From an uncultured Prevotellaceae bacterium (GTDB lineage: Bacteria > Bacteroidota > Bacteroidia > Bacteroidales > Muribaculaceae), in contig ONKD01000018.1 in NCBI GenBank assembly GCA_900318345.1, positions 33,109 through 97,108 on the forward strand: a stretch of 64,000 nucleotides of DNA, read 5' to 3'. The translations under genes and the position numbers were made by a program. Positions 1-64,000 of this stretch are shown here, piece by piece; within the stretch, counting starts at the first letter, position 1, and the number at the start of each line of letters is the position of its first letter. The notes below the pieces were generated by a model. It did no database searches. It was not told the origin of the DNA and saw only the letters and a list, made by a program, of their open reading frames with translations.

Positions 1-94
1 TGTGTCATAATTGCAATGTCGCTACATATATCGGCCTACGGCCGAGAAATTTAAACAAATTATTTAAAAAATTAAATAAAAATTTTATTTGTTC
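1..94. repeat. Partial copy of an interspersed AT-rich element
   Basis: These first 94 bases match positions 4804-4898 almost exactly, starting at the same terminal motif TGTGTCATAATTG, sharing the CGGCCTACGGCCG palindrome and the AT-rich tract ending TTTATTTGTTC, then diverging. The full copy near 4.8 kb has terminal inverted repeats; this one has only the left end visible, and the window starts at its edge, so its outer flank cannot be judged. The rest of the interval up to the trpS promoter (95-240) shows no gene. Confidence 0.85.
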
Positions 95-242
95 GGTGAA
101 GTAATTCGCTGAATTTCATGGATTTATTTCTTATGGCCAGCGTCGGCTTATAGCCGTCATGTCTAACGCTTTTGGCTCTTGAAGGCGGGCTGCACTGGTA
201 ATAAAAAACAACACGTTGTTTTGTTATGCGGTCGATTTACAT

Positions 243-250
243 TACCTTTG
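243..250 (+). promoter_or_regulatory. Predicted -7 box for trpS
   Basis: TACCTTTG followed by C, matching the Bacteroidetes -7 consensus TAnnTTTG, about 35 bases before the trpS ATG. A TTG-containing stretch upstream could serve as the -33 element. Confidence 0.7.
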
Positions 251-284
251 CACCCAATAAAATAAAAATCACAAGAATTTGAAT

Positions 285-1361
285 ATGGATAACAAAAAGA
301 TTGTTTTAAGCGGAATACGCCCCACAGGGCAACTGCACTTGGGCAATTACCTGGGTGCCTTGAGTAATTTTGTGAAGATGCAAAACGAGGGTAAGTATGA
401 CAGTTATTACTTCATTGCTGACCTGCACGCCCTCACGACCAACCCTGACCCGAAGGAATTGCACACCAACGTGCGCCACATCCTGGCCGAGTACCTGGCT
501 GCAGGATTGGACCCTGAGAAATCGACGATTTTCGTGCAGAGTGACATCCCCGAGGTGAGTGAGATGTATCTGCTGCTCAATATGCATGTGGGCATCGGCG
601 AACTGATGCGCACGGCCGCCTTCAAGGACAAGGCCCGCAAGGCATTAGGCATCACGGCTCCCACCCAGGGTGATGACGACGAGGACGTGGCCAAGGAAAT
701 TATCGGCGCTAGCACCAACAAGCGCGTGAACGCCGGCTTGTTGACCTATCCCACGCTGATGGCTGTGGATATCCTCATCCAGCGCGCCGACTTTGTGCCC
801 GTTGGCAAAGACCAGGAGCAGCACCTCGAGTTGACCCGCAGGTTTGCCCGCCGTTTCAACTCGTTCTACAAAGTGGACTATTTCAATGAGCCGCAGAACT
901 TCAACTTTGGCAGCGCACCCGTGAAGGTGCCTGGCCTGGACGGCAGCGGCAAGATGGGCAAGAGCGAGGGCAACTGCATCTACCTCGTGGATGACGAGAA
1001 GACCATCCGCAAGAAGGTGATGCGCGCCGTGACCGATGGTGGTCCCACCGAGCCCAATATGCCCATGGCTGAGCCTGTGCAGAACCTCTTTACCATCCTC
1101 AAGCTCGTCGGCACCCCCGACAAGGTTGAGTTCTTCACCGAGGCCTACAACAACTGCTCCATCCGCTACGGCGACCTCAAGAAGGAGATTGCCGAGGATA
1201 TCGTGGCAATGACCACGCCCATCCGTGAGCGCATCATCGACATCGAGAACGACAGCGCCTACCTGCACCGCGTGCTCGAGATGGGTGCTGAGCGTGCCCG
1301 TGCCCGTGCTGGCAAGACCCTGGCCGACGTGCGCGAGATCATGGGTATTACCAAGTTCTAA
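285..1361 (+). CDS. trpS: Tryptophan--tRNA ligase (TrpRS)
   Basis: Class I aminoacyl-tRNA synthetase that charges tRNA-Trp in the cytoplasm. The N-terminus carries the HIGH-type signature as PTGQLHLGNYLGAL (about residues 14-27), and the KMSKS loop reads KMGKSEGN (about residue 226). The Rossmann core is intact and the length of about 358 residues is normal for bacterial TrpRS. I chose the ATG at 285 rather than the in-frame TTG at 279 because ATG is the stronger codon and lies well placed after the -7 box. It is monocistronic in appearance: an imperfect palindrome and a separate gene follow. Nothing unusual is seen in the protein. Confidence 0.97.
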   Translation: MDNKKIVLSGIRPTGQLHLGNYLGALSNFVKMQNEGKYDSYYFIADLHALTTNPDPKELHTNVRHILAEYLAAGLDPEKSTIFVQSDIPEVSEMYLLLNMHVGIGELMRTAAFKDKARKALGITAPTQGDDDEDVAKEIIGASTNKRVNAGLLTYPTLMAVDILIQRADFVPVGKDQEQHLELTRRFARRFNSFYKVDYFNEPQNFNFGSAPVKVPGLDGSGKMGKSEGNCIYLVDDEKTIRKKVMRAVTDGGPTEPNMPMAEPVQNLFTILKLVGTPDKVEFFTEAYNNCSIRYGDLKKEIAEDIVAMTTPIRERIIDIENDSAYLHRVLEMGAERARARAGKTLADVREIMGITKF

Positions 1362-1370
1362 TAATTTGGC

Positions 1371-1399
1371 ATTGGACCAATTAGACTAATTAGTCCAAT
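1371..1399. repeat. Short intergenic palindrome (GACTAATTAGTC core)
   Basis: A 12-base perfect palindrome GACTAATTAGTC at 1384-1395 is flanked by ATTGGAC (1371-1377) and its complement GTCCAAT (1393-1399). It sits between trpS and the metallopeptidase gene. Low-complexity gacCAATTAGacc-type intergenic repeats are common in Bacteroidales; no T-run follows, so I do not call it a terminator. Confidence 0.6.
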
Positions 1400-1422
1400 T
1401 TGACCAATTCGACCCACTAGCC

Positions 1423-2133
1423 ATGAAAGGTTACATCGAGGACGAGGAATTTGGAAAAATCATTGTGGAACTGCGCCGGGGCATGACCTCGGTGCGGTTC
1501 ACTTATCGTCCTGATGGTCACCTGCTCATGCGGGCTCCGTTGGGTACCTCGCTCACAGGCTTGCAGCGCATGGTTGATGTCAACCGCGACCAGCTGCGCC
1601 TGTTGCCCCATCCTGTAGTCCCCGATATTGCTGTTGGTCAGGTCATCGATTGCTTCCGGTGTCGCGTGGTCATCGATGCCGCTAATGCGCTGCCTCATCA
1701 TGTGGGCACCCGCTGGGAGGGCGATACCCTGCGCGTGAGCCTCCATGCCGATGAAGACCTGACTGACTTCCGCATCAAGAAGTTTGTCTCGGGTATGATA
1801 GGGGAGGCGATGGGGTATAATGCCGTCAAGGTGCTGTTGCCCTATGCCCGAAGTGTCGCTAATAGCCTGGGATTGAAACCCGCCAGCATGGAGATTGGGC
1901 GCGGGATGCGCAAACTGGGGCACTGCACATCGCGCAACGTCATCCAGCTGTCACGCAATCTCATGTTTATGCCCGAGGAACTGGTGCGCTACATCATCTG
2001 CCATGAGCTGGCCCACATCACCCACAAGAACCACTCGCCCCAGTTCCACGCCCTGTGCGACAAGTACTGCGGAGGTAAGGAGAAAGCCTTGGAGCGCAAA
2101 CTGCGCCAGTTCCGTTTCCCTATTGTCATGTAG
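1423..2133 (+). CDS. YgjP-like zinc metallopeptidase (DUF45 family)
   Basis: Predicted soluble zinc-dependent metallopeptidase-like protein of 236 residues. The C-terminal part contains the gluzincin-type signature HELAHITHKNHSPQFH (about residues 190-205), giving the HExxH zinc ligands plus the downstream His, as in YgjP/DUF45 (SprT-like fold) proteins. A preceding stretch with GRGMRKLGHCTSR resembles the conserved strand of this family. No signal peptide or membrane segment is seen. Length is typical. Physiological substrates of the family are unknown, so the biological role is not assigned. The gene is on the same strand as trpS, 61 bases downstream, and may be co-transcribed through the palindrome between them. 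Confidence 0.85.
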   Translation: MKGYIEDEEFGKIIVELRRGMTSVRFTYRPDGHLLMRAPLGTSLTGLQRMVDVNRDQLRLLPHPVVPDIAVGQVIDCFRCRVVIDAANALPHHVGTRWEGDTLRVSLHADEDLTDFRIKKFVSGMIGEAMGYNAVKVLLPYARSVANSLGLKPASMEIGRGMRKLGHCTSRNVIQLSRNLMFMPEELVRYIICHELAHITHKNHSPQFHALCDKYCGGKEKALERKLRQFRFPIVM

Positions 2134-2285
2134 GCTTTAGGCTTATTGTTGACGTGGGGTTGATGGGATAAAGCCATCAAGGGAATAACTCACTGAATAA
2201 TAGAAAATTCTGGATTGATGAGGCAAAAAGCTTCATCAAACTGGCGTTATTTGCTGTCAGGTATGAAAATCTCAATGTTTTTTTG

Positions 2286-2293
2286 TAATTTTG
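2286..2293 (+). promoter_or_regulatory. Predicted -7 box for the C10 peptidase gene
   Basis: TAATTTTG followed by C, 73 bases upstream of the ATG at 2367, with a T-rich tract just before it. Matches TAnnTTTG. Confidence 0.6.
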
Positions 2294-2366
2294 CAACCCA
2301 TGTATTAGTCATTGTACCTTGCAACGATGGCCATCCTTTGATTTATTAATTAACCTACTATAAAAT

Positions 2367-4754
2367 ATGAGAAAATTATTGTTTTGTGCCTTGCTGTTGT
2401 TGGCGATGATGCCAGCGATGGCTGCTGATGTTGATGTTGCTCAGGCTCGTGCCACTGCGACGCTTTTTTGGCAAGATTTCGCGCCCTCGGTGCGTCGTGG
2501 CGCTCCCGCTGCGGTAGCCGATGTGAAATTGGTTCACACCGAGGTCAATCCCTCGCATGGCGACCAGGCTGTTTATTATATCTTCAATAGTGACCGAGGC
2601 TTTATCATCGTTGCTGGCGACGACCGTGCACGTCAGATCCTGGCGTGGGGCGATCGTCCGTTGGACATCGCAACGATGCCCGAGAACATGAAAAACTGGC
2701 TCAGCACTTACAAGCGCCAGATGGTTTTCCTGCAGGAACGCCCCGACATAGAGGTTGATGCACCACGCATCACAAGCCGATCGACCACGCCAACTATTCT
2801 CCCGATGCTCACGGCCATGTGGGACCAAGCGGAGCCTTACTGGAACCACTGCCCCAAGGTCAACGGCGAGTATTGCGTGACGGGCTGTGCCGCCACATCA
2901 TTGTCGATGGTGTTTCACTACTGGAAATTCCCTGTTGAGCCGACGCCTCCAGTTCCGGCCTTTAACTACACCGTCAGTTTGCCCGAGTTGCCTTCCATCA
3001 CATTTGATTGGGACAATATGCTCGACGAGTATGTCGAGGGTAACTATAACGAGGCCCAGGCCGATGCCGTGGCTTGGCTGATGCGCTACATCGGCCAGGA
3101 GGAGCACATGGATTATTCGGTGGACGGCAGCGGTGCTAAGGGCGAAGATATCTTGCGCACGATCAAGTTTTATGGCTATGACGAGGAGGCCAAACTGCTG
3201 ACGAAGTCCCTGGCCGACAACTTCGGCAATGAGATGCAGCAGATCTATAGCGACGAGGAATGGGCCGCTATGCTCCAGAATGAGTTGTTCGAGGGCCGCC
3301 CCGTGGTGTATTGTGCCTTTGACTACAATAGCCAACGCGGGTGGAGCGGCCATGCTTTTGATGTGGACGGTTATAATGCCGATACCGACACCTATCATGT
3401 GAATTGGGGCTGGAGTGGCCGCGGCAACGGCGACTTTGCATTAAATGCCTTCAGTTACAGGGACTACTCGTTCAATATTGAGCAGCAGATGATAGTGGGA
3501 ATCCATCCGCCCATCACCACGCCAACCATCATTGTGGCACCCCGCCGCATTGATATGGAGGCTTTTGTGGACCAGAATTCGACGGCCACATTTGTTGTCA
3601 ATGGCAAGTTCCTGACCGATGACGTGGTTATGACCGTTGATGACGCTGACGGCGTGTTCACGCTGGATGCCACCAGCATTGCCCTCAATGACCTGGATTC
3701 AGGAAAGGTCGTTACCGTGACCTATGCGCCGCTGGCGAGCGGTAGCAACACCGCCACCATCACGTTGAGCAGCCCTGAGGCCGAGGATGTGACCATTACC
3801 TTGAGCGGAACGGCTACCCTGGATGTGTACACCCCCGTGATGCTTCCCGCTGACAGTGCCCACATCGGCTTGACTGAGTTCCTTGCTGAGTGGACCGACG
3901 AAACTGCAAGCAAGTATGTAAACAGCTATACCCTCGAGGTGAATACCAGGCCCGGCTTTACCCTCATCGGTGAGGCTGACTGGAGCGGCATTGAGGAGGA
4001 ATCTGGCAACTATGCAAACTATCCCGAGGAGTTGTTGCCCCAGGGTTGGACATTCAGCGGCACTGGCCTGTGGTGTGAGCAGGGCGGTATTTCCATCAAC
4101 AACAAGAGTTCGCTGATTTCACCGATGTATGACCTGTCGGGCTATGAAAAGGTGACTGTTGTCGTCAGGGCCAAGTCCACGATGAGCCAGAGCAGTTCAA
4201 AATTCATTGTCTCGACGAGTGCGGGTCAGCAGGAGTTCTCAGCTCCTGGCGGTGCCCCATTCACCGACTATGTGGCTGTGCTTGACTGTAGCGAGTTGGA
4301 CCAGGTGACCATCGCCGGTAAGAGCAGTTTCCCCGCATTCCAGAGCATTAAGGTCTATGCTGGCGAGAATGACCAACTCCTGATGCGTGCAGTAGCCGAG
4401 GAAGGCGATGCCGATTATCGCCTCATCACTGGCATTACCGACAGGAATTACGCTGTCACAGGTCTTGCCGCTGGCGGATCCTTCTATTACAGGGTCAAGG
4501 CGCATTACATTGACGGCACCATCAGCCCGTGGAGCAAGAGCCGCTATGTGGTCTTGTCGGGCAGCGGCCACGACTACCAGGTTGGCGATGTGAACCACGA
4601 CGGCGCGCTAAACATTCAGGACGTGAGCGACCTCATCAGCTATTTGTTGTCCGGTGGCGAAATCTGTGCCACCTGTGCCGACGTCAGTGGCGATTCACGC
4701 ATCAGCATTGAGGATGTGGCTGATCTCATCAGCATCTTGCTGGAACTTCATTAA
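2367..4754 (+). CDS. Secreted C10 (streptopain-like) cysteine peptidase with dockerin-like C-terminus
   Basis: Exported papain-fold peptidase, 795 residues. Residues 1-19 form a Sec signal peptide ending AMA. A Spi-type propeptide follows (about 20-130), then the C10 catalytic domain with Cys174 in CVTGCAATSLSM and His329 in SGHAFDVDG, plus the NWGWSG motif. The middle region (about 390-490) looks Ig/HYR-like, followed by a jelly-roll-like region. The end (about 740-795) holds two EF-hand-like dockerin repeats (GDVNHDGALN; DVSGDSRIS). The same tail type ends the BspA protein at 46.7 kb, suggesting a shared sorting or docking partner, which is not in this window. Likely role: degradation of extracellular protein; the exact substrate is unknown. 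Confidence 0.93.
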   Translation: MRKLLFCALLLLAMMPAMAADVDVAQARATATLFWQDFAPSVRRGAPAAVADVKLVHTEVNPSHGDQAVYYIFNSDRGFIIVAGDDRARQILAWGDRPLDIATMPENMKNWLSTYKRQMVFLQERPDIEVDAPRITSRSTTPTILPMLTAMWDQAEPYWNHCPKVNGEYCVTGCAATSLSMVFHYWKFPVEPTPPVPAFNYTVSLPELPSITFDWDNMLDEYVEGNYNEAQADAVAWLMRYIGQEEHMDYSVDGSGAKGEDILRTIKFYGYDEEAKLLTKSLADNFGNEMQQIYSDEEWAAMLQNELFEGRPVVYCAFDYNSQRGWSGHAFDVDGYNADTDTYHVNWGWSGRGNGDFALNAFSYRDYSFNIEQQMIVGIHPPITTPTIIVAPRRIDMEAFVDQNSTATFVVNGKFLTDDVVMTVDDADGVFTLDATSIALNDLDSGKVVTVTYAPLASGSNTATITLSSPEAEDVTITLSGTATLDVYTPVMLPADSAHIGLTEFLAEWTDETASKYVNSYTLEVNTRPGFTLIGEADWSGIEEESGNYANYPEELLPQGWTFSGTGLWCEQGGISINNKSSLISPMYDLSGYEKVTVVVRAKSTMSQSSSKFIVSTSAGQQEFSAPGGAPFTDYVAVLDCSELDQVTIAGKSSFPAFQSIKVYAGENDQLLMRAVAEEGDADYRLITGITDRNYAVTGLAAGGSFYYRVKAHYIDGTISPWSKSRYVVLSGSGHDYQVGDVNHDGALNIQDVSDLISYLLSGGEICATCADVSGDSRISIEDVADLISILLELH

Positions 4755-4802
4755 ATCCGTCTGATACATCGATTGCTACTTAACAAGGACTCGACAAAGC
4801 GG

Positions 4803-4974
4803 GTGTGTCATAATTGCAATGTCGCTACATATATCGGCCTACGGCCGAGAAATTTAAACAAATTATTAAAAAAAATTAAATAAAAATTTTATTTGTTCTA
4901 ATTTTAATACAAAATTTGTTTTAATTTCCCGCCCGAAGGGCGGTTATAAATCCAGCAGATCAATTATGACACAC
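4803..4974. mobile_element. 172-bp element with 14-bp terminal inverted repeats (MITE-like)
   Basis: The ends are perfect inverted repeats: GTGTGTCATAATTG at 4803-4816 and CAATTATGACACAC at 4961-4974. Inside are two GC palindromes (CGGCCTACGGCCG near 4835 and CCGCCCGAAGGGCGG near 4929) and an AT-rich core; there is no ORF. The left 94 bases are repeated at the window start. No target-site duplication is evident. Architecture fits a non-autonomous element or a REP-type intergenic repeat. Confidence 0.7.
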
Positions 4975-5046
4975 TCTCTTTATCGGGCTCTTGTTAGACT
5001 ATGATTTTATAAATGAACGCAACAGGGCCCCCAACGGCTCATCAAT

Positions 5047-5126
5047 GACTTTAAATCTGCGGAAATTTCCTGCAAATTTAAAATCCAATTTTAAAATTGT
5101 ACAACTTTTCTTGCAAATTTAAAGTC
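5047..5126. promoter_or_regulatory. Iterated GCAAATTTAAA(A/G)TC motifs upstream of an orphan ATPase
   Basis: A 14-base motif occurs three times: inverted at 5047-5060 (GACTTTAAATCTGC), direct at 5072-5085 (GCAAATTTAAAATC) and direct at 5113-5126 (GCAAATTTAAAGTC). The last copy abuts the promoter -7 box of the DUF4143 gene. The arrangement looks like an operator array; binding protein unknown. Confidence 0.6.
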
Positions 5127-5133
5127 GGTATTA

Positions 5134-5141
5134 TACCTTTG
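5134..5141 (+). promoter_or_regulatory. Predicted -7 box for the DUF4143 ATPase gene
   Basis: TACCTTTG followed by C, 21 bases before the chosen ATG at 5163. Its position shows that the longer in-frame start at 5097 lies upstream of the promoter and is not used. Confidence 0.75.
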
Positions 5142-5162
5142 CAGTCAATAATTGTAGAGGTT

Positions 5163-6323
5163 ATGATACTACGCACATTACAGGACACACTTGAGCACTA
5201 TGCGGCCAAGTACCCGATTGTCACATTGACTGGTCCACGTCAGTCAGGTAAGTCCACATTATTGAAACACGCATTTCCCGCTTATCGGTATATATCACTA
5301 GAGGATATAGATATGAGGGAGTTTGCCACCAATGACCCTCGCGGTTTTCTCAATTCGTTTCCTGGTCAAGTGATATTGGATGAGGCGCAGCGTGTCCCCT
5401 CATTGTTTTCCTATCTGCAGACCCACGTTGACAAGGCAAATGAGTCAGGTATGTATCTGCTAGCGGGTTCCCACAATTTCCTGTTGATGGAAAGTGTTAA
5501 CCAATCCCTTGCGGGTAGGACTGCCATTCTCAAATTACTGCCATTTTCACGACGCGAGATGCAAGATGGCGGAGTTTTGCCAGAATCCATTAATCAGCAG
5601 ATTTACTATGGAGCATATCCTCGCTTGTTTGACAAAAATCTGGCACCTGATGAGTTTTATCCCTTCTATATTCAAACCTATGTAGAACGTGACGTAAGGC
5701 AACTGAAAAACATTGGAGACTTGAGCCGATTCATACGTTTCATCAAATTGTGTGCAGGTCGCATCGGTCAATTGCTGAATATGTCTTCATTAGCTGTAGA
5801 ATGTGGTGTCTCAGTACCCACTGTCACATCATGGCTATCGGTGCTCGAGGCCAGTTATATTTGTTACTTGCTCAGGCCTGACTGGAATAACTTTGCCAAG
5901 CGGCTAGTGAAATCACCCAAACTATATTTCTATGATACGGGATTAGCTTGTTCATTGCTCGACATTAAGTCACCTGATCAACTAGACCTTCACTTTTCAA
6001 GAGGAGCACTGTTTGAGAATCTAGTGATAAATGAATTCTTGAAAAAGTCATGGAATAAGGGACGCGAGACTGATTTACGCTTCTGGCGAGACAGTCTGGG
6101 TAACGAGGTTGACTTGATAGTTTATGACGGACTTGAGCCGCAAGCCTATGAGATCAAGTCGGGGGCGACATTCCAGTCCAGCTATTTTAATGGCCTTAAT
6201 AAATGGGCAGCACTTTCTAGGGTAGACGCCAGTGTTCTCCATGTTATCTATGGTGGCACAATGGGCATTACCACCGCCAACGGTCAACTGATGACCATCG
6301 ACGACATCGATAAAACGCTATAG
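5163..6323 (+). CDS. Orphan AAA-type ATP-binding protein with DUF4143 domain
   Basis: 386-residue protein of a family that is numerous and solitary in Bacteroidetes. Residues 1-130 form the P-loop ATPase with Walker A TGPRQSGKST and Walker B VILDEAQ; then a winged-helix-like stretch and the DUF4143 C-terminal domain, whose EVDLIVY...YEIKSG spacing matches a PD-(D/E)xK nuclease-like core. Start chosen at ATG 5163 (MILRTLQD), directly behind the -7 box. Base composition is clearly more AT-rich than neighbouring housekeeping genes, and a terminal-inverted-repeat element and operator-like repeats lie just upstream, all suggesting horizontal acquisition. Cellular function of the family is not established. 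Confidence 0.9.
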   Translation: MILRTLQDTLEHYAAKYPIVTLTGPRQSGKSTLLKHAFPAYRYISLEDIDMREFATNDPRGFLNSFPGQVILDEAQRVPSLFSYLQTHVDKANESGMYLLAGSHNFLLMESVNQSLAGRTAILKLLPFSRREMQDGGVLPESINQQIYYGAYPRLFDKNLAPDEFYPFYIQTYVERDVRQLKNIGDLSRFIRFIKLCAGRIGQLLNMSSLAVECGVSVPTVTSWLSVLEASYICYLLRPDWNNFAKRLVKSPKLYFYDTGLACSLLDIKSPDQLDLHFSRGALFENLVINEFLKKSWNKGRETDLRFWRDSLGNEVDLIVYDGLEPQAYEIKSGATFQSSYFNGLNKWAALSRVDASVLHVIYGGTMGITTANGQLMTIDDIDKTL

Positions 6324-6386
6324 TTCTATTAACGAGTTTTACCGATATTCTGAAAAGAGAGTTTAACAGTTTTGTGTGATTCTCTC

Positions 6387-7463
6387 TTAATGGATGGTGA
6401 CCTGGGTGGCGCCGAAGCCGTACTCGCGGAAGCTGGCGTCCTGGGCGGTGCAGCGCGGGTAACGGCGTTTGAGCTCGCTGAGCAGGTGTTGACGCAACTT
6501 GCCCTCGCCCTTGCCGTGGATGAAGACGATGCGCTGGCCCCGCTTGTTGATGTTGGCGTCCATCACCTCGCGGAACTTGTCCATCTGATACTCAAGGATG
6601 GCTCCGGGCGTCATGCCGTTGAGGTTATCCATCAACGATGAGATGTGCAGGTCCTGGACGATGATGCCGTTGTTGTCCACCTTTTTCTGCACAGGCTTGC
6701 GCTGCGGGCGGTCAAGGCGCTTTTTCTCCTTCATGGCACGCTCAAGATCACCGCTGTCGATGTGCATCTGTCGCGCGGGACGGTCATTGGTGACAATCTC
6801 CACGGCGATAACGGGCACGTCAAAGTAAGGATTCTCGTGGAAGCAGTGCAGTTTGTAGAACTTGGTCACGTCGAGGCGCTGCTCGACGAGGGCGGGATTC
6901 TTCAGCTTAAAGCCCTTGCCCTGCTTGAAGGCGACATACTGCACGGCAATGTGGGTCATGTCGTTGAGGTCATCGTGACCAAACTCTTCGAGTTGTACCT
7001 GGATGTTAGGCTCGACGATGCCGTGATAGCGGGTAATCCACTCGCCCTCACCGTCACCGCGGGTCATGTAGGTGAAATAGAGGAAATAGTTTGAGTCATT
7101 GACCAGCGAGGCATAGAAGGTGGTGGTGTTCAAGTGCTTGATTTCGCGGGCCTCATAGGCAAGCACCACGTTGAGCACCTCACCCTCGGGGGCCTCCTCG
7201 ACGGGCAACACGGGCTCGGGTGCCGGCTGAGGCTTGGGCGCGGGCTTGTCGGGCTCCACTTGGCGTTTGCGGATATCCAACGGGCGCTCATAGGCCGACG
7301 CTTGGGTTCCGGCTTGTCCCACGACCACCAGGTCGCGCTCCAATGCAGGGCGCTCAAAGCCGTCCTCATCCTCCACATAGACGGTCTTGCCGTCAATTCT
7401 GGACACTCTGCCTCCTCCCACGTCATTGAGGAAGCGCACGATATCGTTAACTTTTACACTCAT
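6387..7463 (-). CDS. DUF2027 domain protein with C-terminal Smr domain
   Basis: 358-residue cytoplasmic protein restricted to Bacteroidetes. Residues 1-50 look like a small beta-barrel module (VNDIVRFLNDVGGGRV), followed by a Pro-rich linker (about 75-95), the DUF2027 domain (about 95-245), a basic linker, and a C-terminal Smr domain (about 275-358) with the HGKGEGKLR signature found in MutS2-type Smr endonucleases. Smr domains cut nucleic acid in several families, including ribosome-rescue nucleases, so a nucleic-acid role is plausible but unproven here. The gene converges on the DUF4143 gene and has its own promoter (7487-7494). Confidence 0.9.
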   Translation of the reverse strand: MSVKVNDIVRFLNDVGGGRVSRIDGKTVYVEDEDGFERPALERDLVVVGQAGTQASAYERPLDIRKRQVEPDKPAPKPQPAPEPVLPVEEAPEGEVLNVVLAYEAREIKHLNTTTFYASLVNDSNYFLYFTYMTRGDGEGEWITRYHGIVEPNIQVQLEEFGHDDLNDMTHIAVQYVAFKQGKGFKLKNPALVEQRLDVTKFYKLHCFHENPYFDVPVIAVEIVTNDRPARQMHIDSGDLERAMKEKKRLDRPQRKPVQKKVDNNGIIVQDLHISSLMDNLNGMTPGAILEYQMDKFREVMDANINKRGQRIVFIHGKGEGKLRQHLLSELKRRYPRCTAQDASFREYGFGATQVTIH

Positions 7464-7486
7464 GGTTGTTGCATTTTTTTAGGCTG

Positions 7487-7494
7487 CAAAGGTA
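7487..7494 (-). promoter_or_regulatory. Predicted -7 box for the DUF2027-Smr gene
   Basis: On the minus strand TACCTTTG followed by C, 23 bases before the start codon. Confidence 0.7.
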
Positions 7495-7639
7495 CTAAAA
7501 ATGTTTCAGTTTTATCCTTATTGCTCGATTGGATAAACAAAATCTTGCGCCATGCTCCATGGTCAGCATTCCCAGATGGCATCTTCTGAAGTTATCAAGA
7601 ACATTTAACAGGAACTTGCCACAGCGCATCGACTTAAGG

Positions 7640-8518
7640 TCAAATGGATGATACTGAGTTCTCGGTCTGTGTGGCCGTCACGTTGATAGGGGAGCGGTCC
7701 TTGGTGAGGAGGGCAATTTGTTTCACGCTGTAATAAAGAAGGGCAATTCCCACTAATAGCAAGGGAATTGATGTTCTCAGTGGCAATGATGCATCATCCT
7801 CGGACAAGGCGTCCGATGAAGCAAAAATGGAAAATATATATCCGGGAACAAATGCTAGAGAGTTATAAAGGGCGTGAATCAGGATTCCGGGCCAAATGCA
7901 GCGTGTGCGGTAGTACAACCATCCGACAAGGATTCCGAAGCAAGAAAAGAACAATGTGTAAAGCGAGAAATGTGGAATCGCAAATATAATCGCCGAAATC
8001 ACGATTGCGAACCAGGGATTCCAATCCTTTTCCAGCAATCGCCGTTCAATGGCTCCCCTGAAGATGGCCTCCTCGACGAGAGGGGCAAGCATACAGCCAG
8101 AGATGATGTCTATAAAATTTAAGGTATCAGGACCAGAGTCCTCTCCAAATATTAAGATATTCCATTCATCAATAACGGGGAAAATCATCATCATCATTAT
8201 GTCGAACAGCAGGCACCCCACGCTTGCCACGGCAGCCCAGAGGTACAATTGCTTTTTAGAAAAGCCATCGCCAAATTGATAACCGAAACTGAAACTGTAA
8301 TTGGTGTATTTTCGTTTCAAGAACACGTAGATGGGCAATAATTGTGAGGCGACCATTAATGATAATGAACTAAGCCATGAGCCGTCCATCATGTCTTTAT
8401 CACTATAGGTGAAACCCGGGATGCAATAGCTGGCTATTTTATAAATCACTGTAAGTGAGGCAAAACCAGCAAGGACTAAAAGGGCGTATAGGAAAAAGTA
8501 TTTTAAAGCTGCTTTCAT
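7640..8518 (-). CDS. CPBP family intramembrane glutamic endopeptidase
   Basis: Multi-pass membrane protein of about 292 residues with roughly eight hydrophobic segments. The CPBP/Rce1 signature is present: EEAIFRGAIERR (glutamate pair plus Arg) and a later HFSLYTL histidine motif, both needed for catalysis in this family. Start chosen at MKAALKYFF (ATG at 8518) because the longer frame start at 8566 overlaps the predicted promoter (8556-8563). Substrate unknown; bacterial members are linked to bacteriocin maturation or immunity and to membrane-protein processing. It is flanked by divergent and convergent genes, so it appears to be a single-gene transcript. Confidence 0.88.
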   Translation of the reverse strand: MKAALKYFFLYALLVLAGFASLTVIYKIASYCIPGFTYSDKDMMDGSWLSSLSLMVASQLLPIYVFLKRKYTNYSFSFGYQFGDGFSKKQLYLWAAVASVGCLLFDIMMMMIFPVIDEWNILIFGEDSGPDTLNFIDIISGCMLAPLVEEAIFRGAIERRLLEKDWNPWFAIVISAIIFAIPHFSLYTLFFSCFGILVGWLYYRTRCIWPGILIHALYNSLAFVPGYIFSIFASSDALSEDDASLPLRTSIPLLLVGIALLYYSVKQIALLTKDRSPINVTATQTENSVSSI

Positions 8519-8555
8519 TATAGATGGTGGGTATAAAGATTGTTTAATAGCATCG

Positions 8556-8563
8556 CAAAAGTA
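8556..8563 (-). promoter_or_regulatory. Predicted -7 box for the CPBP protease gene
   Basis: Minus-strand TACTTTTG followed by C, 37 bases before the ATG at 8518; it decides the start codon. Confidence 0.65.
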
Positions 8564-8639
8564 CAAAAAAATGCTGATTGATGAAATATTGGGAACGCTA
8601 GTAGCGTTACATTTAGAAACAGAACATAATTAGATTGAG

Positions 8640-9095
8640 ATGAAGAAAATTACTTTATTGCTAGTGTTGCTGGTATCAGCACTGATGGGTTTTGCACAGG
8701 AGGCCATCGAAGTGGCCCCCGCACAGATTACTGAAGTTGAGGGTTATAACCCTGCTGCCAAGCGGGTTTATGCGCAGTTGTCGTGTGAGGAACAGTTGTT
8801 CAGCACCAAGGTGAAGGTGTCGATTGATTTTGGCCAAAGCACATCGTGGCTCTCCTCGATGAGCGAGTCGCGCCTTGTTGACCGCAACGGCAAGGAAATC
8901 AAGTTCAACTCGATGATTGACGCGTTGAACTACCTGACGCAGTTTGGCTGGCGCTTCGCCCAGGCCTACGTTGTGCCTAAGGGCAGCGGCGGTGACGTTG
9001 GTGGCACCACCTATTGGATTCTCTACAAGGACGTGGACGACTACAGCCAGATTACCGAGGGCTTCACCACCAAGCGCCAGCAACGCGGCAACTAA
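8640..9095 (+). CDS. Small secreted protein of unknown function
   Basis: 151 residues. A clear signal peptide (MKKITLLLVLLVSALMGFAQ) predicts export; no lipobox Cys is present. The mature part has no domain I recognise; it contains an aromatic/Gly-rich segment (GSGGDVGGTTYW) and ends in a basic tail. The central text VSIDFGQSTSW...LVDRNGKEIKF looks like a small beta-rich domain. It lies divergently from the CPBP gene and convergently to cydB. GC-rich codon usage matches the core genome, so it is probably native. Function not assigned. Confidence 0.8.
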   Translation: MKKITLLLVLLVSALMGFAQEAIEVAPAQITEVEGYNPAAKRVYAQLSCEEQLFSTKVKVSIDFGQSTSWLSSMSESRLVDRNGKEIKFNSMIDALNYLTQFGWRFAQAYVVPKGSGGDVGGTTYWILYKDVDDYSQITEGFTTKRQQRGN

Positions 9096-9131
9096 TAGAC
9101 TGTTGCCTATATAATCTCATTACAGAAAATC

Positions 9132-9170
9132 AATCCGTGGCACCCATCAATTCATTGGATGCCACGGATT
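9132..9170. terminator. Bidirectional terminator-like hairpin
   Basis: AATCCGTGGCA (9132-9142) pairs perfectly with TGCCACGGATT (9160-9170) around a 17-base loop. It lies between the convergent secreted-protein gene and cydB; T-rich stretches on both sides are weak. Confidence 0.65.
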
Positions 9171-9190
9171 TATACCTAAGGCCTAAAGCC

Positions 9191-10330
9191 TCAATACTTA
9201 TGGTCGGTAGAGTTGAGTTCGTCGCTGGTGAGTTTCTTGTGGTCCATCTTGTACCAGCAGTAGGCGATATAGGCCAGGACGAAGGGCACAAGAATCGATA
9301 CGACGCTCATCACGGTGAGGGTGAACTCGCTCGACGAGCTGTTGCGCAGCGTCAACGAGCTCTGAACATCAAGCAGTGAGGGCAGATAGGCCGTATTGTT
9401 ATAGCCCATGACCCAGAACAGTGTCATTACCACGAGCACAGTGCCGATGCCAGCAGGCCAAATGCCCTGGTTGTAGTTGCCCCGCATGAGCGTCTTGCCG
9501 ATGCCGAACAGCACCATGACCACGCCTAGCAGGAAGATGGCAAACGCCCACCACAGGGCGAGGAAATTCTTGAGATACTTGAAGGCTACCCATTGGGCAT
9601 TACCACCGTCATCATAGCCCACACCAGGAGAGGTGAGGATAACGGCTACCACTGCGACAAACAGCAGCACAAACACTCCCGCATTGACGAGTAGCAGGTG
9701 GCGCTGGCTGGAGTTGACCTCCTCATCGTTGATGTTGTTGATGAAATAGAGCGATGCCAGCGTGCGTGTCAGGAAGAACACCATCACACCGAAGAGAAGG
9801 TTCTTCCAGCACAGGATGGCCTCGATGCCATGACGGGGCCCCCACTGCGAAATGGTGGCGCCCTGCACATTGAGCAGGTTGTTCTTGGTCACCGTGAACT
9901 CGGCACCGAAGAACATCGTTGCCACGGCCACGCCCAGCAGGACGGGTCCCACGATGCCATTGATGAGCAGCAGCGCGTCATAGAAGCGTGAGCCGTAGAT
10001 GTTGCCTGGCTTGGAGCGGTACTCATAGCTGATGGCCTGGATAACAAAACTGAACAGGATGAGCATCCACAGCCAGTAGGCACCGCCGAAACTCGTGCTG
10101 TAGAACAGCGGGAATGAGGCGAAGAACGCACCACCAAACGTGACCAGTGTCGTGAAGGTCAATTCCCACTTGCGGCCCATCGAGTTGATGAGCAACGCGC
10201 GTTTGTCGGGCTTGGGGTAGTGGATGAGCATCGATTGTCCTCCCTGCACCATGAGCAGGAAGACCAGCAACGCGCCCAGCACCGACATGATGAGCCACCA
10301 GTAATTCTGCAATAAATAATATGTTGTCAT
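9191..10330 (-). CDS. cydB: Cytochrome bd quinol oxidase subunit II
   Basis: Integral membrane subunit of cytochrome bd, which with CydA oxidises quinol and reduces oxygen to water. 379 residues, about eight or nine hydrophobic helices, typical CydB length. The N-terminal WWLIMSVLGALLVF helix and the YEYRSKPGN motif are characteristic. It is the last gene of the operon DUF4492-cydA-cydB: an 18-base gap separates it from cydA. In an anaerobe of this type the enzyme serves oxygen scavenging and nanaerobic respiration. A palindromic CCTAAAGCCT repeat and a hairpin follow the stop. Confidence 0.97.
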   Translation of the reverse strand: MTTYYLLQNYWWLIMSVLGALLVFLLMVQGGQSMLIHYPKPDKRALLINSMGRKWELTFTTLVTFGGAFFASFPLFYSTSFGGAYWLWMLILFSFVIQAISYEYRSKPGNIYGSRFYDALLLINGIVGPVLLGVAVATMFFGAEFTVTKNNLLNVQGATISQWGPRHGIEAILCWKNLLFGVMVFFLTRTLASLYFINNINDEEVNSSQRHLLLVNAGVFVLLFVAVVAVILTSPGVGYDDGGNAQWVAFKYLKNFLALWWAFAIFLLGVVMVLFGIGKTLMRGNYNQGIWPAGIGTVLVVMTLFWVMGYNNTAYLPSLLDVQSSLTLRNSSSSEFTLTVMSVVSILVPFVLAYIAYCWYKMDHKKLTSDELNSTDHKY

Positions 10331-10348
10331 GTCTTGGTTCCTCCTTCC

Positions 10349-11926
10349 TTAATCGTTAACGGTGTCTAAGTTGGTCTGTGATTTCTTGGAAATCTGCTTG
10401 CAGATGATGCCGATGTCGGCGATGAGCAGTGCTGTGAACACTACAGCAAAGATCCAGAAGGTGATTTGCACATAGCCCGCGCTCAGGTCACTGATGGCGA
10501 CCTTGTTGGGCATGAGGTCCTGGATGGTCCAGGGCTGGCGTCCCACCTCGGCTACAATCCATCCGCTGGCGCTACACAGGTAGGTGAGCGGGATGGTGAT
10601 GATGGCCAGGATGTGCCACCACTTGGCCCACTTGGCCTTGTTGAGAATGTTAGGCCTGTAAACGAAGAACAGTGCCAAGAGCAGGAATAACAGCAGGTAG
10701 CCGCCCACGGTCACCATGAAGTGGAATGTGTAGAACGTCAACGGCACGTTGGGAATAGCCTCCTCGGGGGTGTCGAGATAGGCATAGCCAAAGTTCTTGA
10801 AGTCGGTATTGATGGCCCGTCCCAGGCTGTCCACCATGAGCGAGTTGCCGCTGCGGTTAGCCTGGTCATACTGTGAGAGCATCTCCCGCAGGGCCCGTCC
10901 GCGCTCCATGCGCTCGGCATAAGGCATGGTGTTGACCTGATTGCCCTCCTTGTCAAATGATACGCCATTGATGATGTCCTCGATACCGGGTACAAAGGCG
11001 TGGAAATCATGGGTGGCGAGGAATGACAGGCCATAAGGGATGCTGATGTCGAACAGGAACGGATCCTGGTCGTCAAATGCTTTCTTAGACGGGTTCAGAA
11101 TGCCGAAAGCCACGATGCTCTGGTCCTGGTTGCCCTTGTAAAGACCCTCCATGGCGGCGAGCTTCATGGGCTGGTACTTGGCGACGGTCACAGCGCTTGT
11201 GTCACCCGTGATCATCGTCAGCACGATGCCGATGACACCTACCCAAGCGCCCACCTTGAGGCTGCGCCAGCAGTGGTCGATGTTGCGCTTCTTGAGCATC
11301 ATCCAGCCACACACGCCACAAACAAAGACACCGCCCAACGCCCAGGCACTCAGCACAGTGTGGAAAAACTTGCTGATGGCCATGGGGGAAAGCGCCACGG
11401 CGGCAAAGCTCGTCATCTCGTTGCGCATGGTGGCGGGGTTGAACTCGCATCCTGTAGGATACTGCATCCAAGCGTTGGCCACAAGGATCCACAGGGCCGA
11501 CAGGCTCGCGCCGATGGCGGTGAGCCATGTGGCGGCGAGGTGGAACTTGGGGCTTACTTTCTTCCAGCCAAAAAACATCACGGCGATGAACGTCGACTCC
11601 ATGAAGAAGGCTAGGATGCCCTCCACGGCTAGCGGGGCGCCGAAGATGTCGCCCACAAACCAGCTGTAGTTGGACCAGTTAGTGCCAAACTCAAACTCCA
11701 GGATGATTCCCGTGGCCACACCGATGGCGAAATTCACCCCGAAGATGGTCATCCAGAACTTGGTAGTCGCGAGCCATTTCTCGCTCTTGGTCTTGTAGTA
11801 AATCGTCTCCATAATGGCGATGATGACACCCAAGCCCAGGGTCAACGGCACGAACAGCCAATGGTAGATTGCCGTGAGCGCAAATTGCGCTCGCGACCAG
11901 TCAACAACATTGATTAATTCTTCCAT
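10349..11926 (-). CDS. cydA: Cytochrome bd quinol oxidase subunit I
   Basis: Haem-bearing catalytic subunit of cytochrome bd, 525 residues. The N-terminal helix QFALTAIYHWLFVPLTLGLG contains the haem b595 ligand His, and the GRQPW motif typical of CydA (in VAEVGRQPWTIQD) is present. The quinol-binding loop (about residues 255-375) is of ordinary length. It is in the middle of the three-gene operon, 57 bases after the DUF4492 gene; the intervening spacer is a low-complexity TTTAGGTTAAAG-type repeat. Likely role: respiration at very low oxygen and detoxification of oxygen. Confidence 0.97.
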   Translation of the reverse strand: MEELINVVDWSRAQFALTAIYHWLFVPLTLGLGVIIAIMETIYYKTKSEKWLATTKFWMTIFGVNFAIGVATGIILEFEFGTNWSNYSWFVGDIFGAPLAVEGILAFFMESTFIAVMFFGWKKVSPKFHLAATWLTAIGASLSALWILVANAWMQYPTGCEFNPATMRNEMTSFAAVALSPMAISKFFHTVLSAWALGGVFVCGVCGWMMLKKRNIDHCWRSLKVGAWVGVIGIVLTMITGDTSAVTVAKYQPMKLAAMEGLYKGNQDQSIVAFGILNPSKKAFDDQDPFLFDISIPYGLSFLATHDFHAFVPGIEDIINGVSFDKEGNQVNTMPYAERMERGRALREMLSQYDQANRSGNSLMVDSLGRAINTDFKNFGYAYLDTPEEAIPNVPLTFYTFHFMVTVGGYLLLFLLLALFFVYRPNILNKAKWAKWWHILAIITIPLTYLCSASGWIVAEVGRQPWTIQDLMPNKVAISDLSAGYVQITFWIFAVVFTALLIADIGIICKQISKKSQTNLDTVND

Positions 11927-11983
11927 AATTATAGTAGTTTTTTAGGTTAAAGTTTAAAGGTTAAAGGTTAGAGATGGGCACGG

Positions 11984-12217
11984 TCAGCGGTCGGTGAGCT
12001 GGTGACGCACATACTCGGTTTTTTCCTGCTCGGTGTCACACTTGGTGTTTAGGAAGTTAGGAAAAAACAGCAGTTTGATAATGACAAAAAAGATGAACAG
12101 TTTGATGCCGATGATGATCCAGAGGGTCTTGCCCACTGTCATGCTGCGGAATCCATCATAGTAGAGATGGAACACCCGGGACCAGAATCCCTGTTTCGGT
12201 TCAAAGTGATCGCTCAT
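11984..12217 (-). CDS. DUF4492 small membrane protein of the cytochrome bd operon
   Basis: 77 residues with one long hydrophobic segment (LWIIIGIKLFIFFVIIKLLFF, slightly over one helix) and the family motif YYDGFRSMTVGKTLW before it. DUF4492 genes typically precede cydA in Bacteroidetes, as here, so the protein is presumably an accessory subunit or assembly factor of the oxidase, analogous in position (not sequence) to CydX. It is the first gene of the operon. No clear TAnnTTTG box was found upstream; the region 12218-12329 is AT-rich and otherwise empty. Confidence 0.88.
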   Translation of the reverse strand: MSDHFEPKQGFWSRVFHLYYDGFRSMTVGKTLWIIIGIKLFIFFVIIKLLFFPNFLNTKCDTEQEKTEYVRHQLTDR

Positions 12218-12329
12218 GATTTAAAAAAATTAAGCAACTCACAAAATAAGTGAAAGAAATTCAAATTTCCAAGACAAAACCCGATTTTTTGAATAAAACA
12301 TGAGAAAATTAGCCCCTGTGGTTACGAAT

Positions 12330-12464
12330 GATAGGCTGCGTCTCGACAAAAACTAAAACAAGTTTTGTTTTTGTGCTCGACTTGCACGCCGTTGCCTAAC
12401 GGCGAAGATAGGCTGCGTCTCGACAAAAACTAAAACAAGTTTTGTTTTTGTGCTCGACTTGCAC
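12330..12464. repeat. Tandem 58-bp repeat carrying promoter sequence
   Basis: Two identical 58-base copies (12330-12387 and 12407-12464) are separated by a 19-base spacer holding a small GCCGTTGCCTAACGGC hairpin. Each copy starts GATAGGCTGCG, contains the self-complementary AAAACAAGTTTTGTTTT, and ends GCTCGACTTGCAC. Only the second copy is followed by a -7 box, placing its TTTTGTTTTTG tract in the -33 region of prmC. Confidence 0.9.
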
Positions 12465-12472
12465 TATCTTTG
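12465..12472 (+). promoter_or_regulatory. Predicted -7 box of prmC, only 4 bases before the ATG
   Basis: TATCTTTG ends at 12472 and the prmC ATG begins at 12477. With Bacteroidetes transcription starting a few bases after the -7 box, the mRNA would begin at or next to the start codon. Confidence 0.7.
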
Positions 12473-12476
12473 TACC

Positions 12477-13319
12477 ATGATACTAAAGGAAGCGATAGAA
12501 CAACTTAGGAGCGGGCTTGCTGGCGTTGTCGAGCCCCAGGAGGTGCAAGCGATGATCCGCGTCATCTGTGAGGACGTTTTCAACTACGACCCTGTTGATG
12601 TGGCATTGCGACAAGAGAATGAGCTGCCCGACTTTGCCGAGCAGCGTGTGGCTGAAATCATCGCGCGGCTGCGCCGTCACGAGCCGTTGCAGTACATCGT
12701 GGGCACGGCGCGGTTCCATGGGCACCGCTTCAAGGTGACCCCTGCCACGCTCATTCCACGCCCCGAGACCGAGCAACTCGTGGACCTCATCATCGACGAG
12801 AACCAGGGGAGCGACCTGCGGGTGCTCGACATGGGAACGGGCAGCGGCTGCATCGCCATCTCGCTGGCGAGGGCATTGAAGTTTGCCCAGGTCGATGCGC
12901 TCGACATTTCTCGCGACGCGTTGGCCGTGGCGCGTGAGAATGCCGCCACGCTAAAGGCCAAGGTGCGTTTCTTTGAGAGCGATATGCTGGCACCGCAACC
13001 GGCTGCAACCTACGATATTATCGTCTCCAATCCGCCCTACATCTGCTGGGGCGAGCGCGAGGCGATGGAGTCAAATGTCAAGGACTATGAGCCCGGCCAG
13101 GCCTTGTTTGTGCCCGACAATGACCCGTTGATGTTTTACAAGGCGATAGCCCCCTATGCCGCACAATCGCTGGAGCGCGGCGGCAGGCTGTATCTGGAGA
13201 TCAACCAGCGCTTTGGCAATGAGATGAAGCGCTTGCTGGAGGACAACGGCTTTGACGAGGTGCGCATCATCGAGGACAGCTACGGCAAGGTGCGTTTTGC
13301 CACAGCAATTAGTCGTTAA
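12477..13319 (+). CDS. prmC: Peptide chain release factor N(5)-glutamine methyltransferase
   Basis: Methylates the GGQ glutamine of release factors RF1/RF2 using S-adenosylmethionine. 280 residues, normal length. The N-terminal helical domain (about 1-80) leads into the Rossmann methyltransferase domain with DMGTGSGCIAI (SAM binding) and the catalytic NPPY motif. The ATG at 12477 (MILKEAIEQL) is supported by the complete N-terminal domain; an upstream in-frame start at 12450 lies inside the promoter repeat. The predicted transcript is nearly leaderless. It is probably co-transcribed with ribD, which begins 11 bases after the stop codon. Confidence 0.96.
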   Translation: MILKEAIEQLRSGLAGVVEPQEVQAMIRVICEDVFNYDPVDVALRQENELPDFAEQRVAEIIARLRRHEPLQYIVGTARFHGHRFKVTPATLIPRPETEQLVDLIIDENQGSDLRVLDMGTGSGCIAISLARALKFAQVDALDISRDALAVARENAATLKAKVRFFESDMLAPQPAATYDIIVSNPPYICWGEREAMESNVKDYEPGQALFVPDNDPLMFYKAIAPYAAQSLERGGRLYLEINQRFGNEMKRLLEDNGFDEVRIIEDSYGKVRFATAISR

Positions 13320-13330
13320 GCATTGAATGA

Positions 13331-14362
13331 ATGATGGTTGACGAGAAATACATGCGGCGCGCGTTGCAACTGGCGCGCCAGGGTGCAGGTCACACGTCGC
13401 CCAATCCCATGGTGGGTGCTGTGATTGTGGGACCCGATGGCACAATCATCGGTGAGGGCTGGCACCGCAAGTGCGGTGAGGGTCATGCCGAGGTCAATGC
13501 CGTGGCTAGCGTGAGCGACCCTAGTCTGTTGAAAGACAGCACCATCTATGTTACCCTTGAGCCGTGTTCACACTATGGCAAGACACCCCCGTGTGCCAAG
13601 CTGCTCATCGAGCGGGGCATCCCCCGCGTGGTGGTGGGTACGCTTGACCCCTTTGTCGAGGTGTCGGGGCGTGGTGTGGCCATGTTGCGCGAGGCGGGTG
13701 TGGAGGTTGTCGTTGGCGTGCTCGAACAGGAATGCCGCATGTTGAACCGCCGTTTCCTGACCGCCCACACGACGGGTCGCCCTTGGGTGCAACTCAAGTG
13801 GGCCCAGACCGCCGACGGGTTTATCGCCACGCTGCCCGAGGCGGGCGAGAATCCCTTGCACATGTCCACCCCCGTGACCATGAGGCTGATGCATCGCCAG
13901 CGCGCCCTGTGCGACGCCATCATCGTTGGTGCAAATACCGCCCGCATCGATGATCCGGCATTAACCACTCGCTACTGGCCTGGCAAGTCACCGCTGCGTG
14001 TAGTGCTGTCGCGCCAGTTGTCGATTCCCGGCAACTTGAGACTGCTCCATGACGGTATGCCCACCATCGTGTATAACGGCGTGAAAAACGAGACAATAGG
14101 CGTGGTGGAATATGTCAAAATGGATAGCGATGACCCCATGGCATGGCTCACCGACCTCTATCGCCGTGGCGTCACCAGTGTGATGGTCGAGGGCGGCACA
14201 CGGGTGCTGCAACAGATGATTGATGCCCGCACTTGGGATGAGGCGCGCATCGAGACGAGTCCGCGCAGGGTAGGGCAGGGTATCACTGCACCTGTCATCA
14301 AGGGCCGTATCGAGAAGCAATACCTCATCGACGGCAACCAGATCACCTATCTAAATCCATAA
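13331..14362 (+). CDS. ribD: Bifunctional riboflavin biosynthesis deaminase/reductase
   Basis: Catalyses deamination and then reduction of the pyrimidine intermediate in riboflavin synthesis. 343 residues. The N-terminal deaminase domain shows the zinc site HAEVNAV and PCSHYGKTPPCAKLL; the C-terminal RibD reductase domain begins at about residue 150 with WVQLKWAQTADG. Both halves look complete. Start: two adjacent ATGs (13331 and 13334); either is possible. It follows prmC closely and no FMN riboswitch is apparent upstream. Confidence 0.96.
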   Translation: MMVDEKYMRRALQLARQGAGHTSPNPMVGAVIVGPDGTIIGEGWHRKCGEGHAEVNAVASVSDPSLLKDSTIYVTLEPCSHYGKTPPCAKLLIERGIPRVVVGTLDPFVEVSGRGVAMLREAGVEVVVGVLEQECRMLNRRFLTAHTTGRPWVQLKWAQTADGFIATLPEAGENPLHMSTPVTMRLMHRQRALCDAIIVGANTARIDDPALTTRYWPGKSPLRVVLSRQLSIPGNLRLLHDGMPTIVYNGVKNETIGVVEYVKMDSDDPMAWLTDLYRRGVTSVMVEGGTRVLQQMIDARTWDEARIETSPRRVGQGITAPVIKGRIEKQYLIDGNQITYLNP

Positions 14363-14666
14363 ACTAGTACTCTGATTGATAGTGGTTTAACATTTACTTT
14401 GTGACCTAATAATCTATCGGTTCACAAAGTCGTGGTCCACAAACTTGCGAACTATTGTTTTCGGTGGTGATGGCGTGGTCTTAGTTTAGGGCTGCGAATC
14501 ACTCTCATTTTGAGCCGTCTTGCCATTGGATTCTGCCGTTTGTAGTCGCTATTTGAGAATAAAAAGGATTGGCGCCTTAGCGTGAGGTCAAACGACGGAA
14601 TAGTTATCCAAACGGCTATGTGTCGTTAAAAAGCTATAAAAATGGGCTAGTTACCGAATTTTTTAC
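14363..14666. other. Intergenic stretch without recognised gene
   Basis: About 300 bases between ribD and the DUF6242 gene. A GATTGATAGTGG-type segment and a T/A-rich tail are visible but no ORF, tRNA or convincing hairpin. The promoter of the downstream operon follows at 14667. Confidence 0.6.
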
Positions 14667-14674
14667 TACTTTTG
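14667..14674 (+). promoter_or_regulatory. Predicted -7 box for the envelope cluster
   Basis: TACTTTTG followed by C, 33 bases before the DUF6242 lipoprotein ATG. This may drive the whole DUF6242-DUF6089-uppS-bamA unit, whose genes are 7, 7 and -4 bases apart. Confidence 0.7.
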
Positions 14675-14706
14675 CCGTTTGTTAAAAAAGAACTAAATAG
14701 ACTATA

Positions 14707-16206
14707 ATGACAAATAGACATCCGCTATATATCCTGCTGGCACTGGCAATGGTTACCATGTCGCTGCCCGCATTGTTGTCATGCAACAAGGACAAGGACG
14801 AAGATGACAGCACTTATAGCTACAGCACGAGCCAGCAGACGACGTTGGTGACGGGCTTTGCGTTGCAGGCTGACGCCGAGGTGCTTGCCAGCCTGGACTC
14901 GGTGCATTTTACTGTTGACTATGATAACGGCTTGATCTATAACGCCGACTCGCTGCCCAAGGGCACTGATATCACTGAGCTGAAGGTGACGGTTCAATTC
15001 TTGAACGGCGTGCAATCGGCGGTATTCTCGATTACCGGAGCGACCGTGCAGCCCGACACGACCATTACTTACACGTCATCGATGTCTAAGACCCTGGACT
15101 TCACGGGCAAGACCGTGTTGACGGTGACCTCGTCAGATGGCTCCCAGGTGAAGGACTATGACGTGAAGGTGCTGGTTCACAAGGAGAACCCCGACACGCT
15201 CGTTTGGCCCAAGTCGTGGCGTCGTGACCTGCCTGGCTACCGCCACAGCGCCATCGGCCACAAGGCGGTGAAGCAGGGCGACCTGTACCGCATCATGAAT
15301 TTTAACGGCTCAGAGAGCTACCTGTTGACTGCCACCTCGCCCAATCAGGGTGAATGGGACAAGCAGCGGGTTTACCTGCCGTTCACGCCCCAGATTCAGT
15401 CGCTGGCTGCTACCAATGACATGCTCTACATGCTTGATGCCGATGGAGTGCTCTTCAGCTCGCCCGACGGCGTGGAGTGGGCCTCGTGTGGGGTGACCTG
15501 GTACAGCGTGCTGGGTACCTATGAGGACCGTGTGCTGGGTATTGTGAAGGGTGCTGACGCTTATTATCACGACGAGTTTCCCCACAGTGATGGCTTCACA
15601 GCAGATGTCGTTGAGGACGGTTTCCCCGTGAGCAACTCGTCGGGCATGATTGTGACCGATAACCAGTGGACCGTCTCACAGCAGGCCATGATTGTGGGTG
15701 GCCTCGATAGCGAGGGCAAGTTGCTGGCCGATGTATGGGGCTATGATGGTCGCCATTGGGGTAAGATCAATAATAGCCACACCAACTCGCTGCCAGCGCT
15801 GGCCGATGCCACCTTGTTCTCTTATTATACCTACAAGGCCCTGAGCGGTGTGCGCCGCTATGGCCGACAGGAGACATGGTATGTGATGGGCGGTAAGTTG
15901 GCCGACGGCACCTTGAACAACAAGATCTACCTGTCCAATACCCAGGGCATTACCTGGACTGAAGGCGACTCTACCATCGCCCAGTCGAGTATCATGCCCA
16001 AGTTCTATGGCGCCCAGGCGTTTGTCAACTTCGAGATGCTGTCAGCGAGCGGTGCAGCCGGTGCGCCTCGCCGTGTGTCGACCCCTGTCACCACGTGGGA
16101 ATGCCCGTTCATCTACCTGTTTGGCGGTTATGACGATCAGGGCGCGCTCTTGCCCTATGTGTGGCGTGGTGTGTACACCCGCATGACCCATTATCCGGTC
16201 TATTAA
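14707..16206 (+). CDS. DUF6242 family lipoprotein
   Basis: 499 residues with a lipoprotein signal peptide; the lipobox Cys is residue 26 (PALLSC), followed by acidic residues (NKDKDEDD). A short N-terminal beta domain (about 50-165) is followed by a larger region of kelch/beta-propeller-like repeats with motifs such as YLFGGYDDQG near the C-terminus. DUF6242 proteins of Bacteroidales precede DUF6089-uppS-bamA-like envelope genes, as here, hinting at an outer-membrane biogenesis or surface role; no activity is known. First gene of the predicted operon. Confidence 0.85.
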   Translation: MTNRHPLYILLALAMVTMSLPALLSCNKDKDEDDSTYSYSTSQQTTLVTGFALQADAEVLASLDSVHFTVDYDNGLIYNADSLPKGTDITELKVTVQFLNGVQSAVFSITGATVQPDTTITYTSSMSKTLDFTGKTVLTVTSSDGSQVKDYDVKVLVHKENPDTLVWPKSWRRDLPGYRHSAIGHKAVKQGDLYRIMNFNGSESYLLTATSPNQGEWDKQRVYLPFTPQIQSLAATNDMLYMLDADGVLFSSPDGVEWASCGVTWYSVLGTYEDRVLGIVKGADAYYHDEFPHSDGFTADVVEDGFPVSNSSGMIVTDNQWTVSQQAMIVGGLDSEGKLLADVWGYDGRHWGKINNSHTNSLPALADATLFSYYTYKALSGVRRYGRQETWYVMGGKLADGTLNNKIYLSNTQGITWTEGDSTIAQSSIMPKFYGAQAFVNFEMLSASGAAGAPRRVSTPVTTWECPFIYLFGGYDDQGALLPYVWRGVYTRMTHYPVY

Positions 16207-16213
16207 ATCGAGT

Positions 16214-16882
16214 ATGAAGAAATCACTGTTCATAGCACTGCTCCTGTTGCTGGCTGCGCTGCCCCTGGCGGCCCAGCAGTACAAGTATGAGGTGGGTCCC
16301 ACGCTGGGCGTTACCGGCTATCTGGGCGACGTGAACAACAGCAACCTGTTCAAGCATCCCGGCGTGACTGGTGGCGGATTGTTCCGTTATGCCCACAACA
16401 GCCGTTGGGCATTCAAGGCCACCTTGAATTATGCCAGCATCAGCGGTGACAGCAAGGACATTGAGTTGAAGTTCCCCGAAGAGGAACAATTTCACTTCTC
16501 ATCGAGTCTCATCGATGTGGGATTCACTGCCGAGTTCAATTTCTTGAACTATGGCCGTGGCCCGACGTATAAGAAGTACAAGCCCATCACCCCCTATATG
16601 GTGGCAGGTGTGGGCTTTGTGTTCGCCTTTAACGATGTGGGCAACCAGGCTTCGTTCACGGTTCCCATCGGCATAGGCGTGAAATACAAGTTTAAGGAAC
16701 GTCTCGACTTGGGCTTTGAGTTCACGATGCGCAAGGAGTTCAGCGACCGTATTGACGGCTTGAGCGACCTGTTTGGCATCAAGCACTCGTTTGCCAAGAA
16801 CACCGACTGGTACTCGTTTGCCATGTTCTCGGTGTCCTACTCGTTTGGCAAGCGATGCATCAAGTGTAATTATATTGAATAA
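16214..16882 (+). CDS. DUF6089 outer-membrane beta-barrel protein
   Basis: 222 residues with a signal peptide ([21 protein letters not shown]) and alternating beta strands rich in Tyr/Phe/Gly, consistent with a small porin-like outer-membrane barrel. The final motif [17 protein letters not shown] is slightly extended past the usual aromatic terminal strand. DUF6089 genes sit upstream of uppS and bamA in many Bacteroidetes; function unknown, presumably envelope-related. The stop lies 7 bases before the uppS ATG, so the genes are almost certainly co-transcribed. Confidence 0.88.
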
Positions 16883-16889
16883 AACGGCT

Positions 16890-17651
16890 ATGTCATCACT
16901 CAGCGACAAAATACAGCAACTGGACCCGACGCGCATCCCCCGTCACGTGGCCATCATCATGGACGGCAACGGTCGTTGGGCCAAGCAGCACGGCCATGAG
17001 CGCAGCTTTGGCCATGAGAACGGAGTTGCCACTGTTAGGCAGGCTACCGAGATTGCCAGCGAGGTGGGCGTGAAGTTCCTCACGCTCTACACGTTCTCGA
17101 CCGAGAACTGGAACCGCCCGCAGGACGAGGTGGATGCCCTGATGAACCTCATCGTGGTGAGCATCGAGCAACAGACACCCGACCTGATCAAGAACAACGT
17201 GCGCCTGACCACCATCGGCAACATGGAGCGCATGCCCGAGTTTGCCGCGAGCCGCCTGCGCAAGTGCATGGAGGACACGGGTCACTGCACGGGACTGGTG
17301 CTGTGCCTGGCATTAAGCTACTCGTCGCGCTGGGAAATTGTTGAGGCGTGCCGACAGATGGCCAGGGAGGCTGCTGACGGCCAGCTCAATCCTGATAGCA
17401 TCGACGACTCGGTGCTGGCCGCTCACCTGGCTACCGCATCGATGCCCGATCCCGACCTGCTCATCCGCACTGGTGGTGACCTGCGTGTGAGCAATTATCT
17501 GTTATGGCAGATTGCCTACAGCGAGCTTTACTTCACTCCAAAATACTGGCCCGATTTCACTAAGGAAGACTTTGTGGATGCCATAGCCGATTTCCAGGCC
17601 CGCGAGCGCCGCTATGGTAAAACGAGCGAACAGGTTAATGACGAAAAATGA
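16890..17651 (+). CDS. uppS: Isoprenyl transferase (undecaprenyl diphosphate synthase)
   Basis: Condenses isopentenyl diphosphate units into the undecaprenyl carrier for peptidoglycan and O-polysaccharide synthesis. 253 residues. Catalytic Asp lies in [13 protein letters not shown], followed by the substrate helix and the C-terminal [23 protein letters not shown] region (given here as its recognisable core RTGGDLR...SNYLLWQ). Start chosen at [10 protein letters not shown] (ATG 16890); the longer frame begins inside DUF6089. It overlaps bamA by four bases (ATGA), indicating translational coupling. Confidence 0.96.
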
Positions 17652-20311
17652 AGAGTAATTCAAGAAATATCAAGCACGCCCTGTTGGCAGCCCTGGCTTT
17701 AGCCCTGTGCTGGCCGCTGGCGTCTAGCGCGCAGGAGATGCGCACGGTTAACGATACCATCTATAATCCAAAGATCGTCTTCAGCCATGCCCCCAACACC
17801 TATGAGATTGCGGGCATCCGCGTCGAGGGTGTGGACAACTATGACGAGAACATCATCATCGGTTACTCGGGCCTGTCCATTGGTCAGCGCATCGAGATTC
17901 CCGGTGAGGAACTCAAGGCGACTGCTAAGCGCTTTTGGCGTCAGGGCCTGTTCTCCAAGGTGCAGATCGTTGTCGAGAAGATGTATCATGACCAGGCCTG
18001 GCTGGTGTTCAACCTGCGTCAGCAGCCTCGCGTGTCCCAAGTGAACTATAACGGCGTGAAGAGCGGCGAGAAGAAGGACCTCATGGAGCGTCTTAACTTC
18101 CAGCAAGGTAGTCAAATGAGCCCCTACATCGCTGACCGCATCAAGGTCATTGTCGAGAGATACTTTGCTAACAAGGGTTTCGGCCAAGCGACCTGCGAGG
18201 TCACTCAGGTGCCCGACTTGAGCAAGCAGAACGAGGTCATCGTCAATATCAATGTGGATAAGCACGAGAAAATCAAGGTTCACAAGATTTACATTGATGG
18301 CAACGAGGTGCTGAGCGACTCCAAACTCAAGCGCACCATGAAGAAGACCAACGAGAAGACCAACTTGTGGAAGATCTTCAGCCAAAAGAAGTTTGTCCAG
18401 AGCGATTATGAGGCCGACAAGCAATTAATCATTGACAAGTATAACGAGAAGGGCTACCGCGATGCCGTCATCGTGAGCGACAGCGTTGTCCCCTTTGACG
18501 AGAAGACGGTAGATGTCTATCTCAAGATTGACGAGGGCAAGCGCTATTACATCTCAGATATTGAGTGGGTGGGCAACACGGTTTATCCGTCGGTTTACCT
18601 GGATGAGGTGCTGGGCATCAAGAAAGGTGATGTGTATAACCAGAAACTGCTCAACAAGCGCACCCAGGAAGACGACGATGCTATCGCTAACCTGTATCTG
18701 AACAAGGGCTATCTGTTCTATCAGCTCGTGCCCATCGAGAAGAAAATCGAGGGTGACAGCATCCAGCTGGAGATGAGTATGTTTGAGGGTAAGCAGGCGC
18801 GCATTAACCGCGTGGTCATCAATGGTAACGACCGCTTGTATGAGAAAGTTGTCCGCCGCGAGCTGCGTGTGCGTCCCGGTGACCTGTTCTCCAAGGAGGA
18901 CCTCATCCGCTCGATGCGTGAGATCGCTCAGATGGGCCATTTTGACCCTGAGAAGATTGACCCGCGTCCCGAGCCCAACCCCGACAACGGCACCGTCGAT
19001 ATTATCCTCAACCTCGAGAGCAAGGCCAATGACCAAGTGGAATTGAGCGCCGGTTGGGGTCAGGCAGGTGTGATCATCAAGGCGGGCTTGAAGTTTACTA
19101 ACTTCTCCCTGCAGAACCTGCTTCACCCGTCGTCCTACAAGGGGCTTATCCCCCAGGGCGAGGGCCAGACCCTGTCAATCAGCGCCCAGACCAACGCCAA
19201 GTACTACCAGGCCTACAGCATCTCGTTCCTTGATCCCTGGTTTGGTGGCAAGCGTCCCAATGCGTTGTCGGTATCGGCCTACTACAGCCGCCAGACGGGT
19301 ATCAACTCATCCTACTATAACCAGTTGTACCAGAACGCGATGTACAACTACTATAACTCCTATTATGGTGGTTATGGTGCCTATGGTTACGGCGGTTACG
19401 GCTATGGCTCAAGCAATTACTATGAGAATGCCTATGACCCCAACAAGTACTTGCAGATGGCAAGCGTGTCGGTGGGATTTGGTACTCGCTTGAAGTGGCC
19501 CGACGATTATTTCCAGCTGTCAGCCACCTTTGGCTACCAGTGGTACAGCCTCAAGAACTGGGAATACCTTTATTATATGAAGAATGGTGTGTCTAACTCG
19601 TTGCTGCTGGGTGTGACCCTGGCCCGCAACAGTATTGACAACCCCTTGTATACCCGTCGAGGCAGCTCGTTCAGCCTGAGCTTCACGGCCACCCCGCCCG
19701 CCAGCCTGTTTGGCAAGAAGAACTGGAAAGAGCTGAGCCAGAGCAATACCGAGCAGTCCAAGAAGGAACTCTACAAGTGGATCGAGTACTGGAAACTCAA
19801 GTTCCAGGCACGCACCTATACCCCGCTGACCGACCCCTACGGTCGCTGGACGCTGGTACTGATGACCCGTGCCGACATCGGTCTGCTGGGTAGCTGGAAC
19901 AAGTACCTGAAGTCACCGTTCGAGACCTTCTATGTGGGTGGTGACGGTATGTCGGGTTCTTATACTTATGCTACCGAGACGATCGCCCTGCGCGGTTATG
20001 AGAATGGTGCCTTTACGCCTTACGGCTCTGAGGGTTATGCCTATGACCGCTTTGCCATCGAGCTGCACTTCCCGCTCATGCTTTCGCCCAGTGCCACCAT
20101 CTATCCCCTCTTGTTTGTCGAGGGTGGTAACGCGTGGACCAACGTCAAGGACTTCAACCCGTTTGACATCAAGCGCTCGGCTGGTGTGGGTGCCCGCATC
20201 TTCCTGCCCATGATTGGTATGATGGGTATCGACTGGGGTTATGGTTTCGATACCGTCTTTGGCGAGAAGGGTGGCAGCAACTTCCACTTCGTGCTGGGAC
20301 AGGAATTCTAG
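17648..20311 (+). CDS. bamA: Outer membrane protein assembly factor BamA
   Basis: Central Omp85 insertase of the outer membrane, 887 residues. Signal peptide ends near SSAQ; five POTRA-like repeats span about residues 45-470 (for example [14 protein letters not shown]), then a 16-strand barrel to the C-terminal Phe (FVLGQEF). An unusual Tyr/Gly/Asn-rich low-complexity insertion (about residues 556-600, with [18 protein letters not shown]) lies in an early barrel loop. The gene is translationally coupled to uppS and followed by two Skp-type chaperone genes, making a coherent outer-membrane assembly cluster. Confidence 0.96.
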
Positions 20312-20418
20312 AGGTGTTAACACAATTAAGTTAATTTTTCAACGTTATCAATAAACGATTTGCGGTTAGCGCAGTCTAAAAGTCGATTTTTTAACAAAAC
20401 AATATTAGATAGAGAGAA

Positions 20419-20931
20419 ATGAAACGTATAGCTTTAATCGCAGTGGCGCTTGTTGCCGGCTTCATGGTCGCCAACGCGCAGAAGTTTGCTCTTGTTGACA
20501 TGGAGTATGTGTTGAAGAACATTCCCGCCTATGAGATGGCTAACGAGCAACTGAACCAGGTGTCGCAACGCTGGCAGCGCGAGGTCGATGAACTCAAGAA
20601 GGAGGCTGACACCATGTATAAGAACTACCAGGCCGACATGGTGTTCCTGACCGATGACCAGAAGAAGAAGAAAGAGGAAGAGATCACCGAGAAGGAGAAA
20701 GAGGCCCAGCAGTTGCAATACAAGTACTTTGGCCCGCAGGGCGAGCTGTTCAAGAAGCGCCAGTCGCTCATCAAGCCCATCCAGGACGATGTGTACAATG
20801 CCTGCAAGAAGGTGTGTGAGGAGCGCGGCTTCCAGGTCATCTTTGACCGTGCAAGTAGCCAGAGTATCATCTTTGCCTCGCCGCGCATCGACGTGAGCAA
20901 CGAGGTGCTCGAGAAGATGGGTTACAAGTAA
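20419..20931 (+). CDS. OmpH/Skp family periplasmic chaperone (copy 1)
   Basis: 170 residues: signal peptide (ending ANAQ), a short beta core, then a long charged coiled-coil hairpin (about residues 40-115, with DDQKKKKEEEITEKEKEA), and a C-terminal beta segment (VIFDRASSQSIIFA). This is the Skp/OmpH layout; Skp trimers hold unfolded outer-membrane proteins on the way to BamA. It lies 107 bases after bamA. A perfect 12-bp hairpin starts right after its stop codon. First of three paralogues in the region; the other two resemble each other more. Confidence 0.92.
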   Translation: MKRIALIAVALVAGFMVANAQKFALVDMEYVLKNIPAYEMANEQLNQVSQRWQREVDELKKEADTMYKNYQADMVFLTDDQKKKKEEEITEKEKEAQQLQYKYFGPQGELFKKRQSLIKPIQDDVYNACKKVCEERGFQVIFDRASSQSIIFASPRIDVSNEVLEKMGYK

Positions 20932-20958
20932 TTCAAGTTTCGGCTCCCGAAACTTGAA
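20932..20958 (+). terminator. Perfect 12-bp hairpin directly after the stop codon
   Basis: TTCAAGTTTCGG (20932-20943), a CTC loop, then CCGAAACTTGAA (20947-20958). No U-run follows, so it may be an mRNA-stabilising or processing hairpin between the two skp genes rather than a full intrinsic terminator. Confidence 0.6.
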
Positions 20959-21053
20959 GATTAGGGATTAGTGATTAGTGAGATCTCTGGTCTTGAAATG
21001 AGAGAAAAAATAATATACTAGTATACTAACAAAGAAAATCAATTTTTTTAGAC

Positions 21054-21566
21054 ATGTTTAAAAGATTTATGCTCTTAGCCATCGCGGCTACCACCATGTG
21101 CCTGTGTGCACAAGCTCAGAAATTCGGTTACGTGAACACCACCGAGATTTTCAACGTGATGCCTGACAAGGTTACCGCCGAGAATACCCTCAAGTCGGTG
21201 AGCGACAAATATGAGGCTGAGTTCAAGAACCTGCAGGACGCTTTCCAGAAGAAGATGAGCGACTATGAGGCTGCCGATAAGGATGCTTCTACTCCCCAGG
21301 CTATCAAGGATCGCCACCAGCAGGAGTTGCAGGACGACTACATGAAGATCCAGAACTTCCAGCAGACCGCTTCTCAGGATCTGCAGCGTCAGCAGGATAC
21401 CTTGCTCGCCCCCATCACGCAGAAACTGCAGAATGCCATCCAGGCTGTTGGTGCCGAGGGCGGTTACACCTTCATCTTTGACCAGGCAGCTGGTGCTATC
21501 CTCTACACGGGCACCAATGCCGAGGACGTGAGCGCCAAGGTGAAAACCAAATTGGGTATCAAGTAA
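21054..21566 (+). CDS. OmpH/Skp family periplasmic chaperone (copy 2)
   Basis: 170 residues with a signal peptide ending AQAQ. The beta core FGYVNTTEIFNVMPD is followed by a coiled-coil region (about residues 45-125) rich in Gln/Asp/Lys and a C-terminal strand pair (GGYTFIFDQ). Family and function as copy 1: outer-membrane protein chaperoning in the periplasm. It shares the pattern E-(I/L)-F-N-(V/L)-(M/L)-P and the (A/D)-AS-T/M-P-x-(A/E)-IKDR motif with copy 3 at 23.4 kb, so these two derive from a later duplication. A strong terminator follows. Confidence 0.92.
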   Translation: MFKRFMLLAIAATTMCLCAQAQKFGYVNTTEIFNVMPDKVTAENTLKSVSDKYEAEFKNLQDAFQKKMSDYEAADKDASTPQAIKDRHQQELQDDYMKIQNFQQTASQDLQRQQDTLLAPITQKLQNAIQAVGAEGGYTFIFDQAAGAILYTGTNAEDVSAKVKTKLGIK

Positions 21567-21600
21567 TGTAAGACGACAGCTTTTAGCTGCTTGAAATAGG

Positions 21601-21640
21601 CTGCCGCCAGTGAGATTCTCCCTCGCTGGCGGCAGTTTAG
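21601..21640 (+). terminator. Intrinsic terminator after skp copy 2
   Basis: CTGCCGCCAGTGAG (21601-21614) pairs with CTCGCTGGCGGCAG (21622-21635) with one wobble pair, followed by TTTAGTTTAG. Confidence 0.8.
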
Positions 21641-21730
21641 TTTAGGGGAGGGCTGGCCTTCAGCCTGCTCACTTTAACTGGCACTGGCAGTTTCAGTGTC
21701 TCTACTGGCTGATAAATCGGGAAATATTAC

Positions 21731-21738
21731 TATATTTG
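21731..21738 (+). promoter_or_regulatory. Predicted -7 box for the C1B peptidase gene
   Basis: TATATTTG followed by C, 68 bases upstream of the ATG at 21807. Confidence 0.65.
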
Positions 21739-21806
21739 CGGTCAAAGAAGCTATTAATCCAGCGCAAAGGCCACGTGCCGCGCCTTAAACCATTTCACAA
21801 CTCAAT

Positions 21807-23210
21807 ATGAACAGATACATTACACTTGCTCTGGCAATAGGCCTTGCCTTTGCCGGTTCAGCACAAAACCGTTCTCAGGGGGGTATCAGCCCCGACATGA
21901 TGCGCCAGATTGTCGCCACCTCGGCAGCCAACCAAAACAAGGCCATAAGCAATGCCATGGCGACTAACTCCATCGATGACCTTGCCCGGAACTACCGCAA
22001 CAACAAAGTCACTGACACTTACTTCAGCATCGAGACGCCCAAACAATCGATTCACAACCAGCGACAGAGCGGGCGATGCTGGATGTACTCCAGTTTCAAC
22101 GTGCTGCGCGCCAATTTCGCCCATCGCCACGGCGACTCCATTAACGTGGAGTTCTCTCACGACTACCTCTTCTTCTACGACCAGCTCGAGAAGGCCAACC
22201 TCATGCTGCAAGGCGTGATCGATTGCGCCGACAAGCCCATTGATGACACGCGTGTGCAGTTCTTCTTCCGCAATCCCATGAACGATGGCGGCACCTTCTG
22301 CGGTGTGGCCGACCTTGCCGAGAAATACGGCCTCGTGCCCGTTGAGGCACAGCCTGAGACCTACTCGGCTGAACGCACCTCACGCATGAGCCAGCTCGTT
22401 GCGTCCAAGCTGCGCGAATACGGACTGGAGCTGCGCCAGATGGTCGCTGACAAAAAGAGCAAAAAAGCCATCAACCAGCGCAAGACCGAGATGCTCGGCA
22501 CCATCTACAACATGCTCTCGCTCACACTGGGCGAGCCCATCAAGTCGTTCACCTACGCCTTCCGTGACAAGGACGGCAAAGCAGTGGGCCAGGCACGCAC
22601 CTACACCCCGCTGGAATTCTACCGCGAGACGGTGGGCGGACCCATCAACGGCACATTCATCATGGCGATGAATGATCCTCGCAGGGAATACTACAAGACC
22701 TATGAAGTGGAATATGACCGCCACACCTATGACGGACACAACTGGCGCTACGTCAACTTGCCTATGGAGGACATCGCAGCCATGGCCATCGCCTCGTTGA
22801 AGGACTCCACCAAGCTCTATGCCAGCTTTGACGTGGGCAAACAGCTCAACCGTGACAACGGCTACCTCGCCCTCGACAACTTTGACTATGGCACCCTGTT
22901 CGGAACCACATTCCCCATGGATAAGGCACGGCGCATTGCCACCTTTGACAGCGGTTCAACACACGCCATGACGCTCTGCGCCGTCGATCTTGACGAGGAT
23001 GGCAATCCCATCAAGTGGAAGGTGGAGAACTCATGGGGTGGCGACAGCGGACAAAAGGGATATATCATCATGACCAACGAGTGGTTCAACGAGTACTCCT
23101 TCCGCTTGGTTGTGGACAAGAAATATGTGCCGCAACACATCCTCAAGGCCGCCGAAACCAAGCCCGTGATGGTAATGCCCGAAGATCCCCTCTTCGGCAC
23201 CGATGACTAA
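21807..23210 (+). CDS. Exported C1B-family aminopeptidase (bleomycin hydrolase/PepC-like)
   Basis: 467-residue papain-superfamily peptidase. Residues 1-19 form a signal peptide (ending GSAQ), unlike cytoplasmic PepC. Catalytic residues are visible: Cys91 in QSGRCWMYSS, His386 in GSTHAMTL and Asn408 in VENSWGG; Gln in NQRQSGRC completes the oxyanion hole. Length matches C1B peptidases. Role: aminopeptidase trimming of peptides, here probably in the periplasm. It has its own promoter and terminator and is placed between two skp paralogues, so the chaperone cluster appears interrupted by it. Confidence 0.92.
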   Translation: MNRYITLALAIGLAFAGSAQNRSQGGISPDMMRQIVATSAANQNKAISNAMATNSIDDLARNYRNNKVTDTYFSIETPKQSIHNQRQSGRCWMYSSFNVLRANFAHRHGDSINVEFSHDYLFFYDQLEKANLMLQGVIDCADKPIDDTRVQFFFRNPMNDGGTFCGVADLAEKYGLVPVEAQPETYSAERTSRMSQLVASKLREYGLELRQMVADKKSKKAINQRKTEMLGTIYNMLSLTLGEPIKSFTYAFRDKDGKAVGQARTYTPLEFYRETVGGPINGTFIMAMNDPRREYYKTYEVEYDRHTYDGHNWRYVNLPMEDIAAMAIASLKDSTKLYASFDVGKQLNRDNGYLALDNFDYGTLFGTTFPMDKARRIATFDSGSTHAMTLCAVDLDEDGNPIKWKVENSWGGDSGQKGYIIMTNEWFNEYSFRLVVDKKYVPQHILKAAETKPVMVMPEDPLFGTDD

Positions 23211-23233
23211 CAATCGACAGATAATTAGGAATT

Positions 23234-23269
23234 AAACTCCTGCCGTTAACCCTAGCGGCAGGAGTTTTT
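23234..23269 (+). terminator. Intrinsic terminator after the C1B peptidase gene
   Basis: AAACTCCTGCCG (23234-23245) pairs with CGGCAGGAGTTT (23256-23267), followed by a T-run. Confidence 0.88.
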
Positions 23270-23314
23270 GCTGTAATAACCCGTCATGTCCCTTGCTGAT
23301 ATTGGAAAAAAGAC

Positions 23315-23322
23315 TACCTTTG
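23315..23322 (+). promoter_or_regulatory. Predicted -7 box for skp copy 3
   Basis: TACCTTTG, 39 bases before the ATG at 23362, with TTG about 20 bases upstream. Confidence 0.7.
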
Positions 23323-23361
23323 TGGCTATAATATATAATGTAATAGAAAAGAATAATAACG

Positions 23362-23865
23362 ATGAAGAGAATTCTCATGATTGCCCTGGCGCTGATGCCT
23401 CTCATGTTGATGGCTCAGGCCAAGATCGCTGTAGTGAACTCCCAGGAGTTGTTTAACCTCTTGCCCGAGAAGGCCACTGCCGAGGCACAGCTCAAGGCGC
23501 TGAGCGAGAAATACCATGCTGAGTATGAATTGCTGCGTGGGGAGTTTGACAAAAAGTATGCCGACTACCAGACGGTGGCTGCCGATGCCTCGATGCCCGA
23601 GACCATCAAGGATCGCCGCATCCAGGAGTTGCAGGAGAGCGACAAGAAAATGCGTGATTTTGAGCGCCGTGCTGCCGATGACATCGCCGCCCAGCGCGAG
23701 GCTTTGACCAAACCCATTTCCGACAAGATCCAGGCCGCAATCCGCACCGCTGGCGAGCGGGGTGGCTATGACCTGGTGCTCGACACTGCCGTTACCCCCG
23801 TGGCCTATACCGGCCCCAACACCACCGACATCACTCCGATGGTCAAGACGCTGCTTGGGCTGTGA
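23362..23865 (+). CDS. OmpH/Skp family periplasmic chaperone (copy 3)
   Basis: 167 residues with signal peptide (ending LMAQ). The core IAVVNSQELFNLLPEK leads into a charged coiled coil (about residues 45-125) and a C-terminal GGYDLVLDTAV strand. Same family as the copies at 20.4 and 21.1 kb and closest to the second. It has an independent promoter and a strong terminator, so its expression can be separate from bamA. Three Skp-like proteins near one bamA suggest subunit specialisation or mixed oligomers, which is inference. Confidence 0.9.
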   Translation: MKRILMIALALMPLMLMAQAKIAVVNSQELFNLLPEKATAEAQLKALSEKYHAEYELLRGEFDKKYADYQTVAADASMPETIKDRRIQELQESDKKMRDFERRAADDIAAQREALTKPISDKIQAAIRTAGERGGYDLVLDTAVTPVAYTGPNTTDITPMVKTLLGL

Positions 23866-23890
23866 TTCAAGAGTGACGTGTGATAAAATA

Positions 23891-23924
23891 AAAAACCTGT
23901 ACTGCCAATCAGTACAGGTTTTTT
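23891..23924 (+). terminator. Intrinsic terminator after skp copy 3
   Basis: AAAAACCTGTACT (23891-23903) and AGTACAGGTTTTT (23911-23923) form a 13-bp perfect stem with T-run; symmetric A/T tails also make it usable for the opposing tRNA-His transcript. Confidence 0.9.
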
Positions 23925-23935
23925 ATTCACTTAGG

Positions 23936-24010
<75 letters not shown>

Positions 24011-24041
24011 ATATAAAGGCATTTTCTTTCAAACGCGGGTG

Positions 24042-24049
24042 CAAAGATA
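24042..24049 (-). promoter_or_regulatory. Predicted -7 box for tRNA-His
   Basis: Minus-strand TATCTTTG followed by C, 31 bases before the tRNA 5' end. Confidence 0.75.
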
Positions 24050-24116
24050 ATACCATTTTTGATACCGTGCAAGAATATCGTGAAAAAAACTTAGATTTTT
24101 CTTTGATTATCGTTAA

Positions 24117-25307
24117 TTATCGGTCCACAATGGCTGCAGGAGCGTTGCGGTCACTGCCCTTGACAAACTCGCCCATCGAGAACACGCCGCGCAGGTTGAT
24201 GTCGCTGTCAAACAGCAGGATATCGGCGTCCTTGCCACGTTGCAGCGAGCCCTTGCGGTCATAGATGCCCATGATGCGGGCGGGTGTCTCGCTGGCCATG
24301 CGCACGGCATCGTTCAGCGGGACGTTGACCACACGTGCCATCGTCTTGATGAGGCGATCCATGGTGGCAATGCTGCCGGCCAGGGCACTGCGGTCAGAGA
24401 GCTTGCACACGCCATCCTCGATGATGACGCGCGGGTCAAAGGCGTGCTCGCTGTCGCTGTCGGTCACGGCTAGCGCGTCGGTGCACAGGGCTGTGTGCTC
24501 CACACCCTTGATGTGGTAAACCAGATTGAGCAGGGTAGAGGGCACGTGGATGCCATCGGCAATCACCTCAACGGCCATATCCTCAAGCAGATAGACGCTC
24601 TCGACGGTGCCGGCATGCTTAAATTCCCTCACGTTGTGGAAGCCAGGCATGCCGTTATAGAAATGGGTAGCCAGGGTGTAGCCGGCATCCCATGCGGCCT
24701 TGATTTGGGGATACTCGGCAGCGGTGTGGCCGATGGCGGCGACGATGCCTTTGCCGGTGACATACTCGCCCATCTCGATGGCGCCAGGCAGTTCGGGTGC
24801 CGAGGACCATCGGCGCATGCAGTCAAAGTCCTCAACGATGTGGCGGTATTCGTTCGGGTCAGGAATGCGTATAACCTCAGGCATCTGTGCTCCGGCCTTG
24901 CTGGGATTGAAGTAAGGCCCCTCCATGTGCATGCCCATGATGGTGGATTTGGGATCCTGCATCAGGTCATCACATGTTTGGCAGGCCCGTTCCATCATGT
25001 CGATTGGCGAGGAGGAGAGTGTGGCATAGATGGCCGTTGTGCCGTGGCGCAGGTGGGTTTGAGCAGCTGTCTCAAAGGCCTCGTGGGTACACTCTTGGAA
25101 ATCACTGCCACCACCGCCATGACAATGCAGGTCAATGCCCCCAGGCACCACATGCATGCCCTGGGCATCAACGAGCTTATCCATGCCTTCCAGCTGGCGG
25201 CTGCTCTTGCTCACTTCCTTGATGCGGCAGTCCTCGATAATGACCGAACCGCCGTTGACCCAACCTTCGGGAGTGAGAACATGACCGTTATAAATCTGAG
25301 TCAACAT
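24117..25307 (-). CDS. nagA: N-acetylglucosamine-6-phosphate deacetylase
   Basis: Amidohydrolase-fold enzyme that deacetylates GlcNAc-6-phosphate in amino-sugar catabolism and cell-wall recycling. 396 residues. Metal-site motifs visible: DLHCHGGGGSDF, the MHMEGPYFNPSKAG motif with the metal-binding Glu, GHTAAEY, the THFYNGMPGFHNVR stretch (THLFNAM in most members) and CTDALAVTDS with the catalytic Asp position. Start at ATG 25307 (MLTQIYNG), not the upstream TTG. Promoter box at 25334-25341. No nagB or transporter is adjacent, so it is a single-gene unit. Confidence 0.95.
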   Translation of the reverse strand: MLTQIYNGHVLTPEGWVNGGSVIIEDCRIKEVSKSSRQLEGMDKLVDAQGMHVVPGGIDLHCHGGGGSDFQECTHEAFETAAQTHLRHGTTAIYATLSSSPIDMMERACQTCDDLMQDPKSTIMGMHMEGPYFNPSKAGAQMPEVIRIPDPNEYRHIVEDFDCMRRWSSAPELPGAIEMGEYVTGKGIVAAIGHTAAEYPQIKAAWDAGYTLATHFYNGMPGFHNVREFKHAGTVESVYLLEDMAVEVIADGIHVPSTLLNLVYHIKGVEHTALCTDALAVTDSDSEHAFDPRVIIEDGVCKLSDRSALAGSIATMDRLIKTMARVVNVPLNDAVRMASETPARIMGIYDRKGSLQRGKDADILLFDSDINLRGVFSMGEFVKGSDRNAPAAIVDR

Positions 25308-25333
25308 TCCCAATCTTTTTTATCCTTGAACTG

Positions 25334-25341
25334 CAAATATA
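25334..25341 (-). promoter_or_regulatory. Predicted -7 box for nagA
   Basis: Minus-strand TATATTTG followed by C, 26 bases before the nagA ATG. The remainder of the divergent interval (25342-25619) is AT-rich with no gene seen. Confidence 0.7.
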
Positions 25342-25619
25342 CATCGTTTTTTGATAAGTTGTATTGGGCTATTACATTTTTTTTGATTTCTTGACGTAAA
25401 TTCAAGAAAATAGCTGGCTCTAGCGCCTTTTTTGCCACGTGACGAGGTTAGTTTTTGGTCTTGGTTTTTCGGGGGTTTGTCAACGTGTTTTGTCGATTGG
25501 TCACGAAGTGGCTGTTGGGCATTTTTTTATTTCAAAAATTGGCTTTTTCTTTGCAAGTGAATTAACAAGACGTTTAGTTCAGATTCATTATTCATTTCAT
25601 AAAAAACACCACATTTAAG

Positions 25620-26090
25620 ATGAAAAAGATTGTTTTAGTATTGATGATTGCCCTGATGGGCACGATTGTGACCAATGCACAGCCGCAACGCCGGCATGGT
25701 AACCCCGAACAGATGGTTAAGCAACGTGTTGAACGCATGGAGAAGGCCTTGAACCTGACCGAGGAGCAAAAAGCTGAGATCACCAAGATCTACACCGCCG
25801 AGATGGAAACGATGGCTAAGGAGCGTCCCGCCAAGGCTGAGCAAGGACAGAGGCCTGACGAGGCCACGATGAAGGCGATGCGCGAGAAGATGAAAGCGCA
25901 GCACGAGGCCACCAGTGCCAAGGTTGAGGCCTTGCTGACTCCAGAACAGGCAGCTAAGTATGCCGAGCTCAAGCAGCATGAGGGCAAGCGCGGCCATGAC
26001 AAGAAGCATGGCGGTCCCCGCCATGAGGGTGCTCGTCCCGAGCGCGGCCACGGCGGCTGCAACGGCTGTGACGGCTGCGGCAGCAAGTAG
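25620..26090 (+). CDS. Small secreted LTxxQ-motif protein (Spy/CpxP-like, DUF4890 type)
   Basis: 156 residues. Signal peptide (ending NAQ) followed by a helical, charged mature region with two LTxxQ motifs (LTEEQKAEI near residue 47, LTPEQAAKY near residue 103), the hallmark of Spy/CpxP-like periplasmic proteins. The C-terminus is striking: a His/Gly/Arg-rich tail (RGHDKKHGGPRHEG) ending in a Cys/Gly cluster (GGCNGCDGCGSK), which looks able to bind metal ions. Probable periplasmic chaperone or metal/stress-responsive protein; the metal idea is inference. A hairpin terminator follows. Confidence 0.82.
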   Translation: MKKIVLVLMIALMGTIVTNAQPQRRHGNPEQMVKQRVERMEKALNLTEEQKAEITKIYTAEMETMAKERPAKAEQGQRPDEATMKAMREKMKAQHEATSAKVEALLTPEQAAKYAELKQHEGKRGHDKKHGGPRHEGARPERGHGGCNGCDGCGSK

Positions 26091-26120
26091 TAAAGACGAG
26101 TAATCGCATGTGTGTGAATA

Positions 26121-26161
26121 GAGGGAGGGCCTTTCCTGATGGAAGGACCCTCTCGCCTTTT
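26121..26161 (+). terminator. Terminator-like hairpin after the LTxxQ gene
   Basis: GAGGGAGGGCCTTTCC (26121-26136) pairs imperfectly with GGAAGGACCCTCTC (26141-26154), followed by CCTTTTTA. The rest of 26162-26372 shows no gene. Confidence 0.7.
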
Positions 26162-26372
26162 TATGCTGGTGGCCGATTCTAATGGGACCAATAAGGCCAA
26201 TAGGGGCTAGGGTGGCGGGTTCTTTAAGCTAACCACAATGGGTTAATAGTGGCCTTGTGGAGTGGGCTTGCTAGTGGTGGAAAAAGATTAGAAGATGTTA
26301 AAAAGGGGGCATTTTTACTTAAAAATGACCTATAGGGCTGCAAAAAATGCCGTGAAAATGAAAAAAAATGGT

Positions 26373-26380
26373 TATCTTTG
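26373..26380 (+). promoter_or_regulatory. Predicted -7 box for the GT5-like gene
   Basis: TATCTTTG followed by C, 25 bases upstream of the ATG at 26406. Confidence 0.75.
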
Positions 26381-26405
26381 CATTTATTATTGATAAGAAA
26401 GCAAC

Positions 26406-27209
26406 ATGGAAGTAAAGAAAGTCCTATTTATATCGCAGGAGATCGCGCCATACGTGCCCGAGCGCCGCTTGTCACAGATTGGCCGCATCTTGCCTCAAGG
26501 CATTAAGGAGCAAGGTATTGAGGAGCGCACTTTTATGCCCAAGTACGGCATGATTGCCGAGCGCAGCAACCAGCTGCATGAGATGATCAGGCTGTCGGGC
26601 ATGAATGTGATCATTGATGATACCGACCATCCGCTCATCATCAAGGTGGCGACCCTGCAACAAGCTCATTTCCAGGTTTATTTCATTTACAACGAGGATT
26701 ATTTTGCCAGCAATCGCATCGACGAGCTCGAGATGAACTGCTCGCCCCACGACAATGACGAGCGCAGCATGTTCTTTGTACGTGCCGTCATCGAGTCGAT
26801 ACGCAAGATGCGCTGGGTGCCCGACATCATTCAGTGCACGGGTTGGATCTCAGCGCTGGCACCGGTATATATCCGCACCCTCTATGGTGATGACCCCTCG
26901 TTCCGCGACGCCAAGATTGTGACGGCGCTGTTCAACGAGCAGATCATGGCCCCGCTGGATGCCCGCATTGCCGAGAAAATCCACATGGACGGTGTCCCCA
27001 AGAATGCGCTCAAGCCCATTGCCGGCAAGGAGTTGACCTATGAGGGCCTGATGGCCTATTCGCTCAAGTATGCCGATGCTGTCATTGAGTGTGAGGCTGG
27101 TGTGAGCCCTGCTGTGCTTGAGGCTGCCGGCTCGTTGCCCAAGCTGCAGTTCATCGATGATGATGACGTGACGAAGGTAAAAGACTTCTACACATCGCTG
27201 TTTGATTGA
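26406..27209 (+). CDS. Short GT5 (glycogen/starch synthase-like) protein, N-terminal domain only
   Basis: 267 residues resembling the N-terminal Rossmann half of glycogen synthases (opening KKVLFISQEIAPYVPERRLSQIGR; later DIIQCTGWISALAPVYIR). The ADP-glucose-binding C-terminal GT-B half (about 200 residues with the KTGGL-like and E-x7-E motifs) is absent, and the usual K-x-G-G-L start motif is not evident. Because the same short form accompanies a DUF4270 lipoprotein in many Bacteroidales, it is likely a stable family rather than a truncation. Its activity is unclear; it may be non-catalytic. It is followed by the DUF4270 gene, probably co-transcribed. Confidence 0.82.
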   Translation: MEVKKVLFISQEIAPYVPERRLSQIGRILPQGIKEQGIEERTFMPKYGMIAERSNQLHEMIRLSGMNVIIDDTDHPLIIKVATLQQAHFQVYFIYNEDYFASNRIDELEMNCSPHDNDERSMFFVRAVIESIRKMRWVPDIIQCTGWISALAPVYIRTLYGDDPSFRDAKIVTALFNEQIMAPLDARIAEKIHMDGVPKNALKPIAGKELTYEGLMAYSLKYADAVIECEAGVSPAVLEAAGSLPKLQFIDDDDVTKVKDFYTSLFD

Positions 27210-27279
27210 CGGTCATCGCCCGCTTGATAGGTATTTTTCTATATTCTTAAATCAATCAGTTTTTTATTATTTCAAGAAT

Positions 27280-28686
27280 ATGAAACAACTGTTCAATGTG
27301 ATACTGGCAGCGGCAGCGCTGCTTAGCCTGTACGCATGCACCGACGAGACCATCGGCGTTTCAATCACCGACAGCGTCTCATCGATTATCGAGGATTCTT
27401 CATTTGTCATCACGGGCCACTCAGTGCTGAATGACCGTGTGCAGATGCGCACAACCACCAAGATGCTGGGCGAGCTCAATGCCGCCGGCTTTGGCAATAT
27501 CACCGCGTCGGCAGTGACGATGTGGATGCCCGCGATGAGCATCGACACCGCCGGAATCACAGCCGAGACGATTGACTCGTGCCGCCTGAAGCTGCGTTTG
27601 CCCTACACGGGTGGATACACTGGCAACCCGCTGGCTCCCATGCGCTTGAACGTGTATCGCTTGAACAAGGCGCTGCCTAGCCCCATCTACAGCGATTTTG
27701 ATCCCACCGACTATTATGATCCCAGCGACCTGCTGGCTTCTGACTCCTATTCGCCCACGTCAGGGTGGATGGAGACATCGACGTCCTATGTGTCGGGCGC
27801 GGCAGTCCGCGACACGGTGAGGGTCATTTCGGTGCCCATGCCGCTGGAACTGGGCCGCGAGTTGTTCACCACCTATGTCAACGACCCGTCCAAGTTCGCG
27901 TCGCCCAAGGCATTTGCCGACGTGTTCCCGGGCATCTATATCACTAACACTTATGGCAGTGGCCATGTGCTGAACATCAGGGGTACCGAGATTGACGTGT
28001 ATTATCACAAGCACGTGCGGCTCAATGACACCACCGAGGTCGATTCGGCCCATGCGCAGTCTTATCTGGCATCGACGCCCGAGGTGATCTCCAACAACAT
28101 TATCCACTTTGACATTGACGACGAGGTGAAGGCCATGGTGGACCGTGGTGAGGCCATTATTGCCGCTCCCGCGGGATACGAGGTGCAGGTGCGCTTCCCC
28201 ATCCAGGACATCATTGACAAGTTCACGGCCAATGTGGGTACTAACCAGGCCATCATCAACACGCTGTCGCTGGAGTTGCCGGTGAGCATTCCCGAGACCG
28301 AGTACAACATCCAGCCGCCCACCTATCTGCTCATGGTCAAGACCTCCATGAAGGATAACTTTATCAACGGCGATAGCCTGGCCAATAACAAGGACTCGTT
28401 CTATGCCACATATAATGCAGTGAACAAGACATACACGTTCACGGGTCTGCGCAACTATGTGCTGAACATCATCAAGAACCAGGGCGGCATCGCCACCGAG
28501 GATGATTTCAATTTCACCATCACCCCCGTTGACGTGACCAACTACACTTACACGCAGTCCTATTATTATGGCACGACATCGACGGTAACCAAGATTTCGC
28601 CCATGGTGTCGAGGCCGGCGATCGTCAGATTGCTGCTAGACCAAGCCAAGACAAAAATCACCTATAGCAAACAAATTGTCGATTAA
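27280..28686 (+). CDS. DUF4270 family lipoprotein
   Basis: 468 residues with lipoprotein signal peptide; lipobox Cys at residue 20 (LLSLYAC), followed by TDETIG. The mature protein is beta-rich without recognisable enzymatic motifs, as expected for DUF4270. Start chosen at MKQLFNVILAAA (ATG 27280); the longer frame starting at 27202 overlaps the previous gene and lacks a proper signal. Predicted to be anchored in the outer membrane or displayed at the surface. Paired with the short GT5-like gene upstream, a conserved association whose function is not known to me. Confidence 0.88.
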   Translation: MKQLFNVILAAAALLSLYACTDETIGVSITDSVSSIIEDSSFVITGHSVLNDRVQMRTTTKMLGELNAAGFGNITASAVTMWMPAMSIDTAGITAETIDSCRLKLRLPYTGGYTGNPLAPMRLNVYRLNKALPSPIYSDFDPTDYYDPSDLLASDSYSPTSGWMETSTSYVSGAAVRDTVRVISVPMPLELGRELFTTYVNDPSKFASPKAFADVFPGIYITNTYGSGHVLNIRGTEIDVYYHKHVRLNDTTEVDSAHAQSYLASTPEVISNNIIHFDIDDEVKAMVDRGEAIIAAPAGYEVQVRFPIQDIIDKFTANVGTNQAIINTLSLELPVSIPETEYNIQPPTYLLMVKTSMKDNFINGDSLANNKDSFYATYNAVNKTYTFTGLRNYVLNIIKNQGGIATEDDFNFTITPVDVTNYTYTQSYYYGTTSTVTKISPMVSRPAIVRLLLDQAKTKITYSKQIVD

Positions 28687-28712
28687 AGTTTGCGGGGTCA
28701 GAAAAATTGTGC

Positions 28713-28720
28713 TACCTTTG
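28713..28720 (+). promoter_or_regulatory. Predicted promoter of tRNA-Thr
   Basis: TACCTTTG followed by C at 28713-28720, with TTTG at 28689-28692 giving near-consensus -33/-7 spacing; the tRNA starts 31 bases later. Confidence 0.75.
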
Positions 28721-28751
28721 CACCCGCATTGCAAATCTCGCAGTGCACTAA

Positions 28752-28824
28752 GCCGCAATAGCTCAGTCGGTAGAGCATTTCATTCGTAACGAAAAGGTCG
28801 CGGGTTCGAGTCCCGCTCGCGGCT
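28752..28824 (+). tRNA. tRNA-Thr (anticodon CGT)
   Basis: 73-nt cloverleaf: acceptor GCCGCAA with TCGCGGC, D-arm GCTCAGTCGGTAGAGC, anticodon loop TTCGTAA reading CGT (codon ACG), T-loop TTCGAGT. The acceptor stem has one A-C mismatch (6-67) and the last anticodon-stem pair is A-C. CCA is not encoded. Confidence 0.95.
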
Positions 28825-28831
28825 CAACCAC

Positions 28832-28869
28832 AAGACGGGGGAACCAGCATTTGGCTCTCCCGTCTTTTT
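28832..28869 (+). terminator. Intrinsic terminator after tRNA-Thr
   Basis: AAGACGGG (28832-28839) pairs with CCCGTCTT (28859-28866), continuing into TTT; an inner GAACC/GGCTC pairing extends it. Confidence 0.82.
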
Positions 28870-28877
28870 AGATATCG

Positions 28878-29630
28878 ATGATTATGGAGATTAGGGTAAA
28901 GGATTTCATGGAGCGGCAGCCCAACAACCCGCGGGTGGCTGAGACTGACCAGTTCTACTTGTGGATAGCGCTCAGGCTGGCCAAGCTGTGGGACGAGTCG
29001 CCGTGGCTGCGCGGTCTGGATGATGACGTGAGGCGCGATGTGGTGCTTGCAGTGACGGGCTATTACCAGGATGTGGTGGCCGATAGTGGCCTGTGGCGCT
29101 CGTTCACTCGGCTGCACAACCTCCGCCATGGCTCACCGTTGCCCCATTACGGCAGGGGAGAAGATTATATTGACTATGAACTCAACCGCGACGACGTGCG
29201 CTATGTCATCTGGTGGACGATTGCCGGCGATGAGGGCCCTGATGCCCTTGACCCGCATGATGCCGAACTCGAGGCCCTGGCCCTGGCCTTCCACATGCTC
29301 CTCGATGAGGAGTATGAGCAGGCACCCGTGCCCCGCCAGTGGTGTGTTGCCAGCGAGGTGGACCTGGACAATCCACTGGATGCCCAGCGCATCTATGATT
29401 ACGCTTATTGGCTGTATTGGCGCAGCTTCCTGCTCAGGCCGTCGTCACGGGCCGTGATGGAGCGTGCCATGCCCGAGGCCCATGCGATCATCGCCCGCGC
29501 CGGGAAGAGCGATGCGCGCCCACTGCTGCTGGAACTCAATGAGCGACTCATGGCGAGCGAGCCTGCCGGCCCCATCCCATTGAGCACCGCCCAGTGGCTG
29601 CGCCTCATCATCGACGACGAGCTGCCCTAA
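28878..29630 (+). CDS. DUF3843-like protein of unknown function
   Basis: 250 residues, soluble, Trp/Arg/Asp-rich. The opening IRVKDFMERQPNNPRVAET followed by DQFYLW resembles the start of DUF3843 proteins of Bacteroidetes, which begin with a similar (Y/V)-x-D-(W/F)-(L/M)-x-x-(R/K)-P pattern; the assignment is tentative. Conserved-looking acidic patches (RGEDYIDYELNRDDVRYVIWW) and a C-terminal acidic DDELP end are seen. No signal peptide or membrane segment. GC-rich codon use as in core genes. It starts just after the tRNA-Thr terminator, with start at 28878 or 28884 both possible. Confidence 0.72.
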   Translation: MIMEIRVKDFMERQPNNPRVAETDQFYLWIALRLAKLWDESPWLRGLDDDVRRDVVLAVTGYYQDVVADSGLWRSFTRLHNLRHGSPLPHYGRGEDYIDYELNRDDVRYVIWWTIAGDEGPDALDPHDAELEALALAFHMLLDEEYEQAPVPRQWCVASEVDLDNPLDAQRIYDYAYWLYWRSFLLRPSSRAVMERAMPEAHAIIARAGKSDARPLLLELNERLMASEPAGPIPLSTAQWLRLIIDDELP

Positions 29631-29712
29631 CGAGGGGCAAACAAAGCAATAAATTTCACTATAAGACATGGATCATATATTCATTGAGTAAGGGTATGTT
29701 TACACATGAAAC

Positions 29713-29804
29713 TTTGGCTAAAAGTGGTGAAAATAATGAGATTTCGCCAAAGATATAATGTATTCTTTGGCTAAAAGTGGCAAAAATGGTGAGATTTCGC
29801 CAAA
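29713..29804. repeat. Tandem units bounded by TTTGGC...GCCAAA in front of a decayed ATPase gene
   Basis: Two related 39-base units (29713-29751 and 29766-29804) each begin TTTGGCTAAAAGTGG and end GAGATTTCGCCAAA, so each is bounded by the inverted hexamers TTTGGC and GCCAAA. Period 53 bases. They are immediately upstream of the coding remnant, a position equivalent to the repeats before the intact ATPase at 36.4 kb. Confidence 0.75.
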
Positions 29805-29819
29805 ATAACAGTGAAAACA

Positions 29820-30079
29820 AGAAAATACAGATAGACCTTGTCATTGACCGAGCAGATCGATGTATCAACTTGTGTGAAATGAAGTTTTCTACCGAGCCAT
29901 ACATTATAACCAAAGACTACGAGGCTAAACTGCGTGAGCGAATGGCAATTTTCAGGGAAGAAACCAATACCCGCAAGACGTTATTAAATACATTTGTCAC
30001 AACTTTTGGGGTTAAGCCAGGTGTCCATGCTGGAATAGTCCAACAGCAAGTCACATTGGATGAACTGTTTGAAAAATAA
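29820..30079 (+). pseudogene. C-terminal remnant of an orphan AAA ATPase (DUF234-type end)
   Basis: About 86 codons matching the very C-terminus of ATPase_2/DUF234 ATP-binding proteins of Bacteroidetes: IQIDLVIDRADRCINLCEMK gives a D...ExK pair of PD-(D/E)xK type, followed by RKTLLNTFVTTFGV and the usual terminal VTLDELFEK. The whole ATP-binding part (about 300 residues) is missing; the repeat units occupy the place where it would begin. An ATG at 29777 allows a 100-residue frame but its first 14 codons lie in the repeat. Probably a deletion derivative of a once complete gene; AT-rich relative to neighbours. Confidence 0.75.
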
Positions 30080-30111
30080 GCCCAGCTATTGATTCATTAA
30101 AAGGAAAGAGC

Positions 30112-30163
30112 CTATCAACTAAAGACGTTGGCACATTCAGGCGCCAACGTCTTTAGTTGATAG
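30112..30163. terminator. 21-bp perfect stem hairpin between convergent genes
   Basis: Left arm 30112-30132 (CTATCAACTAAAGACGTTGGC plus its exact complement at 30143-30163, one base over the core shown) with a 10-base loop. It separates the ATPase remnant from the convergent lipoprotein gene and is probably a bidirectional terminator, although the stem is unusually long and no long T-run follows. Confidence 0.7.
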
Positions 30164-30187
30164 CAGTTGTGATCGATAGCCGCGAGG

Positions 30188-30985
30188 TCACTTGTCGACG
30201 GTGAAGTCGCTCAACGTGGGGCCACTCTCGCTCATGGTGACAGTGGCGCTAAAGGTGGGCATGTCGTCATAGTGCAGCACCTTGCCGACAACGAAATTCA
30301 CGCCCGGGGTGACATGGACCGTCAACGGGCCCTCGATGCTGTAGCTGATCTGCTCCCCAATGTAGATGGCGTCGTCCATGAATCCGCCCATGTCCTCGAT
30401 GTGGTTAGTCACTGTGGCCAGCGGCTTACCCTCGGCATAGAAAGTGATGTCCTGGCCGTCGATAGTGTAGGTGAGCGCTTTGCACCATGCCTCCTGCATC
30501 TCATAGGGGTCAATGGAGTTGGTGATGCTCGCATAGCCGTTTTCATCAAAGCGCAGCATGTAAACCCGCTCGATGTTGACGCCCGTGCCCTCGGTGTCAG
30601 CACCCACAATCAGCAGTTCGCCTGTAGTGGCGTCATAGCGTGTGCGCGGCATGCGGCCGTGGCGCAGTTGGGGCAGGGCGGTCTTCACGTCACCCTTGGC
30701 AACGACCATGCCATAGCCCTCGCTGGAGATGGTGTCAGAGCATTTCATCAGGCTCCACACGCTCACGCCAGTCGTCTTGTCCTCCATCAACGTCTCGTAG
30801 CACTCGTCGATGTTCACATGTTTCATCAGGTCCACTACCGCTTGAGGGGCATCGCCTGGTGCGACAGCCTCTTCCATCGTTCCGTTCACAGGGCGCTGGG
30901 CGTTGTCCTTGCAGCCCGTCGTCATGCCGCACAGTGCAATCACTGCTGCAGCCATCATCCATTGTGCCGTTTGTCTCATAGTCAT
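30188..30985 (-). CDS. Lipoprotein of unknown function
   Basis: 265 residues. Lipoprotein signal with Cys25 (ALCGMTTGC) followed by KDNAQRP. The mature region is beta-rich and acidic; I recognise no domain. Segments such as SEGYGMVVAKGDV and IYIGEQISYSIEGPL could belong to a lipocalin- or barrel-like fold but that is not established. Native-looking GC and codon use. It has its own promoter (31012-31019) and lies upstream of secA's 3' end on the same strand, beyond the secA terminator, so it is a separate unit. Confidence 0.8.
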   Translation of the reverse strand: MTMRQTAQWMMAAAVIALCGMTTGCKDNAQRPVNGTMEEAVAPGDAPQAVVDLMKHVNIDECYETLMEDKTTGVSVWSLMKCSDTISSEGYGMVVAKGDVKTALPQLRHGRMPRTRYDATTGELLIVGADTEGTGVNIERVYMLRFDENGYASITNSIDPYEMQEAWCKALTYTIDGQDITFYAEGKPLATVTNHIEDMGGFMDDAIYIGEQISYSIEGPLTVHVTPGVNFVVGKVLHYDDMPTFSATVTMSESGPTLSDFTVDK

Positions 30986-31011
30986 TCAGGATTTAATTTG
31001 TTATTCGCCAG

Positions 31012-31019
31012 CAAAAGTA
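31012..31019 (-). promoter_or_regulatory. Predicted -7 box for the lipoprotein gene at 30.2 kb
   Basis: Minus-strand TACTTTTG followed by C, 26 bases before the start codon. Confidence 0.65.
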
Positions 31020-31058
31020 CTCTTTTTTTCTAATTTCTCTCAAGGAAAACATAACAAA

Positions 31059-31093
31059 AGGCGTGCCAGTCCCATCACGGGATTGGCACGCCT
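31059..31093 (-). terminator. Intrinsic terminator of secA
   Basis: AGGCGTGCCAGTCCC (31059-31073) pairs with GGGATTGGCACGCCT (31079-31093), 15 bp with one wobble; reading on the minus strand a TTTTG tract follows. Confidence 0.88.
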
Positions 31094-31124
31094 CTAAGTG
31101 TTTTGTAAAAAGCCTCTGATGGCC

Positions 31125-34100
31125 TTATGCTATGCCGCGACCGTGGCAGTTCTTGTACTTCTTGCCGCTACCGCAGGGGCAGGGATCGTTGCGACCGATC
31201 TTGGGACCCTCGTTGCGGATGGGGCCGACGGGTCCTTGGGGACGGTTACCGGCCATGGGTGCATTGGGACGGCTGGGATCGGGCTCTCCACCACGATTCT
31301 CGCTGTAGCGCGGCTGGCGCTGCTGCGGCATTTCACGATCCTGCACGTTCTGTTGGGGCGGTGCCTCGGGAATCTGGCCACGCATGAGGATAGCTATGGA
31401 CTTGCCGTTCATGACGCCAACCATCTGCTTGAAGATGTTGAAGGCCTCGGTCTTGTAGATTACCAGCGGGTCTTTTTGCTCGTAGCTGGCGTTCTGCACA
31501 CTCTGGCGCAACTGGTCCATCTCGCGCAGGTGCTCTTTCCAGTTCTCGTCGATGGTGAGCAGCATGACGGCCTTCTGCCAAGCCTTGGTCAGGTTCTTGC
31601 AGTGGGTCTCGGCAGCCTCCTTGATGTCGATGACGATGCCAAAGACGCGCTTGCCATCGGTGATGGGCACGCGGATGAGGCCCTGGGGCTCCATGCCTTG
31701 TGCCTGCTGGTCGGCCACAATCTGTTGGATAATGGGATCGGCCACCTCGCTCAGGCGTTCCATCTTGCGGTTGAAGGCCTTGAGGACGTTGTCATACAAG
31801 ATTTCCTGCTTCTTGCCATCGTCCATGCGACGATATTCCTCCTCGTTGAACGGGGGCTCGATGGCATAGGTCTTGAGTACCTGCATCTGGAAGTCCTCAT
31901 AATCGTCGGCGCCAAATCTTTCGACCATGTCCTCGACGCTGTCATAGAGGGTGTTGATGATGTCCAGACCGATGCGCTCGCCGATGAGGGCGTGGTGACG
32001 GCGGGTGTAGATCACCTTGCGCTGAGCGTTCATCACGTCGTCATACTCGAGCAGGTGTTTACGTATACCGAAGTTGTTTTCTTCGACGCGCTTCTGGGCG
32101 TTCTCGATGCTCTTGGTCACCATGTTGCTCTCGATGGCCTCACCATCCTTGAGTCCCAGACGGTCAAGCGTCTTGACAACGCTCTCGCTAGCGAACAGGC
32201 GCATGAGTTTGTCCTCAAACGATACGAAGAACACTGATGAACCCGGGTCACCTTGACGACCGGCACGGCCTCGCAACTGGCGGTCAACGCGGCGTGACTC
32301 GTGGCGCTCGGTACCGATGATGGCCAAACCGCCTGCAGCCTTCACGTCGGGTGACAGCTTGATATCGGTACCACGACCGGCCATGTTGGTGGCGATGGTC
32401 ACGACACCCTTGCCGTCGATCGACTGACCTGCCTGAGCCACGATGTCGGCCTCCTTTTGGTGCAACTTGGCGTTGAGCACGTTGTGCGGGATGTGGCGCA
32501 GGTTGAGCATGCGGCTCAGCATCTCACTGATCTCGACGCTGGTTGTACCCACCAGGGTGGGACGGCCCGAGTTGCGCATGGCCTCGATCTCGGCAATGAC
32601 GGCATTGAATTTCTCCTTCTGCGTCTTGTAAACGCGGTCGGCCATATCGTTACGTATAACGGGCTTGTTGGTGGGGATGGTGACAACATCCAGTTTGTAG
32701 ATGTCCCAGAACTCACCGGCCTCGGTCTCGGCGGTACCGGTCATACCTGCCAGCTTGTGGTACATGCGGAAGTAGTTCTGCAGCGTGATGGTGGCAAACG
32801 TCTGGGTAGCGGCCTCGACGTTCACGCCCTCCTTGGCCTCGATAGCCTCACACGTCCCGTCTGCTCATCGACGATCTTCACCTTGCCCTCGGCATCGACG
32901 ATGTACTCGTCGTCGCGGTTGAACAGGGTGTAGGCCTTCAAGAGCTGGGTGACGGTGTGTACACGCTCGGCCTTGACCGAGTAGTTAGCCAGCAGTTCGT
33001 CCTTCTTGTTCATCTTCTCCTCGTCGGTGAGGGGTTCGTTGGTAACAGCCGAGAGCTGTGCGGCGATGTCAGGAAGGATGAAGAATTCGGGGTCGTCGGT
33101 GCCCTTGGTGAGCACATCGATACCCTTATCGGTCATCTCAACAGTGTTGTTCTTCTCGTCGATGATGAAGTACAGGGGATCGGTGACGGTGGGCATCTCG
33201 CGGTTGTTGTCCTGCATGTAGAAGGCCTCGGTCTTGAGCATGGCGTTCTTGACTCCCTCTTCACTCAGGTACTTGATCAGGGGCTTGTACTTGGGCAGAC
33301 CCTTGAACGCGCGGAAGAGCCTCAGGGTACCTTCCTTAACAGTGTCCTGGTCGTCGCTGGCCATCATCTTCTTGGCATCGGCGAGCAGTCCGGTCACTAG
33401 TTGACGCTGTGCGTTATACACGCGCTCCACGTTGGGCTTGAAGTCGTTAAACATCTGGTCCTCGCCCTTGGGCACAGGGCCAGAGATGATCAACGGGGTA
33501 CGGGCATCATCGATCAAGACGCTATCGACCTCATCGACGGGCCAGAGATGATCAACGGGGTACGGGCATCATCGATCAAGACGCTATCGACCTCATCGAC
33601 AATGGCAAAGTTGTGGGGGCGCTGCACCATGTCCTCGGGGCGCATGGCCATGTTGTCACGCAGGTAGTCGAAACCAAACTCACTGTTGGTACCGAAGGTG
33701 ATGTCGCAGTTGTAGGCATCGCGGCGTTGGGGCGAGTTGGGCTCGGTCTTGTCGATACAAGCCACGGTCATGCCGTGGAACATGTACAACGGACCCATCC
33801 ACTCGCTATCGCGCTTGGCCAGGTAGTCGTTGACGGTTACCACATGCACACCGTTGCCGGTCAAACCGTTGAGGAAGACGGGCAGGGTTGCAACGAGGGT
33901 TTTACCTTCACCAGTGGCCATCTCGGCGATCTTGCCCTGGTGCAGGACGATACCACCGATGAGCTGCACGTCATAGTGGATCATGTCCCACTTGATCTCG
34001 TTGCCACCGGCAAGCCAGTGGTTGGTGTAGATGGCCTTGTCGCCGTCGATGCTCACAAAGTCCTTGCCCTGTGCCGCCAGGTCGCGGTCAAGCTGTGTGG

Positions 34101-34491
34101 CGGTAACAGTGATGGTCTCGTTCTCAGCAAAGCGGCGTGCCGTTGATTTCACGATGGCAAACACGGTGGGGAGCACCTCGTTGAGCTTATCCTCGAGGAC
34201 GTCGAGAATCTCCTTCTGGATATCATCGATTTTCTTCCACAGCGGCTCGCGCTCCTCATAGTCGAGGGCCTCGATTTCGACTTTGATGCGGTCAATCTCG
34301 TCGCGTTTGTCTTGTACCGAGTCTTTAAGCATCTGGCGGATGTCGGCAGTGCGTTGGCGCAGTGCGTCAATGTCCAGCGCATCGATCTCGGGATAAATTG
34401 CTTTGATTTGGTTGACAATGGGCATGATCTTCTTCAGGTCACGCGAGGATTTATTGCCAAACAATGATTTCAAAATGTCACTAAGTCCCAT
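31125..34491 (-). pseudogene. secA: Preprotein translocase ATPase SecA, reading frame broken twice
   Basis: SecA drives protein export through SecYEG using ATP. All parts are recognisable in three frames: N-terminal NBD1 with Walker A ATGEGKTL and [17 protein letters not shown] (34491-33514), the preprotein-binding region (33517-32822), and NBD2 through the C-terminal zinc motif [13 protein letters not shown] (32825-31125). Lesion 1 is an exact 62-bp tandem duplication (33477-33600). Lesion 2, near 32850, lacks about 34 bases coding for the conserved stretch between DEQTGRV and QAIEAKEG. Start [10 protein letters not shown] at 34491, behind promoter 34531-34538. Because secA is essential, assembly error is the likeliest cause. 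Confidence 0.9.
33477..33600. repeat. Exact 62-bp tandem duplication inside secA
   Basis: Positions 33477-33538 and 33539-33600 are identical. On the coding strand each encodes [21 protein letters not shown]. As 62 is not a multiple of three the frame shifts; deleting either copy restores an uninterrupted SecA frame across the joint. Confidence 0.95.
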
Positions 34492-34530
34492 TTTTTGTTT
34501 TATATTTTGATTTTGTTTTTTTTCAAACCG

Positions 34531-34538
34531 CAAAGTTA
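34531..34538 (-). promoter_or_regulatory. Predicted -7 box for secA
   Basis: Minus-strand TAACTTTG followed by C, 39 bases before the MGLSDILK start; it rules out the frame's earlier start at 34533. Confidence 0.7.
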
Positions 34539-34646
34539 TATTTTTTTGGCCGATTATGGGCTATTAATAATGTATAAATCACCCATGTGGCACAAAAACT
34601 CGGTTTTTGGGGAGTGAGGAAAAGGTGTGTGGAGGGGAGAGAAGGT

Positions 34647-35963
34647 TTATGCTCGAGTGGGGCCGCGGGTGGGTTTACCCAGGAGCCACACGTTGGTGAG
34701 CGAGCGCGTCACCAGTGTCGCCATCAGCGGGAAGAAGGCAATATTACCCACTTGGGGCTGCCATGGCCATGCCATCATGAGCAGGGCCACGACGAGCGCA
34801 TTCAGGGCGTGGAGCCAGCGCGCGGCATGGCGGGTTTTCTTGAACCAGGGCAACACGGCCAGTAAGAGCAGCAGCGGGTTGAGCCACGCGATGTTGATGT
34901 TGGGCGATGTCGCCTCGTGGGTCGAGAAGCAGATGAGGAAGAATAGGAGACAACCTGCCAGGCCACCTGTGGTGAACAATATCGTGTCAAACCACCTGGA
35001 CACATCGCGGCGCCTTGCATCACGGCATGTTACGGCCACCGTCAACGCCAGCACGAGCAGGGCGACGGTCATGGGCGACAGATACCACGGCGTGGGCGGT
35101 CTCACGTTGCCCTCGGTGCTCTTGTCGATGGGCACGGTGGTGGCTTTCACCAGGGGCATGGACACGCTGTCGGTCGTGATGGTGGCATCTGCCACAGCGT
35201 CCATCAACAGCATGGGTATGAACATGGTGGCGCGCTGGTCAAGCACGGTGTCGATGTCCCAACCCAGCACCAGGTCGATGCCGAAGCGTTCCCAGGCATA
35301 GTTGCGGCAGTAGTGTGCCAAAATGTCACGATAGGTGACAGTTGTGTCGCCCATTGCGGGATATTGTAGTCCCTCGCCCGCAGCCATCTCGATGATGTCG
35401 CGGGGACGGGTAGAGCAGTTGTCGCTTAGGAATTTATAGCGATAGGTGCGATTCTCGGGCTGAGCATTGTTCCACAAGAAGTCCCTCACGGCGATGGCCC
35501 TGTCTTGAGGCAGATTGAGTTCCTGCTCGACCATGCGCCGCTGTTCCATGCCGATGGTAGCATAAGCACGTGGGACTGGGGCACAGATGTAATCGGTCTT
35601 GCCCAACATGAATCGCCATAGAAATGCTGGTGCCTGAAAGTCAAATAAGCCGTAATTGAAGTACAGGTCAACAAGACCTTGCTGAACACGTATCTCGCTG
35701 TGTCCCCAGATGTTATGTGGTTCGCTGCCGGGATAGAAAGTGACAAGGCTCACCTTGACAGAGTCCTCTTCCAGGGCCTCTTTGGGCATCGACAAGGGCA
35801 GTTCGGGCGCAGCCTCGAGTGTGCCCGTTGCACACAGGGCACACAGCACCGTCGTCAGGCAACAGTAATGCAAGCCCTGAGGAATGCTGAAAACGTTTTT
35901 GAGCATCCCTGAGGCGCAGCCTTCTTTGGCCTTGTGGTAATATGATCGCAGCAGCCGTTGCAT
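34647..35963 (-). CDS. DUF4105 (Lnb-like) membrane protein
   Basis: 438 residues. An N-terminal hydrophobic segment (LTTVLCALCATG) leads to a periplasmic DUF4105 domain with HNIWGHSEIRV (candidate His), YFNYGLFDF and FLSDNCSTRPRD, which carries the Cys-containing motif seen in Lnb-type lipoprotein N-acyltransferases; then four or five C-terminal transmembrane helices. By family, it may act in lipoprotein maturation in the inner membrane, but I cannot prove catalysis. Start at ATG 35963 because the -7 box TAAATTTG (35989-35982) lies just upstream and excludes the longer frame from 35996. Confidence 0.87.
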   Translation of the reverse strand: MQRLLRSYYHKAKEGCASGMLKNVFSIPQGLHYCCLTTVLCALCATGTLEAAPELPLSMPKEALEEDSVKVSLVTFYPGSEPHNIWGHSEIRVQQGLVDLYFNYGLFDFQAPAFLWRFMLGKTDYICAPVPRAYATIGMEQRRMVEQELNLPQDRAIAVRDFLWNNAQPENRTYRYKFLSDNCSTRPRDIIEMAAGEGLQYPAMGDTTVTYRDILAHYCRNYAWERFGIDLVLGWDIDTVLDQRATMFIPMLLMDAVADATITTDSVSMPLVKATTVPIDKSTEGNVRPPTPWYLSPMTVALLVLALTVAVTCRDARRRDVSRWFDTILFTTGGLAGCLLFFLICFSTHEATSPNINIAWLNPLLLLLAVLPWFKKTRHAARWLHALNALVVALLMMAWPWQPQVGNIAFFPLMATLVTRSLTNVWLLGKPTRGPTRA

Positions 35964-35981
35964 TGATTGATAAAGGTTTTG

Positions 35982-35989
35982 CAAATTTA
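35982..35989 (-). promoter_or_regulatory. Predicted -7 box for the DUF4105 gene
   Basis: Minus-strand TAAATTTG followed by C, 18 bases before the ATG at 35963. The divergent interval 35990-36286 is AT-rich and gene-free. Confidence 0.65.
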
Positions 35990-36286
35990 ATGCCATTTTT
36001 TAAAACCGAGGGTCACATTTGATGAGAAAAATGAATCTATTGTGAGTAGAGAATGAAGGCTATTCTATTGATTTTCATAGGCAAATAACACTTATTAAGG
36101 AAAAAATGTGCATTTTTTTGCAAAAAAATTTTGTGGGGAAAAAAATAATAACGAACTTTGCAGCACGAAAAAGAGATATTGCACTTTTCTATACAGATTC
36201 TATTCATAAAATTTAAAGTCCCACTCGTGAGAGCCGGACTTTTGCTTTTTTATACCCAAAGATTTGGATATCTAATTATTAAGGTG

Positions 36287-36294
36287 TAATTTTG
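36287..36294 (+). promoter_or_regulatory. Predicted promoter of the orphan ATPase gene
   Basis: TAATTTTG followed by C, with a TTTG -33 element at 36264-36267 and roughly 20 bases between them, close to the Bacteroides consensus. Confidence 0.72.
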
Positions 36295-36296
36295 CA

Positions 36297-36341
36297 TTGC
36301 GAAATTTTCGCAACGAAGTTTTCGCAACGAAAAATTCGCAA
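36297..36341. promoter_or_regulatory. Phased TTCGCAA heptamers over the transcription start of the ATPase gene
   Basis: TTCGCAA occurs at 36307, 36321 and 36335 with exact 14-base spacing, and inverted (TTGCGAA) at 36297, forming the palindrome TTGCGAAATTTTCGCAA. The array lies between the -7 box and the ATG at 36364, i.e. over the transcription start and 5' leader, as an autoregulatory operator or RNA element would. Confidence 0.7.
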
Positions 36342-36363
36342 TAGATAGTAAAATGAAGAGATT

Positions 36364-37497
36364 ATGTCAAACAAAAAATCCACTCCACCGAATCCTTTTC
36401 TTTTAACGGGATATATCTCACCTGCTTACTTTTGTGACAGGGAGCATGAAACGCAAAAACTCATATCTGCATTGCATAATGGACGAAATGTGACGCTGAT
36501 AAGCCCTCGACGAATGGGTAAGACTGGTCTTATTCGTCACGCTTTTCATCGCATGGAAGCCGAGAAGCAAGCCATATGTTATTATGTGGACCTATATAAA
36601 ACCGACAGTTTAGCGTCTCTCGTTGAGCAATTAGCCAATGTTGTGTTGGGATCATTGGACACAAACGAAGAAAAAGTCATTAAAAAGATTACTACTTTTT
36701 TCAAGTCTTTGCGTCCATTGTTTAGTTTTGACTCATTAACTGGCGTGCCGACATTCATGGTGGATGTCAAGCCGGAATGGGCTGAGCACTCCTTGGCTGA
36801 AATATTTTCATATATGGAGCAGTCTGGCCAGCAGTGCATCATAGCAATGGATGAGTTTCAGTCGATTGCTGATTATGGCGACAGGAATGTGGAAGCCTTG
36901 TTGCGTTCCCATATCCAGCAACTCACGTCAGTACATTTCATTTTCTCGGGTAGCCAACGTCATGTGTTGGAAAACATGTTCGCCTCGGCCAACCGCCCAT
37001 TTTACCAGAGCACACAAATCCTGAACCTGTATGAAATACAGGAACAGTCTTATTACGAATTTGCTAAAGAGAAACTGTCGGACCATGGACAGCAATTGAA
37101 TGCCGATGCGTTTGGGTATCTGTATCAAAAGCTCGCTGGACACACGTGGTATGTGCAAGTATTGTTGAACTGTTTATATGAGTCAGGAGAACGATTAATT
37201 TCGCTAGATGTCATTGATGATACGTTGACACGAATAGTCGATGAAAACGAAGCTACTTTCCAAACCTTCATGAGGTTGGTGACCCCTTCCCAAGCCAAGT
37301 TACTCAAGGCGATAGCCAATGAGAAATCTGTTCAGCAAGTCTTAGGCCAATCCTTTATCAGTCAACATCATCTGGGTGCAACCAGTTCTATAAGGTCTGC
37401 CCTCAAGATACTTGTGGAAAAGGAATTGGTTTTGGATGCCCAAGGTGCTTATCAGGTTTATGACCGCTTCTTTGCCCTCTGGCTCCAACGGCAGTAA
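36364..37497 (+). CDS. Orphan AAA ATPase (ATPase_2 family, short form)
   Basis: 377 residues. Walker A is SPRRMGKTGLI (about residue 46-56), Walker B IIAMDEFQSI (about 158-167), followed by an arginine-finger-like SGSQRHV and a C-terminal winged-helix region ending VYDRFFALWLQRQ. Family members usually continue into a DUF234/nuclease-like domain after the FFALWL motif; here the protein stops there, so it is the short form. Low GC and the phased repeats in its leader suggest a horizontally acquired, self-contained unit. Function of these ATPases is unknown. A membrane-protein gene follows 16 bases later. Confidence 0.88.
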   Translation: MSNKKSTPPNPFLLTGYISPAYFCDREHETQKLISALHNGRNVTLISPRRMGKTGLIRHAFHRMEAEKQAICYYVDLYKTDSLASLVEQLANVVLGSLDTNEEKVIKKITTFFKSLRPLFSFDSLTGVPTFMVDVKPEWAEHSLAEIFSYMEQSGQQCIIAMDEFQSIADYGDRNVEALLRSHIQQLTSVHFIFSGSQRHVLENMFASANRPFYQSTQILNLYEIQEQSYYEFAKEKLSDHGQQLNADAFGYLYQKLAGHTWYVQVLLNCLYESGERLISLDVIDDTLTRIVDENEATFQTFMRLVTPSQAKLLKAIANEKSVQQVLGQSFISQHHLGATSSIRSALKILVEKELVLDAQGAYQVYDRFFALWLQRQ

Positions 37498-37513
37498 TAT
37501 CATTCATTTTTTC

Positions 37514-38398
37514 ATGATGGGAAGAAAGAAACATGATAGGCCTCAAGGTTGGCAAAGGGTTATAGTGGTTACGCTTGGTTCGCTGCTGTCGATTGCCTTG
37601 TTCGCACTGCTGTGTTGGGGCGTGAATTGTTCCGACCTCAAGTATCAGAGGCGCTCGATGGGTTTCTTTGTCGGTCTAGCGTGGGTGGGGATGACGGTTT
37701 TCCTCTTGAGGAAACAGTTCAGTGCAATACCTAAAAAGGACAACTATCGTTTTGTAGCCTATTTCTTATTCGGTCTGAGCATTGGCTGCGGACTTTTGGG
37801 CATTGATCAATATGTCCACCGTTCCACCTCGTCCTATCTTCACTGCAAGAGTGTCACACGTGAGAGCATCCGTGATGCCGAGTATATCATGAGTGAGCAG
37901 GAAATCGATGTGATGGATAATTGCCGTGGCTATGATGTTAGTAGCGAGCGCAGAAGGCAAGGACGTGTAGCCTTAACAGCCCGCGTTGTTGCTCCGATCA
38001 GGGATAGCCATGGCGTTTATTTGGCCTTTGATGAGAGAGAGTATTATAAAACCTCGTGGAAAAGTCGCGATGAGATTGAAGAGGCCGATGACGATGCTAG
38101 GGCAAGACTGCGAGAAAAGGTTTCCGATCACCGCAATGACAACCAGTGCCATACCTATCGTCGCATCTTTGCCTACAATCACGCGAGCTATGACAAGTAT
38201 GTCAATGCTGTAGAAAACTCGTCACAGTACATGAACGACTCGCTCTATCGAGTAGAGTCCCTCCCACCCATCATCGAGGAAATTCATGATGTGGGACTTG
38301 GTGCCGATGCGCACCCCAATGTCCTGGTCACCGTCTTGTACCTGATCATCCATTTCTTCATCTGTATGGCCCTGCTCATGGCAGGCAGCAAAGACTAA
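37514..38398 (+). CDS. Membrane protein of unknown function
   Basis: About 294 residues. Three hydrophobic segments near the N-terminus (VIVVTLGSLLSIALFALLC, FFVGLAWVGMTVFLL, FVAYFLFGLSIGCGLLGI), a polar extracytoplasmic or cytoplasmic domain (about residues 115-265), and a C-terminal helix (VLVTVLYLIIHFFICMALL). No known domain recognised. Start at ATG 37514 or 37517; the frame upstream overlaps the ATPase gene. GC content is closer to core genes than the ATPase, so it may be native. Downstream lies the orphan copy of the rodA 3' end. Confidence 0.75.
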   Translation: MMGRKKHDRPQGWQRVIVVTLGSLLSIALFALLCWGVNCSDLKYQRRSMGFFVGLAWVGMTVFLLRKQFSAIPKKDNYRFVAYFLFGLSIGCGLLGIDQYVHRSTSSYLHCKSVTRESIRDAEYIMSEQEIDVMDNCRGYDVSSERRRQGRVALTARVVAPIRDSHGVYLAFDEREYYKTSWKSRDEIEEADDDARARLREKVSDHRNDNQCHTYRRIFAYNHASYDKYVNAVENSSQYMNDSLYRVESLPPIIEEIHDVGLGADAHPNVLVTVLYLIIHFFICMALLMAGSKD

Positions 38399-38420
38399 AC
38401 ATTTTGCGGAAACGACAGAA

Positions 38421-38469
38421 TTTACCAGGAGCCGTAGGAGTGCCGGTCGGCGTCGATGCGCAAGAGGAT
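38421..38469. repeat. Displaced copy of the rodA 3' end (left copy)
   Basis: Forty-nine bases identical, except one, to 39659-39707. On the minus strand it encodes ILLRIDADRHSYGSW and a stop, the C-terminus of RodA; the single difference (CGG versus CGT) is synonymous. A few further codons (GYTF) may also be homologous. Confidence 0.9.
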
Positions 38470-38565
38470 AAAAGTATAACCTCTAATAGATACTAATCGA
38501 TGCAGAATAGAATAAAAACGATACTAATAAGATATTTAAGTTCCATATTTTTCACTTATTATTGT

Positions 38566-38573
38566 TATCTTTG
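38566..38573 (+). promoter_or_regulatory. Predicted -7 box for the DUF1016 gene
   Basis: TATCTTTG followed by C, 30 bases before the ATG at 38604. A short direct repeat GATACTAAT occurs upstream at 38489 and 38520. Confidence 0.7.
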
Positions 38574-38603
38574 CACATTAAACGTTGTGTTTTGGATCTA
38601 GTT

Positions 38604-39632
38604 ATGAAGGATAACGAGTCATCAACCCCTTTAACAAGCGACATATTGCATGATGCCCGCAGAATCATTGAAACTGCAAGAAAAAATGCTATCCGCAGCG
38701 TGGATTTCAGTAGAGTTCAGATGTATTGGAATCTAGGGAAACGCATCTTTGAGGAAGAACAGCAAGGAAAAGAACGTGCTGACTATGGCGCTTATATCGT
38801 GAAGACTCTTGCTAAGGAGTTGGAGAAAGAATTTGGCAGCGGATTTGGTGTCAGACAATTGGAACAAAGTCGCCAGTTTTATCGTACCTATCCAATTGCG
38901 AACACACTGCGTTCGCAATTAAATTGGAGTCAATATCGGAGACTTATTCAGATTGATGATCCTGATAAGCGTGAGTATTATGAGTTGGAGTCCGTGAATA
39001 ACGCATGGACTGCTCGAGAGACAGAACGGCAGATCAATTCTATGCTTTATGAACGGCTGTTGCTCAGCAATGAGAAAGAATCAGTGCTGGCAGTTGCACG
39101 GCGTGAGCGTATTCCCGAAAGTCCAGAAGAAATCATAAAGGACCCGATGGTGCTGGAATTTCTTGGATTAAAACAGCAATCGTCATATTACGAGAAAGAT
39201 TTAGAAAGTGCTATCATATCCCATTTGGTGGACTTTCTACTCGAAATGGGCAAGGGCTTCTCCTTTGTTTCAAGGCAGAAACGCATTTTACTTGAAGATG
39301 ATGAGTTTTTCATTGATCTTGTCCTCTATAATCGACTGCTGCGGTGTTTTGTCATTGTTGAATTGAAAACAGGTAAACTCACTCATCAGGATCTAGGTCA
39401 ATTGCAGATGTATGTCAATTATTACGACCGAATTGAGAAAATGCCAGAAGAAAATGCCACTATTGGCATCCTATTGTGTACCAATAAGAATGACACAGCA
39501 GTAAAAATGGCATTACCTGAATCCAACAAAACAATTCTTGCAAGCCAATACCAACTGTATCTGCCAACAACCGAACAGCTTATCAATGAAGTCAACGAAG
39601 TGAAATTGTTGGCTCAACAGAAGAATAAATAG
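38604..39632 (+). CDS. DUF1016/YhcG-type PD-(D/E)xK nuclease domain protein
   Basis: 342 residues. N-terminal DUF1016_N region (about 1-170) with YWNLGKRIFEEEQ and RADYGAYIVKTLAKEL, then a YhcG PD-(D/E)xK domain (about 175-330) with FFIDLVLYNRLLRCF and VIVELKTGKLTHQDLG supplying the D...ExK catalytic pattern. Start at MKDNESSTPL (ATG 38604) behind the -7 box. The gene is AT-rich and inserted between two copies of the rodA 3' end, so it was probably acquired by insertion downstream of rodA. DUF1016 proteins are widespread, often multi-copy and solitary; their role is unresolved. Confidence 0.9.
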   Translation: MKDNESSTPLTSDILHDARRIIETARKNAIRSVDFSRVQMYWNLGKRIFEEEQQGKERADYGAYIVKTLAKELEKEFGSGFGVRQLEQSRQFYRTYPIANTLRSQLNWSQYRRLIQIDDPDKREYYELESVNNAWTARETERQINSMLYERLLLSNEKESVLAVARRERIPESPEEIIKDPMVLEFLGLKQQSSYYEKDLESAIISHLVDFLLEMGKGFSFVSRQKRILLEDDEFFIDLVLYNRLLRCFVIVELKTGKLTHQDLGQLQMYVNYYDRIEKMPEENATIGILLCTNKNDTAVKMALPESNKTILASQYQLYLPTTEQLINEVNEVKLLAQQKNK

Positions 39633-39658
39633 AGAGTTTTTGGCTGACGTAAGTGTCT

Positions 39659-39707
39659 TTTACCAGGAGCCGTAGGAGTGACGGTCGGCGTCGATGCGCA
39701 AGAGGAT
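39659..39707. repeat. rodA 3' end (right copy of the 49-bp direct repeat)
   Basis: Right-hand partner of 38421-38469; it contains the genuine rodA stop codon. The two copies are 1238 bases apart and bracket only the DUF1016 gene. Confidence 0.9.
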
Positions 39708-41129
39708 GAACAGCAGAATAGTAAAACCCCACAACGAGGAGCCGCCGTAACTGAAGAACGGTAGCGGGATGCCGATGACGGGGCACAAGCCGATGACCAT
39801 GCCGATGTTGATGGTGAGGTGGAAGATGAGGTAGGACGCGACACAGTAGGCATAAACACGCGCGAAGGTTGAGTGGTTGCGCTCGGCTAGGGTGATGATG
39901 CGCAAGATGAGTGCCAGGTACAGCAAGAGCACAGCCACGCTGCCCACAAAGCCCTTCTCCTCGCCGATGGTGCAGTAGATGAAGTCGGTGTGTTGCTCGG
40001 GGACATATTTGAGTTTGGTCTGCGTTCCGTTTAGGAAACCCTTGCCCATGATGCCGCCGCTGCCAATGGCGATTTTGCTCTGGTTGACGTTGTAGCCCGC
40101 GCCGCGGGGGTCATCGGCGATGCCCAGGGTGACCATGATGCGTTTTTGCTGATGCGGTTCCAGCACCTTGTTGAAGGCAATATCCACCATAAACATGAAC
40201 AGGACCGAGGACGCTGCAAAGCACACGGTGATAAGCACTTTCCTCAAGTCGTCATGCAACATGCCCCACAGCAGGTAGAGCAGCGACAGGAAAATGACCG
40301 GCAGGAAAAAGGCATAACCGTTGACGTGAACACCTGCCAGCGTCAGTCCGCCAGCCAACGCACCTGCCGCCAGATAGCCCAGCAGCACGTTGCGCCCCAA
40401 TATCCACGAGCGGCAATAGACCAGCAACATCCCCACGATGAGCGTCATGACCAGGATAAAGGCGATGACCATGCCCAGCGGGATACCCATGAACGTGGCG
40501 GCGGCAAACTTGAGCACCACCACAAAATAGACTACCGCCATCAGGGCGGCGAACAGCACGAAACCCGACATGCCCTCGCGGTAGAGGACAAAGATGAGGG
40601 CCGTGTAAACCAGTGCAGAGCCCGTCTCTTTTTCCAGAATGATGCACAGGATGGGCAACACGATGATGGCAATGGCGATGGCATAGTTGCGCCAGCCGTT
40701 GAGCGTGAAGCCGTATGTACTGAACAGTTTAGCCAGGGCCAATGCCGTCGCCGCCTTGGTAAACTCGGCGGGCTGCAGGCTCACGGGGCCAAACACCAGC
40801 CATGAGCGAGACCCCTTGATGTCGGGCGCGACAAAGATGGTGATTATCAGCAACAATATCATAAACCCATAGATGGGGTAGGCATAGGCTTCATAGATGC
40901 GCCTGTCAATAAGCAACAGTGAGAAGCCGATGAGGAAGGCCATGGCGGCCCACATGAACTGCTTGCCCGAGTACTCGCTCAGGTCAAACATGCTTGCCTT
41001 GTCATAGTCGTAGGTAGCGGCATAGATGCTCACCGCACCAGCCACGACCATGATCAGGTACAGGATGATGGTGAACCAGTCTACCGACCCTAATAGGTTA
41101 GTATTCTCATCTTCATTCCTCACTTCCAT
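39660..41129 (-). CDS. rodA: Rod shape-determining protein RodA (SEDS glycosyltransferase)
   Basis: SEDS-family peptidoglycan polymerase, 489 residues, about ten membrane helices. Characteristic motifs are present: KGSRSWLVFGP...PAEFTK near residue 120, and the C-terminal VIGIPLPFFSYGGSSLWG. It is longer than many RodA proteins because of an inserted middle membrane region (about residues 190-310). It works with the PBP2 encoded just upstream; the two genes overlap by 17 bases. It is the last gene of the mreBCD-mrdA-rodA operon, and its 3' end is duplicated at 38.4 kb. Confidence 0.95.
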   Translation of the reverse strand: MEVRNEDENTNLLGSVDWFTIILYLIMVVAGAVSIYAATYDYDKASMFDLSEYSGKQFMWAAMAFLIGFSLLLIDRRIYEAYAYPIYGFMILLLIITIFVAPDIKGSRSWLVFGPVSLQPAEFTKAATALALAKLFSTYGFTLNGWRNYAIAIAIIVLPILCIILEKETGSALVYTALIFVLYREGMSGFVLFAALMAVVYFVVVLKFAAATFMGIPLGMVIAFILVMTLIVGMLLVYCRSWILGRNVLLGYLAAGALAGGLTLAGVHVNGYAFFLPVIFLSLLYLLWGMLHDDLRKVLITVCFAASSVLFMFMVDIAFNKVLEPHQQKRIMVTLGIADDPRGAGYNVNQSKIAIGSGGIMGKGFLNGTQTKLKYVPEQHTDFIYCTIGEEKGFVGSVAVLLLYLALILRIITLAERNHSTFARVYAYCVASYLIFHLTINIGMVIGLCPVIGIPLPFFSYGGSSLWGFTILLFILLRIDADRHSYGSW

Positions 41130-43038
41130 CGCTTGACACGGGTTTTGAAGGTTGTTTCTTATGCTTGTCGGCCTGGGTGCCGGAGGTCGTGGTCTTCTTG
41201 ACCTTGGGGACTGCGATGGTGTGGCGGCTTGCCATAGCGCGACCCTGGGCTTGCAGGCCGGGTGAATCGCCGCGCAGGTATCGCTGGATCATCAGCGCGC
41301 CGATGGGCACACCGAATGCCGCGCCAAAGCCTGCGTTCTCTACATAGACGCATACCGCGATTTTGGGGTCATTCATCGGTGCAAAGCCCATGAAAACCGA
41401 GTGGTCGCGTCCGTGGGGGTTCTGGGCGGTGCCCGTCTTGCCGCACACGTCCAGCCCCGGTATGTTGGCTCGGGTGCAGGTACCGCCCAGCACCGCCATG
41501 CGCATGCCCTCGACAATGTGGTTGTAGTACTGCTTGTCGATGTCGGTATCGTGGCGCTCGATGTTTTTCTTGAGCACACCGATGCCCTCGATGTTCTTGA
41601 CCACATGGGGCGTGATGTAATAGCCACGGTTGGCGATGGTGGCGCTCAGGTTAGCAATTTGCAGCGGAGTGGCCAGGATTTCGCCCTGACCGATGGCGTC
41701 GCTGATGATGGTCTGACCTGACCATTTGCCCTCACCGTAAATCTTGTCATAGAAGGCCGTGTTGGGGATGAAGCCGCGGCTTTCGCCCGGCATGTCGATG
41801 CCCAGCTTGTAGCCATAGCCCATCGACACCATGTGGTTTTTCCACACCTCAAAGGCCTTGCCTGTCGAGCCATACTTGGAGCGCTTGTCCATCATGTACT
41901 TGAAACCCCAGCAGAAGTAGGCGTTGCACGACGTCTGCAGGGCGGGCTTGAGCGAGATGGGGGAGCCATGGCCGTGGCATCCCACGCGCAGGCCGGCATT
42001 GATATAGCCGTGGCGGCAGGGAAACTGCGTGCTCGTGCTGATGATGCCCTCTTGCAGGAAAATGAGACCTTGGGTGGGCTTGAAGGTTGATCCTGGCGGG
42101 TAGGCCGCCATGTAGGATCTGTCATACAGCGGCTTGAGCCTGTTGTTGACCAGGTCGCGGTAATTCTTGCCGCGTTCCTTACCCATGAGCAGCGCCGGGT
42201 CATAACTGGGGCTGGACACCAGCGCGAGGATCTCGCCCGTCTTGGGCTCGATGCACACGATGGCGCCCACCTTGCCCTGCATGAGCAACTCGCCATAGGC
42301 CTGCAACTCGATGTCGATACTCAGTTTCAGGTTGTTGCCAGCCACTGGCGACACATCATCGGCACCGTCGTTATAGCGTCCCTTGATTTTCCCTGTCGCG
42401 TCGCGGATAAGGATTTCCTTGCCCTTAATGCCGCGCAGCCAGGTCTCGTAGCTCTTCTCGATGCCCAGGTCGCCCGTGTAGTCGCCCGGACGGTAATATT
42501 CGTCGTTCTCAATGTCCTTGCTGTTGACCTCGCGGATGTCGCCCAGCACGTTGGCAGCGACCGGATAGCTGTATTGCCTGAGGATGCGCTGCACGACAAA
42601 GAATCCCGGGAAGCGGTACAGCTTCTCCTGCAATCGGCCATAGTCCTCGGGCGTGAGGTGGTGCATGAACACCTGTTGGGTGAAGGCCGAGTAGTTGCGC
42701 CCTTTTCTCATCTCCTGCCAGCGCTGGTCAAACTCGCTGCGGCTGATTTGCAGCGTGTTGCAGAAATCCACTGTGTCAAAGGGGGTCACATCCTTTGGGA
42801 TCATCATCAGGTCATACTCGGGGGTGTTGTACACTACCAGTTTGCCGTTGCGGTCATAGATGAGTCCGCGTGAGGGATAGATGACCTTCTCCATGAAGGC
42901 GTTGTTGTCGGCATGGGCCTTGTAGGAGCTGTCCAGCACCTGCAGTTGCACCAGGCGGACAATGTAGATGAGCACAATCGCCACGATAAAGCCGCCGATG
43001 ACAAACTTGCGCTTCTCGAGGTTATAGTCTTTTCTCAC
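41113..43038 (-). CDS. mrdA: Penicillin-binding protein 2 (elongasome transpeptidase)
   Basis: 641-residue class B PBP that cross-links peptidoglycan during side-wall growth. One N-terminal transmembrane helix (FVIGGFIVAIVLIYIVRLV), a dimerisation/pedestal domain (about 50-240), then the transpeptidase domain with the three catalytic motifs: STFK (in PPGSTFKPTQ), SCN (SCNAYF) and KTG (CGKTGTAQN). The basic, low-complexity tail (PKVKKTTTSGTQADKHKKQ) is cytoplasm-independent and probably disordered. Overlaps mreD by 17 bases and rodA by 17 bases. Confidence 0.95.
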   Translation of the reverse strand: MRKDYNLEKRKFVIGGFIVAIVLIYIVRLVQLQVLDSSYKAHADNNAFMEKVIYPSRGLIYDRNGKLVVYNTPEYDLMMIPKDVTPFDTVDFCNTLQISRSEFDQRWQEMRKGRNYSAFTQQVFMHHLTPEDYGRLQEKLYRFPGFFVVQRILRQYSYPVAANVLGDIREVNSKDIENDEYYRPGDYTGDLGIEKSYETWLRGIKGKEILIRDATGKIKGRYNDGADDVSPVAGNNLKLSIDIELQAYGELLMQGKVGAIVCIEPKTGEILALVSSPSYDPALLMGKERGKNYRDLVNNRLKPLYDRSYMAAYPPGSTFKPTQGLIFLQEGIISTSTQFPCRHGYINAGLRVGCHGHGSPISLKPALQTSCNAYFCWGFKYMMDKRSKYGSTGKAFEVWKNHMVSMGYGYKLGIDMPGESRGFIPNTAFYDKIYGEGKWSGQTIISDAIGQGEILATPLQIANLSATIANRGYYITPHVVKNIEGIGVLKKNIERHDTDIDKQYYNHIVEGMRMAVLGGTCTRANIPGLDVCGKTGTAQNPHGRDHSVFMGFAPMNDPKIAVCVYVENAGFGAAFGVPIGALMIQRYLRGDSPGLQAQGRAMASRHTIAVPKVKKTTTSGTQADKHKKQPSKPVSSDGSEE

Positions 43039-43540
43039 GGCGAGTGCTAACTAAACTGTCCAACCCAAAGATGATGATGATCGACAAAGCGCTGCTGGCG
43101 GCGATGCGTGCCAGCGTGAGCACGATGTTGTGCAGCGTGAAGGCCTGGATGAGGAAAATCAGGGTGCAATAGAGTGTGACCAGGCTCGCCATGTACTTGA
43201 AGTAGTCGCTCACGCCCATCGAGTCCACCGAGGGGATAGGGATGTTCATGTCGTTCTCATGGGAGACGAACAGGTTGAACACCGGACGGCGCACAGCAGC
43301 CAGGATGGTGCAAGCCAGGGCGTTCATGCCAGGCGTGTTGGTGAAGATGTCAAGCAGCAACCCCGTGAAAAAAGCGATGGTCAGCACCCAGCCGCCATGC
43401 AGGTTCACGGGCAACCTCAATATCAGGTAGATGAACACGATGGGCATGGCCACGTTGAACAACACGATCTTGTTGCACACCAGCTGCAGGATCATGAGTG
43501 CAAAAAACAGCACGATGAATTGTATCACAGTCTTGGTCAT
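43022..43540 (-). CDS. mreD: Rod shape-determining protein MreD
   Basis: 172 residues, five to six hydrophobic helices, basic end (STRREKRL). Sequence conservation of MreD is low, but the position between mreC and mrdA and the FTNTPGMNALACT segment after a PVNLHGGWVLTIAFFTG helix support it. MreD is a membrane component of the Rod elongation complex. It overlaps mreC by four bases (ATGA). Confidence 0.92.
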   Translation of the reverse strand: MTKTVIQFIVLFFALMILQLVCNKIVLFNVAMPIVFIYLILRLPVNLHGGWVLTIAFFTGLLLDIFTNTPGMNALACTILAAVRRPVFNLFVSHENDMNIPIPSVDSMGVSDYFKYMASLVTLYCTLIFLIQAFTLHNIVLTLARIAASSALSIIIIFGLDSLVSTRREKRL

Positions 43541-44565
43541 GGCTGATCTTCTCCTCCTCCCTGGTTTTCGGGTTCAACGGGTTGCATGGGCTGTTCGGGC
43601 ATGACGGGCTGGGTCTTCTTGGCGGGCTCATCATGCTTGATGGGCTTGGCAGGTTTGGTGTCCTCGGGCAGGACATCAACAATCTCGGGCTTGATCTCGG
43701 GACGGGTCTCGATGTTGGCAGCGGTGTCGATGCCTTGCTCGGCACGGCGCAATGCGTCGATCTGATCCTTCATGCTATTGGTGATGACGCGCACGCTGCT
43801 CAGTTGGCTGAAGTTGGTCGTCAGCCTGATGCGCAGTGACACAAAACTGTCGCTCATGCCACGCGCCAGTCCCTCGACCGTACCCACGATGATGCCCTCG
43901 GGGAACACCGCCGAGTAACCGCTGGTGACGATGGTGTCGCCCTTGTTGAACGTGATGTGCTTGGGCAGTTCCTCAAGTACGGCCAGTTGCGGGCTCTTGC
44001 CGTCCCATACCAGCGACCCGAAGAAGCCGCTGCCCTTGAGCTTGCATGACAGCCTCATGTGGGGGTTGAGCAACGAGATGACGCGTGCGGCGTGAGGTCC
44101 CACCACATTAACGATGCCCACCACGCCGTTCTGGTCGATGACGCCCATCTCGGGCTTTATCCCGTCAAGGCCGCCCCGGTTGATGGTGATGTAGTTGTTG
44201 GGCTGGGCGATGCTGTTGCTGATGACCTGTGCCATGACAAAGCTGTATTGCTTCAAGGCGGGCTGGCGCAGCGAGTCGGGCGACTGCAGCGCCATGTTGT
44301 TCATCATGTTGCGCAGCTCAATCAGTTCCGTCTCCAGTGCGGCGTTGCGTTCCTGCAGGCTCTCGTTGATGTCACGCAGGTGGAAATAGGACGTGACATT
44401 GTTGAGTGCCCTGTAGACCGCGGCACTCACCGAGTTGGCCGAGGTCAGGTAGACGCTCTGCTGGTAAGGGTTATCCTTAAACAGCAGCACGAGGCTCAGA
44501 ATCACATAAATTGCGAATATGAACCACGCACTGTGTTTGACGAAAAAGTTGAGCAGATTGTTCAT
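43537..44565 (-). CDS. mreC: Rod shape-determining protein MreC
   Basis: 342 residues: an N-terminal transmembrane helix (WFIFAIYVILSLVLLF), a coiled coil (about residues 60-100, LQERNAALETELIELRNMM), the double beta-barrel MreC domain (about 110-275, with GLDGIKPEMGVIDQNGVVG and IVTSGYSAVFPEGI), and a long Pro/Glu-rich disordered tail of about 65 residues (KPAKPIKHDEPAKKTQPV). MreC tethers the cytoplasmic MreB filament to PBP2 in the periplasm. It lies 104 bases after mreB, across an inverted-repeat spacer. Confidence 0.94.
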   Translation of the reverse strand: MNNLLNFFVKHSAWFIFAIYVILSLVLLFKDNPYQQSVYLTSANSVSAAVYRALNNVTSYFHLRDINESLQERNAALETELIELRNMMNNMALQSPDSLRQPALKQYSFVMAQVISNSIAQPNNYITINRGGLDGIKPEMGVIDQNGVVGIVNVVGPHAARVISLLNPHMRLSCKLKGSGFFGSLVWDGKSPQLAVLEELPKHITFNKGDTIVTSGYSAVFPEGIIVGTVEGLARGMSDSFVSLRIRLTTNFSQLSSVRVITNSMKDQIDALRRAEQGIDTAANIETRPEIKPEIVDVLPEDTKPAKPIKHDEPAKKTQPVMPEQPMQPVEPENQGGGEDQP

Positions 44566-44569
44566 CTCG

Positions 44570-44662
44570 TAGGCTTTAGGCCTTAGGCTTTAGGTGTTAG
44601 GTTCCTGGTAGAATGACCTAACGGCAATTACCTAAAAACCTAATACCTATAACCTAAAGCCT
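44570..44662. repeat. Imperfect inverted repeat of TTTAGG/CCTAAA units between mreB and mreC
   Basis: AGGCTTTAGGTGTTAGGTT at 44585-44603 faces AACCTAATACC...CCTAAAGCCT at 44638-44662; other copies of TAGGCTTTAGGC are adjacent. Related CCTAAAGCCT sequence occurs after cydB (9178-9190) and TAGGCTTTAGGC at 2132-2143. A hairpin here could attenuate transcription between mreB and mreC. Confidence 0.7.
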
Positions 44663-44669
44663 CAAAAGG

Positions 44670-45692
44670 TCAACGCATGAGGAACTTGAAGTGCTTGATG
44701 TTCTTCAGAGCGATGCCGGTACCCTTGGCAACAGCGTGCAGGGGATCCTCGGCGACATGGAACTCGATGCCGATCTTGTCGGTCAAGCGCTTGTCAAGAC
44801 CACGCAGCAGGGCGCCGCCACCGGTCAGGAAGATACCGTTGTGGACGATGTCCTGATACAGCTCGGGGGGAGTCTGCTCCAGCGCACTCAGCACGGCGGC
44901 CTCAATCTTGGAGATGGATTTCTCGATGCAGTGGCACACCTCCTGATAGGTCACGGGTACCTCCAGGGGCAATGAGTTCACCTGGTTGGGGCCATGGATG
45001 ATGAAATCCTCGGGGGCGTCGGGACCCAGGTCGGTCAAGGCCGAACCCACGTTGATCTTGATGGCCTCGGCAGTGCGCTCACCCACGCGCACGTTGTGGG
45101 CGCGGCGCATGTGCTCCTGGATGTCCTCGGTGAGGTCGTCACCAGCGGTGCGGATGCTCTTGTTGCTCACGATACCGCCCAGCGAGATCACGGCGATCTC
45201 GGTGGTACCGCCGCCGATGTCAACAATCATGTTGCCCTCGGGAGCCAGCACGTCAAGGCCGATACCCAGTGCGGCAGCCATGGGCTCATAAATCATATAG
45301 ACGTCGCGTCCGCCAGCATGCTCACTCGAGTCACGCACGGCACGGATCTCGACCTCGGTCGAACCCGAGGGGACGCACACGACCATGCGCAGCGAGGGCG
45401 AGAACCAGTGGTTCTTAGCGCTCACCTTCTTGATCATGCCGCGAATCATGTGCTCGGCAGCGTTAAAGTCGGCAATCACACCGTCGCTCAACGGCCTGAC
45501 GGTGCGGATGCCCTCGTGCACCTTGCCGTGCATCTCGCGGGCGCGCTCACCCACGGCGATGGGCTTGTTGGTCTTGGAGTCAAGAGCGACTACCGAGGGC
45601 TCGTCGATGACGATGCGGTCGTTATGGATGATAATGGTGTTGGCTGTTCCTAAATCGACAGCGATTTCTTGAGTGAATGAAAACCATCCCAT
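44670..45692 (-). CDS. mreB: Rod shape-determining protein MreB (actin homologue)
   Basis: 340-residue actin-like ATPase that forms membrane-associated filaments directing side-wall synthesis. Motifs: phosphate 1 AVDLGTANTIIIHND (residues about 10-24), phosphate 2 MIVDIGGGTTEIAVISLGG, and adenosine motif FLTGGGALLRGLD. Length is typical. First gene of the operon with its own promoter; a repeat-rich 104-base spacer separates it from mreC, so MreB can be made in excess of the membrane partners. Confidence 0.96.
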   Translation of the reverse strand: MGWFSFTQEIAVDLGTANTIIIHNDRIVIDEPSVVALDSKTNKPIAVGERAREMHGKVHEGIRTVRPLSDGVIADFNAAEHMIRGMIKKVSAKNHWFSPSLRMVVCVPSGSTEVEIRAVRDSSEHAGGRDVYMIYEPMAAALGIGLDVLAPEGNMIVDIGGGTTEIAVISLGGIVSNKSIRTAGDDLTEDIQEHMRRAHNVRVGERTAEAIKINVGSALTDLGPDAPEDFIIHGPNQVNSLPLEVPVTYQEVCHCIEKSISKIEAAVLSALEQTPPELYQDIVHNGIFLTGGGALLRGLDKRLTDKIGIEFHVAEDPLHAVAKGTGIALKNIKHFKFLMR

Positions 45693-45758
45693 GATGTATC
45701 TCTATGTTTGATAGATTGTTATAATATTTCTAGTAAAAAACACCCGTTAAATGGACTG

Positions 45759-45766
45759 CAAAATTA
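45759..45766 (-). promoter_or_regulatory. Predicted -7 box for the mreB operon
   Basis: Minus-strand TAATTTTG followed by C, 66 bases upstream of mreB. Confidence 0.65.
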
Positions 45767-45884
45767 GTGAAATCTTGCAAAACAACTGCTATATTTAGAT
45801 AATTAAAAAATAAAAAATATCGCTCTTGGTAGGAGGGCCTTCCGAGACTTGGAGTTCTCAAAGTTCTCGGAGCGCTCCGAGTTC

Positions 45885-46286
45885 TCACAGGAGATCTTCC
45901 AGAGCCTCGACAGCGTGGCGCACGCAGTCCTCACACGAGCACAACACCCCGCGGTCGCTGCCCACGCCCTTCAGGTCCTTGCACTTGGTAGCGCCGCACC
46001 GCCGCTCAAAGTCGGCCCTCAACTGGCTAGCCTGCGGGTTCATGCGGCGGTTGTCAAATTTTAGCAACCCCTGCGCTATTTGGGCACCGCACAGGGCGCC
46101 GCACGTCTCCTCCATGCAGCCCATTCCGCTGCCAAAACATGCCCCCATTGCCAGTAGTTTTTCCTGGGGCAAATCCAGATCGGGAGCAAAAGCCAGCAGC
46201 ACCGCCTGGCAGCAGTTGTGGTCGCGTTTATACATCACCGCACGCTCCGGGCGCGGCATCCCGCTCATCATCTCGTTCTGTTCCAT
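45885..46286 (-). CDS. C_GCAxxG_C_C family redox protein
   Basis: 133-residue Cys-rich protein matching the family pattern C...GCAxxG...C...C with variations: NCCQAV, MGACFGSGMGCMEETCGALCGA and a C-terminal CKDLKGV...CSCEDCV cluster. Members are thought to be redox-active or metal-binding; some are tied to selenium or lipid metabolism, but none of that is visible here. Start chosen at MEQNEMMSGM (ATG 46286) because the longer frame opens near the promoter (46331-46324). Single-gene unit. Confidence 0.87.
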   Translation of the reverse strand: MEQNEMMSGMPRPERAVMYKRDHNCCQAVLLAFAPDLDLPQEKLLAMGACFGSGMGCMEETCGALCGAQIAQGLLKFDNRRMNPQASQLRADFERRCGATKCKDLKGVGSDRGVLCSCEDCVRHAVEALEDLL

Positions 46287-46323
46287 TGTCGTGTTATATA
46301 TAATAATGTGTATAATCTGTTGC

Positions 46324-46331
46324 AAAGGTAG
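46324..46331 (-). promoter_or_regulatory. Predicted -7 box for the C_GCAxxG_C_C gene
   Basis: Minus-strand TACCTTTG followed by C, 37 bases before the start codon. The rest of the divergent spacer (46332-46616) holds no gene; it contains two CATCCGCGT-bearing low-conservation segments. Confidence 0.7.
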
Positions 46332-46616
46332 TGCATGGCGAACACAATGCCAAATTTATTTGAGCAAACCGAACATTAACCTTGACTTGTCCGTTTTTCA
46401 AACAACTTGAACAACGTTAAACAACAAAAACTACGTTTTTTAGAGGCATCCGCGTCCAGGTTATATTAACAACTGAAATTTCTGAATTTTCTGTGGTCAT
46501 CCGCGTTCGTGTCAGTAAATGACTGAATATAGAAACCCTCAGATAATTCAGATGATTCAGTTGTTAGTTTTTGCTTAAATACTAGTGTGGTTTTGGTCTT
46601 CTTGAGGGAAAATCAC

Positions 46617-46624
46617 TATCTTTG
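46617..46624 (+). promoter_or_regulatory. Predicted -7 box for the BspA-like gene
   Basis: TATCTTTG followed by C, 41 bases upstream of the ATG at 46666. Confidence 0.7.
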
Positions 46625-46665
46625 CAGTTTGAATCGAATATTTAACCAGCCATAAACATTTGACA

Positions 46666-49077
46666 ATGAAGCGACCAATAAATTTCAAAATATCCATGGG
46701 CCGATGCCTGATGTTGCTGTTGCTGACGCTTACATCATTTGCAGCCTCGGCTCAAGAAGCCTATTCAGTGTTTACCGAGGCCGACAGCACGCTGACGTTC
46801 TATTGCGATAGCCTGCGTTCATCCCGCCAGGGCACTCTCTATTCGTTGGTTTTCACTGATAGTGTTCCCGATTGGTATGAGAACCGAGGCGGCATTACCA
46901 AGGTGGTATTTGACACCACATTTGTCGATGCCCGTCCCACTTCCACTCTAGCTTGGTTTCGCGATATGGCTAAGCTTGACACCATTTCTGGAATCGAGTA
47001 TTTAAAAACCGACTCAGTGACCGACATGGGCTTCATGTTCGCTAACTGCAATTCTTTGATATACCTTGACGTGAGTGGATTCAATACCTCGAATGTGACC
47101 GACATGGAAGGAATATTCTATGGCTGCAGTTCATTGGATTCCCTTGACCTGAGTGGCTTCAACACAAGGAATGTGACGAATATGAAAGGTATGTTCTATA
47201 ACTGCCATGAATTGGCATATCTTGACTTGAGTGGCCTTAACACGTCGAATGTGACAGACATGAAGTACATGTTCGGTTACTGCTCATCTTTGACATCCCT
47301 TGACTTGAGTCACTTCAATACTTCCAATGTGACAACCACGGCAGCCATGTTCTATCGCAGTACGTCCTTGACATCTCTTGATCTGAGTAGCTTCGATACC
47401 AGGAATGTGACGGATATGGCGGGCATGTTCGAAAATTGCAACTCTTTGGATTCTCTTGACCTGAGTAGCTTCAATACCAGGAATGTGACGGATATGGCGG
47501 GCATGTTCGATGCCTGCCAAGCATTGGCATATCTTGACTTGAGTAGCTTTGTTACCTCAAATGTGACAAACATGGCGGGCATGTTCTTAGGCTGCCAATC
47601 CTTGACATCTCTTGACCTGAGAACGTTCAACACCACTAATGTGGCAAATTTGTGGGCCATGTTCTGGGGCTGCAATAATATGAAAGCAATCTATGCCAGT
47701 GATGACTGGTCAACAGATTCAGTGACCTATTCAGCCGAGATGTTCTACGGCTGCGTCAATCTAGTTGGTGAGCAAGGTACAGTTTATGATGAGAACCATG
47801 TGGATGCCGCCTACGCCCATTTCGACGGAGGCACCGCCAATCCGGGCTACCTGAGTAGAAAGAGGGAGGCTTATGCTCTGATTTCCACCGACCAGACGAC
47901 ATTGACATTCCGCCATGATGACCAGCGTCTCTCTTCCTCCCTGCCGGGCACTCCCTATTTGTTGAATACGGGAATTACCAATCCCGGCTGGTCTGGATTT
48001 GCTGCGGGTATCACCCATGTGGCGTTTGACTCCACATTTGTCGCTGCCCGTCCCATTTCCACTTACGGTTGGTTTAGCGGAATGAATCAACTTGATTCCA
48101 TCGATGGAATTACCTATCTAAACACCAGCTCGGTGAAAGACATGAGAAAAATGTTCGCTGGCTGCAATTCTTTGAAGACCCTTGACCTGACTCATTTCAA
48201 CACCGATAGCGTGACAAATATGTGGGCCATGTTCTATGAGTGTGATTCTTTGATATCGCTTGACTTGAGCAGTTTCAATACCGCTCGTGTGACAAACATG
48301 GCAAGCATGTTTGCTGGCTGCGACACATTGACTTATCTTAACTTGAGCAGTTTCACCACTGGCCGAGTGAAAGACATGGCGGGCATGTTTGATGGCTGCA
48401 AACATTTGACATCCATTGACCTGAGGGGTTTCAACACCACCGATGTGAAATATATGGGTTATATGTTCACTGGCTGCAAATCCTTGACCAGTCTTGACCT
48501 GAGCCACTTCAACACCTATGATGTGAACGAGATGGAATACATGTTCCAGGGCTGCGGAGCTTTGGCGTCCCTTAACTTGAGAGGTTTCAATACGAGGAAC
48601 GTAAAGGACCTGGGAAGCATGTTTGATGGCTGCAAACATTTGACATCCCTTGACCTGAGTAGTTTCAACACCTCTCATGTGTGGAGCATGGAAACCATGT
48701 TCCAGGGCTGCAAACGTCTAGAAAAGATTTATGTCGGCAACAGTTGGAGAACGGATGCCGTGACCGAGTCGAGCGATATGTTTGCTGGTTGTGAAAAACT
48801 TGTCGGTGAGCAAGGTACGGTTTATGATGCAAATAACGTGGACGCCGCCCGTGCCCATATTGACGGCGGCTCAAGCGATCCCGGCTATCTGACTTGGAAG
48901 TTTTATCTGCCCGATGGAGACGTGAACGGTGATGGCGAGGTGAACATCGTCGATGTGAACAGTATCATCAGCATCATTTTGGGAGGACCTGACATCTATC
49001 AAGGCCGTGCTGACGTGAACGATGATGGAGAGGTGACAATCAACGACGTCAATGCCGTCATGACCTACATCTATTAG
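46666..49077 (+). CDS. BspA-like (DUF285) leucine-rich-repeat surface protein with dockerin-like tail
   Basis: 803 residues; signal peptide ends FAASAQ. The protein is an internal duplication: residues about 31-400 and about 401-746 both begin EAY, carry the same introductory domain (GITKVVFDTTF / GITHVAFDSTF), then eight to eleven DUF285 repeats of about 24 residues (LTSLDLSHFNTSNVT type), and end LVGEQGTVYD...DGG...PGYL. The tail (about 751-803) is dockerin-like with GDVNGDGEVN and DVNDDGEVT. BspA proteins bind host or bacterial surfaces in relatives; binding here is inference. Start ATG 46666, not the TTG at 46660. Confidence 0.93.
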   Translation: MKRPINFKISMGRCLMLLLLTLTSFAASAQEAYSVFTEADSTLTFYCDSLRSSRQGTLYSLVFTDSVPDWYENRGGITKVVFDTTFVDARPTSTLAWFRDMAKLDTISGIEYLKTDSVTDMGFMFANCNSLIYLDVSGFNTSNVTDMEGIFYGCSSLDSLDLSGFNTRNVTNMKGMFYNCHELAYLDLSGLNTSNVTDMKYMFGYCSSLTSLDLSHFNTSNVTTTAAMFYRSTSLTSLDLSSFDTRNVTDMAGMFENCNSLDSLDLSSFNTRNVTDMAGMFDACQALAYLDLSSFVTSNVTNMAGMFLGCQSLTSLDLRTFNTTNVANLWAMFWGCNNMKAIYASDDWSTDSVTYSAEMFYGCVNLVGEQGTVYDENHVDAAYAHFDGGTANPGYLSRKREAYALISTDQTTLTFRHDDQRLSSSLPGTPYLLNTGITNPGWSGFAAGITHVAFDSTFVAARPISTYGWFSGMNQLDSIDGITYLNTSSVKDMRKMFAGCNSLKTLDLTHFNTDSVTNMWAMFYECDSLISLDLSSFNTARVTNMASMFAGCDTLTYLNLSSFTTGRVKDMAGMFDGCKHLTSIDLRGFNTTDVKYMGYMFTGCKSLTSLDLSHFNTYDVNEMEYMFQGCGALASLNLRGFNTRNVKDLGSMFDGCKHLTSLDLSSFNTSHVWSMETMFQGCKRLEKIYVGNSWRTDAVTESSDMFAGCEKLVGEQGTVYDANNVDAARAHIDGGSSDPGYLTWKFYLPDGDVNGDGEVNIVDVNSIISIILGGPDIYQGRADVNDDGEVTINDVNAVMTYIY

Positions 49078-49173
49078 GCAGTGGCGCTACCAAATCTTCC
49101 CACTTGATCGGGACAATAACCAGCGTGGCTGCACGTTATAGAATTATATAAAAGAAATACAAGTGCGCACTAT

Positions 49174-50571
49174 ATGAACAAGAGAATGATAATGCTCATG
49201 GCTGCCGCATTGACCTTGTTGTCGACGAGTGGCCAGGTGTCGTTTACCGGTGTAGGAGGCCACTCTGTCTATGAGGTGACCCCCGAGGCGAATACCGACT
49301 TGAATAAGATATTTGTCGTGTACAATACCGATGGGGTGGGTATGACCTTTAACTCCTCGACCGGTGAACGAGCAACATGGGAAAGTTTTTACTATAATAA
49401 CGGTAACCTTGTCATGGAGCCTGTTACCGATATCCGCTGGAACGGAATGGGAACCACGCTGAATAGGGTGATACCCAACATCGGTTACAAGATCCAGGAG
49501 GGAAACAACCACCCCTACTACTACTGGGTGGTGAATTATGCCGATTACACCATGGAACTTAATGACATGTTCTTGAATGAGGACTCATCTTGCGACCTGC
49601 TCTCGTTTATCATCGACGGACACGCTGACCCCATTACCTACTATACCGTCGACGGCTTTCCCAGGGTACTGGACCGTGAACTCAAACTGACTTACAACAC
49701 GCTGGAACTGGACACCACCGGGTTAGAGCCCAAATGGGTAGAAGTACAGGTTACCGATACGTTTCCCTCACTTGCCCAGGGCGTGAGCATCGCACCTCCG
49801 TTATGCAAGACCAACACGTTCGTGTTGACTGGTGATCGATTCTTGGAGTACTGGAACGAGGCCGATAGCTGCAGAACAGATCTCGAAGATCCCAATCTCG
49901 TGGGACTCAGCGCCAAGATGAGTGCCGTGGTTCAGGATCCTCGTGATGATCCCTTTGAGAGAGAGGGCAATAGCACGGAACTGAGTGGCTCGGCGCCGCG
50001 ACACATCGTGTTTACCGGCTATCCGAGCGATGGCGTTGTCTATCGTGCATGGGAAATGGCAACCGATCCCGAGTTTCAGAACATTATCCTGCAATATAAC
50101 CAGGATCAAGTGGATTACACGTTTGATGAATGGGGAACCTACTATATGCGCTATGTGGTGAATAACGCGGCGGGAACCTGTCCAGCCTATGGCGAAGACA
50201 TCGTGACCGGCGATGACTACTACACCATCTCGATAAGCGAGAGCCAACTGGAGTGCCCCAATATCTTCTCGCCTGGCTCGACACCACTAGTGAACGACGT
50301 GTGGAAGGTGTCCTATAAGTCACTGGTGGAGTTCCATTGCTGGATTTTCAACCGTTGGGGCAACCTCGTGTATGAGTACACCGACCCGGCTGGGGGCTGG
50401 GATGGCACCTATCGCGGCCAACTCGTTGACACGGGGGTTTACTACTATGTGGTGACAGCCGTGGGCAGTGACGGAGTGAAGTACAAGCGTCGTGGCGACA
50501 TTAACATCCTGAAATACAAGAAGGGCGCTCAAGGCACGACGGACGGCGGCACAGGCGGTATGGGTAATTGA
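49174..50571 (+). CDS. Gliding/T9SS-type C-terminal domain secreted protein
   Basis: 465 residues with a signal peptide (MNKRMIMLMAAALTLLSTSG). The middle is beta-rich without a recognised domain. The last about 100 residues match the gliding-motility-associated CHU_C type: CPNIFSPGSTPLVNDVWKV, FNRWGNLVYE, GGWDGTYRGQLVDTGVYYYVV and a closing DINILK, which in other Bacteroidetes is a type IX secretion signal (type B). A Gly/Thr tail follows. No T9SS components are in this window. It stands 33 bases before the lytic transglycosylase gene, possibly one transcript. Confidence 0.85.
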   Translation: MNKRMIMLMAAALTLLSTSGQVSFTGVGGHSVYEVTPEANTDLNKIFVVYNTDGVGMTFNSSTGERATWESFYYNNGNLVMEPVTDIRWNGMGTTLNRVIPNIGYKIQEGNNHPYYYWVVNYADYTMELNDMFLNEDSSCDLLSFIIDGHADPITYYTVDGFPRVLDRELKLTYNTLELDTTGLEPKWVEVQVTDTFPSLAQGVSIAPPLCKTNTFVLTGDRFLEYWNEADSCRTDLEDPNLVGLSAKMSAVVQDPRDDPFEREGNSTELSGSAPRHIVFTGYPSDGVVYRAWEMATDPEFQNIILQYNQDQVDYTFDEWGTYYMRYVVNNAAGTCPAYGEDIVTGDDYYTISISESQLECPNIFSPGSTPLVNDVWKVSYKSLVEFHCWIFNRWGNLVYEYTDPAGGWDGTYRGQLVDTGVYYYVVTAVGSDGVKYKRRGDINILKYKKGAQGTTDGGTGGMGN

Positions 50572-50604
50572 TCAAACGAGAAAAAGAAAGGACATTATAG
50601 ACCA

Positions 50605-51576
50605 ATGAAACGAATCATATTGCTTGCTGTTGCGGCGCTCATGGCATCAACTGTCGTGATGCATGCTCAGCTCAAGAAAGAGTATAGTAAGCAGTCAAGC
50701 ACGGGAGCGTCGTCCCCCGTGTTTGGCGTTACAGCCAGTCCTGATATCCCCATGAGTGTCACGTTTGCAGGCGAGAAAGTGAGCTTTGACCGCCTGGACA
50801 TGGCCGAGCGCCTGGATCGTGAGTTGACCGGCATCATCTATGGGCAAACCACTACCGAACTGTGTTTCAAGCGCGCCAACCGCTATTTTCCGGCGCTGGC
50901 CAAGATTTTGAAAGAGCAGGGTGTGCCCCTGGACTTCCTGTATCTGGCAGTGACCGAGAGTTCGATGGACTATAATGCCTATTCCAGCGCTAAGGCTGCA
51001 GGGACCTGGCAGTTGCTGGCTGGCACGGCGCGTGACTATGGTCTGGAAGTGACCGATGAGGTGGACGAGCGTTTTGACCCCGAGAAATCGACGGTTGCCG
51101 CATGCAAGTACCTCAAGTCCGCCTACAAGAAATATGGCAACTGGCCCACTGTGGCTGCTAGTTACAATGCTGGTATGCAGCGCATTACCAATGAATTATC
51201 CAAGCAGCAGGTGAGCAGCTCGTTTGACCTGTATCTGGTGCAGGAGACCTCGCGCTATGTGTTCCGCATCATTGCCTACAAGCTGTTGATGGAGTCGCCC
51301 AAGCGCTACGGTTACCGCTTCTCGCGCAAAAACCTGTGGCAACCGGTGGACTATACCACGGTCGAGGTGACGGGCAGCGTGGCCAGTTGGATCGATTGGG
51401 CCAAGGGCAAGGGTCTCACCTATGCCCAGCTGCGCGAGGCCAATCCATGGATACGCTCGACTAAACTCACCAACTCGAGCGGCAAGACTTACAAGGTGCG
51501 TGTGCCCAAGCAGAGCGAGCTCTATCGCAGCAAGCGCAGTTACACCGTGTATAACAAGGATTGGGTCATCGACTAA
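50605..51576 (+). CDS. Lytic transglycosylase (MltD-like)
   Basis: 323 residues, signal peptide ending MHAQ. The SLT-type catalytic domain (about 90-235) has catalytic Glu118 in LAVTESSMDYNA, followed by the AAGTWQL(L) motif and the ASYNAGMQRI motif. The C-terminal part (about 265-315) looks like a degenerate LysM-type cell-wall-binding module (YAQLREANPWIRS, KTYKVRVPK). It cleaves peptidoglycan glycan strands in the periplasm. It is 15 bases ahead of uvrA, so likely co-transcribed. Confidence 0.93.
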   Translation: MKRIILLAVAALMASTVVMHAQLKKEYSKQSSTGASSPVFGVTASPDIPMSVTFAGEKVSFDRLDMAERLDRELTGIIYGQTTTELCFKRANRYFPALAKILKEQGVPLDFLYLAVTESSMDYNAYSSAKAAGTWQLLAGTARDYGLEVTDEVDERFDPEKSTVAACKYLKSAYKKYGNWPTVAASYNAGMQRITNELSKQQVSSSFDLYLVQETSRYVFRIIAYKLLMESPKRYGYRFSRKNLWQPVDYTTVEVTGSVASWIDWAKGKGLTYAQLREANPWIRSTKLTNSSGKTYKVRVPKQSELYRSKRSYTVYNKDWVID

Positions 51577-51591
51577 CATTTAAGGAATAAC

Positions 51592-54423
51592 ATGAAACTT
51601 AACGGGCAAGAAATAGATAGCGTGGAGGTGCTGGGCGCGCGTGTCCATAACCTCAAGAACATCGATGTGGAGATACCGCATTACAAGCTCACCGTCGTCA
51701 CGGGACTGAGCGGCAGCGGCAAGTCGTCGCTGGCGTTCGACACCGTGTTTGCTGAGGGGCAACGGCGCTATCTGGAGACGTTTTCCTCCTATGCCCGCAA
51801 CATGCTGGGGATACTTGAGCGCCCCAACGTGGATAAGATATCCGGCTTGTGTCCTGTCATCTCGATAGGGCAGAAGACCGTGAACCGCAACCCGCGCAGT
51901 ACCGTCGGCACGACGACCGAGGTGTATGACTACCTGAGGTTGCTCTATGCCCGTGCTGCCGACGCCTATTCCTACTTGTCGGGCGAGCGCATGGTCAAGT
52001 ACACAACCGACAAAATCCTGAGCCTGATACTGGAACGCTACCAGGGTCACAAGATATACATCCTGGCTCCGCTGGTCAAGAACCGCAAGGGCCATTACAA
52101 GGACCTGTTTGAGAACCTGCGCAAGAAGGGGTACATGAACGTGCGTGTCGATGGGGCATTGCGCGAGATCACCTTCGGGATGAAGCTCGACCGCTACGTC
52201 AACCACAGCGTGGAGCTCGTGGTGGACCGCCTCAAGGTGGCCGACAAGGACAGCAAGCGTCTGTCCGACACCGTTGACCTGGCTTTCAAGCAGGGCAACG
52301 GCCAACTGATGGTGCTGGATGCCGAGAGTGATGAGGTGGGGTACTACAGCCGCTCGCTCATGGATCCCGCGACAGGGCTGTCCTATATGGAGCCGGCCCC
52401 GCACAACTTCTCGTTCAACTCGCCGCTGGGCGCATGCCCACATTGCAAGGGGTTGGGCTATGTCAACCTCATTGACCGTGAGAAAATCATGCCCGACATG
52501 TCGTTGAGCATTCGTGGCGGCGGCATCCTGCCGCTAGGCAAATACAGGAATGTGCAGATTTTTTGGCAGTTGGCCGCGATTTGTGAGAAATATGACTGCA
52601 CGCTCGACACCCCCCTGGGTGAGCTGCCCGAGGAAGCCTTGAACGACATCCTCAACGGTACCAATGAGCGATTGAACCTGCGCACCGAGACACTCTCCAC
52701 CAGCAACTATTTCCTCACCTTTGATGGCTTGGTCAAGTACATCGAGATGCAGCAGGATGATACCGCCACCAGTGCCGCCCAGAAGTGGGCGGGACAGTTT
52801 TTCTCGCGGGTCGTGTGCCCCGAGTGTGGTGGCGCCCGACTCAACCGCGAGGCGCTCCACTTCAGGCTCAACGGCAAGAACATCGCCCAACTGTCGGCAA
52901 TGGACATCAGCGAGTTGCGTGACTGGGTCGAGGACCTGCACAATCACGTCACGCCCACGCAGTGGGAAATCGCGCGCGAAATCGTCAAGGAAATCAGCTC
53001 GAGGCTCAACTTCCTGCTTGAGGTGGGCCTGGACTACATGTCGTTGAACCGCAACTCGGCGTCGCTCTCGGGCGGCGAGAGCCAGCGCATCAGGCTCGCC
53101 ACCCAGATTGGGTCGCGCTTGGTCAACGTGCTTTATATCCTTGACGAGCCGTCAATCGGTTTGCACCAGCGCGACAACCAGCGCCTGATTGACTCGCTGA
53201 AGACCCTGCGCGACGACGGCAACACCGTCCTGGTGGTTGAGCACGACAAGGAGATGATGTTGCAGGCCGACTACCTCATCGATATCGGGCCGCTGGCGGG
53301 CCGCAAGGGCGGCAACATCGTGTTTGCCGGAACACCCCAGGAACTGCTCAAGCAGCACACCCTCACCGCCGATTACCTGAACGGCACATGCGCTATCGAG
53401 GTGCCTAAACAACGTCGCCAGGGCAAGGGCAAGTTCCTGCGCTTGACTGGCTGCCGGGGCAACAACCTCAAGGGTGTTGACGTGGCATTCCCGCTAGGCA
53501 CCTTCATCTGTGTCACGGGCGTGAGCGGCAGTGGCAAGTCCACACTGGTTAATGCCACTTTACAGCCCATCCTGAGCCAGCGCCTGTATCGCTCACACAC
53601 CGCGCCGATGCCCTATGACACCGTCGAGGGTCTGGAGCATGTGGATAAGGTGGTCACCGTCGACCAGGCACCGCTGGGCCGCACACCGCGATCCAATGCC
53701 GCGACCTATACTGGCGTGTTCACCGACATCCGCTCCCTGTTCGTCAACCTGCCCGAATCCAAGATCCGAGCCTACAAGCCCGGACGCTTCTCGTTCAACA
53801 CGAGTGGCGGCCGCTGCGAGAAGTGCAACGGCAACGGCTACAAGACGGTGGAGATGAATTTCCTGCCCGACGTGCTCGTGCCCTGTGAGGAATGTGGTGG
53901 AAAGCGATACAACCGCGAGACGCTGGAAGTGAAGTTCAAGGGCAAGTCGATTGCCGACGTGCTCGACATGACCATCAACCAGGCGGTGGAGTTCTTTGAT
54001 GCCCAGCCGTCGATATTGCGCAAGATCAAGGTGCTGCAGGATGTGGGGCTGGGTTACATCAAGCTGGGGCAGCCCTCAAGCACGCTCTCGGGCGGTGAGT
54101 GCCAGCGCGTGAAACTGGCCTGCGAGTTGGCCAAGCGCGACACGGGCAAGACCGTCTATATCCTTGACGAGCCGACGACCGGTTTGCACTTCGAGGACAT
54201 CAAGGTGCTGTTGGGTGTGCTCAACCGTCTTGTCAACAAGGGCAACACCGTTATCGTCATCGAGCACAATCTTGACGTCATCAAGTGTGCCGACTACATC
54301 ATCGACATGGGCCCCGAGGGTGGGCGAGGAGGAGGCCAGGTTGTCGCAAGTGGCACCCCCGAGCAAGTCGCCCAATCGGCCACATCAATCACGGCCCGTT
54401 TCCTCAAACCTGAGCTCGATTGA
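51592..54423 (+). CDS. uvrA: Excinuclease ABC subunit UvrA
   Basis: 943-residue DNA-damage recognition ATPase of nucleotide excision repair. Two ABC modules: Walker A GLSGSGKSS (about residue 38) and GVSGSGKST (about residue 644), with signatures LSGGESQRIRLA and LSGGECQRVKLA and Walker B/dimer motifs YILDEPSIGLHQRD and YILDEPTTGLHFED. Zinc modules CPHCKGLGY and CEKCNGNGY...CEECGGKRYN are intact. Length and order are standard. The stop codon (54421-54423) is embedded in the first copy of a short intergenic repeat. Confidence 0.97.
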   Translation: MKLNGQEIDSVEVLGARVHNLKNIDVEIPHYKLTVVTGLSGSGKSSLAFDTVFAEGQRRYLETFSSYARNMLGILERPNVDKISGLCPVISIGQKTVNRNPRSTVGTTTEVYDYLRLLYARAADAYSYLSGERMVKYTTDKILSLILERYQGHKIYILAPLVKNRKGHYKDLFENLRKKGYMNVRVDGALREITFGMKLDRYVNHSVELVVDRLKVADKDSKRLSDTVDLAFKQGNGQLMVLDAESDEVGYYSRSLMDPATGLSYMEPAPHNFSFNSPLGACPHCKGLGYVNLIDREKIMPDMSLSIRGGGILPLGKYRNVQIFWQLAAICEKYDCTLDTPLGELPEEALNDILNGTNERLNLRTETLSTSNYFLTFDGLVKYIEMQQDDTATSAAQKWAGQFFSRVVCPECGGARLNREALHFRLNGKNIAQLSAMDISELRDWVEDLHNHVTPTQWEIAREIVKEISSRLNFLLEVGLDYMSLNRNSASLSGGESQRIRLATQIGSRLVNVLYILDEPSIGLHQRDNQRLIDSLKTLRDDGNTVLVVEHDKEMMLQADYLIDIGPLAGRKGGNIVFAGTPQELLKQHTLTADYLNGTCAIEVPKQRRQGKGKFLRLTGCRGNNLKGVDVAFPLGTFICVTGVSGSGKSTLVNATLQPILSQRLYRSHTAPMPYDTVEGLEHVDKVVTVDQAPLGRTPRSNAATYTGVFTDIRSLFVNLPESKIRAYKPGRFSFNTSGGRCEKCNGNGYKTVEMNFLPDVLVPCEECGGKRYNRETLEVKFKGKSIADVLDMTINQAVEFFDAQPSILRKIKVLQDVGLGYIKLGQPSSTLSGGECQRVKLACELAKRDTGKTVYILDEPTTGLHFEDIKVLLGVLNRLVNKGNTVIVIEHNLDVIKCADYIIDMGPEGGRGGGQVVASGTPEQVAQSATSITARFLKPELD

Positions 54424-54501
54424 CCCCATCTGGGGAATTCCCGAGTTATCTTTTCTGAGTTCAGTTGACCCCGTCTGGGGTTATACCCGTGTCATGTTTT
54501 T
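54420..54501. repeat. Direct repeat with TTGACCCCxTCTGGGG units at the uvrA stop
   Basis: Copy 1 (54420-54454) and copy 2 (54465-54501), period 45, share TTGACCCC(A/G)TCTGGGG then a degenerate CCCG..T(T/C)AT.TTTT. Each has a CCCC...GGGG mini-hairpin followed by T-rich sequence, so the pair may terminate uvrA transcription. Confidence 0.7.
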
Positions 54502-55529
54502 GATGTTTCGTGGCATCAGTTTTCCTCCATTTTTTGAACACATATTTGACCGATTTTTGTCCCGCAAGAGTGGGGCAGAACAGCAGTTTTTAAAGAATTG
54601 CACAGATTTCAGGTCAGATAATTTCGCCTTCAGCTCCAAAATCTAGCCTTGACAGGGGTGGTTTTGCGGTCTTAAATTCCGACAAAACGCCTCTGGATTT
54701 TCTGCGTTTTTTGCCCTTAATTGCTTGTAGGGTGGGATAGAACATGTATTTTTCATGGCTCACGACCCTACCCATAAATTGGTCAAAAAGTCGCTTTTTC
54801 CCTGTTTTTTGCTCTCAGATGCCTAAAAATGGCCAAAATGGTTAAAAATGGGTGTTTTCCCACTTTTCTGCATCCCTAAAATACCCCAAAAATTGAACAA
54901 CAACATCTAAGTATAGTATCGATAAATAAAAGAAAGTTGTCAAAAATTTACAAATACAACAACTTGCTAGAATCGCTCAAATTTCTGAAATTTGTCCCGT
55001 AGTAGGGTGGGCTGGAAAATATCGCAAGGAAATCGAGTTGAGCATCCAGAAAACCAAAATTGGTATTTTACCAACACAGAATTCACCTTCTCGAACAGGT
55101 TTCTATTTGCGTTTACAAATGATGCGGTGGAGGTGTGAATGGCCAGTTTTCACCCCCTGGGCGCTGTTTGCAATCGTGCAGATCACTTAAAAAATAGAAA
55201 TTTGCGCTTGTAAAGTTTACAAAATCGCCAAAAAATCGCATTAACATATTTTTAATTATGCTACAAATTGCTGAAAAACAACATTTTACATCAAAAACTT
55301 CAAGTATTGCTACATAATTCGATGGGCTGGTGTACGTATTTGTAAATTCGGTGGTTTGTGCTGATGTTAAGTAGTTGATATAGTGCAATATAGCACATAT
55401 AAACTAAAGTATTAGTATAAGTAAATTGAATCCTTCTAAAATCTCTGCAGAAATTGTCAATTTTTGGAAAATTTAATTGCAAATTTGAAAATTTTCGTTT
55501 TTAAATTTGGTCGGTTCAAAAACTTGTTA
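54502..55529. other. AT-rich gene-poor interval
   Basis: About 1 kb of low-GC sequence between uvrA and the XRE-type regulator. No frame on either strand resembles a protein; the short ORFs are compositional. Features visible: GTAGGGT (54727) facing ACCCTAC (54767), repeated GTAGGGTGGG words, and long A/T runs. Could be decayed mobile DNA or an untranslated regulatory region. Confidence 0.55.
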
Positions 55530-55537
55530 TAAATTTG
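55530..55537 (+). promoter_or_regulatory. Predicted -7 box for the XRE-type regulator, long leader
   Basis: TAAATTTG followed by C. If used, the transcript has an approximately 145-base leader before the ATG at 55689, longer than for other genes here. Confidence 0.5.
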
Positions 55538-55688
55538 CAATCTCAAAATTCAAAAACGTAAATAGCTCGGTTTTGACTTTTGGGGCGATTTTCGAGGGTA
55601 TCCTCGGTCGTATTTATGAGCCAGAAAATTTTCTGCTCGTTTTTTGAGATTCTCGCGCACTTGTGCGCACCTATAAAATTGTTCTTAA

Positions 55689-56219
55689 ATGGATATTGTG
55701 ACGCGATTAAAAATGTTTCTTGATCAAATGGGGATTTCTAACTCTCTGTTTGCTGATACATGTGATATCCCCCGTCCCACGCTCTCGCAGCTGCTCAATG
55801 GCCGCAACAAGAAAGTGAGTGACGAGGTGATAGGCAAGATCCATCGCGCTTATCCTTCCCTCAATGTCATGTGGCTCATGTTCGGTGATGGCGAGATGAT
55901 CAACTCGGGCAGCGAGCAACCACAGGCTGCTGACAAAATGTCAGATTCCTCTAATGGCTCTGCTGGGCATGTTGACGAGATGGGACAACGGGCCATTTCG
56001 TTTGACGATGACGAGTCGCTAGGCTACAGGACGGCCTCCAAGCCCACCCAACGCATGGCGACCCCCACGACGGTCAATGAGGCCATCCAGAGCATCATGC
56101 GCAGTAGTACCGCTGGACGTGCTCAGCGTGGTGCGCCATCGCCCGATGCCCGACGCGTGATCAACGTCATGGTATTTTATAATGATGGACGCTTTGAGGA
56201 ATTTGGCCCTGCCCAATAA
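55689..56219 (+). CDS. XRE-like helix-turn-helix DNA-binding protein
   Basis: 176 residues. The N-terminal about 70 residues form an HTH_3/XRE-like fold: MDIVTRLKMFLDQMGISNS, then helix-turn-helix FADTCDIPRPTLSQLLNGR and the closing YPSLNVMWLMFGDGEM typical of Bacteroidetes XRE proteins. The remainder is polar and probably disordered, ending with a conserved-looking RRVINVMVFYNDGRFEEFGP segment. Likely a transcriptional regulator; target unknown. It stands at the end of the AT-rich interval and is not adjacent to an obvious phage module. Confidence 0.85.
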   Translation: MDIVTRLKMFLDQMGISNSLFADTCDIPRPTLSQLLNGRNKKVSDEVIGKIHRAYPSLNVMWLMFGDGEMINSGSEQPQAADKMSDSSNGSAGHVDEMGQRAISFDDDESLGYRTASKPTQRMATPTTVNEAIQSIMRSSTAGRAQRGAPSPDARRVINVMVFYNDGRFEEFGPAQ

Positions 56220-56447
56220 AAAAGAAGATTAATGTAATAATGTTGATACTTTACTCACTAGATTCTGCCGGCTGCAAATTAATTTAAGACAACGACTTTT
56301 GCCACACATTAATAATAAAACAAACCATACCAGATAAATACAGACCATTGCTATCGAGTGGCAGCCGGCAGAAACGTGAGTATCATTGACCGATAAACAA
56401 GGTCAACCCAAAAAGGAAAAACTTCAATATCTTCAATAAAACAACAT

Positions 56448-56483
56448 GCAACCGCCGCTCAGACTTCCTCTGGCGGCGGTTGC
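56448..56483. terminator. GC-rich hairpin downstream of the XRE gene
   Basis: GCAACCGCCGC (56448-56458) pairs exactly with GCGGCGGTTGC (56473-56483), 14-base loop. It lies between the convergent XRE and DUF853 genes. The rest of 56220-56447 shows no gene. Confidence 0.65.
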
Positions 56484-56538
56484 GTTATGGTTGTATTGGC
56501 CTTTTCTCGTTAACGGTCCCCTTAGGGCTGGTTTGGCT

Positions 56539-56571
56539 CTGGTCGCCCCTAGCGGGACTTTTCCTGGACAC
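56539..56571. repeat. Copy 1 of a 33-bp repeat flanking the HerA-like gene
   Basis: CTGGTCGCCCCTAGCGGGAC followed by TTTTCCTGGACAC; near-identical to 58480-58513 in the same orientation. The core GCCCCTAGCGGGGC (perfect in copy 2) forms a 5-bp hairpin followed by TTTT, resembling a small terminator-type repeat. Confidence 0.8.
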
Positions 56572-56579
56572 CCTAATAA

Positions 56580-58178
56580 TCACTTTCCCTTGATGACATT
56601 GCCCAGGACGTCACGCACGATTTGCCGTGTGGCGGCAGTGGTGGCGTTCTTGACGGCTCGTCCGGCAGCGTCCTTGACGCTTGTGTTCTTGCTTTTCTTG
56701 CCCGTGATGGAGTCTGATACGGTTTTGCCCAGGATGGTGGCCAGAGTGCCGGTGACGGCTGTGACGACGGCTTTCCACACCTTGTCCCAGATGGTCTTCT
56801 CCTTCTTCTTGGCTTTCTCCTCTTTGGCGGCCTCTTTCTCGGCCTCCTTGGCTGCGGCGGCTTCCTCGGCGGCACGGGCTTCGGCTTCGGCCTCACGGGC
56901 GAACACCTCAAACACGCTCTCCCTGTCCTGTGCCTCCTTGTACTTGTTGTTGATGTCGCGGTTGGCGTTCATGATGTCGAGGCGTTGCCCCTCGGTAATG
57001 GCGCCTATCTGGCTCAGCGGGAACAGGACTTTGGCGCGTTCTACCACGCTGGGCGCACCTTTCTCGTCAAGGAACGACACCAGGGCTTCGCCCGTTTCCA
57101 GTTCCAGGATGGCCTCATCGGTCTTGAAATCGGGGTTGGCGCGGAAGGTCTCGGCAGCTACCTTGACGGCTTTCTGGTCACGCGGGGTGTAGGCACGCAG
57201 GGCGTGCTGCACACGGTTGCCCAGTTGTCCCAAGATAACGTCGGGGATGTCGGTGGGCAGCTGCGAAATGAAGAAGATACCTACTCCCTTACTGCGGATG
57301 AGGCGGATCACCTGCTCGATCTTGTCGGTCAATGCCTTGCTCGTGTCCTCAAACAGCATGTGGGCCTCGTCAAAGAAGAAGACCAGCTTGGGCTTCTCCA
57401 GGTCGCCCACCTCGGGCAAGGTGCTGTAAAGCTCGCTGATGAGCCACAGCAGGAAGGTGGAGTACAGCTTGGGCTGCAGCATGAGCTTGTCGGCGGCGAG
57501 CACGCTGAGCACTCCCCTGCCGTCGCGGGTGTCCATCAGATCCTGGATATTGAACGACGGGATGCCGAAGAACTTGTCGGCCCCCTGGTTCTCTAGGTGC
57601 AGCAGGGCGCGCTGGATGGCACCGATGCTCGCGGAAGCCACGTTGCCATACTGGGTGCTGTATTCCTTGGCATGCTTGGAGAGCCAGTCCAGGGCGCTGC
57701 GCAGATCCTTGACATCGTCAAGCAGGATGCCTTTCTCGTCGAGGATGCGGTACAGGATGTTGAGCACGCCCGTCTGGGTGTCGTTCAGCCCCAGGATGCG
57801 GCCCATCAGGTCGGGGCCCATCTCGCCGATGGTGGCGCGCATGGGGATGCCCTGCTCGCCAAAGACGTCATAGAACCTGACGGGGCAGCCCTCAAAGGTG
57901 AGATCCTCCTGCTTCATGCCGAACTCGGGCAGCCTCTTCTCGATGAAGCCCGACAGCTTGCCAGGTTGGCTCACGCCCGACAGGTCTCCCTTCATGTCGG
58001 CCATGAAACAGGGCACTCCAGCCTTGCAGAAACTCTCGGCGATGACTTGCAGCGTCACCGTCTTACCCGTACCCGTGGCTCCAGCGATGAGGCCGTGGCG
58101 GTTGGCCATGTTGCCCAGGATGCTGATCGGGCCGTTAGGCCCGTGAGCGATGTAAAATCCGTTCTCTTGCGTGTACAT
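56580..58178 (-). CDS. HerA-like ATPase of the DUF853 family
   Basis: 532 residues. The ATPase core shows Walker A GATGTGKTVTLQ (about residue 33), Walker B LVFFFDEAHML and the sensor FFISQLPTDIPD. The C-terminal about 130 residues comprise an Ala/Glu/Lys-rich helical stretch (AEAEARAAEEAAAAKEAEK) and a short tail with GTLATILGKTVSDSITG hydrophobic segment, perhaps membrane-associated. DUF853 (YjgR) proteins are predicted DNA-translocase-like ATPases; function unclear. Own promoter at 58237-58230. Confidence 0.88.
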   Translation of the reverse strand: MYTQENGFYIAHGPNGPISILGNMANRHGLIAGATGTGKTVTLQVIAESFCKAGVPCFMADMKGDLSGVSQPGKLSGFIEKRLPEFGMKQEDLTFEGCPVRFYDVFGEQGIPMRATIGEMGPDLMGRILGLNDTQTGVLNILYRILDEKGILLDDVKDLRSALDWLSKHAKEYSTQYGNVASASIGAIQRALLHLENQGADKFFGIPSFNIQDLMDTRDGRGVLSVLAADKLMLQPKLYSTFLLWLISELYSTLPEVGDLEKPKLVFFFDEAHMLFEDTSKALTDKIEQVIRLIRSKGVGIFFISQLPTDIPDVILGQLGNRVQHALRAYTPRDQKAVKVAAETFRANPDFKTDEAILELETGEALVSFLDEKGAPSVVERAKVLFPLSQIGAITEGQRLDIMNANRDINNKYKEAQDRESVFEVFAREAEAEARAAEEAAAAKEAEKEAAKEEKAKKKEKTIWDKVWKAVVTAVTGTLATILGKTVSDSITGKKSKNTSVKDAAGRAVKNATTAATRQIVRDVLGNVIKGK

Positions 58179-58229
58179 GTTAGTGGTCGTTGTATTTGTT
58201 GGTTGATAATTGTTCTAGTTTGCCGGTCA

Positions 58230-58237
58230 CAAAGTTA
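58230..58237 (-). promoter_or_regulatory. Predicted -7 box for the HerA-like gene
   Basis: Minus-strand TAACTTTG, 51 bases before the ATG at 58178. Confidence 0.65.
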
Positions 58238-58309
58238 ACCCTTTTTTCCGAGAATTGCAAATCCCCTGCAGCTCTCTTACTCTTTGAACTGTCGCCTCAA
58301 GCCATTGCC

Positions 58310-58425
58310 TATACTCCACAAAAAACCAATTTTCACCACCATTGTTGACTATAACTCACAAAACCAAACTTTTTCACCATTTTGTGACCTATACTCCACA
58401 AAAATTGTTGATTACCCATAAAACC
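58310..58425. repeat. Three imperfect tandem repeats of about 40 bp
   Basis: Units start at 58310, 58349 and 58390 with TATACTCCACAAAA (or TATAACTCACAAAA), and run through CAATTTTCACCA...GTTGAC-type sequence. The third is partial. They occupy the space between the HerA-gene promoter and the next gene, with no ORF. Confidence 0.75.
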
Positions 58426-58479
58426 CTTTATATGAATACCCGAAATCGCACACCTTTAGGGTGATTCAATACTATTGCC

Positions 58480-58513
58480 CTGGTCGCCCCTAGCGGGGCT
58501 TTTCCACGGACAC
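58480..58513. repeat. Copy 2 of the 33-bp repeat flanking the HerA-like gene
   Basis: Same orientation as 56539-56571, one base insertion and two or three substitutions; contains the perfect GCCCC-TAGC-GGGGC hairpin then TTTT. Confidence 0.8.
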
Positions 58514-58590
58514 GAATTGTTTGCATTCAACTTGCACCAGTTTTCCGTTTATCGTCAGTATCATAAAGAAAATCGGTTGGTTTACTGCAA

Positions 58591-58598
58591 CAAAGGTA
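58591..58598 (-). promoter_or_regulatory. Orphan -7 box without an obvious downstream gene
   Basis: Minus-strand TACCTTTG reading toward the tandem repeats and the HerA-like gene, with no ORF in the next about 400 bases. Could be a second promoter for the HerA gene or a small RNA; may be chance. Confidence 0.35.
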
Positions 58599-58636
58599 AA
58601 TCAACCGCTTAGACCTTGAAAAGACGGGGGACGAGG

Positions 58637-59191
58637 TTACTCTTCCCCGATGAGTTCTTGCAGACGACGGGTGATATCCTCATCACCGTAGCCTACAGAA
58701 TATTTACCGCGTATTAATCTGGAAATATGATCTGTAGCGGCGACTAAGACGACGATCCAGCCAATCACTTTCATAATACCCGAAGCAGAGGAAAAATAAC
58801 AGAAACAAGCAAACCACCCGCAAAATATCAATTGTCCTATCGTCCAGATGATATTTTTGTCTTTAACGTACTTTTTGAACTTGTTCAATAGCTGTTCTGG
58901 AGTGCCGAGGCCGTCGATGGTTTTTAAAAAGCTGTGAGATTTCAGAACCCACCAGCCTGACATAAGGGTCCATAAAAATAGCGTCAAGAGGAAAACAAAA
59001 TCAAAACCTTCTTTATAAGGTGACGAATAAGGTGTAGAAGGCACAAAAATTATTGCAATTGTCACCATTATCAAAAGTATCAAGGAAACCAGCCCAACCC
59101 AGAAATGAGTTTTCGCTCTTTTCTTGCACTTGTCCTTGATAACATCCAGCCATTCTTCTTTGTTAATCAAGTATAAATCTTCCAGTTTCAT
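58637..59191 (-). CDS. Small membrane protein, paralogue of the gene at 60.1 kb
   Basis: 184 residues, four hydrophobic segments. It shares with the 60.1 kb protein the opening MKL(E/D)DLY, the central (D-G/S-L)-x-(T/S)-PE-x-LL motif followed by a basic KKY/KKR stretch, and the closing (D-E)-x-I-x-(R)-RL-(Q/E)-(E/D)-L ending. The helices are separated so that both termini face the same side. No known domain; the pair may be an expanded family with a defence/immunity-like or transport role (speculation). Has its own promoter (59255-59248). Confidence 0.8.
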   Translation of the reverse strand: MKLEDLYLINKEEWLDVIKDKCKKRAKTHFWVGLVSLILLIMVTIAIIFVPSTPYSSPYKEGFDFVFLLTLFLWTLMSGWWVLKSHSFLKTIDGLGTPEQLLNKFKKYVKDKNIIWTIGQLIFCGWFACFCYFSSASGIMKVIGWIVVLVAATDHISRLIRGKYSVGYGDEDITRRLQELIGEE

Positions 59192-59247
59192 AATGATATG
59201 TTGTTAAAATGATTCGTGTGACAATCAAACTTATTTATCTTTTATCG

Positions 59248-59255
59248 CAAATATA
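59248..59255 (-). promoter_or_regulatory. Predicted -7 box for the small membrane protein gene
   Basis: Minus-strand TATATTTG followed by C, 57 bases before the ATG at 59191. Confidence 0.6.
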
Positions 59256-59378
59256 GCCACTTATCTTCTAATGACAACTATAAAGAACAGAAATTGATTA
59301 AAAACAGTAAATTGTGTATCAAGTTTTGTATCAAGTAACACTTCATTTTCTTTAAGATTTCGATGATTATAATAAAGT

Positions 59379-59437
59379 GTTCATGAGACGCTGGTATTCG
59401 CCCTGACTTTTATAATTTTGGTATAAGTTTTTCAACC
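59379..59437. repeat. Recurring 3' tag A (encodes QNYKSQGEYQRLMN on the minus strand)
   Basis: Fifty-nine bases closely matching 59997-60054. On the minus strand it encodes LYQNYKSQGEYQRLMN and is in frame with, and directly behind, the stop of the lipoprotein gene 59466-59903, with no further stop for about 35 codons. Confidence 0.8.
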
Positions 59438-59465
59438 TTCTATGCCTTGAAAAGACGTTGTTATT

Positions 59466-59903
59466 TCAGTTATTGTCTATTTTGCTGTCTTTCTTGAAAC
59501 GGGCCATTTCCTCTTTGGAATCAGTCTCATACCAAACCATTTCGGTTTTTGTGAGTTTGTGGATGTCACACTCGATATAAATCTTGGTTTGCCCATCATG
59601 TTCCTTGCCGGTGAAGATATTCATGTGTGCTGTTTCACCAACTCGGTAATGAAGGTCAGTAACCGTCCATCCTTCATCAGGCCAATTTGATGTATAAAGC
59701 TCAATTCGCCCAGAATAAGAAGTTTCGGGATAGAACACATATTTAACGACACTCGCATCTTGTTTTCTACTATCAAATACTTGTGTCCAAATGCCCTCAA
59801 GTTTACTTGAGTCAAAACTCTTGACATCATCGTCACCGCATGATGCCAAGGAGAACAACGTGAACAGTATTAGGATAAAACCTAAAAACTTTAATTTTCT
59901 CAT
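59466..59903 (-). CDS. Small lipoprotein of unknown function
   Basis: 145 residues. Lipoprotein signal with lipobox Cys22 (SLASC) followed at once by GDDD, an acidic stretch like the export signal of Bacteroidetes surface lipoproteins, so surface exposure is likely. The mature part is a small beta-rich domain (LEGIWTQVFDSR..., WYETDSKEEMARF) resembling lipocalin-like lipoproteins of Bacteroides, but no family is certain. AT-rich relative to neighbours. It is in the middle of the cassette array; a recurring tag follows in frame after its TGA stop. Confidence 0.8.
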   Translation of the reverse strand: MRKLKFLGFILILFTLFSLASCGDDDVKSFDSSKLEGIWTQVFDSRKQDASVVKYVFYPETSYSGRIELYTSNWPDEGWTVTDLHYRVGETAHMNIFTGKEHDGQTKIYIECDIHKLTKTEMVWYETDSKEEMARFKKDSKIDNN

Positions 59904-59996
59904 TTCATTACCCTTGTTTACATATTTAATACTACTGATTAACGTAGGGTAAATGCGATTATTATTTTACTTGCGTTCTTTTTTTGGTGATTCATT

Positions 59997-60054
59997 GTTC
60001 ATGAGGCGCTGGTACGCGTCCTGACTTTTATAATTTTGGAAAAGTTGTTCAACC
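59997..60054. repeat. Recurring 3' tag B (encodes QNYKSQDAYQRLMN on the minus strand)
   Basis: Close match to tag A. In the frame of the preceding gene (60081-60623), after three stops, it reads AVEQLFQNYKSQDAYQRLMN and ends NNESPKKERK. Differences from A include synonymous changes, which suggests former coding selection. Confidence 0.8.
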
Positions 60055-60080
60055 GCGTTTGCCTAAAATAGACAAGGTTA

Positions 60081-60623
60081 TTATTTCTCAACAAGGTCTT
60101 CCAATCTACCGATAATCTCCTCGTCGCGCCGAGTCAAAGCTCCATCTAAAGCAGTACTCTCATATTTCTTAAAATAGGAGTATATCAATCCTACTATCAA
60201 TCCTACAAAAAACGTCAACTCTATCACCAACCAAACCCAATCGAAATGGATGATATCGTTCCACATCCGCATATTGAAAATACACGCTCCTCCAATCAAA
60301 GCAAAGTATATTGCCTTTCGATCATTAGTATATCTCTTTTTATACCACTGCAACAATAGCTCTGGAGAGCTAAGGCTATCCAGCTTGTGGAGAAACCTAA
60401 GATTGTTAACGGCTATGCAGGCTGTAGCAAAACATCCAACTAAAAAGTCGCAGATGGGAACAATACTCGGTTCAAAATCGTGCCATAGATACAAGCCATA
60501 TGAGAATAATGCTAGAATCAACGCACCGATGCAGAGTCCCCTCTTTGCTTGTGACCGGCTCTCGCCCTTAATTTTCTCGAAGCATTCATCTCGGCTCAGG
60601 TTGTATAAATCATCTAGTTTCAT
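60081..60623 (-). CDS. Small membrane protein, paralogue of the gene at 58.6 kb
   Basis: 180 residues with four hydrophobic segments (GALILALFSYGLYLW, VPICDFLVGCFATACIAV, a middle helix near residue 105, LTFFVGLIVGLIYSYF). Shared features with the 58.6 kb protein: MKLDDLYNLSRDE start, DSLSSPELLLQWYKKR and a DEEIIGRLEDL end. Function unknown. Same cassette array and strand; low GC. No clear promoter box was found directly upstream. Confidence 0.8.
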   Translation of the reverse strand: MKLDDLYNLSRDECFEKIKGESRSQAKRGLCIGALILALFSYGLYLWHDFEPSIVPICDFLVGCFATACIAVNNLRFLHKLDSLSSPELLLQWYKKRYTNDRKAIYFALIGGACIFNMRMWNDIIHFDWVWLVIELTFFVGLIVGLIYSYFKKYESTALDGALTRRDEEIIGRLEDLVEK

Positions 60624-60815
60624 AATGCCTCAAATTAATTGGTTATCATTCTCACTCTTAAGACTCGCCGGAGTATCTAAAAGTTTACCAATATATAGCG
60701 ATTTTTGCGCCCTAAATACTCATTATCATTTTTTTTCGGTGTTTTTGATAAATCATTCTCTCACGGCAATGCTCATGCAAGCATGGCATTTTGCTCACTG
60801 GATCACGATTATATA

Positions 60816-60840
60816 GTTCATGAGCCGCTGCTACTCGTCC
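60816..60840. repeat. Recurring 3' tag C (short, decayed)
   Basis: GTTCATGAGCCGCTGCTACTCGTCC resembles the first 25 bases of tags A and B. In the tag frame it reads DE-stop-QRLMN, the stop replacing Tyr. It lies upstream (in transcription sense) of the 60.1 kb gene. Confidence 0.65.
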
Positions 60841-61128
60841 AATCAACGGCTGAAGCGACCAGCAGCCAGCTCCTAGTAATTGCCCCTTTGCTTTTTGCCA
60901 TTAACAGGCAGCGTGGTTTTGTTTTACCTTTGTGCCAATGAGGCGAAAATACCGATTTAACAATTCGTTAACATTCCCGCACCACCCCTTTTATAGCGCG
61001 GTTTTGACTCATGTCGTTGATATTCAACAACATGGATGGTTTGTCCTAAATCAGGCCGCATTGCTTTTTGTCACATGGCCTGACACCTATTTTTCAGTCG
61101 GAATATACCTTATTAAAAAAATAATGCG

Positions 61129-61136
61129 TACCTTTG
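61129..61136 (+). promoter_or_regulatory. Predicted -7 box for nifJ
   Basis: TACCTTTG followed by C, 67 bases upstream of the ATG at 61204. The 300-base region before it (60841-61128) holds no supported gene. Confidence 0.7.
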
Positions 61137-61146
61137 CAGCCTGTAA

Positions 61147-64000
<2,854 letters not shown>

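What the first reader, a model, noticed from the sequence alone, without database searches (positions are those of the whole stretch)
38421..39707. DUF1016 nuclease gene bracketed by a duplicated rodA 3' end
A 49-bp direct repeat with one synonymous difference encodes the RodA C-terminus at both 38421-38469 and 39659-39707. The single gene between them is AT-rich and unrelated. Elements that integrate at the 3' end of a gene often regenerate that end and leave a displaced partial copy. This may be a single-gene mobile unit without an integrase.
Basis: partly seen in the sequence, partly recalled or inferred. Interest (0 to 1): 0.7.

Follow-up and report, generated by a model that had tools for sequence, protein, structure and literature searches.

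The report
Lone nuclease gene inserted beside rodA
A single nuclease gene has been inserted at the end of a cell-wall gene while 49 letters of that gene were duplicated so that it stayed intact, and other small defence-type genes in related bacteria show the same mark, which points to a little-studied way in which single genes move without a visible transposase or integrase.

Summary
The last 49 bp of rodA (39659-39707) recur at 38421-38469 with one synonymous change, and only a DUF1016 (YhcG) nuclease gene lies between. The unit is an insertion: 0 of 29 same-genus relatives show a second rodA end in the DNA held, and in 4 of them the block beyond the remnant follows rodA directly. The two copies match each other (48/49) better than any relative's rodA end (37-47/49), so the repeat looks like a local target duplication. 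It is not a one-off. Under one rule, 17 of 214 DUF1016 genes sit tightly between direct repeats of 25-124 bp, against 2 of 892 other ORFs; three of the 17 are not clean duplications. RhuM (4 of 25), ORF6N (2 of 39), DUF4143 (3 of 30, one clean) and a nucleotidyltransferase-HEPN pair show it too, sometimes at the same gene end. The nuclease is therefore probably cargo, not motor. Closest known: 'insertion with long target duplication', described for restriction-modification genes. Against generality: no repeats at E. coli K-12 yhcG or at 8 plasmid and viral loci, and 197 of 214 DUF1016 genes lack them. Breaks and fill-in are inferred; the machinery is unknown.

The parts
38421..38469 (-). displaced remnant of the rodA 3' end (last codons, stop and 1 bp), joined to the flank seen in an empty site
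   Evidence: 48/49 to 39659-39707; its outer flank matches the rodA-to-neighbour junction of G037 (L024)
38470..39658 (+). inserted unit: DUF1016 gene with 134 bp before its ATG and 26 bp after its stop
   Evidence: 39.4% GC; no other listed ORF of 80 aa or more lies wholly inside
38566..38573 (+). TATCTTTG, a Bacteroidota-type -7 promoter element (motif recalled, not tested)
   Evidence: sequence
38604..39632 (+). DUF1016 / YhcG PD-(D/E)XK nuclease gene, 342 aa
   Evidence: PF06250 2.3e-57, PF17761 6.9e-42; D238 and K255 invariant in 19 diverse members
39659..39707 (-). second copy of the repeat, the 3' end of the intact rodA
39660..41129 (-). intact rodA (489 aa), the target gene
   Evidence: PF01098 2.7e-77
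37520..38398 (+). convergent neighbour whose block follows rodA in G025, G033, G037 and G041, which lack the unit

Best explanation
A small DNA piece holding little more than the DUF1016 gene (1,189 bp, with a likely promoter of its own) was inserted where rodA ends, and 49 bp of the target were duplicated. One copy completes rodA; the other is a dead remnant beside the old neighbour gene. Shown: the insertion, sites without it in relatives, copies closest to the host lineage's own sequence, no recombinase in the unit, and recurrence at other genes with other cargo. Inferred: the target was opened by breaks on its two strands tens of bases apart (or by breaks in two sister copies), the incoming piece was joined, and fill-in made the duplication. 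Because the same mark surrounds genes that are not nucleases, DUF1016 is more likely a favoured passenger than the engine. Gene-end duplications may be seen so often because only insertions that restore the target gene survive in tightly packed DNA.
For: Insertion: 0 of 29 relatives have a second rodA end in the DNA held (25 of them with 1.5 kb downstream, 4 with 0.26-1.2 kb), G000 has 47/48; none of the 29 gives a DUF1016 match there. In G025, G033, G037 and G041 the neighbour block follows rodA within about 120 bp; in G037 (L024) the junction reads straight through and matches the remnant side. Local origin: the copies match each other at 48/49, the closest relative's rodA end at 46-47/49 and the other 18 shown at 37-43/49. 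Recurrence: 13 of 140 genus DUF1016 genes against 1 of 653 control ORFs, and 4 of 74 cross-phylum against 1 of 239; pooled Fisher p 5e-11; the two control hits are a Fic-like gene (name recalled from its sequence) and an ORF6N-like gene. Different targets: GT 5' end 93/94, kdsB-like 5' end 77/86, hsdR-like 5' end 70/72, a probable outer-membrane protein (OMP) 3' end 44/44. L263 (mtaB-ORF6N-GT, no remnant) resembles the state before insertion in the GT case. Passenger role: a nucleotidyltransferase-HEPN pair at the same OMP end with a 43-bp duplication; RhuM, ORF6N and DUF4143.
Against: Most DUF1016 genes (197 of 214) show no such repeat. Two near-identical pairs at different sites (97-98% nt: L202/L207, L179/L182) gave no repeat in the three loci with enough flank. 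E. coli K-12 yhcG has none, and yhcG looks long settled in that species; 6 plasmid and 2 viral loci have none. Three of the 13 genus hits (L100, L166, L177) look like repeats that travel with a lineage, and L073/L195 and L171/L180 share sites, so independent clean sites number about eight. In comM-RhuM cases (L491, less clearly L498) the gene end next to the cargo differs from the remnant, which suggests an imported end there. No breaks, intermediates or donor junctions were seen. Nearly all the genomes used for the census are drafts. The strict rule was set after looking at the first scans.
Confidence: 0.6

Rival explanations
1. The unit is an integrase-less element that carries a gene 3' end and integrates by site-specific or homologous recombination at that end, with the recombinase supplied in trans, as many islands do at tRNA genes.
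For: A DUF4143 unit in L458 lies at a tRNA-Leu 3' end with a 39/40 repeat. In L491, and less clearly L498 (comM-RhuM), the two copies agree in a core and then diverge, as if the cargo brought its own comM end.
Against: Repeat lengths at one target vary (OMP 42, 43, 44 and 62 bp); 5' ends and intergenic DNA are duplicated too; copies within a genome match each other, not other species; no integrase lies in the unit.
Confidence: 0.15
2. DUF1016 drives its own movement: the nuclease cuts the target strands at separated points and its gene is copied or joined in, like a homing endonuclease without homology arms.
For: DUF1016 is enriched over other ORFs (17 of 214 against 2 of 892), and D238 and K255 of the nuclease core are invariant in 19 diverse members.
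Against: RhuM, ORF6N, DUF4143 and nucleotidyltransferase-HEPN units show the same mark; no common terminal motif was seen by eye among the units; L171 keeps a 48/48 repeat around a gene with an apparent N-terminal deletion.
Confidence: 0.12
3. Homology-facilitated illegitimate recombination: a donor with DUF1016 already beside rodA recombined inside rodA, and its far end was joined by chance inside the recipient's rodA end.
For: It predicts one duplicated gene end and a single new junction; the imported-looking ends at comM fit it.
Against: None of the 29 relatives has DUF1016 beside rodA in the DNA held; the copies are 48/49 identical although relatives' rodA ends differ more.
Confidence: 0.1
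4. An assembly error or a chance tandem duplication made the repeat.
For: The genome is a draft in 82 contigs.
Against: The locus lies inside a 97-kb contig; the same pattern recurs at unrelated genes in many genomes.
Confidence: 0.03

Closest known systems
Insertion with long target duplication of restriction-modification genes (Nobusato et al. 2000, not looked up; Furuta et al. 2010, not held; known here through passages of PMC3874152, PMC3031569, PMC1643837 and PMC3154945)
   Same: Genes unlinked to any known mobile element insert with long and variable target duplications, of the order of 100 bp (PMC3874152 passage).
   Different: Cargo here is a lone DUF1016 nuclease with no methyltransferase, and elsewhere RhuM, ORF6N, DUF4143 and nucleotidyltransferase-HEPN; hosts seen here are mainly Bacteroidota.
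Integrative elements at tRNA or protein gene 3' ends
   Same: A displaced copy of the gene's 3' end flanks the insert.
   Different: No integrase in the unit, repeat length varies at one target, 5' ends are used as well.
Insertion sequences and DNA transposons
   Same: Direct target duplication, and sites with one copy in relatives.
   Different: Duplications of tens of bases instead of a few (recalled), no transposase, no terminal motif seen by eye.
Free-standing homing endonuclease genes
   Same: A lone nuclease gene at a conserved host gene.
   Different: Homing uses homologous arms and leaves no target duplication (recalled); non-nuclease genes behave alike here.

Membership tests
Insertion with long target duplication | Site with one copy in relatives | tested here: met
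   0 of 29 relatives show a second copy in the DNA held; in four the neighbour block follows rodA
Insertion with long target duplication | Long, variable target duplication (order of 100 bp) | tested here: met
   49 bp here; 25-94 bp at other clean DUF1016 sites in the genus; 42-62 bp at one OMP target
Insertion with long target duplication | No linked transposase or integrase | tested here: met
   only the DUF1016 gene lies between the repeats
Insertion with long target duplication | Cargo is a restriction-modification gene (the published cases) | tested here: not met
   DUF1016 without a methyltransferase
DUF1016 / YhcG nuclease family | PF06250 and PF17761 over their cut-offs | tested here: met
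   193.7 and 143.2 bits against 32.5 and 32.8
DUF1016 / YhcG nuclease family | Active nuclease | not testable with these tools
   D238 and K255 invariant in 19 members; no assay
Transposon or insertion sequence | Transposase in the element | tested here: not met
Integrase-borne island at a gene 3' end | Integrase in the element | tested here: not met
Integrase-borne island at a gene 3' end | Fixed attachment core | tested here: inconclusive
   OMP duplications of 42, 43, 44 and 62 bp share their outer edge within about 1 bp of the stop codon but differ in length

The most novel reading that the evidence does not exclude
A general insertion pathway moves ORF-sized defence and toxin-antitoxin-type genes (DUF1016, RhuM, ORF6N, nucleotidyltransferase-HEPN, DUF4143) in Bacteroidota and beyond, without a cargo-encoded recombinase, making target duplications of about 25-105 bp and returning to the same gene ends. 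Solitary defence genes would then form their own class of mobile unit, with a dedicated machinery still to be found.
Probability: 0.3. Interest if true: 0.85.

Novelty: new variant of a known kind. Interest (0 to 1): 0.62.

Why it matters
Lone defence-type genes are scattered through bacterial genomes, often with no clear vehicle. A countable scar, a long direct repeat made from the target's own gene end, gives a way to recognise recent insertions, to rank them by age and to look for the enzyme responsible. It would extend a mechanism proposed for restriction-modification genes to a wider set of accessory genes.

Tried and rejected
Mobility by the nuclease alone: weakened when ORF6N, RhuM, DUF4143 and nucleotidyltransferase-HEPN units showed the same mark. 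Fic as comparison: 0 of 25 tested, 5 not testable, although one control hit was a Fic-like gene. RNA-mediated copying: considered because some units are little more than an ORF, but the window unit holds a promoter-like element upstream and L202/L207 share DNA upstream of the gene. Homogenisation of repeats within a genome against independent insertion at the OMP site: not settled; unequal lengths (42, 44, 62 bp) and different cargo in G026 favour repeated insertion, while the short 3' tails of G000 and G112 look alike. A mechanism that recognises stop or start codons: repeat edges lie within about 8 bp of a CDS end in the coding cases I checked by eye, but the gaps between genes are often short there, so survival of insertions that spare both genes may explain it. 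L100/L102, L166 and L177 were judged not clean target duplications. The PDB sequence search gave only a weak match to a GH92 mannosidase chain (E 0.0046), not useful.

How the census was made: the first scan used repeat score 20 or more and gave 16 of 138 DUF1016 genes against 7 of 626 control ORFs; the cross-phylum scan gave 8 of 73 against 3 of 251. The stricter rule (25 bp or longer, 90% identity, both copies within 150 bp of the ORF, not low complexity) was fixed after those scans, so its p-values are descriptive; L131, L155, L198 and L102 of the first scan fail it. The 145 DUF1016 ORFs (140 testable) come from 140 fetched loci and the window, which cover most of the matches that one search listed; at least three listed rows (G118:C23, G131:C51, G132:C37) were not fetched, and the list itself was cut off. 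Related genes are not independent counts. Family comparisons used at most 30 best-scoring loci per search, two searches for ORF6N. Not testable: 9 of 48 ORF6N, 5 of 30 RhuM, 5 of 30 Fic, 0 of 30 DUF4143. With the looser rule ORF6N gave 3 of 38.

Full report
What is there. The last 49 bp of rodA, including its stop codon and one further base, occur twice: at 39659-39707 as the end of the intact gene and at 38421-38469 as a fragment, with one synonymous difference. The 1,189 bp between the copies hold one gene on the other strand, DUF1016 at 38604-39632, with both Pfam domains far over their cut-offs. The unit is 39.4% GC against 55.7% for rodA. It carries a promoter-like TATCTTTG at 38566-38573 (motif recalled).

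It is an insertion. The window lies at G000:C46:33109-97108. Among 30 rodA loci examined, only that of G000 has a second copy of the rodA end in the DNA held downstream; 0 of 29 relatives do. Of these 29, 25 have about 1.5 kb downstream and L010, L025, L030 and L035 have 1.2, 1.2, 0.43 and 0.26 kb. None of the 29 gives a DUF1016 match in its locus. In G025, G033, G037 and G041 the block that lies beyond the remnant in the window follows rodA within about 120 bp; in G037 the junction reads straight through and matches the remnant side. In the other relatives the nucleotide comparison shows other DNA, or more distant parts of the region, after rodA. The two copies agree at 48 of 49 positions; the closest relative's rodA end (G019) matches them at 46 and 47 of 49 and the other 18 compared at 37-43. 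So the repeat was most likely made from the genome's own sequence or that of a near relative.

DUF1016 genes move. This genome has 8, and 79 of 101 same-genus genomes have at least one. The nearest relatives of the window's gene among those fetched (L083, L075, L089; 92, 86 and 85% aa identity) share downstream flanks with each other and thus one locus; the similarity of L083 and L075 to the window copy stops at the ORF.

The mark recurs. Of 140 testable DUF1016 genes of the genus, 13 sit tightly between direct repeats of at least 25 bp and 90% identity, against 1 of 653 other ORFs in the same loci; in 80 loci from many phyla the figures are 4 of 74 and 1 of 239. Pooled, 17 of 214 against 2 of 892, Fisher p 5e-11. 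The control hits are a Fic-like and an ORF6N-like gene. Three genus hits (L100, L166, L177) are doubtful, and two pairs share a site, leaving about eight independent clean sites. Targets include a glycosyltransferase 5' end (93/94), a TrmH-like gene 3' end (35/35) and intergenic DNA upstream of genes (46/48, 48/48, 49/49), and under the looser rule a kdsB-like 5' end (77/86). Across phyla they include an hsdR-like 5' end (70/72) and an hsdS-like 3' end (45/47). Names of target genes here and below are recalled from protein motifs unless a family search is cited.

Hotspots and other cargo. At the 3' end of one probable outer-membrane protein gene, DUF1016 units with duplications of 44, 42 and 62 bp occur in G000, G112 and G002 (the last split over two contigs), while in G026 the same end is duplicated over 43 bp around a nucleotidyltransferase-HEPN pair; the HEPN part is over the Pfam cut-off. 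In each of the four genomes the two copies match each other better than those of the other species. Between mtaB and a glycosyltransferase gene lie ORF6N in G009, G092, G123 and G132 and DUF1016 in G006, G123 and G124; L263 (G092: mtaB-ORF6N-GT) resembles the state before DUF1016 entered in G123, and the G006 and G124 units show no remnant. A comM-like 3' end is duplicated around RhuM in L491 and L498 and flanks an ORF6N gene in L209. By the strict rule RhuM gives 4 of 25, ORF6N 2 of 39, DUF4143 3 of 30 (one, L458, at a tRNA-Leu end; two look like repeated binding sites) and Fic 0 of 25. HEPN matches over the cut-off were found in 4 of 61 genomes, and one of those 4 loci is bracketed.

Results that pull the other way. 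Most DUF1016 genes lack the mark (197 of 214). E. coli K-12 yhcG has none; yhcG matches occur in 4,417 of 5,426 E. coli genomes, 3,310 of them over at least 80% of the gene, median one place each. Six plasmid and two viral loci have none. In L491, and less clearly L498, the gene end beside the cargo differs from the remnant, as if imported. Near-identical DUF1016 genes at different sites (L202/L207, L179/L182) showed no repeat in the three loci with enough flank.

How it most likely works. The anatomy fits insertion of a small piece with duplication of the target between two separated strand breaks; the breaks, the joining and the fill-in are inferred. Since cargo genes that are not nucleases show the same scar, DUF1016 is probably a passenger that persists because it is useful or selfish. 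Survival may filter what we see: in tightly packed genes only insertions that restore the target persist.

What is known. [quoted passage not shown] passages of PMC3031569, PMC1643837 and PMC3154945 describe such insertions too. Of the two original papers, Furuta et al. 2010 is not held and Nobusato et al. 2000 was not looked up. Ten papers of the library use the name DUF1016 (listing); of these I read passages of PMC4316617, which notes DUF1016 genes on conjugative elements. A joint search for DUF1016 with target duplication (one of its three terms was awkward) and one for ORF6N with mobile and duplication found no paper. So the process has a known relative; the cargo and the breadth are what look new, within that library.

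Noticed in passing
L389 (G017), just after the OMP gene: A degenerate second copy of the OMP 3' end (34/45) lies 76 bp after the first with no gene between, perhaps the trace of a lost unit.
   Followed up: partly
L392 (G026), also L416: A nucleotidyltransferase-HEPN pair lies between two identical 43-bp OMP gene ends; the same end holds DUF1016 in three other genomes.
   Followed up: yes
L491, L498, L209: A comM-like 3' end appears to be a hotspot for RhuM and ORF6N genes, with repeats of 34, 58 and 105 bp.
   Followed up: partly
L458, repeats at 782 and 2206 of the strand read: A DUF4143 gene is flanked by a 40-bp repeat (39/40) of a tRNA-Leu 3' end.
   Followed up: partly
L474 and L478: DUF4143 genes flanked by repeats of a motif like ATTCCAAAAAAGTTGCC in two genomes; possible binding sites rather than target duplications.
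   Followed up: no
L171: The DUF1016 gene appears to have an in-frame N-terminal deletion relative to L180, yet its flanking 48-bp repeat is perfect.
   Followed up: no
L166: Two DUF1016 genes in tandem with a 124-bp repeat; related sequence accompanies this lineage at other sites.
   Followed up: partly
L518 and L515: DUF1016 sits inside a type I restriction-modification operon on a Cetobacterium plasmid; a Hymenobacter plasmid has one near brxL.
   Followed up: no
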